Below are positions 1-36,985 of a DNA stretch of 36,985 nucleotides, one piece after another. The translations under genes were made by a program, and so were the position numbers. Source of the stretch: an uncultured Lachnospiraceae bacterium (GTDB taxonomy: Bacteria; Bacillota; Clostridia; Lachnospirales; Lachnospiraceae); the NCBI GenBank assembly GCA_947174665.1, contig CAMWJV010000020.1, positions 1 through 36,985 of the forward strand, read 5' to 3'. The first letter of the stretch is position 1, and each line of letters opens with the position of its first letter. The notes under the pieces were generated by a model. It was not told where the DNA came from. It did not search any database and saw only the letters and a list, made by a program, of their open reading frames with translations.

Positions 1-13
1 ATATAATTCAGGT

Positions 14-1624
14 ATGCGGACTATGTGCTGGCTCCTTGCGGCAGGAATGATGGCAGGGCTGGCCGGCTGCGGAGGAAAGTCACCGGAAGGTGCAGGGAAA
101 AATCTGCCGGCGCAGGTAGATACGATTGATGATAACTACCGCGTGTTCTATGAGATATTTACGGGTTCTTTTTCCGATTCCGATGGTGATGGTATCGGGG
201 ATTTAAGAGGAATCATAAATCGAATGGATTATTTGAATGATGGGAATATTAATTCCGGGGAGAGCCTTGGAATTCAGGGAATCTGGCTGACGCCAATCTT
301 TTCCTCCCCGTCCTATCACAAATATGATGTCATTGATTATTACAAAATTGACAGTGCCTTCGGTACGCAGGAGGATTTGGCAGAACTCCTTGAGGTGTGT
401 CATGAGAGGAATGTCAAGGTGATTCTGGATTTGGTCCTGAACCATACATCTTCCTCGAATCCATGGTTTAAAAGTTTTGCGGATGCGCATAAGAACGGAG
501 ACACCGCAAGCCCTTATTATGACTATTACACATATGTGACTAAGGAGACCCAGGTCAGCGGAAGAACTTACCGTCAGATACCGGGCTGTACCGACGAATA
601 TTATGAATGTAATTTCAGCGGGGATATGCCGGAGTTAAATTACGATAACGAACAGGTCAAACAGGAAGTCCTTAATATCGCAAAATACTATATTGACATG
701 GGAGTGGACGGATTCCGGTTTGATGCGATCAAATATATTTATTTTAATGATACCGAGAAGTCCTCTGAGTTTTGGGACTGGTACATGAAGGAACTTCGGG
801 CATATAAAGAGGATATCTATTGTGTAGGCGAGTGCTGGTCATCTGACCAGGAGACCCTGGAATATGTGGGCAGCCTGAATTGTTTTAATTTCCAGGTCGG
901 TCAGGGAGAAGGCGTATTGACCAAAGCGGTCAGAAACAGCCAGATTAATTCTTATACCGGATATATAACGAGTTACCAGGACAAGGTTCTTGCCGAGAAC
1001 AGCGAGTACGGCATGATGTGTAATTTCCTGGCAAACCATGATACGGACAGAGCTGCGGGCTTTCTGAATTTAAGCACCGGCAATGCCCAGATGGCTGCAA
1101 ATCTGCTGATTTTGTGCAGTGGTTCCCCCTTTATTTATTACGGCGAGGAGATAGGGATGAAGGGAACCAGGGGAGGCGCAAATACGGATGCCAATCGGCG
1201 TCTTGCCATGCTGTGGGGAGACGGCGACACCGTAAAAAATCCCATCGGAAGCGATTTCCCGGAAGACAAACAGCTGAACGGAACCGTGGAAGAGCAGTTG
1301 AGTGACGAGAATAGTTTATGTCGTTATTATGCAAAGGTTATTGCAGTCCGTAACCGGCATCCGGAGATCGCCCGGGGAGATTATGAGGCAGTCAGCTCCA
1401 AATTCAGCGAGCTGGGTGGATTTGAAATAACCTACGGAGATTCGAAGATATTACTTTTGCATAATGTTTCCGCGGAAGAAATTGAGATTGATCTTTCATC
1501 CCTGACAGGGGTGACCGGAGAGTACACGAAAGTTACGGATTTTGTGGGAACCGGCAGCGAAACAAGCCTGAAAGGCACAACTTTAAAGATCGGCGCAAGA
1601 ACGAGTGTTGTGCTGGAGCAATAA
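14..1624 (+). CDS. GH13 alpha-amylase family lipoprotein (5' end may lie outside window)
   Basis: Extracellular, membrane-anchored alpha-glucan hydrolase of family GH13. Residues 6-19 form a short hydrophobic stretch ending in the lipobox LAGC, with Cys19 as the lipidation site. A calcium-loop-like segment DSDGDGIGD lies at 55-63. The four GH13 regions are present: DLVLNH (139-144), GFRFDAIKYI with nucleophile Asp237, VGECW with acid/base Glu273, and NHD (341-343) with the transition-state Asp343. The loop and spacing resemble the oligo-1,6-glucosidase/neopullulanase branch, but exact specificity cannot be read. The n-region before the hydrophobic core is only a few residues, and the frame stays open to base 2, so the true start may lie left of the window. 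The gene is followed 64 bases later by a maltodextrin-binding protein, which implies that surface-released oligosaccharides feed the transporter. GH13 membership is certain; the start is not. Confidence 0.93.
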   Translation: MRTMCWLLAAGMMAGLAGCGGKSPEGAGKNLPAQVDTIDDNYRVFYEIFTGSFSDSDGDGIGDLRGIINRMDYLNDGNINSGESLGIQGIWLTPIFSSPSYHKYDVIDYYKIDSAFGTQEDLAELLEVCHERNVKVILDLVLNHTSSSNPWFKSFADAHKNGDTASPYYDYYTYVTKETQVSGRTYRQIPGCTDEYYECNFSGDMPELNYDNEQVKQEVLNIAKYYIDMGVDGFRFDAIKYIYFNDTEKSSEFWDWYMKELRAYKEDIYCVGECWSSDQETLEYVGSLNCFNFQVGQGEGVLTKAVRNSQINSYTGYITSYQDKVLAENSEYGMMCNFLANHDTDRAAGFLNLSTGNAQMAANLLILCSGSPFIYYGEEIGMKGTRGGANTDANRRLAMLWGDGDTVKNPIGSDFPEDKQLNGTVEEQLSDENSLCRYYAKVIAVRNRHPEIARGDYEAVSSKFSELGGFEITYGDSKILLLHNVSAEEIEIDLSSLTGVTGEYTKVTDFVGTGSETSLKGTTLKIGARTSVVLEQ

Positions 1625-1633
1625 AATATCGGT

Positions 1634-1662
1634 ATTAAAGGATTCGCAGGAATTCTTTTAAT
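1634..1662 (+). other. Hairpin between amylase and binding-protein genes
   Basis: A stem of 9 pairs (1637-1645 with 1650-1658, one G-U) around loop GCAG extends by three pairs across one bulged base. It lies just after the amylase stop and ends 26 bases before the next start. A TATAAT hexamer at 1662-1667 has no convincing -35 partner. The hairpin could be a weak terminator, an mRNA-stabilising stem or a processing site; I cannot tell which. Confidence 0.4.
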
Positions 1663-1688
1663 ATAATAATAAGGAAGAGGAGAAAAAA

Positions 1689-3263
1689 ATGAAGAAGAAA
1701 TTAGTAAAATTGCTTGCCTTAGGCTTAGCTATGACCATGGGTTTGGCGGCTTGCGGCAACAACGACAGCGGCAACAGCGGAACAAATGGGGGGGGCGGCT
1801 CATCTGACAACAGCTCTCTGGCAGGTACCTACGACATTACCGTCTGGGTGTCCGAAGCAGAAGGAGTTGCTGATCTGACAAAGGAGCAGATCAAGAGATT
1901 CTGCGATGCAAACCCCGGTATTGTGATCAACGCGACAGTAGAAGGTATCTCTGAGTCAAACTCTGCATCCAATATGATCACGGATGTTGAGAGCGGTGCG
2001 GATCTTTTCTGTTTCGCACAGGACCAGCTGACACGTCTGGTGGAAGCAGGCGCTTTGAACAAGCTGGGAACGAATACGGCGGAGACTGTCAGATCATTAA
2101 ACACAGAGGTTGCAGTTAAAGCAGCATCCGTAGGAAACGAACTGTACTGCTACCCTCTTACCGCAGACAACGGCTATTTCATGTTCTATGACAAGAGCGT
2201 TGTGAAGGAAGAGCATCTGGGAAGCCTGGAAGACATCATCGCTGACTGCGAGGCGGCGGGAAGAATGTTCTCAATGGAATGTGAGACCTCTGCCTGGTAT
2301 GTGGCATCCTTCTTCTTTGCAACAGGATGTGTATCAGACTGGACCACCGATACAAGCGGTTCCTTCACCAGCATAAACGATACCTTCAACTCACCCGAGG
2401 GTCTCATCGCCATGAAGGGTATGGAGAAGCTGGTTAAGTCCAGCAGCTTTATGTCTTCTTCAAATACCGCAGACTTTGCGGCAGCAACCCCTTCAGCAGT
2501 AGTTATCTGCGGCACATGGGGCGTAACGGCTGCTAAGGAAGCGCTGGGCGACAATTACGGTGTTGCGGAGATGCCTTCTTTCACGGTTGACGGGAAAACC
2601 TATCATATGGGTTCCTACTCAGGCTGTAAGCTGATGGGCGTTAAGCCTCAGGCAGACGCTACCAAGGGCGCTGTTCTTCAGCAGCTGGCTCTTTACCTTA
2701 CCAATGAGGAGTGTTCACTGGAAAGATTTGAGTCACAGGGCTGGGGTCCTGCGAACAAGAACGCTGTGGAAAGCGAGGCGGTTAAGGCTGATGAAGCGTT
2801 GCAGGCATTTAACGCACAAGGACCTTACTCCATTTCTCAGGGCAATATCCACGGTTCATGGTGGGATATCGCCAAGCTGCTGGGCACTAATGCACGTGAA
2901 GCTAAGACAGACGCCGACCTTCAGGCAGGTCTGGATGCATACACAACTTCCGTTCAGGCACTGTTCCAGATGTCAGAGGAGGAGAAGAACGCATTTTCCC
3001 TGATCGGCGCATTCTCCGGATACAACTGGGATACCGATGTGCCGATGACGGAAGACCCTGCAGGAACATGGACTGCAGAGCAGGAGTTCAAGGCAGGCGA
3101 TGAGTTCAAGGTTCGTCAGGGCGCAAGCTGGGATGTAAACTTTGGCGTAGACGGCGCTCCCGGCGGAGACAATATCGTGATCGAGGCTGACGGAACCTAT
3201 ATTGTGACACTGGTCTATGACAGTGCCGCAGGAACCGCTACACTTACCGTAACTGCTAAGTAA
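1689..3263 (+). CDS. Maltodextrin-binding lipoprotein with C-terminal starch-binding-like domain
   Basis: Solute-binding component of a CUT1-type (maltose/maltodextrin) ABC importer, anchored outside the membrane. The signal peptide ends in LAAC with lipid Cys22, followed by a Gly/Ser/Asn-rich tether to about residue 43. Residues 46-435 are a MalE-like fold with segments typical of the family, such as YDKSVV near 167 and the WGPANKNA stretch near 352. The protein has 524 residues against roughly 400 for plain MalE proteins. The extra part, about 436-524, reads as a separate beta domain (FKVRQGASWDVNFG at 473-486, GGDNIVIEADGTYIVTL at 492-508) resembling the SusE/SusF and X25-type starch-binding modules. 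A strong AGGAAGAGGAG ribosome site precedes ATG 1689. The permease genes follow after a terminator. Sugar specificity is inferred from neighbours and family. Confidence 0.92.
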   Translation: MKKKLVKLLALGLAMTMGLAACGNNDSGNSGTNGGGGSSDNSSLAGTYDITVWVSEAEGVADLTKEQIKRFCDANPGIVINATVEGISESNSASNMITDVESGADLFCFAQDQLTRLVEAGALNKLGTNTAETVRSLNTEVAVKAASVGNELYCYPLTADNGYFMFYDKSVVKEEHLGSLEDIIADCEAAGRMFSMECETSAWYVASFFFATGCVSDWTTDTSGSFTSINDTFNSPEGLIAMKGMEKLVKSSSFMSSSNTADFAAATPSAVVICGTWGVTAAKEALGDNYGVAEMPSFTVDGKTYHMGSYSGCKLMGVKPQADATKGAVLQQLALYLTNEECSLERFESQGWGPANKNAVESEAVKADEALQAFNAQGPYSISQGNIHGSWWDIAKLLGTNAREAKTDADLQAGLDAYTTSVQALFQMSEEEKNAFSLIGAFSGYNWDTDVPMTEDPAGTWTAEQEFKAGDEFKVRQGASWDVNFGVDGAPGGDNIVIEADGTYIVTLVYDSAAGTATLTVTAK

Positions 3264-3296
3264 TAACACCGCTGTGGCTTCGGTATAAATTAACAT

Positions 3297-3333
3297 AAGC
3301 CACCCTGGCAATAAAAAACCGGGGTGGCTTTTT
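3297..3333 (+). terminator. Intrinsic terminator/attenuator between malE-like and malF-like genes
   Basis: A 12-pair stem (3297-3308 with 3319-3330, one G-U) encloses a 10-base A-rich loop and is followed by a T run at 3329-3333. It sits 34 bases after the binding-protein stop and just before the permease ribosome site. Partial termination or 3'-end protection here would give more binding protein than permease, a known pattern in binding-protein-dependent importers. Confidence 0.85.
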
Positions 3334-3359
3334 GTAAAAAATAAATGGAGCAGATGATT

Positions 3360-4880
3360 ATGGAAAAACTCTCATGGATTGAATATCAGGAGCTGGGAAC
3401 CCTTCAGCGAATTTTGTATAATATTCGTCGGTTCCTTGCGGCAATACCGGCTTTTTTTGTCGGAATCGGCAAGGCCATCGGACGTGGCGTTAAGACAGCC
3501 GTATGTGCAGTCGGCAGAGAACTCAGGGATTTATTTATGACTCTGATCAAAGGGTCGTGGAGAACCAAGATATCTTACCTTATTATGGGATTCGGCAATT
3601 TCACGTGCGGCCAGATCGTGCGGGGCGCAGCGTTTTTGTTGTTTGAAATCGTATTTATCTGGTATACCGTAACAATCGGCGCAGGGTGGATGAGTAAATT
3701 AGACACCCTGGGGGATATCGCTGCAGGCGAGCAGTATGATCCGATATTGGATACCTATGTCCGTGTGGCCGGGGATGATTCCTTTAAGATTCTTCTCTTC
3801 GGCGGACTTTCGCTGGTGTTCTGTATTGCTGCGGTGATCGTCTGGAGAATGAACATTAAGCAGAGCAGTGAGAATGATGAGATCATTAAGAGTGGAAAAC
3901 GTCCGCAGAATTTTAAGGCGGATATTCATGACCTGGTAGATGCGAAATTCCATAAGACGCTGCTTGCGGTTCCGCTGCTCGGAATTCTTTTGTTTACGGT
4001 GCTGCCCATCGTGTTTATGATCGTTGTTGCATTCACAAATTATGACGGCGCTCATGACGGATTCAGCAATCTGTTTACATGGGTGGGTTGGAAAAACTTT
4101 GGGGAATTGTTTAATACCACGCAGAGCAATTTGAATTACGCATTTAAGCACATTTTGGGGTGGACACTTACCTGGGCATTTTTTGCCACCTTTTCGAATT
4201 ACTTCCTTGGAATTGTGGTAGCGCTTCTGATCAATAAGAAGGGAATCAAATTTAAAAAGGTATGGCGCGGAATTTTGGTGCTGACAAGCGCTGTACCCCA
4301 GTTTATCTCTCTGATGTATATGTCGAAGCTTTTTGCCAAGAACGGCCTGATCAGTGGTTTCCTTCAGCAGGTGGGAATTCTTGATGCACCCTTTGACTTC
4401 TGGGGGAATGCAACTTCGGCAAGAATTCTTGTCATTGCAATCAATATCTGGATCGGTATTCCGTATCTGATGCTGATCGCTACCGGTATCCTCATGAACA
4501 TTCCGGAGGATCTGTATGAATCCGCAAAGATCGACGGGGCAAATGCCGTTCAGCAGTTTGTGAAGATCACGCTTCCCTATATGCTGTTTATTACGGGCCC
4601 TTACCTGCTGACCAGCTTTATCGGCAATATTAACAACTTTAACGTGATCTTCCTTCTGACAGGAGGAGCAATCTCCGATCCGAAGCTGACGGTAGGCGGA
4701 ACCTCAGCCACGGATACTGACTTGCTGATCACCTGGCTGTATAAGATTACTACCGGTGCGGACAGTAACTACAAGCTTGCCTCAGTAGTAGGTATCTTAA
4801 TTTTTATTGTTGTTGCAGTATTGTCACTGATTGTATACAATGTACTGCCGTCAAATAAGAATGAGGAGGATTTCCAATAA
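3360..4880 (+). CDS. MalF-type ABC transporter permease
   Basis: Inner-membrane permease of a CUT1 carbohydrate importer. The conserved cytoplasmic EAA loop, which docks the ATPase, appears as ESAKIDGANAVQQFVKITLP (about residues 381-400), and several hydrophobic helices flank it. ATG 3360 was chosen because GGAG at 3347-3350 lies 9 bases upstream; an in-frame ATG at 3345 has no ribosome site. This gives 506 residues. About 200 residues, including extra hydrophobic segments near 80-105 and 140-160, precede the canonical permease core, so it is long at the N-terminus, as MalF proteins often are. The stop overlaps the next start (TAATG), implying translational coupling to the MalG partner. The energising ATPase is not in the window; CUT1 systems in Firmicutes often share one encoded elsewhere. 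Confidence 0.93.
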   Translation: MEKLSWIEYQELGTLQRILYNIRRFLAAIPAFFVGIGKAIGRGVKTAVCAVGRELRDLFMTLIKGSWRTKISYLIMGFGNFTCGQIVRGAAFLLFEIVFIWYTVTIGAGWMSKLDTLGDIAAGEQYDPILDTYVRVAGDDSFKILLFGGLSLVFCIAAVIVWRMNIKQSSENDEIIKSGKRPQNFKADIHDLVDAKFHKTLLAVPLLGILLFTVLPIVFMIVVAFTNYDGAHDGFSNLFTWVGWKNFGELFNTTQSNLNYAFKHILGWTLTWAFFATFSNYFLGIVVALLINKKGIKFKKVWRGILVLTSAVPQFISLMYMSKLFAKNGLISGFLQQVGILDAPFDFWGNATSARILVIAINIWIGIPYLMLIATGILMNIPEDLYESAKIDGANAVQQFVKITLPYMLFITGPYLLTSFIGNINNFNVIFLLTGGAISDPKLTVGGTSATDTDLLITWLYKITTGADSNYKLASVVGILIFIVVAVLSLIVYNVLPSNKNEEDFQ

Positions 4881-5764
4881 TGAGTGAGAAAACTTCCAAG
4901 AAATTAAAAAGCTTAAAGAGAAAGACCATGACCGGTAATATCATTACTTATGTTATACTGGCAATTATCTCCATTGTTTGGCTGATTCCGTTTTTTATGA
5001 TCGTGCTTGAGTCATTCCGCGGTGAGACGACCATGCAGGTGGGCTATGTGTTCCCGAAGGAATGGAGTCTGAAGAATTACGCAGCGCTTTTTGCCGGCTC
5101 CGATGTAGTGAAATATCCGAAATGGTATTTAAACACTCTGATCATTGCCATTGCGGTGGCGATCATTCAGCCGATCATGGTGCTCTGCGTAAGCTATACC
5201 TTATCGAGAACCAGATTTGCATCAAGAAAGCTGTTGATGAATGCTATGCTTGTCATCGGCATGTTCCCAGGCTTTCTGTCCATGATCATTCTGTACAAGG
5301 TATTGAGCAGTTTGGGATTGACCGGAACAGGCGCCATCTGGGGACTGATTCTTGTATACACCGCAAGCTCAGGTATGGGTTATTATGTATCAAAGGGCTT
5401 CTTCGACACGGTTCCCAAGTCTCTGGACGAGGCTGCGAGAGTGGATGGGGCCACAAGGGCGCGGGTGCTGTTTTCCATTATCATTCCCATGTCAAAGCCC
5501 ATTATCATTTATACCATCTTAACTGCATTTATGTCTCCCTGGGGAGATTTCATGTTTGCAAGCTATATTGCGCACAATACCAGTGAGGGTATGAACGTTG
5601 CGGTCGGTTTGAACAATATGATTGGAAGTGCAAGCAGCCTGGCAGCCCACTACACAGAGTTCTGTGCCGGCGGCGTTCTGGTTGCCATTCCGATCACGAT
5701 CCTGTTTATGTGCCTCCAGAAGTATTATGTGGAAGGCGTGACCGGCGGTGCCGTAAAAGGATAA
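4880..5764 (+). CDS. MalG-type ABC transporter permease
   Basis: Second inner-membrane permease, which pairs with the upstream MalF-type protein. The 294 residues match the usual MalG length. Six hydrophobic segments are visible, starting with an N-terminal helix after a basic stretch (KKLKSLKRK). The EAA loop reads KSLDEAARVDGATRARVLF near residues 178-196. The C-terminal segment ending YYVEGVTGGAVKG is typical of the family. The start codon shares its first base with the preceding stop codon, and a GAGGA ribosome site lies inside the malF end. A strong terminator follows, so this is the last gene of the maltodextrin transcript. Confidence 0.94.
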   Translation: MSEKTSKKLKSLKRKTMTGNIITYVILAIISIVWLIPFFMIVLESFRGETTMQVGYVFPKEWSLKNYAALFAGSDVVKYPKWYLNTLIIAIAVAIIQPIMVLCVSYTLSRTRFASRKLLMNAMLVIGMFPGFLSMIILYKVLSSLGLTGTGAIWGLILVYTASSGMGYYVSKGFFDTVPKSLDEAARVDGATRARVLFSIIIPMSKPIIIYTILTAFMSPWGDFMFASYIAHNTSEGMNVAVGLNNMIGSASSLAAHYTEFCAGGVLVAIPITILFMCLQKYYVEGVTGGAVKG

Positions 5765-5794
5765 ACATTGCACTAAAAGGGCGCACAGCCGCTC

Positions 5795-5821
5795 AAGGGG
5801 CTCCTCAGGAGCCCCTTTTTT
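5795..5821 (+). terminator. Rho-independent terminator of the maltodextrin unit
   Basis: A perfect 10-pair stem (AAGGGGCTCC 5795-5804 with 5808-5817), loop TCA and a T run at 5816-5821. It lies 30 bases after the malG-like stop. Confidence 0.93.
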
Positions 5822-5879
5822 GCGTTTGAGAATTTTGAGAGAAGCAGCTTTGCGGCAAGGCGTGATAATGAGATGAATA

Positions 5880-5918
5880 ATTGTCGGAATAGACAATGCT
5901 TTAAAAATAGAGTATGAT
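5880..5918 (+). promoter_or_regulatory. Candidate promoter and palindromic operator before the sensor-GGDEF gene
   Basis: A -35-like TAGACA (5890-5895), a 17-base spacer and TATGAT (5913-5918) form a plausible housekeeping promoter. A perfect inverted repeat, ATTGTC (5880-5885) and GACAAT (5892-5897) with a 6-base spacer, overlaps the -35. That placement suits a repressor site, but the binding protein is unknown. Confidence 0.5.
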
Positions 5919-5978
5919 AAAAGACAGGATAAATTAGATCGTGCAGGTAAGGTCCATGATACGCACAGGAAGGCAGTT

Positions 5979-7847
5979 ATGAAGAAGATAGCATTGTTTA
6001 TCGGAGGAGTATCGGCAGAATATCCCCTGGAAGTTGTCGGCGGCATTATTGAAGAGGTTCGCAAGAGGGGATATAGTTTACATGTTTTCAACAATTTTGG
6101 AGCGTATAACTCCAATGTTTTCTATGGCTATGGAGAGAAAAGTATTATACATATTCCGGATCTGAGAAGCTATGATGGTATTATATTGGCCGGGGATACA
6201 TTCAATGTTGAAGAAATGTATGAGGAACTGACAGATATTATACTGCGGGAAGTCGGCTGTCCGGTTATCTGTCTGCGCAGGGAAGATTCCCGTTTCCACT
6301 GTATTCTGGCAGAGAATTATGCGCCCATCTGTGAGATGGTGAGACATTTTATCCGGGTACACGGGTTCCGACGCATCTGTTTTATGTCAGGTAAGCGAGA
6401 TATGAGTGATGCCCGGCAGCGGCTGCAAGCTTACATGGATACTATGGAAGAGAACGGGCTGACAGTGACAGAGCATATGATCTTTCACGGAGATTACTGG
6501 AAGAAAAAAGGGGAAGAGGCCCTGGATTGGTTTATGGCGGACGGTGAACCAATGCCCGAGGCGATTGTCTGTGCCAATGATTACATGGCAATATCCATAT
6601 GTGACGCGCTCTATATGAGGGGAATTGCGGTGCCTGATCAGGTGTCCGTGTCCGGTTTTGATGATGTGGAGGAAGCCAGAGTATCCATTCCTTCCCTGAC
6701 CAGCGTCAGGGTGGATCATCAGGATATGGGCAGGAGAGCGGTTCTCATGCTGGAGAATCTGTGGCAGGGCCGTGACGCCCATGAGGGTATTGACAGTGTG
6801 AAGGTCATCGGTAAGTACCGGGGCTCCTGTGGCTGCACAAAGAGCATTGATACTGAGTCAGTCAAAAAGTTATTTCACCATAAGGAAGAACTGCAAAATG
6901 CTCTTTATCATGCCACCACCATGTTTGTAGATATGGAGAATACCAATTCTTTCAAGTCACTGATGAATGTGGGCAGGGCTTATATCAGTGCTTCCCGTTT
7001 TGAGCGTATTTATGTCTGTTTGTGTGATGAACAGGAAAGGCAGGGTGAAGAAGCTGCCATGATGAATCAGTATACGGAGCATATGGTGCTGCGCAACGTG
7101 ATGACCATGAAAGAGGATATTCTCTGCGAAGAGCGCTTCCTGCGCAAAGATCTGCTGCCCGCTGTCTATCGCAGTGAGGGAGAGATTCTGTACATCTCTG
7201 TCCTGCATGAGAGAAATGATTGTTTTGGCTATATCGTACTTGTGACGGATTCACCGGATGAGTTGAAATATCATTTCCATAACTGGGTATGCGGTGTGTC
7301 TATGTCCCTTTCAAGATTGCAGATGTATCAGAAAAACGAAGCTTTGAATGAGATGCGAAGACAGTATGCAAAAGATGAACTGACAGGTATTCCTAACCGC
7401 AGGGAGATGGAGCGCGTGCTGCAGAAAAGGTATGACAGGCTGCGCCATAGCGGAGAGGAGTTCTTTGTTATCAGCGTGGATATGGATGGTCTGAAATATA
7501 TTAATGATCATTACGGGCATATGGAGGGAGATGAGGCACTCAAAGCACTGGCTGAGATTTTGGCGGAAGAACAGGGTGAAAAGGGTATTGCTGCCCGTAT
7601 CGGCGGTGATGAGTTCCAAATCTGCATGGATATACGATCTAAGGAAATAGTGGAGGCGAGGATTGCGGCAATCCGCAGGCGGATCAGGGAGTTCAATGAA
7701 AAGCAGGTGAAACCTTACGAACTGTCCGCCAGTATCGGCTACGCCTGCTGCGACCGGAACGTGCCGCTGCCTAATTGTCTGCAGCAGGCTGATAAGAACA
7801 TGTATCAGGAAAAGAACGGAAAGAAGCACGCCAGGAAACCGGAGTGA
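5979..7847 (+). CDS. LacI-type ligand-binding domain fused to GGDEF diguanylate cyclase
   Basis: Predicted cytoplasmic sensor that makes cyclic di-GMP in response to a small ligand. Residues 1-280 match the periplasmic-binding-protein-like core of LacI regulators (start KKIALFIGGVSAEYPLE; CANDYMAISICDALYMRG near 198-215; SVSGFDDVEEARVSIPSLTSV near 223-243), but the N-terminal helix-turn-helix is absent. A Cys-rich link (GSCGC, about 283-287) leads to an uncharacterised segment at 290-455. A complete GGDEF domain follows: DELTGIPNRREME near 466 and an intact GGDEF at 542-546. The inhibitory RxxD site expected five residues before that motif is missing. No signal peptide or membrane helix is visible. 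AGGAAGG precedes ATG 5979. The position after the maltodextrin genes suggests a sugar ligand, but that is inference. Confidence 0.9.
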   Translation: MKKIALFIGGVSAEYPLEVVGGIIEEVRKRGYSLHVFNNFGAYNSNVFYGYGEKSIIHIPDLRSYDGIILAGDTFNVEEMYEELTDIILREVGCPVICLRREDSRFHCILAENYAPICEMVRHFIRVHGFRRICFMSGKRDMSDARQRLQAYMDTMEENGLTVTEHMIFHGDYWKKKGEEALDWFMADGEPMPEAIVCANDYMAISICDALYMRGIAVPDQVSVSGFDDVEEARVSIPSLTSVRVDHQDMGRRAVLMLENLWQGRDAHEGIDSVKVIGKYRGSCGCTKSIDTESVKKLFHHKEELQNALYHATTMFVDMENTNSFKSLMNVGRAYISASRFERIYVCLCDEQERQGEEAAMMNQYTEHMVLRNVMTMKEDILCEERFLRKDLLPAVYRSEGEILYISVLHERNDCFGYIVLVTDSPDELKYHFHNWVCGVSMSLSRLQMYQKNEALNEMRRQYAKDELTGIPNRREMERVLQKRYDRLRHSGEEFFVISVDMDGLKYINDHYGHMEGDEALKALAEILAEEQGEKGIAARIGGDEFQICMDIRSKEIVEARIAAIRRRIREFNEKQVKPYELSASIGYACCDRNVPLPNCLQQADKNMYQEKNGKKHARKPE

Positions 7848-7877
7848 GACCGGATGGTCTTACCATAAAAAAACCCA

Positions 7878-7906
7878 TTGAAGAAACTCCGGTCTTGTGG
7901 TAAAGT
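7878..7906 (+). promoter_or_regulatory. Candidate pyrE promoter
   Basis: TTGAAG (7878-7883), a 17-base spacer and TAAAGT (7901-7906), about 20 bases before the pyrE ribosome site. Overlapping inverted repeats surround it: ACCGGAGT (7838-7845) with ACTCCGGT (7886-7893), and AGACCGGA (7847-7854) with TCCGGTCT (7888-7895). These compete for the same strand, so a weak terminator or operator is possible. Confidence 0.5.
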
Positions 7907-7938
7907 AAAGGAAGAAAATCAAAGGAGCCTTGAGACGA

Positions 7939-8613
7939 ATGGAACAGTATAAAGAGGAGTTCATTGAGTTTATGGTGGACAGCCAGGCACTGAAGTTTGG
8001 TGAGTTTACTTTAAAAAGCGGCAGAAAATCTCCCTTTTTCATGAACGCCGGGGCCTATGTGACGGGGATGCAGCTGCGGAAACTGGGAGAGTATTATGCC
8101 CGGGCAATCCATGAAAACTTCGGAGATGATTTTGACGTGCTGTTTGGCCCGGCTTACAAGGGCATACCCTTAAGTGTGACGGCGGCCATTGCTTACAGCA
8201 ATTTATACGGCAGAGAAATCCGCTATTGTTCTAATCGCAAGGAGGTCAAAGATCACGGCGATGTCGGCATTTTTCTCGGGAGCGGTATCAAAGAGGGAGA
8301 CAGGGTAGTTATCATCGAGGATGTGACCACCTCAGGAAAGTCCATCGAGGAGACCTTCCCCATTATCAAAGCTCAGGGAAATGTGGAGATCAAAGGGCTG
8401 ATGGTGTCCTTAAACCGCATGGAAAAGGGACTGGGCGGTAACTTAAGCGCACTGGCAGAGATTAAGCAGAAATATGGGTTTGAGGCACATGCGATCGTGA
8501 ACATGCAGGAGGTTGTGGAGCACCTGCACAACAAACCATACAAAGGACAAAACTACATTGATGATACGATAAAGGCGGCGATTGATAAATATTATGAAAC
8601 ATATGGTGCATAG
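7939..8613 (+). CDS. pyrE: Orotate phosphoribosyltransferase
   Basis: Transfers a phosphoribosyl group from PRPP to orotate, giving OMP in pyrimidine synthesis; cytoplasmic. The PRPP-binding motif VVIIEDVTTSGKS is at 123-135. The N-terminal segment LKFGEFTLKSGRKSPFFMNAG (near 17-37) carries the family's substrate loop. ATG 7939 is preferred because AAAGGAG at 7921-7927 sits 11 bases upstream; a TTG at 7930 would be only 2 bases from it. The protein has 224 residues, normal for the Clostridia form. It is not next to other pyr genes: carAB lie 24 kb downstream, and the remaining pyr genes are outside the window. Confidence 0.95.
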   Translation: MEQYKEEFIEFMVDSQALKFGEFTLKSGRKSPFFMNAGAYVTGMQLRKLGEYYARAIHENFGDDFDVLFGPAYKGIPLSVTAAIAYSNLYGREIRYCSNRKEVKDHGDVGIFLGSGIKEGDRVVIIEDVTTSGKSIEETFPIIKAQGNVEIKGLMVSLNRMEKGLGGNLSALAEIKQKYGFEAHAIVNMQEVVEHLHNKPYKGQNYIDDTIKAAIDKYYETYGA

Positions 8614-8680
8614 TGAAGAGATGAGCGAGCAAAATGATATTTTGACCACAGGGGAAAAGAAAACCGAAAGGAGCACAGTT

Positions 8681-8833
8681 ATGGAACAGAAGGTGTATAA
8701 GACGATGAAGTTAGCCGGGGCCACAAATATTGCGATAGGAGTTATCTCTCTTGTGGTAGGTACTGTGACGGGGATCCTGCTGCTTGTGACCGGTGGCAGG
8801 CTGCTTGCACGCAAGTCAAACATATTATTTTAA
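8681..8833 (+). CDS. Small single-helix membrane protein (50 residues)
   Basis: Unrecognised small protein. GAAAGGAG (8666-8673) lies 7 bases before ATG 8681, which supports this start over any upstream in-frame codon. After a basic-amphipathic lead (EQKVYKTMKLAG) one hydrophobic segment spans about residues 13-37 with Gly-rich spacing (GVISLVVGTVTGILLLVTGG), then a basic end (RLLARK). The pattern fits one transmembrane helix. It lies between pyrE and another small membrane protein, and a hairpin terminator follows directly. No function can be assigned. Confidence 0.65.
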   Translation: MEQKVYKTMKLAGATNIAIGVISLVVGTVTGILLLVTGGRLLARKSNILF

Positions 8834-8847
8834 ATAGGAGCAGCTGC

Positions 8848-8893
8848 GGGGCATTTCCTGCGAGGTGGACAACTCGCCCGGAAGTGCCCTTTT
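8848..8893 (+). terminator. Terminator after the 50-residue membrane protein gene
   Basis: Outer stem 8848-8858 with 8880-8890 (11 pairs including G-U pairs), capped by an inner stem GCGAG (8860-8864) with CTCGC (8873-8877), followed by TTTT at 8890-8893. It ends only 8 bases before the next start codon. Confidence 0.75.
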
Positions 8894-8901
8894 AGAGTTT
8901 T

Positions 8902-9222
8902 ATGAGGAAAAGAAAAGGATATATTTTCACAACTAAGAGACATTCCAACAGAGGGATCATGTCTGTTATTTTGGGCATTATCAGCCTGGCAGCCCTGGTG
9001 ACGGTGGTGTTTTTTTCCTATCGGAGCGGAGGCGAGATTACTGTTAAATACGGGTTTACGGGAGTGCTGGCTATGATATTCTCTCTGGTGGGAGTGATGT
9101 TGGGGGTGCTGACGGCCTGTGACAGGAACTATTACAGATTCTTTCCCGTGCTGGGAGTGTTGTTGAATCTGTTAGCGCTGGGAGGCGTCAGCCTGATTTT
9201 GTATGCGGGAGTTAACCTTTAA
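8902..9222 (+). CDS. Small polytopic membrane protein, hypothetical
   Basis: A 106-residue protein with a basic start (MRKRKGYIF) and three hydrophobic segments at about 20-39, 51-71 and 80-103, so a three-helix membrane protein is predicted. The phrase NRGIMSVILGIISL and the overall plan recall small Lachnospiraceae membrane proteins of the DUF6142/DUF4190 kind, but I am not certain of the family. ATG 8902 has a poor ribosome site (AGAG only). ATG 8959, with GAGGG at 8951-8955 only 3 bases away, is the alternative and would remove part of the basic N-terminus. Function unknown. Confidence 0.6.
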   Translation: MRKRKGYIFTTKRHSNRGIMSVILGIISLAALVTVVFFSYRSGGEITVKYGFTGVLAMIFSLVGVMLGVLTACDRNYYRFFPVLGVLLNLLALGGVSLILYAGVNL

Positions 9223-9283
9223 TACCGGTTCAGTATTGAATTGTTTCATGAGCGGAGCGCCACACAAATGAAATAAAAGGTGA

Positions 9284-9321
9284 GCCGCTTTAGCGGCGCC
9301 GGATGCACAGCAGCCGCTTTT
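9284..9321 (+). promoter_or_regulatory. Mutually exclusive hairpins before the aminopeptidase gene
   Basis: Hairpin A pairs GCCGC (9284-9288) with GCGGC (9293-9297) around TTTA. Hairpin B pairs AGCGGC (9292-9297) with GCCGCT (9313-9318) and runs into TTTT (9318-9321). The middle arm is shared, so only one can form; B looks like a weak terminator and A like its competitor. The layout resembles an attenuator, but it is short and could be coincidental. Confidence 0.35.
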
Positions 9322-9381
9322 ATGAATTTGTGTGGGCTGAACTGCTGCAAATGGACATAAGGAAAGGCAGGTTTAACAGAT

Positions 9382-11475
9382 ATGGAAGAGATTACGATTT
9401 CACAGGATATATTGGAGGAACGCTACGGGCTGGCGGTGGAGCGCATACGCTGTATCTCCGGGGAGAACTCTGGATGGGAGGAGCTGAAGTGTTATTTTGA
9501 CAGGGTGGCGGCATTTCTGCTCCTGCTGGATGACACGAGAAAATTTCTGGCGGAGGGAGGCCTGGAAAAGGCAGCTTTGGAAGAACTGCAAAGGCGGAAC
9601 CATGAGCTGTACGAGGACGTGCTTCCGGCTCATTATGAGGAGAGCTATGGCAATCCGGCTTACGCGGTGAGCAGGCTGGGGGAAGAGTACGGTGGGCTGC
9701 TCAGTCATCTTTATTACAGGCTCCGCAGCCTGATCGGTGCCGTGTATGATAGCAGGCTGGAGGATCTGGTGGTGGGGCTGGAACTGTTCCTGGAAGTGTA
9801 TACGGCATTTGCCTACGCAGAGGCAGAGAATGCGGAGGGAGAGAACAAAGATGCGGCTTCCGCCTGTGCATCGGGCGGAGCCGATGTCGGTCTTCCCGGT
9901 GCCGGGGAGATTAAGAACATTCTGTACTGGCATGTCAGTGACAATGAGGACAGATACGAGGAACTCTGGGTCAGGAATTCGGTGAGCCCGGAGAACCGTT
10001 TCTGTGTGGACTTATGTCTGAACAGCGACTTAAATGATGTGAGATATCTGTACGCCTACGGAAAGTATGTCAGCGAAAATGAACTGGAGACGGCCCGGTA
10101 TCTGGCATCTCTTCCGGAGGAAACCATTGCAACCATGGCCGACACCTATACGGAGGGCTATCGCATTGGTTTTGAGGTGACGGGGAAGGATCTGTCAAAG
10201 AAAAAAACGGCAGGTATTTACTATCATATCGGTTTTGAACGGATGATCCGCCGGGCAGTGGAGAACCTTGCAAAGCTGAATCTCCGGCCTGTTATCAGCC
10301 GGAACATGGTTGATGGGGGCACAGTCAACAGGCAATACGAGTATGACCACAGGGATGACAACAGTCTGTTTCTGGACAGGCGCTATGTGAACCGCAAGCT
10401 GGAGGCACTGCATGCGGGCTTTGAAAAATACAGGGCTGAGGCGAACGGCTATGCGGGCCCTGCCGTGGTGGAGACTTTTGGTGAGGCGGATTTTGACCCG
10501 GTGAACAAACCGGAGAATCTTGAGCTTACCGAGGAGCAGAATAAGCTTTGGGTGGAGTTTCGGACCAAATTCAACGAGATGCGACGGCAATATATTATTG
10601 AGGAGGAGAGGAGCTTCACTATTATCTCCTTCCCGGTGCCGGAAGTGGGTCCGGTGTTTCGGGAACTGTTTGACGAGACTATCAGGCTGAACACACTGGA
10701 CTACATGCTTTACCGTGATGTGCAGCAGAAGCTTATTGATGCGCTGGATACTGCGGATTACTGTGAGGTCAGAGGCTGTGGGGAAAACAGAACGGACTTA
10801 AAGGTAAACCTGTGGAAACTGAAAAATCCTGAAAAGGAAACTATTTTTGAAAATTGTGTGGCGGATGTGAACATTCCTGTGGGTGAGGTGTTTACCTCCC
10901 CTGTGCTGGAGGGAACAAACGGTACTCTTCACGTGACAAGGGTGTTTCTGAACGGCCTGGAATACAGAGATTTGTGTCTTGTCTTTGAGGACGGCATGAT
11001 TCGGGACTACACCTGCGGTAATTTTGAGAAGGAAGAGGAAAACAGAAACTTTGTCAGAGAGAATATTCTGTTTCGCCATGAAACGCTGCCCATCGGTGAG
11101 TTTGCCATCGGCACAAATACCACTGCGTATGTGATGGCGAGAAGGCTGGGAGTGGAGGCAAAGCTGCCTATTTTGATCGCGGAGAAGACGGGGCCCCATT
11201 TTGCGGTGGGCGACACCTGCTATCAGGGAACAGAGGATGTGAGGGTTTACAATCCCGATGGCAAGGAAATTGTGGCAAAGGAAAACTCCAGATCGGCACT
11301 GCGGAAGGAAAATCCTATGGAAGCCTATTTTAACTGCCACACAGATATCACAATTCCCTACGATGAGCTGGGCGAACTGACCGCCGTAAGGAAAGACGGT
11401 GTCAGGATTCCCATTATCAGGGACGGCAGATTCGTGCTTCCGGGCACAGAACCTCTGAATGAACCCTTTTCTTAA
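9382..11475 (+). CDS. M29-type metallo-aminopeptidase with long N-terminal extension
   Basis: Predicted cytoplasmic exopeptidase that removes N-terminal residues from peptides. The C-terminal half (about 390-690) shows the M29 (AmpS/AmpT) pattern: NRTDLKVNLW near 473-482, NIPVGEVFTSPV with Glu502, LPIGEFAIGTN with Glu573, GPHFAVG with His606, a nearby Tyr614, and CHTD with His653 and Asp655. These match the dinuclear metal ligand order of the family. The protein is 697 residues, while characterised M29 enzymes are near 410; the first 300-350 residues are an acidic, helix-rich extension I do not recognise. The Tyr is one position farther from the His than in AmpT. ATG 9382 follows a weak AAAGGCAGG site. 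It is flanked by unrelated genes. Family call good, substrate unknown. Confidence 0.8.
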   Translation: MEEITISQDILEERYGLAVERIRCISGENSGWEELKCYFDRVAAFLLLLDDTRKFLAEGGLEKAALEELQRRNHELYEDVLPAHYEESYGNPAYAVSRLGEEYGGLLSHLYYRLRSLIGAVYDSRLEDLVVGLELFLEVYTAFAYAEAENAEGENKDAASACASGGADVGLPGAGEIKNILYWHVSDNEDRYEELWVRNSVSPENRFCVDLCLNSDLNDVRYLYAYGKYVSENELETARYLASLPEETIATMADTYTEGYRIGFEVTGKDLSKKKTAGIYYHIGFERMIRRAVENLAKLNLRPVISRNMVDGGTVNRQYEYDHRDDNSLFLDRRYVNRKLEALHAGFEKYRAEANGYAGPAVVETFGEADFDPVNKPENLELTEEQNKLWVEFRTKFNEMRRQYIIEEERSFTIISFPVPEVGPVFRELFDETIRLNTLDYMLYRDVQQKLIDALDTADYCEVRGCGENRTDLKVNLWKLKNPEKETIFENCVADVNIPVGEVFTSPVLEGTNGTLHVTRVFLNGLEYRDLCLVFEDGMIRDYTCGNFEKEEENRNFVRENILFRHETLPIGEFAIGTNTTAYVMARRLGVEAKLPILIAEKTGPHFAVGDTCYQGTEDVRVYNPDGKEIVAKENSRSALRKENPMEAYFNCHTDITIPYDELGELTAVRKDGVRIPIIRDGRFVLPGTEPLNEPFS

Positions 11476-11500
11476 GTTTTTGTTTTTTCTTGGTTTATGG

Positions 11501-11529
11501 TTGCGAAAAGTTTCTTATTTTAGTAATAT
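11501..11529 (+). promoter_or_regulatory. Candidate promoter of the purEMND run
   Basis: TTGCGA (11501-11506), a 17-base spacer and TAATAT (11524-11529), 26 bases before purE. The leader is too short for a purine riboswitch, and I see no PurR-type box. Confidence 0.6.
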
Positions 11530-11555
11530 AAGTGTGTGGAAAGGTGTGGTAACTT

Positions 11556-12095
11556 ATGACGAAAACGGATAGTGCGCAGGGGGCGGAAATCAGACCCCTT
11601 GTGGGCATTGTGATGGGAAGTGATTCTGATTTAAAGGTTATGTCGAAAGCAGCAGAAATGTTGGAAGAGATGGGAATCAGTTATGAAATCAGGATTATTT
11701 CTGCCCATCGGGAGCCCGATGTGCTGATTGAGTGGTGCAGCAGTGCAGAGGAGCGGGGAATTCGGGTTATTATTGCAGGGGCCGGTATGGCAGCCGCTTT
11801 GCCCGGAATGTGCGCCGCGCTGTATGCCCTTCCGGTCATTGGAGTTCCGCTTTCGGGCAAAAATCTGGACGGAATGGATGCAGTATTTTCTATTTTGCAG
11901 ATGCCGCCGGGGGTTCCGGTGGCCACCGTGGCTATTGATGGGGCCAAGAACGCGGCTATCCTTGCGGCAAGGATTCTTGCGGCATCGGATGAAGGGGTGC
12001 TGGAAAAGCTGAAAAGCTACAGCCGTGAACAGAAGGAGCAGGTAATTGCAAAGGATGCGAAGCTGCAGCAGACAGGATACAAAGGATACCAGTAG
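11556..12095 (+). CDS. purE: N5-carboxyaminoimidazole ribonucleotide mutase
   Basis: Converts N5-CAIR to CAIR in purine synthesis. The N-terminal VGIVMGSDSDLKVM (13-26) and SAHREPD (49-55), with the catalytic His, are the class I PurE signatures, and the GAGMAAALPGM loop lies near 74-84. The protein has 179 residues, slightly longer than the usual 160-170 because of a lysine/glutamine-rich C-terminal tail. A candidate promoter lies just upstream, making this the first gene of purE-purM-purN-purD. A partner PurK (ATP-dependent) is not seen nearby. Confidence 0.96.
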   Translation: MTKTDSAQGAEIRPLVGIVMGSDSDLKVMSKAAEMLEEMGISYEIRIISAHREPDVLIEWCSSAEERGIRVIIAGAGMAAALPGMCAALYALPVIGVPLSGKNLDGMDAVFSILQMPPGVPVATVAIDGAKNAAILAARILAASDEGVLEKLKSYSREQKEQVIAKDAKLQQTGYKGYQ

Positions 12096-12111
12096 GCAGG
12101 CTGTAAGATCA
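12096..12111 (+). repeat. Intergenic repeat copy, purE-purM
   Basis: The 16-mer GCAGGCTGTAAGATCA begins immediately after the purE stop. It matches 15 of 16 bases of the segment at 15150-15165 downstream of purD. Both copies lie in intergenic gaps of the same purine run. Confidence 0.5.
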
Positions 12112-12145
12112 AACCACAGGCCCGGGGGCCGGAAATGAGGAGAGA

Positions 12146-13171
12146 ATGGATTACAAAAATGCAGGAGTAGATATAGAAGCGGGATACAAGTCAGTGGAGC
12201 TGATGAAACAGTATGTGAAGGAGACTGTGCGCCCCGAGGTGCTCGGAGGGCTGGGAGGCTTTTCCGGTGCATTCTCCGTGGAGGCCATCAAGGAGATGGA
12301 AAAGCCTGTGTTACTGTCCGGAACAGATGGTGTGGGCACAAAGATCAAGCTTGCTTTTCTGCTGGATAAGCATGATACTGTGGGTATCGACTGTGTTGCC
12401 ATGTGTGTTAATGATGTGGCCTGCGCGGGAGGAGAACCGCTTTTCTTTCTGGATTACATAGCCTGCGGGAAAAATTATCCCGAGAAAATTGCCGCAATTG
12501 TCAAGGGTGTAGCGGAAGGCTGCAAACAGGCGGGCGCGGCGCTGATCGGCGGCGAGACGGCGGAGCATCCGGGACTGATGCCGGAGGAGGAATATGACCT
12601 GGCGGGCTTTACGGTGGGCATTGTGGATGAGAAGGATCTGATCACCGGTGCAAATATCAAGGCAGGCGATACCCTGATCGGTATTGCGTCGTCGGGAGTG
12701 CATTCCAATGGTTTTTCACTGGTTCGTAAGGTCTTTGAAATGACAAAGGAAAGCCTGGATACCTATTATGATGAACTGGGGACTACCCTGGGGGAGGCGT
12801 TGCTTAAGCCCACCAGAATTTATGTCAGGGCAATGAAGGCTTTAAAGAACGCCGGCATTACAGTAAAGGGCTGCAGCCATATTACCGGCGGGGGTTTTTA
12901 CGAGAACATTCCCAGAATGCTTCCGGATGGAATACGAGCCGTGGTGGAGAAGGACAGCTATGAGGTTCCTGCAATATTCCGGCTTTTGCAGAAGACCGGC
13001 GGAATTGAGGAACAGATGATGTATAATACTTATAATATGGGGCTGGGCATGGTGCTGGCAGTGGATGCGGCAGATGCGGACAAAGCTCTGGAGGTACTGC
13101 GGGCCGCAGGCGAGACCCCCTATGTTGTGGGTCGCTGTGAGGCGGGCGAAAAGGGAGTTGTCATATGCTGA
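12146..13171 (+). CDS. purM: Phosphoribosylformylglycinamidine cyclo-ligase (AIR synthase)
   Basis: ATP-dependent ring closure of FGAM to AIR; cytoplasmic homodimer. The family pattern is clear: [15 protein letters not shown] near 56-70, [26 protein letters not shown] near 78-103, [19 protein letters not shown] near 124-142, and [15 protein letters not shown] near 184-198. The length of 341 residues is normal. AGGAGAGA precedes ATG 12146. The end overlaps purN by 7 bases, implying coupled translation. It lies in purE-purM-purN-purD. Confidence 0.97.
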
Positions 13172-13791
13172 AAATTGTAGTATGTGTGTCCGGAGGCGGA
13201 ACCAACCTTCAGGCTGTTCTGGACGGGATTGATGCCGGAATCGTCACCAACACGGAAGTGATTGAGGTTATCAGCAACAATGCAAAAGCCGGAGCGCTGA
13301 AGAGGGCGGAAGCCCACGGGATTCCGGGAATCTGCATATCGCCCAAAGAATTTGCAGACAGAGAGGCTTTTAATCAGGCGTTCACGGATGAACTGTGCAG
13401 ATTAAAGCCGGATTTGGTGGTGCTTGCCGGGTTCCTGGTAAAAATTCCGGAGCAGGCAGTGGCGCATTTTGGCAATCGCATTGTAAATATTCATCCTTCT
13501 CTGATTCCCGCCTTCTGCGGAGTGGGCTATTATGGACTGAAGGTTCATGAGAAGGTGCTGGAGCGGGGCGTTAAGGTGACGGGGGCAACGGTTCATTTTG
13601 TAAATGATGGAATGGACGAGGGACCGATCATAGCTCAGAAGGCGGTTCCCGTACAGGAGGATGACACCCCGGAGATTTTACAGAGGCGTGTCATGGAGCA
13701 GGCTGAATGGATTTTGCTTCCCAAGGCTATCGATGATATTGCCAACGGGCGAATTGCGGTGGTTGACGGGAAAGTCATAAAGAAGCAATAA
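13165..13791 (+). CDS. purN: Phosphoribosylglycinamide formyltransferase
   Basis: Uses 10-formyltetrahydrofolate to formylate GAR in purine synthesis. The start [18 protein letters not shown] (5-22) carries the phosphate loop. The catalytic triad matches Asn108 and His110 in [10 protein letters not shown] and Asp151 in DEGPII. The [17 protein letters not shown] segment (119-135) is the longer Clostridia-style folate-site loop. The 208 residues are normal. It begins inside the end of purM with an ATG overlapping a TGA in another frame. A three-fold 10-base tandem repeat begins at its last codons. Confidence 0.96.
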
Positions 13792-13814
13792 AAAGCAATG
13801 AAAAGCAATAAAAA
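13785..13814 (+). repeat. Three tandem 10-base repeats, purN-purD gap
   Basis: GCAATAAAAA, GCAATGAAAA and GCAATAAAAA stand head to tail from the purN stop to the purD ribosome site (AGAGGTG). The last copy sits directly before that site, so copy number would change the spacing between the genes, not the site itself. Confidence 0.85.
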
Positions 13815-13825
13815 GAGGTGACGGC

Positions 13826-15109
13826 ATGAAAGTACTGATTGTAGGCGGTGGCGGGAGAGAACACGCCATAGCGCTGAGCATGAAGAAGAGCAGCAGAGTG
13901 GATAAACTTTACTGTGTACCTGGCAATGCGGGAATTGCGCAGATTGCGGAATGTGAGCCCTCTATCGGTGTCATGGAGTTTGACAGGGTGATTGCCTATG
14001 CAAAAGAAAAGGCGGTAGATTTGGTGTTTGTGGCTCCGGATGACCCGCTGGTGGGAGGTCTGGTGGACGCTCTGGAGGAAGCGGGCTTCCGAACATTCGG
14101 CCCCAGGAAGAATGCGGCAATTCTGGAAGGGAGTAAGGCGTTCTCCAAGGATCTGATGAAAAAATATAATATTCCCACTGCGGACTATGAGACCTTTGAT
14201 GATCCGCAAAAGGCATTGCAGTATCTGGAGACTGCAAAGCTGCCCATCGTGTTGAAAGCGGATGGGCTTGCGCTGGGCAAGGGCGTACTGATCTGCAATA
14301 CTCTGGAGGAAGCGAAGGCCGGGGTAAAGGAAATTATGCTGGATAAGCATTTCGGGAGCGCCGGAAACAGGATGGTGATAGAGGAGTTTATGACAGGCAG
14401 GGAGGTGTCCGTCCTGGCCTTTGTAGACGGAAAGACCATCAAGCCCATGACCTCCGCTCAGGATCACAAGCGTGCGAAGGACGGTGATCAGGGCTTGAAT
14501 ACAGGGGGAATGGGGACTTTTTCACCCAGTCCTTTCTATACTGAAGAGGAGGATACCTTCTGCAGAAAACACATTTTTCAGCCTACGGTAGATGCTATGG
14601 CAGCGGAGGGCAGAGAGTTCAAGGGAGTGATCTTCTTTGGACTGATGCTGACACCGGAGGGGCCCAGGGTTCTGGAATATAATGCCAGATTTGGAGACCC
14701 GGAGACACAGGTGGTTCTCTGCCGGATGAAGAATGACATCATGGATGTGGTGGATGCCTGTATCGATGGGAATCTGGATGAAATAGATCTGCAATTTGAA
14801 GACAATGCGGCTGTCTGTGTGGTGCTTGCCTCGGACGGATATCCGGTTGCATATGAGAAAGGCTTTGAGATAAAAGGACTTGAAGCCTTTGAGGGAAAGG
14901 AAGATTACTATTGCTTCCATGCGGGAAGCAAATTTGATGAAAGGGGACGCATTGTCACGTCCGGCGGAAGAGTACTCGGAATAACAGCCAAAGGAGCCAC
15001 CCTGAAGGAAGCGAGAGCAAAAGCCTATGAGGCTGCGGAATGGGTGTCCTTTGACAATAAGTATATGCGCCGGGATATTGGCAAAGCCATAGACGAAGCC
15101 GGCAATTGA
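13826..15109 (+). CDS. purD: Phosphoribosylamine-glycine ligase (GAR synthetase)
   Basis: ATP-grasp enzyme joining glycine to phosphoribosylamine. The N-terminal KVLIVGGGGREHAIA (2-16) is the family signature. The ATP-grasp core follows, with LPIVLKADGLALGKGVLIC (about 136-154), LNTGGMGTFSPSPFY (223-237) and LEYNARFGDPETQ (283-295) carrying metal and ATP contacts. The 427 residues are normal. The ribosome site AGAGGTG follows the tandem repeats. This is the last purine gene of this run; purH, usually between purN and purD in Clostridia, is absent. Confidence 0.97.
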   Translation: MKVLIVGGGGREHAIALSMKKSSRVDKLYCVPGNAGIAQIAECEPSIGVMEFDRVIAYAKEKAVDLVFVAPDDPLVGGLVDALEEAGFRTFGPRKNAAILEGSKAFSKDLMKKYNIPTADYETFDDPQKALQYLETAKLPIVLKADGLALGKGVLICNTLEEAKAGVKEIMLDKHFGSAGNRMVIEEFMTGREVSVLAFVDGKTIKPMTSAQDHKRAKDGDQGLNTGGMGTFSPSPFYTEEEDTFCRKHIFQPTVDAMAAEGREFKGVIFFGLMLTPEGPRVLEYNARFGDPETQVVLCRMKNDIMDVVDACIDGNLDEIDLQFEDNAAVCVVLASDGYPVAYEKGFEIKGLEAFEGKEDYYCFHAGSKFDERGRIVTSGGRVLGITAKGATLKEARAKAYEAAEWVSFDNKYMRRDIGKAIDEAGN

Positions 15110-15122
15110 ATAATAACTTAGT

Positions 15123-15165
15123 CACGGCCGTAGGCTGAAGACCACGGCTGCAGGCCGTAAGATCA
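15123..15165 (+). repeat. Imperfect tandem repeat downstream of purD
   Basis: Two adjacent copies of about 21 bases (15123-15143 and 15143-15164) share the pattern CACGGCYGYAGGCYG followed by AAGAYC. Outer parts can also pair (ACGGCC with GGCCGT). The right half recurs after purE at 12096-12111. No T run follows, so it is not an obvious terminator. Confidence 0.6.
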
Positions 15166-15196
15166 GAATTGTGGTTTGACGGGAGGGAGACTGTGT

Positions 15197-15658
15197 ATGA
15201 GAGCGAACAGACTTCTTTTGGAAGATCAATATAATATTCCGCGTGTCTGCAAGAAGTGCGGAGGGGTTCTGGTGTTTAAGGGAGTGGGCGAATATTGCTG
15301 TGAGGACTGCGGTGAGCTGGACTATGACGACTATGGGAAGGTGAGACTGTACATTGAAGAGCACAAGGGAGCTACAGCAGCGCAGATTGAAAGTGCAATC
15401 GGTGTCTCCCAGCGCTCTATTCGCCATATGCTGAAGGAAGGGCGTCTGGAGGTGACAAAGGATTCCAGAACATTTCTGCGATGCGAGGTTTGCGGGAAAT
15501 CTATCCGCAGCGGACAGTATTGTCCTGAGTGTGAGATTGCCGTACACCGTAATCTGGAAGCGGAGCAGAGAGCACAGATAAAGAAGAATATACAGGGAGC
15601 AGGAATGGCACAGAAAGGAGAAGAAGGACAAAGGCGTTTCAGGCGCGAAAACTTCTAG
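15197..15658 (+). CDS. Zinc-ribbon/helix-turn-helix protein (flagellar-operon YvyF-like)
   Basis: A 153-residue cytoplasmic protein with two zinc ribbons around a small helix-turn-helix. Ribbon 1 uses Cys18, Cys21, Cys34 or 35, and Cys38; ribbon 2 uses Cys96, Cys99, Cys109 and Cys112. Between them, TAAQIESAIGVSQRSIRHMLKEG (about 60-82) looks like a winged-helix recognition region. The plan resembles the TIGR03826/YvyF family known from flagellar operons, but no flagellar gene is near. ATG 15197 is chosen because GGGAGGG (15181-15187) lies 9 bases upstream. The tail is basic and Gln/Arg-rich. It is probably co-transcribed with the SH3b gene 22 bases downstream. Role unknown; a regulator or RNA-binding function is possible. 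Confidence 0.7.
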   Translation: MRANRLLLEDQYNIPRVCKKCGGVLVFKGVGEYCCEDCGELDYDDYGKVRLYIEEHKGATAAQIESAIGVSQRSIRHMLKEGRLEVTKDSRTFLRCEVCGKSIRSGQYCPECEIAVHRNLEAEQRAQIKKNIQGAGMAQKGEEGQRRFRRENF

Positions 15659-15680
15659 AAAACAGGAGAGAGGAAGACTT

Positions 15681-17165
15681 ATGAGAAAAGCAGGAAAAGT
15701 ACGGGTTAGACAAGGAATTTGGAAGGGCGTTCTCACGCTGGTGCTGGTTATGTTGATCGGGCTGTTCGGGGATGGTTTCGCAACAGTGAGCCATGCTCAG
15801 AGCCAGGGCAAGGTTACGGCTTCCAGCGTAAACATCCGAAAGGAGCCAAGCACTTCCAGTGAGGTTGTGGGAAGCACGGAAAGAGACAAGATAATCACCA
15901 TCACCAATCAGGTACAGGGAAGTGACGGAAAGATCTGGTATCAGACCTTTGTAAATTCAGAGACGCTTGGCTATATCCGTTCGGATATGGTGGAGATTAT
16001 TGATGGCACCACGCCGCCTACGGTTACGCCGGTGGAGCCCACAACGGGCGGAACTACTACGCCGTCTACAACCACTCCATCCGGAAGCGTGGAGGCGCTG
16101 AACCCCGTGAGTGCTACGGTAAAAGGCGGAAATTCCGTGAGAATCAGAAGTGGTGCGTCTACTTCCAGTGACATTGTCACTATGGTTTCCAACGGACTGG
16201 TACTGACAGTGAAGGGAAGAAGTTCCGACAGCAGCGGCAAGGTGTGGTACCAGGTGAGCTTCAGTGACAACGGTTCAGAGGTGGAGGGCTTTATCCGTGA
16301 GGATTTTGTGACAGTCTCAGGGGAACTGACGCCCTATGTTGAGGAGCCTCCGGTGGAGGACCCGCCTGCAGTGGATGAGCCGCCGGTGACAGAGCCGGAT
16401 CCTGTGGCGGTAAAGGAATTTGACACAGAGGAAATCAACGGGGTATGGTATCTCGTGGATAATACCAAGGATCCGGTTGATCGGTATGGTATAAAGGAAG
16501 AACTTTTTGAAAAGGCGAACAAAAATGCGTTGGCTTATGAGGCAGAGCATAAGAAGGTAGAGACGGAGAAGGTTATTATTATCATTCTGATCTTCCTGCT
16601 GGTTGCGGCGGCATCCGGAATTGCCATGCTGGTGTTCAAAATTAAGGATATGTCCGATGACGCATATTTTAACCAGGTAGAGCGGGAAACCCTGAGAAGG
16701 CGTGGAGAAGCCAGGACTCAGGGGGGAACCCAGAAAGTGATGCATACTGTCGGGACAGATAAATCTGCTTCCGGCAGACCTGCCGGGGCAAGACCTGCGG
16801 GGGCACCTCAGGGTCAGAAACCGGCCGGAGCAAGGCCGGCGGGAAGCCAGCAAGGTCAGAAGATGGCCGGAGAGAGGCCTGCTGGGGCAAGACCTGCGGG
16901 GGCACCTCAGGGTCAGAAACCGGCCGGAGAAAGGCCGGCAGGAGGCAGCCAGGGTCAGAAACCGGCCGGAGAAAGGCCGGGGGGAGTACCTCAGGGTCAG
17001 AAACCGGCCGGAGAAAGGCCGACAGATGCCCGTCAGGGACAGAGCACCTCGGCACAGAAGCCTGCGCAGGGCCAGCAGGGGTGGAAGTCCAAGAATTTCA
17101 TGTCTGAGGATGATGACGAATTTGAGTTTGGTTTTCTCAATTATGACGGAACTGAGGAAAAGTAA
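15681..17165 (+). CDS. Single-pass SH3b protein with repetitive cytoplasmic tail
   Basis: Predicted envelope protein. A signal-like segment lies at 15-39 (possible cleavage at SHA-Q, or an uncleaved anchor). Two bacterial SH3 domains follow (about 43-106, with SSVNIRKEPSTSSEVVG; and 143-213, with NSVRIRSGASTSSDIV), joined by a Thr/Pro linker and followed by a Pro/Glu linker (218-242). A transmembrane helix spans 298-319, then about 175 residues lie on the cytoplasmic side. That tail includes a 14-residue repeat of the form GQKPAGERPAGxxQ (365-456) and a strongly acidic end (475-494). SH3b domains commonly bind cell-wall peptides. The repeats and acidic end are unusual and could be a disordered interaction platform. 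A perfect terminator follows. Function unknown. Confidence 0.8.
   Translation: MRKAGKVRVRQGIWKGVLTLVLVMLIGLFGDGFATVSHAQSQGKVTASSVNIRKEPSTSSEVVGSTERDKIITITNQVQGSDGKIWYQTFVNSETLGYIRSDMVEIIDGTTPPTVTPVEPTTGGTTTPSTTTPSGSVEALNPVSATVKGGNSVRIRSGASTSSDIVTMVSNGLVLTVKGRSSDSSGKVWYQVSFSDNGSEVEGFIREDFVTVSGELTPYVEEPPVEDPPAVDEPPVTEPDPVAVKEFDTEEINGVWYLVDNTKDPVDRYGIKEELFEKANKNALAYEAEHKKVETEKVIIIILIFLLVAAASGIAMLVFKIKDMSDDAYFNQVERETLRRRGEARTQGGTQKVMHTVGTDKSASGRPAGARPAGAPQGQKPAGARPAGSQQGQKMAGERPAGARPAGAPQGQKPAGERPAGGSQGQKPAGERPGGVPQGQKPAGERPTDARQGQSTSAQKPAQGQQGWKSKNFMSEDDDEFEFGFLNYDGTEEK
16773..17048 (+). repeat. 42-base coding minisatellite in the SH3b gene
   Basis: About six units of 42 bases, one of them 57 bases, encode the Gly-Gln-Lys-Pro-Ala-Gly tail. 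A roughly 50-base stretch near 16789-16838 recurs almost exactly near 16878-16927, showing recent unequal duplication. All units stay in frame. Confidence 0.85.
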
Positions 17166-17173
17166 ACGGTATC

Positions 17174-17210
17174 GAAGGGAAGAAAATTTTGTGTTTTCTT
17201 CCCTTCTCTT
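17174..17210 (+). terminator. Terminator after the SH3b gene
   Basis: A perfect 13-pair stem (17174-17186 with 17194-17206), 7-base loop and T-rich tail (TCTTT). It separates the SH3b transcript from the gntR promoter only 6 bases later. Confidence 0.92.
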
Positions 17211-17215
17211 TATAG

Positions 17216-17255
17216 TTGACACTTTGTCCACTCTGTTATAATATAGGTATAACAG
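17216..17255 (+). promoter_or_regulatory. gntR-clpC promoter with palindromic operator
   Basis: Consensus TTGACA (17216-17221) is followed by TATAAT (17237-17242, spacer 15) overlapping TAATAT (17239-17244, spacer 17). A perfect inverted repeat, CTGTTATA (17233-17240) and TATAACAG (17248-17255) with a 7-base spacer, covers the -10 and start region. This is ideal placement for autorepression by the GntR protein encoded 12 bases further on. No CtsR heptad repeat is seen. Confidence 0.8.
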
Positions 17256-17266
17256 GAGAAAGAAGC

Positions 17267-17635
17267 ATGATTATAGAGATAGATTTCAACAGTGACGAAG
17301 CACTTTATCTTCAGCTTCGCAATCAGATCATTATGGGGATTGCCACCGCACAGTTTCAGGAGGGCGATTCCCTGCCCAGTGTAAGGCAGCTGGCGGATAC
17401 CATCGGTATCAACATGCACACGGTAAATAAGGCATATACTGTTCTGAAACAGGAAGGGTATGTAAAGGTAGACCGCAGAAAAGGGGCGGTTATTGCCATA
17501 GATATCGACAGAATGAGGACACTGGCGGAATTAAAAAAGGAATTGCAGGTAATCCTTGCTAAGGGCAGTTGTAAGAATATTACAAAAGAAGAGATACATG
17601 GACTGATTGAAGAGATTTACGAAGATTATAGATGA
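17267..17635 (+). CDS. GntR-family (YtrA-type) transcriptional regulator
   Basis: DNA-binding repressor of 122 residues. Residues 8-75 are a GntR winged helix: YLQLRNQIIMGIATAQFQEG, then SLPSVRQLADTIGINMHTVN and KAYTVLKQEGYV. Only about 45 residues follow, mostly helical, which is the short YtrA type without a large ligand domain. ATG 17267 follows AGGAG (17254-17258). The gene is 15 bases before clpC and is certainly co-transcribed with it. The palindrome in its own promoter is the likely target, so it may control clpC and radA. That occupies the place taken by CtsR in Bacillus-like operons, which is inference. Confidence 0.88.
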   Translation: MIIEIDFNSDEALYLQLRNQIIMGIATAQFQEGDSLPSVRQLADTIGINMHTVNKAYTVLKQEGYVKVDRRKGAVIAIDIDRMRTLAELKKELQVILAKGSCKNITKEEIHGLIEEIYEDYR

Positions 17636-17650
17636 CGGAGGAAATAAGCT

Positions 17651-20095
17651 ATGCAGTCGCAGTTTACGAATAATGCACAGGAGGCGCTGAAGGCAGCGGC
17701 CCGCTGTGCATCCGCTTTAAAACAGGGTTATGTGGGAACGGAACACATTCTGGCAGGACTTCTGAAAGAGCAGGCAGGTGTGGCCCACAAGGTTCTTGCG
17801 GACAACGGTGTGGAATTGAACAGGGTTACAGATATGATTCGGGAGTCCATTGCACTGGATGGGGGCGTGGGAATCCGGGAGCGGGAGGGATATTCCCCCA
17901 GAGCACAGAAGATCCTGGAGGAGGCGCACAGGCAGGCGGCACGTTTCAATCAGCAGCAGACCGGAACAGAGCATATTTTGATGGCAATTATCAAGGAGGG
18001 TGAAAATGTGGCTGTTCGCCTGCTCAACACCCTGGGGGCAAACGTACAGAAAATTTATGTGGACACGTTGATTGCCATCGGTCAGGATGGCAATCTGTAC
18101 AAGGAGGATTTGGGAAGAAAGGCTCAAAGCAGGAATAAGGCCACAACTCTAAGCCAGTACAGTCGGGATTTGACCGGAATGGCCAGAGACGGAAAGCTGG
18201 ACCCGGTCATCGGCCGGGAGGACGAAATCCGCCGTCTGATTCAGATACTGAGCAGACGGACCAAAAATAATCCATGCCTGATCGGCGAGCCGGGTGTGGG
18301 CAAAACTGCAGTGGTGGAGGGCCTGGCCCTTCGCATTGTGGAGGGAAAGGTTCCTTTTACGGTGAAGAATAAGCGGGTGCTTACTCTGGATTTGTCAGGC
18401 ATGGTAGCGGGGAGCAAATACAGAGGTGAGTTTGAGGAGCGAATTAAGAAGGTCATCAAAGAGGTTATTGACGATGGAAACGTGATTCTGTTTCTGGATG
18501 AATTGCACACTATCATCGGGGCAGGCGGAGCGGAGGGCGCTATCGATGCCTCCAATATTTTAAAGCCTTCCCTTGCCAGAGGCGAGCTGCAGATGATCGG
18601 TGCTACTACTATAGCGGAATACCGCAAATATATTGAGAAAGATGCTGCCCTTGAACGTCGGTTTCAGCCGGTGAATGTGGAGGAACCTACGGAGGAGGAG
18701 GCAATCCGCATTCTGGAGGGAATTAAGGGAAAATATGAAGAGCATCATCAGGTGTCCATTACCTCTGAGGCAGTGGATGCGGCAGTAAGACTGTCAGGCC
18801 GTTACATCAATGACAGGAATCTTCCTGACAAGGCCATTGATTTAATTGATGAGGCTGCCGCCGGGGCCAGGCTGCGCTCCTCGGACGTGCCGGATAAGCT
18901 GAAGGTCATAACGGAGCAGATTAAAAAAATGGATCTGCAGATTGAACGCTCCATTCGTATGGAGGCCTTTGCCCAGGCGGCGGAAATCAAACGAAATCAG
19001 GATGAACTGATAAAGAAGTACGAGCGCACGAAGAAGAGGCTGGAGAACAGCGCTACCGGCAGGCAGATAGTCATAGGAGAGAGCAATATTGCCGATGTGG
19101 TGGCCATGTGGACGAAAATACCGGTGCAGAAGCTGGCCCAGAAGGAGAGTGAGAGACTGCTGAAGCTGGAAAGTATTCTGCACAAACGTGTTATCGGGCA
19201 GGAGGAAGCCGTGACAGCAGTAGCGAAAGCTATGCGGCGTGGCAGAGTGGGGCTGAAGGATCCAAGGCGTCCGATTGGCTCTTTCCTGTTTCTGGGGCCT
19301 ACGGGCGTGGGAAAGACAGAACTGTCCAAAGCTCTGGCAGAGGCCATGTTTGGCTCTGAGGACGCCATTATCCGGGTTGACATGTCGGAGTACATGGAAG
19401 GACATTCAGTGTCCAAAATGATTGGTTCGCCTCCGGGATACGTCGGATTTGAGGAGGGGGGACAGCTTAGCGAGAAAGTGCGCAGAAATCCCTATTCCGT
19501 GGTGCTTTTTGACGAGATTGAGAAGGCGCACCCCGATGTGTTTAATATTCTGCTTCAGGTGCTGGATGACGGGCATATCACCGATTCCAAGGGCAGAAAG
19601 GTCAGCTTTAAAAATACTATTTTGATCATGACATCCAATGCGGGAGCACAGCGGATCATTGATCCCAAGAATCTTGGATTTGCAGCGGTGGCAGACGCGA
19701 AGCGGGACTATGAAAAGATGAAGTCCGGTGTTATGGAAGAGGTAAAGAGAACTTTCAAACCGGAGTTTGTCAACCGAATCGATGACATTATCGTGTTCCA
19801 CCAGTTGAACAACGAGGACATGAAGGCCATTGTAAGCCTTCTTGCCGCAAATCTTTATAAGCGGTGTGAGGAGCAGATGGACATCCGGTTATCCATGACC
19901 GGAGCACTGAAGGAGCATTTGATCACAAAATATGCAGATGTCAGGATGGGAGCAAGACCCTTGAAAAGGGCCATTCAGTCTGTGGTGGAGGATGCTCTGG
20001 CGGAAGAGATTCTGATGAAGAAAGTGCAGCCGGGAGATGCCGTGACGGCAGGGTACAAGAACGGGAAAGTGGTATTTACTAATAAAAAAGGATAG
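17651..20095 (+). CDS. clpC: ATP-dependent Clp protease ATPase subunit ClpC
   Basis: Hsp100/AAA+ unfoldase that feeds substrates to ClpP. The N-terminal double Clp-N repeat spans about 1-145. The first AAA+ domain has Walker A GEPGVGKT (212-219) and Walker [11 protein letters not shown] linker with a UVR-like coiled segment is at about 410-470. The second AAA+ domain has Walker A GPTGVGKT (549-556), and [14 protein letters not shown] marks the sensor region. The 814 residues are typical of ClpC and shorter than ClpB, with no long middle domain. GGAGG precedes ATG 17651. The usual ctsR, mcsA and mcsB genes are not upstream; a GntR gene is. Radiation-repair gene radA follows one gene later, as in many Firmicutes. 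Confidence 0.95.
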
Positions 20096-20204
20096 CGCAG
20101 CGTTTAATTTTCGATTATAATATGTATATAAGCGGCGGATGCGAAACTGTTTTTCAGGGAGCGTCCAAAGCTGTGGCTGACAAAGGAAACAGGAGGGTAT
20201 ACAA

Positions 20205-20618
20205 ATGGCAGTTGTGGAAGAGCTGATCCGCAGTGAGGCGGGCGGCGCAATCAGTTTTGGCAATCACAAATTGGCTCAGAAGGCAAAGGTGGAGGATTTT
20301 CAGCATGAGGGTGATCTGCTGAAGGTAAAAACCTTCAAAGATATTACAAAACTGGAAAAGAACGGCATGTTCCTCTATGAGTCTGTGCCGGGAACCAGCG
20401 TCCGGGATTATACCGAAAAGGAGAGCGGCGTGGAGTTTGTGGTGGAGGGCGACGAGGACGCGCAGATTACCATCGGCCTGGATGATGATACAGAGTATGA
20501 AGTGTTTGTGGGCGGCAAGAGCATCGGAACCATGACAACAGGCCTGGGAGGAAAGCTGTCCTTAAGCGTGGAACTGGAAGCTGCGGGCGAAGTGCCTGTC
20601 AGAGTAGAGCGCGCATAA
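20205..20618 (+). CDS. Conserved hypothetical protein between clpC and radA
   Basis: A 137-residue acidic soluble protein without signal peptide or membrane helix. Its segments KVKTFKDITKLEKNGMFLYE (48-67) and PGTSVRDYTEKESGVEFVVEG look like a compact mostly-beta fold; the second half is rich in alternating hydrophobic and acidic residues. I recall similar small Clostridia proteins carrying the database label endosialidase, but nothing here supports an enzyme: there is no sialidase Asp-box or catalytic set. AGGAGG precedes ATG 20205. A TATAAT at 20116-20121 lacks a good -35, so read-through from clpC is likely. Function unknown. Confidence 0.75.
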   Translation: MAVVEELIRSEAGGAISFGNHKLAQKAKVEDFQHEGDLLKVKTFKDITKLEKNGMFLYESVPGTSVRDYTEKESGVEFVVEGDEDAQITIGLDDDTEYEVFVGGKSIGTMTTGLGGKLSLSVELEAAGEVPVRVERA

Positions 20619-20648
20619 TAGTGTGAGAAGAAAAGCGTGGGGATGAAT

Positions 20649-22037
20649 ATGGCGAAAAGCAAGTCGACAACGGTTTTTTTCTGTCAGAATTGCGGGTATG
20701 AGTCTTCAAAGTGGATGGGACAGTGCCCGGGATGTAAAGAGTGGAATTCATTTGTGGAGGAGACGGTGAGCAAGACACCCCACATGAGCGCAGCCACTGC
20801 AAAGACAGCAGGGCGCAGGGCTTCTGTCTCCAATACACCCAGTGTACTTGCGGAGATTTCCATAAAGGAGGAGGACAGGATTTCCACAGGAATCGGAGAA
20901 CTGGACAGGGTTCTTGGAGGAGGCATTGTACGGGGTTCTCTTACACTGGTAGGCGGAGACCCCGGAATCGGGAAATCAACATTGCTTTTGCAGGTGTGCC
21001 GCAATCTTTCGGAGGTTGGTCACAAGGTATTATATATATCGGGGGAGGAATCTCTCGCTCAGATAAAAATGCGGGCTGACAGAATCGGTTCCTTTACAAA
21101 GGATATGCTGCTGCTCTGCGAGACAAATCTGGCTGAGATCACGGAGGTTATCCGTGCGCAGAAGCCGGAGGCAGTGGTGATCGACTCTATCCAGACCATG
21201 TACAATGAAGATGTTTCCGCCGCGCCCGGCAGTGTCTCCCAGGTGAGGGAGTCCACGGGCATTCTGCTGCAGCTGGCAAAGGGGCTTGGCGTCTCTGTGC
21301 TTATCGTAGGGCATGTGACAAAGGAAGGGACAGTCGCAGGTCCGAGGGTGCTGGAGCATATGGTGGATGCGGTTTTGTACTTTGAAGGTGACAGACATGC
21401 TTCCTATCGTATCCTGAGGGGCGTGAAGAACCGATTTGGCTCCACCAATGAGATCGGAGTTTTTGAAATGCGGGAGCAGGGACTTGCGGAGGTGCAGAAT
21501 GCTTCAGAGTATATGCTGGAGGGCAGACCGGAGAATGCCAGCGGCTCTGTGGTGGCCTGTACCATGGAAGGAACCAGGCCCCTGCTGGTGGAAATCCAGG
21601 CTCTTGTGTGCCACAGTAACTTTGGGATTCCACGCCGCCAGTCCACAGGTACGGATTTCAACAGGGTGAATCTGTTGATGGCAGTGCTGGAGAAACGCTC
21701 CGGCGTGCAGTTGGCAAGCTGCGATGCTTATGTGAATATCACAGGAGGCATGAAGATTATGGAGCCGGCTATCGACTTGGGGATTGTGCTGGCAATTTTG
21801 TCCAGCTTCCGCAACAAGGCTCTTTCTCCAAAGCTGATTGCATTCGGAGAAGTGGGATTGAGCGGTGAGGTGCGCGGGGTCAGCATGGCCAGACAGCGTG
21901 CAGCGGAAGCGGAGAAGCTGGGATTTGAAACATGCATCGTACCTTATGTCTGCGCGGAGGATTGCAGAAAGAACAGTAAAATAGAGATTATCGGTGTCAA
22001 GACGGTGCAGGATGCCATAGACAGGGTGCTCGGGTGA
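20649..22037 (+). CDS. radA: DNA repair protein RadA/Sms
   Basis: DnaB-like/RecA-related helicase that promotes branch migration and recombination repair. A C4 zinc finger uses Cys12, Cys15, Cys26 and Cys29. Walker A GGDPGIGKST is at 102-111. The RadA-specific KNRFG motif is at 260-264, and a Lon-protease-like C-terminal domain spans about 300-460. ATG 20649 (MAKSKSTTVFF) is chosen: the homologous start, with GTGGGG (20637-20642) 6 bases upstream; GTG 20637 and ATG 20643 are less likely. At 462 residues the length is normal. Convergence with clpC is common in Firmicutes, where disA often follows; here a tRNA follows instead. Confidence 0.96.
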   Translation: MAKSKSTTVFFCQNCGYESSKWMGQCPGCKEWNSFVEETVSKTPHMSAATAKTAGRRASVSNTPSVLAEISIKEEDRISTGIGELDRVLGGGIVRGSLTLVGGDPGIGKSTLLLQVCRNLSEVGHKVLYISGEESLAQIKMRADRIGSFTKDMLLLCETNLAEITEVIRAQKPEAVVIDSIQTMYNEDVSAAPGSVSQVRESTGILLQLAKGLGVSVLIVGHVTKEGTVAGPRVLEHMVDAVLYFEGDRHASYRILRGVKNRFGSTNEIGVFEMREQGLAEVQNASEYMLEGRPENASGSVVACTMEGTRPLLVEIQALVCHSNFGIPRRQSTGTDFNRVNLLMAVLEKRSGVQLASCDAYVNITGGMKIMEPAIDLGIVLAILSSFRNKALSPKLIAFGEVGLSGEVRGVSMARQRAAEAEKLGFETCIVPYVCAEDCRKNSKIEIIGVKTVQDAIDRVLG

Positions 22038-22058
22038 GGATTCTCAGACCCTAAAACG

Positions 22059-22118
22059 GGCAAGGCATTTTGGATGATAAAATTTTTCTTGCCAATGCGG
22101 TCTGCTCTGTGTTATAAT
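22059..22118 (+). promoter_or_regulatory. Weak radA terminator overlapping the tRNA promoter
   Basis: Paired arms GGCAAG (22059-22064) with CTTGCC (22088-22093) enclose a second pair, ATTTT (22067-22071) with AAAAT (22079-22083), followed by T residues. The downstream arm contains TTGCCA (22089-22094), an 18-base spacer before TATAAT (22113-22118) that would drive the tRNA. Confidence 0.55.
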
Positions 22119-22157
22119 GTCTTTCGTCAGCGGGTTATAGTTGCTGACAGAAAGAAT

Positions 22158-22228
22158 AGGGGAATAGTACAATGGTAGTGCGGCGGTCTCCAAAACCGTT
22201 GATGGGAGTTCGATCCTCTCTTCCCCTG
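22158..22228 (+). tRNA. trnW: tRNA-Trp (anticodon CCA)
   Basis: A 71-base cloverleaf. The acceptor stem AGGGGAA pairs with TTCCCCT, with discriminator G at 22228. A 7-base anticodon loop CTCCAAA has CCA at 22190-22192. The T loop reads TTCGATC on a GGGAG/CTCTC stem, and the D arm contains the GG pair. The 3' CCA is not encoded, as is common for some Firmicutes tRNAs. Confidence 0.95.
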
Positions 22229-22230
22229 CT

Positions 22231-22270
22231 AAGGCTTTAAGTGCTTATTAAAGGTACTTGAAGCCCTTTT
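22231..22270 (+). terminator. Terminator after tRNA-Trp
   Basis: The stem starting AAGGCTTTAAGTGC (22231-22244) pairs with GTACTTGAAGCCCTT (22254-22268), with two G-U pairs and one bulge. A TTTT run follows at 22267-22270. Confidence 0.8.
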
Positions 22271-22364
22271 AATTTTTGGGGACTATAGCTTTTCAGCATT
22301 GTCAATTCTTCTGGTTACCGTTAAAATTTATATGTTTAAATATGTTAAAAAGGAAGATGACATC

Positions 22365-22760
22365 ATGGTACAGGATGAAAGATTGGAAAAGGCGCTGAAT
22401 ACGCTGCACGAATATGTATTGTCTCTTGCGGAGCAGGCGGGCGAAAAGGAAGAGTACGGCGAGAGGCTGTGGCAGGGAATCCTGCGGTCAGGAGGACTCT
22501 TACAAGAGTTGGCGTATTATCACGATTACGGAAAGTTTCTCTGCGAGTATGTGGTGGCGGGTTATACCCTTGCCGATGTTCTGGTGTGGCAGGTGGATCA
22601 TTTCAAGCTTTACATGGACCGTCCGGAGGAGATGAATCGATACCGGACACCAAGGCTTCTGCTCTCTGCATTTGACACTATGCTGCAGATGGAAAAGGAC
22701 CCGCTTCCATTTGTGAAAAAAATGGAAGGCGAGTCCGGCCAGGATGCAGCAAATAACTAA
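22365..22760 (+). CDS. Hypothetical soluble protein (131 residues)
   Basis: No family recognised. ATG 22365 follows AGGAAG (22351-22356) at 8 bases, and this start gives 131 residues; the frame is open upstream but without a ribosome site. The protein is predicted to be mostly helical, with an acidic N-terminal half and a patch rich in aromatic and charged residues (YYHDYGKFLCEYVVAGYTL, about 51-69), then VLVWQVDHFKLYMDR. No signal peptide or membrane helix is visible. Its stop codon overlaps that of the convergent 763-residue gene by four bases, with no terminator between. That makes head-on transcription likely. Function unknown. Confidence 0.65.
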   Translation: MVQDERLEKALNTLHEYVLSLAEQAGEKEEYGERLWQGILRSGGLLQELAYYHDYGKFLCEYVVAGYTLADVLVWQVDHFKLYMDRPEEMNRYRTPRLLLSAFDTMLQMEKDPLPFVKKMEGESGQDAANN

Positions 22761-25048
22761 ACTTTGCCCTGTGTATAGGCATATTCTGCATCCAGCGTGT
22801 CGGGGACAGGGATGCCGCTGTTGAGGAGCTTTTGCCGTAAGGTTTTTAAGTGGTGAAGCCGCTGGCCACGCAAAACTTTCTGGCGGCTCATGATCTCTGT
22901 ATAAATTGGATTCTGTTCCATGGTGGCGGCAAGCTCGGCGGGAAAAGGACAGTAGGTTAATAATATCCTTCTTGCCACCTTGTTGAGCCTGGGAGAACCG
23001 GCACCCTCGAACAGTATCCAGATGATATAATCCCGCACAAACATTTCCTTGAAGCTGTTCTTTGCACGCTGGAGGCTGTTGCGTACCCGTTCCTTTGCCT
23101 CCGTGGAAAGCTCCTGGTTCTTTCTGTAGAACTGTATATAGTCGAAATATTCGCTGGTGAGGGAGCGCTCTGACACATCGTTCCATCTGCTGCTCTGGAT
23201 GCGTTTGCACATCTCCCAGCGGAATTCACCGGTGAGTCTGACCATCGTGGTGCTGAGGTCCTCCATGTGGAAGATAGAAAAGAACATTCTGCCGGGGGTG
23301 TTTCTCTTTTTACCATCAATCTCCTGCCACATGACACCGCGGATACCAATATTTGGCATGAGGATGATGTCAGGCAGGAATTCCAGATGTATGGTTTCTT
23401 TTCCCATGATTTCCATATGGTCCAGATCCATGCTTTCACGGTAGAAGGCTGAATAGTCGATGGACTTAATTTTTTCAAATGCTCTGTGAACCTGGGTGGT
23501 GGTCACAAAGGCGGTCTTCAGATCCTTCAGTACGTTATCTGACGAGAAGAGCGGGCAGAAGGTGGTGACGCGGCCGCAGGTCATCTTGTTGACCTGGGGA
23601 AACATATTTTGCATCTCAAAGGCCACCTTGCTCATGGGATCCTTTTCCAGCTCGGCAAACTGAGCGGCGGTAATGTGGTGACCGGCCTTCTGCTTGTGCA
23701 GATAATCCGTATAATCCTCGTCAAACTCATTTCGGCTTGGATTCTTTTCACCGTTCAAAATGGCCAGCAGCCAGTGGTACAGGGTATAGACACCCAAAGA
23801 ACTCTGATTGTCCATGCCGCCGGCAAGATTGTGGAGAGTGACGCAATTCTCTGTCCCGGCAAGATTTTCATCCACGTAACCGAAGTACAGGAACATTTTC
23901 ACCGGAACAGGGATGGAAGAAGCATTTACGGCAATTTTGAAGGTACTGGTATAGAGGGCGTAAAATTCTTCTGTGATCTGCCTGCGGAGCCGAACCGCGA
24001 AATCTTCCGTGGATGTCCTGTCCTCCAGATCCCGGTAGGCATTCACATGCTCGCGGAAAGCGTCTCCCTTCTCGGCATCAAAGTTGGCAAAACCCAGAAT
24101 GGTATCTAAGGAGCCGGTCAGTTCCTTCATGATAGCAGCGCTTGTGCCGCTGTCTTCGGAGCCGGATCCCTGCCCGGAACTGCTCCGGGGTGAGAGGCTG
24201 TTTCGGAAAGCACTGATGCGGGAGGATACCCTGGTCCTGTTCAGGGAGGCGTCATTTTCAAATTGCTTGATGATCCGGTCAATATCGCCGATCAGCACGT
24301 CGGAGTCCTCATTGTTCTGCCCCAGACGATTGTACAGGGAGGTAAGGAGTTCAAAAAGATCATTTCCGGAGGAATTGAAATAGCGGCCGGCAATGTTTGA
24401 ACGATAGATCATATGTTCTTCCAGCACAGTGAAGGTTCGCCGGAAGTCAAGGCTGCCCTTGCGCAGCATGCCAAGGGAGACCCCGGGTTCCAGCATGAAG
24501 CTTTTAGAATCCACTCCTGTGGCAGAGTAGATGTGCTGTAATCCAAGATAATAGGAGTTCAGCCACATATCCGCGGATTCCCCGCCCAGATGAGCCGCTA
24601 TTTCTTCCAGCCCGTCCGGTATCTGGGGCTGAATGTGGTATCGGCTGCAGAGTGCATTATATTTTGCATAATCCTCCATCAGGTTCTGATGGAAACTGGT
24701 ACAGTTCATTTCGGATTTGTAGCTTAATACCAAAAGAGTGCTGATCTGACGGAACAGGGAGATAAGAAACAGCCTTGCAACATCAGGATGCTTTTGCAGC
24801 AGTTCATCCAGAGCATCCATACTGTTGAAAGGATACGTCAGAATGACGGTGTCCTCCAGAGCGGTATAGCCCAGAAAGTGGACTTCCGAACAAAGTTCAC
24901 AGACTCCGATCACATCTCCTTTTCCCAACTGGTAAGTGCCGCCGGGATATTCTACCTGAACTTTGCCTTTTGTCATCAGGTGAAACGCAGTCATAGGCTG
25001 ACCGCTGTCATAGATACGTTTACCCTTCTCTAGTGTAATTCCTGCCAT
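22757..25048 (-). CDS. Large protein with Crp-like nucleotide-binding fold, unknown function
   Basis: The only minus-strand gene. Residues 1-110 look like a cyclic-nucleotide-binding beta-roll: GKVQVEYPGGTYQLGKGDVIGVCEL, then LEDTVILTYPF and a C-helix with FLISLFRQISTLLVLSYK. The phosphate-binding cassette lacks the conserved Arg that holds cyclic AMP, so the ligand is doubtful. No DNA-binding wing follows. The other 650 residues match no family I know; they are soluble and mixed helical, with a low-complexity Ser/Gly linker at about 285-302. There is no signal peptide or membrane helix. An AGAGGGA ribosome site precedes ATG, and a 9-base inverted repeat lies in the leader (25077-25105). The protein may be a Lachnospiraceae-specific sensor. 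Function cannot be read. Confidence 0.75.
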   Translation of the reverse strand: MAGITLEKGKRIYDSGQPMTAFHLMTKGKVQVEYPGGTYQLGKGDVIGVCELCSEVHFLGYTALEDTVILTYPFNSMDALDELLQKHPDVARLFLISLFRQISTLLVLSYKSEMNCTSFHQNLMEDYAKYNALCSRYHIQPQIPDGLEEIAAHLGGESADMWLNSYYLGLQHIYSATGVDSKSFMLEPGVSLGMLRKGSLDFRRTFTVLEEHMIYRSNIAGRYFNSSGNDLFELLTSLYNRLGQNNEDSDVLIGDIDRIIKQFENDASLNRTRVSSRISAFRNSLSPRSSSGQGSGSEDSGTSAAIMKELTGSLDTILGFANFDAEKGDAFREHVNAYRDLEDRTSTEDFAVRLRRQITEEFYALYTSTFKIAVNASSIPVPVKMFLYFGYVDENLAGTENCVTLHNLAGGMDNQSSLGVYTLYHWLLAILNGEKNPSRNEFDEDYTDYLHKQKAGHHITAAQFAELEKDPMSKVAFEMQNMFPQVNKMTCGRVTTFCPLFSSDNVLKDLKTAFVTTTQVHRAFEKIKSIDYSAFYRESMDLDHMEIMGKETIHLEFLPDIILMPNIGIRGVMWQEIDGKKRNTPGRMFFSIFHMEDLSTTMVRLTGEFRWEMCKRIQSSRWNDVSERSLTSEYFDYIQFYRKNQELSTEAKERVRNSLQRAKNSFKEMFVRDYIIWILFEGAGSPRLNKVARRILLTYCPFPAELAATMEQNPIYTEIMSRQKVLRGQRLHHLKTLRQKLLNSGIPVPDTLDAEYAYTQGKV

Positions 25049-25076
25049 AATAATAATCCCTCTTTTTCATCGAATC

Positions 25077-25105
25077 GTAACTATTAAATGGCTCTGAATA
25101 GTTAC
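25077..25105 (-). promoter_or_regulatory. Inverted repeat in the leader of the Crp-like gene
   Basis: Perfect 9-base arms GTAACTATT (25077-25085) and AATAGTTAC (25097-25105), spacer 11, total 29 bases. It lies about 30 to 57 bases upstream of the minus-strand start and in the divergent gap to the + strand gene at 25245, so it could serve as an operator or an RNA stem. Confidence 0.55.
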
Positions 25106-25244
25106 TAATATAGTATACACCCAACCCTGCAGATAAGTCCATGTAATTTTGTGCTGTACTTTTAACAAAAATATGCTAAAATAAAAATACATACGTGTCA
25201 CTTTTTGTTTTGTGACAGATAAAACGGGAGAGGAAGATGCGGTC

Positions 25245-25712
25245 ATGGAGCAGGATACGGAATACAGGCAGCAGCAGATGAGCAGATACAAACAGGAGGC
25301 AATGCCGCTTTTGCGGTATATTCCCTGGTTTGAAAATAATGCAGGACAGCCTGGAAGCAGATTATACCAGGGCCCCGAATCTACCGAGCATTCTATTGGC
25401 ATTCCGGTGTATGACGCCACCCTTCTGAACTTTGTCAGAGAGGCGGGCAGATCACCGCTGATGGATAGAAATTATTTATATACTTACTCACGGGGCGGGA
25501 TTAAGACGCATGATGATGAGAGAAGAGTGATTGCCGCGGCGGAATTGAAGGACTGGGATGTTCTGAGGGGAATTCTCTCGAAATATGTGATGGGCGGCAT
25601 GACGAAGAGTACGTTGTGGGCGCAGGGAGTGCAGGAGAATATTTTTTTGCTTGTACTGAAAAAAATGCAGGAGATCATCGAGTATTGGGATCAGCCTTTG
25701 GATATACGATAA
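25245..25712 (+). CDS. Hypothetical soluble protein (155 residues)
   Basis: Unrecognised; the opening LLRYIPWFEN recalls DUF6508-type sequences, but I am not confident. ATG 25245 is chosen because GGGAGAGGAAG (25226-25236) lies 8 bases upstream; a GTG at 25212 has no site. Gln-rich and basic N-terminal residues (EYRQQQMSRYKQEAM) precede a mixed fold. The central part holds SIGIPVYDATLLNFVREAGRSPLMDRNYLYTYSRG-type sequence (about 53-87), and a helical C-terminal half includes ELKDWDVLRGILSKYVMGG. No membrane helix. The gene is divergent from the Crp-like gene and 42 bases before tetR, so it could be co-transcribed with tetR-purL. Confidence 0.65.
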   Translation: MEQDTEYRQQQMSRYKQEAMPLLRYIPWFENNAGQPGSRLYQGPESTEHSIGIPVYDATLLNFVREAGRSPLMDRNYLYTYSRGGIKTHDDERRVIAAAELKDWDVLRGILSKYVMGGMTKSTLWAQGVQENIFLLVLKKMQEIIEYWDQPLDIR

Positions 25713-25754
25713 GATTGCACCGAACGCATAAAATACGCAGGAATGAGGAGAAGC

Positions 25755-26345
25755 ATGGGAGAAAAGTCGATACAGAAGAAAAAGTATATCTTGGAAACGG
25801 CAAGGCAGGTCTTTGTGGAAAAAGGCTTTAAAAAGGTTACCATGAAAGACATTGTGGAAGCCTGCAATATCAGCCGGGGCGGTCTGTACCTTTATTTTGA
25901 GAGCACAAGTCAGATTTTTCAGGAAGTGATGAAGCTTGAGAGCGAGGAGACGGATGATGTCTTTTCCGATAATATTACTGAGGACGCTACCGCTGCGGAT
26001 ATTCTGATGCTTTTTCTGCAGGAGCAGAAAAAAGAATTGCTGCGCAGAAAGAATACCCTCACCCAGGCAATCTACGAGTATTATTTTGAAAATCAGCCCA
26101 ACAAGAAAAATAATGTTCTGAAAAAGCAGTTTGACTCAGCGGTAAAGATTATAGAAAAGCTGATTGAGATCGGCGTGGACAACGGAGAGTTTTACTGCGA
26201 GGACTGCCAGGGAACGGCAAGGAATATAATGTTTGTTCTGGAAGGGTTGAAGATTTCGGCGCAGACTATCGGCATTACGGCCGAGACGGTAGACAGGGAA
26301 ATTATGTTCATACTGAAGTTTTTGGGGCTTGAAGCCGAAGCATAA
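25755..26345 (+). CDS. TetR-family transcriptional regulator
   Basis: DNA-binding repressor. The N-terminal helix-turn-helix is typical: KYILETARQVFVEKGFKKVT, then MKDIVEACNISRGGLYLYFE (about 12-50). The C-terminal ligand-binding helices contain an ESEETDDVF stretch and the end FVLEGLKISAQTIGI. ATG 25755, with GAGGAG upstream, is preferred over ATG 25743, giving 196 residues. Only 11 bases separate it from purL, so they are co-transcribed. No ligand is suggested by the sequence. Such small TetR proteins usually control a neighbouring gene, so purL or the divergent/upstream hypothetical gene is the candidate target. Confidence 0.9.
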   Translation: MGEKSIQKKKYILETARQVFVEKGFKKVTMKDIVEACNISRGGLYLYFESTSQIFQEVMKLESEETDDVFSDNITEDATAADILMLFLQEQKKELLRRKNTLTQAIYEYYFENQPNKKNNVLKKQFDSAVKIIEKLIEIGVDNGEFYCEDCQGTARNIMFVLEGLKISAQTIGITAETVDREIMFILKFLGLEAEA

Positions 26346-26356
26346 GGAGGAAACAA

Positions 26357-29300
26357 ATGGGAAATGTCAGGCGCATCTATGTAGAAAAAAAGGAGCCTTT
26401 CGCGGTGAAGGCAAAGGCGCTGCATGAGGAGATCAGAAATTATCTGGGTATCCGGGTGGAGGGTGTCAGAGAGTTAATACGCTATGACGTGGAGAATGTA
26501 ACGGACGAAGTTTTTGAAAAAGCCTGCAGGACGGTTTTTTCAGAGCCGCCGGTAGATTATCTGTACCATGAAAACATAGAGATTCCGGCCGGTGCAAGGG
26601 TGTTTTCCGTGGAATTCCTGCCCGGCCAGTTCGACCAGAGAGCAGATTCTGCGGTGCAGTGTGTCAGATTTCTGAAGGAAGATGAGGAACCTGTCATCCG
26701 CACAGCTGTGACATACATGATTCTGGGGGATATCTCAGAGGAGCAGTTTGCGAAGATCAAGGCGTATTGTATCAATCCCGTGGATTCCAGGGAGACGGGG
26801 AGCCGGAAGCCGGATACCCTGATTACCGTATTTGACGAGCCGAAGGATGTGGCTGTTCTGGAAAATCTGCCGGAGCGTGAAGATTTTGTGGATATGCCGG
26901 AGGCGGAGCTTAAGGAGCTTTATGATTCTCTCGGGCTGGCGATGACGTTCAAGGATTTTCAGCATATTCAAAATTATTTTGCAACGGATGAGAAACGTAA
27001 TCCCACTATGACTGAAATCAGGGTACTGGATACATACTGGTCCGACCACTGCCGTCATACCACCTTTTCTACAGAACTGACAGACGTAGAGTTCGGCGAG
27101 GGTTATTACCGTTCGCCCATTGAGACTACATACCGGAGCTATCTGGATACCAGAGAGGAAATTTTTGCGGGCAGGAAGGATAAATTTGTCTGCCTGATGG
27201 ATCTGGCTCTGATGGCTATGAGAAAACTGAAAAAGGATGGCAGGCTGGACGACATGGAGGAGTCCGATGAGATCAACGCCTGCTCCGTTGTGGTGCCTGT
27301 GGAGATGGACTACGGAGACAGGAAGGAGACGGAGGAATGGCTGGTATTCTTTAAAAATGAGACGCACAATCATCCTACGGAGATAGAGCCCTTCGGTGGC
27401 GCGGCTACCTGTCTGGGGGGCGCTATCCGCGACCCGCTGTCCGGCAGAGGATATGTGTATCAGGCCATGCGTGTCACCGGGGCTGCAGACCCCACGGTTC
27501 CCGTGGCGGATACACTGAAAGGAAAGCTGTCCCAGAAAAAGCTGGTGCGTGGTGCGGCGGATGGTTATTCTTCTTATGGAAACCAGATCGGCCTTGCCAC
27601 CGGTTTTGTAAAAGAGATATATCATCCCAATTATGTGGCAAAGCGCATGGAGATTGGCGCGGTTATGGGGGCGGCACCCAGGCGCAATGTCATCCGTGAG
27701 ACCTCTGACCCCGGGGATATCATTATCCTTCTGGGGGGGCGTACCGGACGCGACGGATGCGGCGGAGCCACAGGCTCCTCCAAGGTACATACGGAGCAAT
27801 CTATTGAGACCTGCGGCGCAGAGGTACAGAAAGGCAACGCGCCCACGGAGCGCAAGATACAGAGGCTGTTCCGGCGGGAGGAAGTGAGCCGTCTCATCAA
27901 AAAGTGTAATGACTTCGGCGCGGGGGGCGTATCCGTGGCTATCGGCGAGCTGGCGGATGGTCTGACTGTGGATTTGGATAAAGTCCCCAAGAAATATGCG
28001 GGCCTGGACGGCACGGAGCTTGCAATCTCAGAATCTCAGGAACGTATGGCGGTAGTGGTTGACCCGAAGGATGTGGACAGCTTCCTGAGCTATGCGGCGG
28101 AAGAGAATCTGGAGGCGGTGGCTGTGGCGGTAGTCACAGAGGAGCCCAGGCTGGTGCTGAACTGGAGAGGCAAAAAGATTGTTGATCTGAAGCGAGCTTT
28201 CCTGGATACCAACGGTGCTCATCAGGAGACTGCCGTAAAAGTGGATATACCTGACGAGAAGGAAAATTATTTCAAAAAGCTTTCCGTTCCCGAGGTGAAG
28301 GAAAAGCTGGATGCAGGGGATGTGAAGGCTGCATGGCTGGCCCTGCTGAACGATTTGAATGTGTGTTCCCAGAAGGGGCTTGTGGAGATGTTCGACGCCT
28401 CTATCGGCGCGGGCAGCGTGCTGATGCCCTACGGAGGGAAACATCAGCTGACGGAAACACAGACCATGATTGCAAAACTGCCTGTGCTTAAGGGAAAGAC
28501 CGACACCGTCACTATGATGAGTTTTGGCTTTGACCCTTACCTTTCCTCCTGGAGTCCTTATCACGGCGCGATTTATGCCGTGGTGGAATCTATGGCAAAG
28601 ATTGTGGCCTCCGGCGGAGATTTTACCAGGATTCGATTTACGTTCCAGGAATATTTCCGCAGAATGACGGAGGAGCCCGGGCGCTGGAGCCAGCCCTTTG
28701 CGGCTCTGTTGGGCGCCTACGATGCCCAGATCGGCTTCGGACTGCCTTCCATCGGCGGCAAGGACAGTATGTCAGGCACCTTTAACGATATTGATGTGCC
28801 GCCCACTCTGGTATCCTTTGCGGTGGACATTGCAAAGAGCGGTGATGTTGTGACACCGGAGCTGAAGAAGGCGGGAAATAAGCTGGTGCGCTTTAAGATA
28901 GAGAAGGATGACTTCGACATTCCCATGTATGAGGATGTGGCAGAATTGTATCATTTTGTCAGCCACTTGATTCAGGAGAAAATGGTGGTCTCCGCATACG
29001 CGCCGGATGCAAAAGGAACAGCGGCAGCTTTGTCCAAGATGGCTTTCGGCAATAAGCTGGGCGTACAGATTGAGGACGGAGTTTCTGTGGAGACGCTTTT
29101 TGAAAATGCCCTGGGGGATATCGTTGTGGAAGTGATTCCCGAGAAACTTCCCTTACTGACGGCTTCTGAGCATACTGTGAAGGTAATCGGCACGGTGACG
29201 GAAGAGCCTGTGTTTGTGTACGGCGATGTCAGAATTACCATGGACGAGGCTCTGGAGGCCTGGACCTCAAGGCTGGAGAAGGTGTTTGCCACCAAGGCGG

Positions 29301-30178
29301 TCAAGGGTTCTCAGGCGGTTGACAGCCCGTTGTACAAAGCTGAGCCCGGCAGCATCTATGTATGCAGAAATAAGGTGGCAAAGCCCACAGTGTTTATCCC
29401 GGTGTTCCCGGGTACGAACTGTGAATACGACAGTACAAAAGCCTTTGAACGGGCGGGAGCGAATGTGGTAACGAAGGTGTTCCGAAATTTAAGCGCCTCC
29501 GACATAAGGGAGTCCGTGGATGAATTTGAGAAAGCCATAGGACAGGCCCAGATCATCATGTTCCCCGGCGGCTTCTCAGCCGGCGACGAACCGGACGGCA
29601 GCGCCAAATTCTTTGCGACCGCATTTCGGAACGCGAAGATGCAGGAAGCGGTTATGAAGCTTTTGAACGAGAGGGACGGTCTGGCGCTGGGCATCTGTAA
29701 CGGGTTTCAGGCGCTGATCAAGCTGGGGCTGGTTCCCTGCGGCGAAATCCGGGGGCAGGGAGAGAATTCTCCGACACTGACCTTTAACACCATAGGCCGC
29801 CACATTTCCAAGATGGTATATACCAAAGTGGTGTCCAATAAATCTCCCTGGCTGCAGAGAGCGGAGCTCGGAGCAACCTACTGCAATCCGGCTTCTCATG
29901 GTGAAGGGCGCTTTGTGGCAGACAGTGAGTGGATTGAAAAGTTGTTTGCAAACGGACAGGTGGCCACCCAGTATGCTGACCCGGAGGGCGGAGTCTCCAT
30001 GGATGAGGAGTACAACGTCAACGGCTCCTACAGCGCCATTGAGGGAATTACTTCTCCCGACGGACGGTGTTTCGGAAAGATGGCGCACTCTGAACGCAGG
30101 GATGACGCCGTAGCCATGAACATTTACGGGCAGCAGGACATGGGAATCTTTGAATCAGGTGTAGCGTACTTTAGTTAA
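26357..30178 (+). CDS. purL: Phosphoribosylformylglycinamidine synthase, single-chain
   Basis: ATP- and glutamine-dependent conversion of FGAR to FGAM. The 1273 residues are the large single-chain type, with synthetase plus glutaminase, rather than the three-subunit PurLQS of Bacillus. DTYWSDHCRHTTF near 227-239 and NETHNHPTEIEPFGGAATCLGG near 334-355 are the synthetase signatures. The C-terminal class I amidotransferase has FPGTNCEYDS near 1015-1025, catalytic Cys1114 (GICNGFQ), and His1244 with Glu1246 in MAHSER. AGGAGG precedes ATG 26357. Only tetR is in the same tight unit; the rest of purine synthesis in the window lies 11 kb upstream. Confidence 0.97.
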   Translation: MGNVRRIYVEKKEPFAVKAKALHEEIRNYLGIRVEGVRELIRYDVENVTDEVFEKACRTVFSEPPVDYLYHENIEIPAGARVFSVEFLPGQFDQRADSAVQCVRFLKEDEEPVIRTAVTYMILGDISEEQFAKIKAYCINPVDSRETGSRKPDTLITVFDEPKDVAVLENLPEREDFVDMPEAELKELYDSLGLAMTFKDFQHIQNYFATDEKRNPTMTEIRVLDTYWSDHCRHTTFSTELTDVEFGEGYYRSPIETTYRSYLDTREEIFAGRKDKFVCLMDLALMAMRKLKKDGRLDDMEESDEINACSVVVPVEMDYGDRKETEEWLVFFKNETHNHPTEIEPFGGAATCLGGAIRDPLSGRGYVYQAMRVTGAADPTVPVADTLKGKLSQKKLVRGAADGYSSYGNQIGLATGFVKEIYHPNYVAKRMEIGAVMGAAPRRNVIRETSDPGDIIILLGGRTGRDGCGGATGSSKVHTEQSIETCGAEVQKGNAPTERKIQRLFRREEVSRLIKKCNDFGAGGVSVAIGELADGLTVDLDKVPKKYAGLDGTELAISESQERMAVVVDPKDVDSFLSYAAEENLEAVAVAVVTEEPRLVLNWRGKKIVDLKRAFLDTNGAHQETAVKVDIPDEKENYFKKLSVPEVKEKLDAGDVKAAWLALLNDLNVCSQKGLVEMFDASIGAGSVLMPYGGKHQLTETQTMIAKLPVLKGKTDTVTMMSFGFDPYLSSWSPYHGAIYAVVESMAKIVASGGDFTRIRFTFQEYFRRMTEEPGRWSQPFAALLGAYDAQIGFGLPSIGGKDSMSGTFNDIDVPPTLVSFAVDIAKSGDVVTPELKKAGNKLVRFKIEKDDFDIPMYEDVAELYHFVSHLIQEKMVVSAYAPDAKGTAAALSKMAFGNKLGVQIEDGVSVETLFENALGDIVVEVIPEKLPLLTASEHTVKVIGTVTEEPVFVYGDVRITMDEALEAWTSRLEKVFATKAVKGSQAVDSPLYKAEPGSIYVCRNKVAKPTVFIPVFPGTNCEYDSTKAFERAGANVVTKVFRNLSASDIRESVDEFEKAIGQAQIIMFPGGFSAGDEPDGSAKFFATAFRNAKMQEAVMKLLNERDGLALGICNGFQALIKLGLVPCGEIRGQGENSPTLTFNTIGRHISKMVYTKVVSNKSPWLQRAELGATYCNPASHGEGRFVADSEWIEKLFANGQVATQYADPEGGVSMDEEYNVNGSYSAIEGITSPDGRCFGKMAHSERRDDAVAMNIYGQQDMGIFESGVAYFS

Positions 30179-30229
30179 CTTGCAGTATAGAATAAAGAAA
30201 GGGCGGCAGTGCCGCGCAGGGTGAAAAAT

Positions 30230-31447
30230 ATGTTAATGGCTTTGGTGCCGCTTTTTGATGAGAATATGGCAGTGAAGGCATACTCCATTTTCTCACAGAA
30301 AGACAATTATTTTCTGAATCCCCTGATGCTGGGGACCGGGCAGAATGACGGAGCAGCGGTGGTAGAAGGGCTGGAACTCATCGAAGACATGGGTATTGAG
30401 ACTGTGTCCGAGGACAAGGAGATATTTGTGCCGGTAGGCAATATTTCAATCTTCTCCGATGTGGAGAGCCAGTGCAGCGCTCCCCACCACAGGATCGTGT
30501 TTCTGATCGACAACACTATCCCGCCTGTGGAGGCGTACATAAACCGTCTGCGGGAACTGAAGGAAAAGGGCTACAAACTGGCGGTGCGTAAGCTGGCTGT
30601 GTCTGACTTCGGGAACTACGCGGAGGTCATGAAGCTGGCGGATTATGTCTTTTTGAACAACAAAAAGATTGCCATCGAGAAGGCGAGACTTTATTTCGGG
30701 AAGCTGTACCCGCACATTAAGCTCTGTGCAGGCGGAATCGATACCATGGAGACTTTTGAGGCGCTGAAAGAGACCGGCGGCTACCAGCTGTACGAGGGAG
30801 AGTTTTACCGGGTACCGGTGACGAAGGGGGAGCATGTGGTCGCTCCGCTGAAAGTGAACTATATTGAACTGTTGAATGTTGTAAATGATAATGACTTTGA
30901 CCTTCTGGAGGCAGCCAATGTCATCGGACGTGATACGGCGCTGACTATTTCTCTGCTGCAGATGGTCAACCGAATGACAGTGAATTCCGGCATTACGACC
31001 ATACGTCACGCCGCTGCCATGCTGGGCCAGAAGGAACTGAAGAAATGGATCAACACTGCGGTGGCAAACGAGCTGTACGCGGATAAGCCCAGCGAGGTTA
31101 CCAGACTGTCTCTGCTTCGGGCAAAATTTGCGGAAGGGCTGGCTGATGCTTTCGGAATGGAGGAAAAGTCGGAGGAACTGTTTTTGCTGGGGCTTTTCTC
31201 CGTGCTGGATGTGGTATTGGAGAAGACCATGGAGGAAGCGCTCCAGATGGTTATGGTGGCGGGAGATATCCGGGATGCCCTGACCCTGGGGAAAGGCCCT
31301 TATGCTGCCCTGTATGAATTTATGAAGGAATATGAGATGGCGGAATGGCAGGAAGTATCCAGGAAGCTTTTGCTGGGAGATATAAACGTGGAAGACATCC
31401 ACGATGCCTATGTGGAAGCGCTGAAGTGGTATAAACAGTTGGTGTAA
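30230..31447 (+). CDS. Degenerate EAL-HDOD domain protein (YuxH-like)
   Basis: Predicted cytoplasmic signalling protein. The first half (about 1-200) is an EAL-like barrel and the second (205-400) an HDOD domain (NDNDFDLLEAANVIGRDTALTISLLQMVN near 213-241). The signature Glu of EAL enzymes is lost: the expected position reads AYSIFSQ, so cyclic di-GMP hydrolysis is unlikely, and a binding or scaffold role is more likely. ATG 30230 is chosen from homologous start patterns (MLMALVPLFDENM) and a GGGTG site; GTG 30209 and ATG 30236 remain possible. Length 405. It lies alone between purL and carA, followed by a terminator. The partner in signalling is unknown; the GGDEF protein is 22 kb upstream. 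Confidence 0.85.
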   Translation: MLMALVPLFDENMAVKAYSIFSQKDNYFLNPLMLGTGQNDGAAVVEGLELIEDMGIETVSEDKEIFVPVGNISIFSDVESQCSAPHHRIVFLIDNTIPPVEAYINRLRELKEKGYKLAVRKLAVSDFGNYAEVMKLADYVFLNNKKIAIEKARLYFGKLYPHIKLCAGGIDTMETFEALKETGGYQLYEGEFYRVPVTKGEHVVAPLKVNYIELLNVVNDNDFDLLEAANVIGRDTALTISLLQMVNRMTVNSGITTIRHAAAMLGQKELKKWINTAVANELYADKPSEVTRLSLLRAKFAEGLADAFGMEEKSEELFLLGLFSVLDVVLEKTMEEALQMVMVAGDIRDALTLGKGPYAALYEFMKEYEMAEWQEVSRKLLLGDINVEDIHDAYVEALKWYKQLV

Positions 31448-31467
31448 ACTGTTGCGATTTTTTGTGG

Positions 31468-31513
31468 AACAGGCGGGCTTTTTGTTGCTCGTCTGTTTTT
31501 TTTGTGATATGAT
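31468..31513 (+). promoter_or_regulatory. Terminator of EAL-HDOD gene overlapping the carAB promoter
   Basis: An 11-pair stem (AACAGGCGGGC, 31468-31478, with 31487-31497, two G-U), 8-base loop and T run to 31503 form a terminator. TTGCTC (31485-31490), a 17-base spacer and TATGAT (31508-31513) form a promoter reading into carA. The -35 overlaps the terminator's 3' arm. Confidence 0.75.
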
Positions 31514-31588
31514 ATCCGAGATAGCGCGAGAAGAAGTTCTAATTGTCGTCGGCTGCGGCATTGCTGACACTTGAGGCGGGAGGACAGG

Positions 31589-32785
31589 ATGAAGGCATTT
31601 TTGATTTTGGAGGACGGCACTGTGTTTGAGGGAATTCATATCGGTGCTCACAGAGAGATTATCAGTGAAATCGTGTTTAACACATCTATGGCGGGATACC
31701 TTGAGGTGCTGACTGATCCCTCGTATGCGGGACAGGCAGTGTGTATGACGTACCCTCTGATTGGAAATTACGGCATCTGCAGGGATGATATGGAGTCCTT
31801 AAGACCATGGCCGGATGCACTTCTTGTACGGGAACTATCCCGTATCCCCAGCAATTTTCGAAACGATTGCACTATCCAGCAGTTCCTCGAGGAGAATAAC
31901 GTTCCCGGCATTGCCGGTATTGATACAAGAGCTCTGACAAAGATTCTGCGTGAAAAGGGTACTATGAACGGCATGGTTACTACCGATGCAAATTACGATT
32001 TTGCCCTGATTCAGCCAAAGCTGAAGGCATATACTACCGGGAAGGTGGTGGAGAGGGTGACCTGCCGGGAGAAATATGTGGTTAAGCCTGCCTTAGATCC
32101 GGCGGAGAACGGGCCTCTTTCCGGGGCGGCCAGGTTTGACAGGGCTGCTTATGAGAGCGGCATCAGGGAGAAGCGGCCTACCCTGGTGAAGGAACTGAAC
32201 GGTGCAGGCCTGAGAGTTGCATTGATGGATTTCGGCGCGAAGAAGAATATTGCCCATTCTCTGGCGGAGCGGGGCTGCGAAGTGACGGTATTTCCGGCGA
32301 CGACCCCTGCGGAGGAGGTTATCGCCATGAAACCGGATGGTATTATGCTCAGCAACGGCCCCGGAGATCCGAAGGAATGTACCGGTATCATAGAGGAGAT
32401 CAAAAAGCTGTATGCCACGGACATCCCTATTTTTGCCATTTGTCTGGGACATCAGCTGATGGCCCTTGCCAATGGATGTGATACCCATAAGATGAAGTAC
32501 GGACACAGAGGCGGCAATCATCCCGTGAAGGATCTGGCTGACGGGAGGGTATATATTTCATCCCAGAACCATGGGTATGTGGTGGACACGGATAATCTGG
32601 ATCCGAAGATTGCGGTTCCTGCCTTTATCAATGTAAATGATGGAACCAACGAGGGGCTGACATACACCGGAAAGAACATCTTTACGGTACAGTATCACCC
32701 GGAAGCCTGCCCCGGGCCTCAGGATTCACGTTACCTGTTTGACAGGTTCATTCAGATGATGAAAGGAGAGAACTGCAATGCCTAA
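31589..32785 (+). CDS. carA: Carbamoyl-phosphate synthase small (glutaminase) subunit
   Basis: Hydrolyses glutamine and passes ammonia to CarB, for pyrimidine and arginine synthesis. The N-terminal domain begins KAFLILEDGTVFEG. The class I amidotransferase triad is intact: Cys285 in ICLGHQLMALA, His370 and Glu372 in YHPEACPGP. ATG 31589, with GCGGGAGG just upstream, is preferred over TTG 31571; length 398 is normal. The 3' end overlaps carB by 8 bases (32778-32785), so the two chains are translationally coupled. A promoter overlapping the upstream terminator lies at 31485-31513. Confidence 0.96.
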   Translation: MKAFLILEDGTVFEGIHIGAHREIISEIVFNTSMAGYLEVLTDPSYAGQAVCMTYPLIGNYGICRDDMESLRPWPDALLVRELSRIPSNFRNDCTIQQFLEENNVPGIAGIDTRALTKILREKGTMNGMVTTDANYDFALIQPKLKAYTTGKVVERVTCREKYVVKPALDPAENGPLSGAARFDRAAYESGIREKRPTLVKELNGAGLRVALMDFGAKKNIAHSLAERGCEVTVFPATTPAEEVIAMKPDGIMLSNGPGDPKECTGIIEEIKKLYATDIPIFAICLGHQLMALANGCDTHKMKYGHRGGNHPVKDLADGRVYISSQNHGYVVDTDNLDPKIAVPAFINVNDGTNEGLTYTGKNIFTVQYHPEACPGPQDSRYLFDRFIQMMKGENCNA

Positions 32786-35700
32786 GAATCCTAATGTAAA
32801 GCGCGTTATGGTAATCGGTTCCGGCCCTATTGTCATCGGGCAGGCCGCAGAGTTCGACTACGCGGGGACGCAGGCATGCCGCTCCCTGAAGGAGGAGGGC
32901 GTGGAGGTCATTCTGGTCAACTCCAACCCTGCCACTATCATGACGGACAAGGATATTGCGGATAAGGTCTACATTGAGCCTCTGACGGTAAAAGTTCTGG
33001 AGCAGATCATTGAGCAGGAGAAGCCGGACAGCATACTCCCAACCCTGGGAGGGCAGGCGGGCCTGAATCTGGGGATGGAACTGGAAGAATCCGGATTTCT
33101 TGCGGCTCACGGCGTAACCCTGCTGGGAACTACCGCCGCTACCATCCGCAATGCGGAAGGAAGGCAGGAGTTCAAGGATCTGATGGAGCGGATAGGGGAA
33201 CCCTGCGCCGCATCCAAGGTGGTGGAAAACGTGGAGGATGGCATTGAATTCACCAATCAGATCGGCTATCCGGTAGTACTTCGCCCCGCATACACTCTGG
33301 GAGGCTCCGGCGGCGGTATCGCCAACAACCAGAGTGAGCTGGAAGAGATTCTGGAGAACGGTCTGCGCCTCTCAAGGGTGGGTCAGGTGCTGGTGGAGCG
33401 CTGTATTGCGGGCTGGAAGGAAATCGAGTATGAGGTCATGCGGGACAGTGCCGGCAACTGCATTACTGTTTGTAATATGGAGAATATTGACCCTGTGGGA
33501 GTGCACACCGGAGACAGTATTGTGGTTGCGCCTTCCCAGACCTTAAGCGACAAGGAGTATCAGATGCTCCGCACCTCAGCCCTGAATATCATCAGTGAGC
33601 TTAAGATCACGGGGGGCTGCAATGTGCAGTTTGCGCTGCATCCCACCAGTTTTGAATACTGCGTTATCGAGGTGAACCCCAGAGTAAGCCGTTCGTCTGC
33701 GCTGGCTTCCAAAGCTACGGGCTATCCCATTGCAAAGGTTGCCGCAAAAATAGCGCTGGGTTATACGCTGGATGAGATTAAGAATGCTATCACCGAGAAA
33801 ACCTATGCCTCCTTTGAACCGACTCTGGATTACTGCGTGGTTAAGATTCCCAGGCTGCCCTTCGATAAGTTCCTCACGGCAAAACGCGCTCTGACTACGC
33901 AGATGAAGGCCACCGGTGAGGTCATGAGCATCTGTGACAACTTTGAGGGGGCGCTGATGAAGGCGATCCGTTCTCTGGAACAGCATGTGGACTGTCTGCT
34001 GAGCTATGATTTTTCCGCACTTTCCCGGGAGGAGCTTACGGAAGCGCTAAAGGTGGCGGATGACCGGAGAATCTGGGTCATTGCGGAAGCCATCCGCAAG
34101 GGTATCAGTTATGAGGAAATCCATAGACTCACCATGATTGATGTCTGGTTTATCGATAAGATTGCGATTCTGGTGGAAATGGAGGAGGCATTGAGGACAG
34201 GGGAACTGACACCGGAGCTTCTGCGGGAGGCAAAAAGACTGGAGTTTCCGGATACCTGCATTGCCAGGCTTACCGGCAGAACAGAGGAAGAGATAAAGGG
34301 GCTGCGGTATGAAAACGGTATCCGGGCAGTCTACAGGATGGTGGACACCTGTGCCGCAGAATTTGCCGCATCCACGCCCTATTACTATTCAGTGTATGGC
34401 GGAGAATGCGAAGCCAGTGGGGATAGAAATTCTAATGCTCGCACCAGTGCGGAGAAAATCACTAAGTTCGAAAGAACCTCACTAAGTGATTTTACGCTCT
34501 GCCCTGCAGAGTTTCTCCGCACCGAAGAATGCCCTGACGGTCATTCTTCACAGTCGGACAGCGACGGGAAAAATTGCTGCGGAGCAGAGTGCCGCGAGGC
34601 GGCGCGGAAGAAGGTGCTGGTGCTGGGTTCAGGCCCCATCCGCATCGGCCAGGGCATAGAGTTCGACTATTGCTCCGTTCATGCCACCTGGGCTTTTTCC
34701 GGAGCGGGTTATGAAACGATCATCATCAACAACAATCCTGAGACGGTGAGTACGGATTTTGATATTGCGGATAAGTTGTACTTTGAGCCGCTGACGGCGG
34801 AGGATGTGGAGTCCATCGTAAATATTGAACATCCTGACGGGGCTGTGGTGCAGTTTGGCGGGCAGACAGCTATCAAGCTGACGGAAAGTCTAATGAAAAT
34901 GGGAGTTCCTATCTGGGGCACAAAGGCGGAGGATGTGGATGCTGCCGAGGACAGGGAGCTCTTTGACAAAATTCTGGAGCAGACGGGAATCCCCCGGGCA
35001 GCAGGCGGAACCGTGTACACTGCGGAGGAGGCCAAGAGTGTGGCAAACCGCCTGGGATATCCGGTGCTGGTAAGGCCCTCCTACGTGCTGGGGGGACAGG
35101 GTATGCAGATTGCCATATCCGACCAGGAGATTGAAGAATTTATGGAGATTATCAACCGGATTGCCCAGGACCATCCCATTTTGGTGGATAAATATCTCCA
35201 GGGCAAGGAGATTGAGGTGGATGCGGTCTGTGACGGCACGGATATACTGATTCCGGGAATTATGGAGCATATCGAGAGAACCGGCGTACATTCCGGCGAC
35301 AGTATCTCCGTTTATCCGGCGCACACCATCGGCAAGCTGGTGAAGGATAAGATTGCGGAGTACACCAGGAGACTTGCCACGGCGCTTCATGTGAAGGGAC
35401 TTATCAACATTCAGTTTATAGCTATCGGTGAGGACGTGTATGTCATTGAGGTGAATCCCCGTTCCTCCAGAACAGTGCCCTATATCAGCAAGGTCACCGG
35501 TATACCCATTGTGGATCTGGCAACGGAGGTCATCATCGGAAAGACCATCAGGGAACTGGGATATAAGCCGGGTCTCCAGCCGGAGGCGGAGTATTATGCT
35601 ATTAAGATGCCGGTGTTCTCCTTCGAGAAGATACGGGGAGCGGAGATCAGTCTGGGGCCGGAGATGAAGTCCACCGGTGAGTGTCTGGGTGTGGCAAAGA

Positions 35701-36152
35701 CATTTAACGAGGCGTTGTATAAGGCATTTTTGGGAGCCGGCGTGAATCTGCCCCGGTATAAAAACCTGATCATGACAGTGAAGGATGCGGATAAGGGTGA
35801 GGCTGTTGAGATAGGCAGGCGCTTTGAAAAGCTGGGTTACACCATCTATGCTACCAGAAGTACTGCGGCTGCGCTGAATGAAGCCGGTGTGAAGGCCAGA
35901 AAGGTAAACAAGATTTCCCAGGAGTCTCCTACTGTCATGGACCTGATTCTGGGCCATAAGATTGACCTTGTCATCGATACTCCCACTCAGGGGCGGGACA
36001 AGAGCAGAGACGGATTTCTGATCCGCCGCACCTCCATTGAGACGGGAGTGAATGTCATTACCGCCATGGATACAGCAAGGGCGCTGGTGAGCAGCCTTGA
36101 GAGTAAGGAGAGCGACGAAAAGCTGACGCTGGTGGACATCGCGGCATTATAA
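32778..36152 (+). CDS. carB: Carbamoyl-phosphate synthase large subunit, with in-frame insert
   Basis: Forms carbamoyl phosphate from bicarbonate, ammonia and two ATP. Two homologous ATP-grasp halves are visible: the first opens [22 protein letters not shown] (near 8) and the second [22 protein letters not shown] (611 on). The C-terminal MGS-like allosteric domain ends [13 protein letters not shown]. Length is 1124, about 50 residues beyond the usual 1060-1075. The excess lies at about 547-610, exactly between the halves, where homologues have a short link. It is rich in Ser, Cys, Asp and Glu and is encoded by a multi-hairpin palindromic element (see repeat entry). The reading frame is unbroken, and the catalytic halves look intact, so function is probably kept. 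Start overlaps carA. Confidence 0.95.
   Translation: [1124 protein letters not shown]
34416..34607 (+). repeat. In-frame palindromic element within carB
   Basis: A folded core lies at 34447-34549. Closing stem: GTGCGGAG (34447-34454) with CTCCGCAC (34515-34522). Arm 1: AAAATCACT (34455-34463) with AGTGATTTT (34485-34493), topped by GTTC-GAAA-GAAC (34466-34477). Arm 2: CTCTGC (34497-34502) with GCAGAG (34506-34511). A separate stem follows at once: GAAGAATG (34524-34531) with CATTCTTC (34542-34549). This makes a three-way junction plus a hairpin. The whole insert has no stop in the carB frame. It resembles protein-coding palindromic repeats such as the Rickettsia RPE type in concept, but belongs to no family I can name. 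Outer limits are estimated from protein length. Confidence 0.8.
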
Positions 36153-36171
36153 ATTAGCAGGTAATTCTGGT

Positions 36172-36198
36172 TTGAAAATGGGAAAATCTGCATATAAT
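36172..36198 (+). promoter_or_regulatory. Candidate sod promoter
   Basis: TTGAAA (36172-36177) and TATAAT (36193-36198) with a 15-base spacer, or TTTGAA with 16. A 7-base stem (TGTCTGC with GCGGACA) lies in the leader before the ribosome site. Confidence 0.5.
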
Positions 36199-36258
36199 AT
36201 TTCCAAAACAGCTATGTCTGCGCCAAAGTGCGCCGGCGGACAGAAATGGAGGTTTTAT

Positions 36259-36897
36259 ATGAGAGATGAGACTTACCCTTTTATTGTACGTCCCTTGCCC
36301 TATGAATATGATGCGCTGGTTCCGGTGCTGGATGAGGAGACGATGCATTTTCACCATGACAAGCACTACAAGACCTATGTGGACAATCTGAACAGCGCGC
36401 TGTCGGATTATCCGGAACTGCAAAAGAAAAGTCTGAAGGAGCTTTTAAGCAGCATAGACAAGCTGCCGCCCCAGATACAGACGCCCATTCGCAACAACGG
36501 AGGAGGGGTCTTCAACCATGAACTGTATTTTGATTCCATGAAGAGCCCCGCAGGGCAGGAACCGGAGGGCGCGCTGGCGGAGGCCATCGAACGTGACTTC
36601 GGTTCATACAGGCAGTGGAAGGAGCAGATGAAGCAGGCCGCCGTGGGCAGGTTCGGTTCAGGCTGGGCATGGCTGGTAGCTGACTGTAATGGGCAGCTGT
36701 CCATTGTCCAGACGGCAAATCAGGATGTGCCGGATTTGGATGATTACACCCCGATTCTTCTGGTGGATGTGTGGGAGCACGCCTATTACCTGCAGTACCA
36801 AAACAGGCGCGCGGACTATGTGGACGGCTGGTTCAATCTGATCAACTGGCGCAAGGCGGCAAAGAGATATGAAGACTCGCTTGGCCGGAAGAACTGA
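36259..36897 (+). CDS. Superoxide dismutase, Fe/Mn family, Mn-type residues
   Basis: Cytoplasmic dismutation of superoxide to peroxide and oxygen. All four metal ligands are in place: His32 and His87, Asp170 and His174 (DVWEHAYYLQY). The active-site Tyr40 and His36 are kept. Gly83 and Gln155 (TANQDVP) occupy positions that differ between Fe and Mn types and match the Mn type, though metal use cannot be proved from sequence. ATG 36259 follows GGAGG (36248-36252); upstream in-frame codons have no site. Length 212. It stands alone with its own candidate promoter. Such a gene in an anaerobe points to oxygen tolerance. The terminator after it seems split by a mobile-element end. Confidence 0.95.
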   Translation: MRDETYPFIVRPLPYEYDALVPVLDEETMHFHHDKHYKTYVDNLNSALSDYPELQKKSLKELLSSIDKLPPQIQTPIRNNGGGVFNHELYFDSMKSPAGQEPEGALAEAIERDFGSYRQWKEQMKQAAVGRFGSGWAWLVADCNGQLSIVQTANQDVPDLDDYTPILLVDVWEHAYYLQYQNRRADYVDGWFNLINWRKAAKRYEDSLGRKN

Positions 36898-36906
36898 GAA
36901 TAAACG

Positions 36907-36926
36907 AAAAACAGGGGGCTGTGTCA
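36907..36926 (+). terminator. Probable 5' arm of the sod terminator
   Basis: An A run followed by CAGGGGGCTGTGTCA, with the look of the left arm of a GC-rich terminator. The complementary right arm does not appear before the window ends; instead a mobile-element end follows at 36931. The reading as an interrupted terminator is inferred. Confidence 0.4.
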
Positions 36927-36930
36927 CTGA

Positions 36931-36985
36931 TGATATGCTCCCTTCTAGGTAGACAAGTGAAATAATTAAAGCTTGTCACTTAGGA
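36931..36985 (+). mobile_element. Left end of an IS3-family-like insertion sequence (cut by window)
   Basis: TGATATGCTCCC followed by TTCTAGGTAGACA (36931-36955) matches the TG...CCC...GACA plan of IS3-family left ends. An inner short stem GACAAG (36952-36957) with CTTGTC (36973-36978) sits where such elements have leader structures. No transposase is within the window, so the call rests on the end pattern only. Confidence 0.5.

Follow-up and report, generated by a model that had tools for sequence, protein, structure and literature searches.

The large subunit of carbamoyl-phosphate synthase (CarB) encoded in the window, by which we mean the whole 36,985-nucleotide stretch of DNA that was analysed, has a greatly lengthened hinge linker, and the DNA inserted there is very probably one copy of a mobile but non-autonomous palindromic DNA element that is dispersed in genomes of Lachnospiraceae. 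We place the element as a new family within the known kind of small folded bacterial repeats, and with it Lachnospiraceae join the few cases of palindromic repeats known to enter coding sequence; in the open-licence literature we recognised no description of this family. The host appears to be an Acetatifactor-like member of the Lachnospiraceae, and its genome, in 215 contigs, is 82.7% complete.

The long hinge linker of CarB

The carB gene (32778..36152, + strand) is an open frame of 1124 aa with matches to Pfam CPSase_L_D1/D2/D3 and MGS, and no stop codon interrupts the insert, as had been predicted. E. coli CarB (1bxr) aligns on both flanks of a run of 60 surplus codons (34422..34601, + strand, residues 549-608) that has no counterpart in the E. 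coli protein and falls between its residues 555 and 558, at the junction of the two synthetase halves. The original prediction had put the surplus between these halves, at a tolerant hinge, and the alignment confirms the placement at the hinge. It had also estimated the surplus at about 50 codons, which was right in that the gene is longer but too low in size: the segment TPYYYS..GPIRIGQG has 94 aa in the window versus 36 aa in 59 of the 80 CarB loci of relatives (all those fetched from named genomes, with linker length measured in each), which by these alignments puts the surplus over most relatives at 58 codons. The segment is 35-41 aa long in 74 of the 80 loci, and the long linker is not a conserved trait of the homologues.

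Longer linkers were found in L088 (65 aa) and L089 (76 aa), whose CarB proteins have overall identities of 92% and 90% respectively, in Acetatifactor muris (L090, 50 aa), in L091 (42 aa), and in L114 (54 aa) and L115 (60 aa), whose CarB proteins group closely with that of L166 (36 aa). In a FastTree phylogeny computed without the linker from 78 of the 80 loci plus the window, L088 is nearest to the window, within a small and well-supported clade that is unresolved internally; 5 of its 10 rows have linkers above 40 aa, with the other lengths scattered among them. Neither L114 nor L115 has a match to the element models described below, which led us to reject the element as the cause of their long linkers; these expansions seem unrelated to it, and, to judge from the alignments, the CarB hinge probably changes length quickly for reasons besides the element. 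AlphaFold2 (21 sequences) gave a pLDDT below 50 at residues 547-608, and about 22-35 in the insert, within a model of moderate overall quality (mean 66.3). This fits a disordered linker, in agreement with the flexible linker peptide that had been proposed, and the insert peptide probably has no function beyond lengthening the linker.

Bounds and folding of the carB copy

The element proper spans 34446..34550 on the + strand (105 bp, or 35 codons) and consists of a three-way junction and a downstream hairpin, with the four stems that the original prediction had named all present. The outer stem P1 is formed by GTGCGGAG (34447..34454) and CTCCGCAC (34515..34522), and all eight of its pairs are changed on both sides among 46 copies. 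Stem P2 has a 5' arm made of AAAATCACT, an A.A mismatch position and the tip AGT (34455..34467) and a 3' arm AGTGATTTT (34481..34493), each arm carrying a CTAAG motif; the mismatch lies at 34464/34484 and is followed by a tip stem of 3 bp. The hairpin P3, GCTCTGC-CCT-GCAGAGT (34496..34512), is an optional third arm missing from many other copies, and here has 7 bp (34496-34502/34506-34512) with one G-U counted. The second hairpin, GAAGAATG..CATTCTTC, occupies 34524..34549. All these parts lie on the + strand. Folding energies lie well below those of shuffled sequences, with a z of -5.4 for 34430-34555 as RNA (none of 200 dinucleotide shuffles as good) and of -7.5 for 34446-34550 as DNA (again none of 200 shuffles).

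The bounds follow from similarity to other copies in the genome: in a plain DNA search the other host copies (E <= 0.0021) match within query bases 28-138 (34443-34553), at best 31-135 (34446-34550), and the covariance model matches 34446-34522, while 34551-34607 has no significant match to the other host copies in the plain DNA search. The limits proposed originally, 34416-34607, thus do enclose the palindrome, but only 105 of those 192 bases belong to the element proper. Just upstream, 34414..34440 (+ strand; CCAGTGGGGATAGAAATTCTAATGC, direct repeat D1) is a possible remnant of an older element arm. Similar sequence occurs in the CarB linker of L089, although that linker gave no covariance-model match, and the stretch looks like a separate, older half-element common to this one relative, which would suggest repeated invasion of the hinge.

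The long linkers in half of the small CarB clade might be taken to mean that the linker is an ancient, conserved feature in which a palindrome arose by chance, but this is extremely improbable given the 36 aa found in 59/80 relatives, the z values of -5.4 and -7.5, and the 17 other similar copies in the host genome that are described next.

A dispersed family of folded repeats

The original prediction had called for a search of the host genome with the insert DNA. A plain DNA search returned 17 further host copies at E <= 0.0021, and a covariance-model search at least 56 host copies at E <= 1e-3, with 150 of 1078 first-look candidates scored. A first covariance model was built from 11 aligned copies and a broader one from 46 and, since both are made from copies of the element itself, the copy counts are partly circular, whereas the 17 copies of the plain-sequence search are independent of the models. 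On the 27-pair junction, 96.6% of the cells of the 11 copies are paired and 14 pairs are doubly changed, and none of 500 shuffles reaches any of these measures. Among 102 distinct rows the paired fraction is 97.2%, with double changes in 25 of 26 pairs (480 cells). The carB copy keeps all 27 junction pairs, with compensated changes of its own.

Common outer-stem letters in the family are GTGTGAAG/CTTCACAC or GTGTGAGA/TCTCACAC. In P2 the CTAAG motifs of the two sides face each other around the A.A mismatch (two motifs in 63/101 copies, at least one in 84/101), and a GAAGAA-type hairpin (GAAGAAT-like) lies directly 3' of P1 in 86/100 copies. Arm P3 is optional, and loops may hold extra hairpins. 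The commonest first bases are A, G, T and G, in 97, 76, 56 and 82 of 100 copies; four rows were left out of the counts over 100 copies, as well as of the frame counts below, and the counts over 100 copies also leave out one row near a contig edge. Most full-model matches are 56-103 nt long without the second hairpin, the shortest having 38 nt. In genome G461 the longest units extend further, through a spacer and a third hairpin to GGGGGTTAG, and a similar stretch comes after the host copy at the end of a pyrK-like gene. In some of the G461 units (L311-L330; for instance L313 and L327) the GGGGGTTAG end lies just upstream of a possible start codon, and it may perhaps be a ribosome-binding site for the next gene. 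In another genome (G076, L228, contig C25:27158-27550) four element copies lie close together in one orientation.

The range of the family is narrow. Matches at E <= 1e-5 were found in 15 of 250 genomes of the bacterial family, and across the order 4 of 196 genomes match at E <= 1e-6, all of the same family, with the host included in both counts. With the first model at E <= 0.1, 17 of 61 genomes have matches and all 17 belong to the host's genus; the 24 genomes of other families have none at this threshold. Rfam recognised only a tRNA in the window (22158-22228, its sole match there at the gathering threshold), and in 12 copy loci only a split FMN riboswitch at E <= 1.

Placement at stop codons

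Most copies begin almost exactly at the end of a gene. Among all 56 host matches at E <= 1e-3, 42 have their start within -5 to +6 nt of the stop codon that closes a sense ORF upstream (at least 80 codons, or 60 where the edge of the stretch cuts it), compared with 233 of 9867 random positions in the same host loci (2.4%). The same holds in other genomes, where 24 of 39 copies lie at a stop versus 151 of 6962 random positions, the 39 being the fetched loci minus weak, P2-only or edge ones (L067-L072, L082-L086, L223). When the test was applied to the other element end on the opposite strand, 7/56 host copies and 4/39 copies in other genomes were counted, and some of the seven may come from the palindrome itself. 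A further six host copies themselves contain the stop of the ORF; the rest are carB, an ambiguous open frame (L240), a copy within a riboswitch (see below) and five copies without such an ORF, of which one is truncated at the end of a contig. An alternative rule gives 41 copies at a stop, six ending inside, three running through (carB, L240 and L040) and six with none, L040 being counted as run-through where a longer overlapping frame is picked (its stop is at -4 by the main rule). carB is the only clear read-through copy among the 56 host copies.

In G461, a stop codon is the site of 16 of the 20 fetched copies, and for 13 of the 16 it is a TAG formed with the element's first AG. Of eight gene ends queried, five gave orthologues that were used to compare protein ends with two or three congeners each, namely a pyrK-like gene, an ABC permease, argJ, a nifS-like gene and glgA (the pyrK, permease and nifS matches being below curated cut-offs), and in all five the C-terminus is at the same position or extended by one residue. 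Truncation of genes by insertion is therefore unsupported; as a rule the element adjoins the stop codon, which it often provides itself, and the protein keeps its full length. The genes upstream of the copies have unrelated functions, and many copies lie in short gaps between same-strand genes. We rejected a fixed upstream target motif, as the preferences are weak (G at -6 in 59/100 copies) and come partly from the stop codons, and also an intrinsic terminator, since only 24/100 copies have five consecutive T at a distance of 20-70 nt 3' of P1.

This near-exact placement in sense, with no transposase found, raises the question of how the insertion site is chosen. Random transposition does not explain it, while an RNA-level role could. 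A more elaborate proposal is that the element is a portable gene junction, with a stop (TAG) at its 5' end, a hairpin block and, in full-length G461 units, a G-rich RBS-like 3' end (GGGGGTTAG), which inserts in sense at native stops by a route coupled to transcription or translation termination and with no conventional transposase, carB having captured one such unit in an open frame where it became protein; we regard this as rather unlikely.

Evidence for mobility

When gene ends are compared between congeners, the presence of the element is patchy. At the end of mutS, where all 31 genus loci were scanned with the model, only three (G000, G017 and G022) have a match, each at the stop codon, and 21 of the 24 mutS ends that were readable by motif run on without an element. 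In G461 six copies at different loci share the same 66 nt without a difference, and another three form a second identical set. Of three G461 sites compared with the congener G491, two are empty there; at one of these two the native TGA stop reads TAG in the allele that holds the element, and the protein terminates at the same position. Alignment of the spacer next to the stop is untidy between the two genomes, and to judge from the alleles compared, insertion does not resemble a plain cut-and-paste event. At the third site both genomes carry an element, with differing inner and 3' arms, which would be consistent with exchange between subtypes. The G491 element at this third site (L352:4476-4576) has a 5' arm like that of one subtype and a 3' arm and P3 like those of another, and looks like a mosaic of the two.

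One host copy (L012/L042, contig C132:8522-8816) splits the FMN riboswitch that precedes a gene for an ECF transporter S component, and sits in a variable stem, which we take to be P4. Both halves of the riboswitch are still recognisable, and the interrupted stem could close around the element. In the 41 genomes searched, a set to which the host does not belong, 36 have an FMN riboswitch above the family cut-off, and one weak FMN match, in G014, lacks a neighbouring element. The permease gene end of G001 (L298) that is orthologous to the site of host copy L033 shows short traces resembling what a decayed element would leave. Taken together, the comparisons support that the element moves or has moved. 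The original prediction of a mobile palindromic repeat that has colonised carB is thus upheld as to mobility by the empty and occupied sites and the identical copies, but not as to habit, the family being usually found at stop codons and not colonising genes.

Pairing and the level at which it is maintained

Covariation as strong as that of this family would by itself lead one to call the element a structured RNA. If an RNA were selected in sense, G-U pairs would be expected far above A-C. The mispairs of the element comprise 23 G-U and 27 A-C in 2190 cells (three rows, for places held twice or cut, left out), whereas a control FMN riboswitch of the same genus has 47 G-U and 1 A-C in 513 cells of 27 sequences, a contrast that is somewhat flattered because the control structure came from RNAalifold, which favours G-U over A-C (counted alike, the element has 21 and 25). 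Selection of a sense RNA as the cause of the pairing is therefore unsupported. About equal numbers of G-U and A-C mean that the arms are re-matched to Watson-Crick complements on both strands alike, and this lack of wobble bias, read from the alignment, points to maintenance at the DNA level; RNA selection on both strands would also give such a balance. The wobble test, suggesting as it does arm copying at the DNA level, is a caution for RNA discovery.

This bears on the possibility that the family is a functional 3'-end RNA structure (an mRNA stabiliser, or a ribosome-release or intercistronic hairpin) that spread by duplication, and of which the carB copy is a stray. The sense position at a stop codon in 42/56 copies, the strong covariation and the many copies in short same-strand intergenic gaps would all agree with such a role, but the lack of a G-U excess (23 versus 27 A-C, where the riboswitch has 47 and 1), the occurrence of the element at only some of the orthologous gene ends of congeners (3/31 mutS loci) and the unrelated functions of the upstream genes do not, and we consider it improbable.

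For a mobile DNA element, new copies might arise via a single-stranded hairpin intermediate or by template switching, in which case one would expect arms re-matched base for base without G-U excess, and inner arms swapped between subtypes. Template switching between arms has been inferred for RNA genes, as described in part of PMC8794818. The hairpins treated there owe their perfect stems to one arm serving as template for the other when the DNA is replicated, and the stems here would be kept likewise; in contrast to those hairpins, which sit in RNA genes, the present ones belong to a dispersed repeat with one protein-coding copy.

Reading frame and history of the carB copy

Among the 15 copies of the three-way-junction subtype, 11 can be read through the junction in frame 0 (AGT GTG AAG ...) without a stop, and none can in either of the other frames. 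For the family as a whole, frame 0 is free of stops in 29 of 101 copies versus 22 expected from shuffles, and the open frame is thus a trait of the subtype and not of the whole family. carB reads the element in this same frame (SAEKITKFERTSLSDFTLCPAEFLR), so that the element's usual stops were never in the carB frame and none had to be lost; loss of a stop (TAG to CAG) was accordingly rejected as an explanation, carB reading a different frame that is open in those 11/15 copies. The one open frame of the subtype would allow an in-frame insertion to be tolerated, and offers a testable route from mobile DNA to protein.

The nearest relative, L088, carries at the same place in carB a different, shorter subtype that the original prediction had not noticed, whose outer stem has the letters GTGCGG/CCGCAC as in the window. 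It is detected by model R1 (E 1.9e-4), in the building of which L088 had no part, and none of the other 79 CarB loci has a model match in its linker. The simplest reading of these sequences would be insertion in the common ancestor of the window and L088, followed by replacement of arms. In this history the element would have entered the linker in that ancestor, the insertion would have been tolerated as the linker is disordered and variable in length, and the copy would since have kept its pairing while its arms changed.

The fragmented genome from which the window comes (215 contigs, 82.7% complete) might raise the suspicion of an assembly or binning chimera, with the palindrome absent from carB in the organism itself. 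With a frame open for 1124 aa, all 27 pairs kept with compensated changes proper to this copy, and a related element at the same place in the independently assembled L088, such an artefact is very unlikely. It is just as hard to believe that the insert, highly structured and in an otherwise conserved gene as it is, is removed from the mRNA or protein in the manner of an intron or intein to leave a CarB of normal size: the frame is kept in L088, L089 and L090, which likewise have longer linkers, no Rfam intron family matches the window or the scanned copy loci, and nearly all host copies lie outside genes or at gene ends.

Comparison with known repeats and the search for a mobilising enzyme

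Rickettsia palindromic elements (RPEs), as presented in sections of PMC10969869, are about 100-150 bp long and are found in frame in unrelated genes, their peptide lying at a tolerated place of the protein. The present family is like them a multicopy palindrome of that size (105 bp in carB, 56 copies). The parallel drawn in the original prediction holds for an in-frame palindrome within a gene and fails for the intragenic habit: nearly half of the first-described RPEs are in genes (same sections of PMC10969869), as against 1/56 clearly read through here. Compared by description, the family is further set apart from RPEs by its different phylum, its multi-arm junction and its placement at stop codons.

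At gene ends the element behaves, again by description, like the pneumococcal BOX elements and the GTAG REPs. According to the parts of PMC3049150 drawn on here, 58 genes overlap a BOX and 36 of them take their stop codon, at the extreme 3' end, from it, with no strong sign that they are truncated, and one BOX lies between two T-box riboswitches. Both families are modular, folded and non-autonomous and supply a stop without truncation, but BOX is built as boxA-boxB-boxC with terminal inverted repeat (TIR) similarity to ISSpn2 (PMC3049150, same parts), whereas the present element has nested hairpins with re-matched arms. It also differs in that its start is fixed at the stop codon and in that one copy lies inside, and not beside, a riboswitch.

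GTAG REPs, as far as described in portions of PMC3733652, are palindromes near 3' ends that often supply TAG stops, with some inside genes; they are 20-40 bp long, GTAG-tagged and associated with Y1 (RAYT) transposases, while matches here are mostly 56-103 nt and have the GTAG end tetranucleotide in 7/100 copies (any NTAG in 32/100). CGTC REPs, which by the same portions of PMC3733652 include some RPEs, are likewise palindromic and without a known dedicated transposase, but they are defined by a CGTC end tag, and copies here mostly start AGTG. The element therefore falls outside GTAG and CGTC REPs by their defining features and lacks the intragenic habit of RPEs.

The transposase domain Y1_Tnp (Pfam PF01797) has no match in the host G000 (82.7% complete) or in G001, G005, G017, G019, G027 and G032. 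It is present in 12 of 41 genus genomes, the host not among them, including the copy-bearing G014 and G026 (open frames of 157 and 155 aa) and, among the genomes with weak element matches only, G002 and G031. We therefore rejected a RAYT/IS200 enzyme as the general mobiliser, PF01797 being present in 2 of 9 copy genomes at E <= 1e-3 and 4 of 17 at E <= 0.1. Terminal repeats with target duplication were not found, and no duplication was seen at the two empty/occupied pairs, where the spacer aligns uncleanly. TAG-like letters stand at both ends of the full-length G461 units and recall cleavage at a short tag, which we take only as a lead.

Beside this family, a second, longer hairpin repeat was observed in the congeners G008, G032, G002 and G012 (L068, L083, L084, L086, L072 and L085); it has only the P2 tip (like CACTAAGTTCGAAAG.ACCTCACTAAGTG) in common with the family, and its outer stems are quite different.
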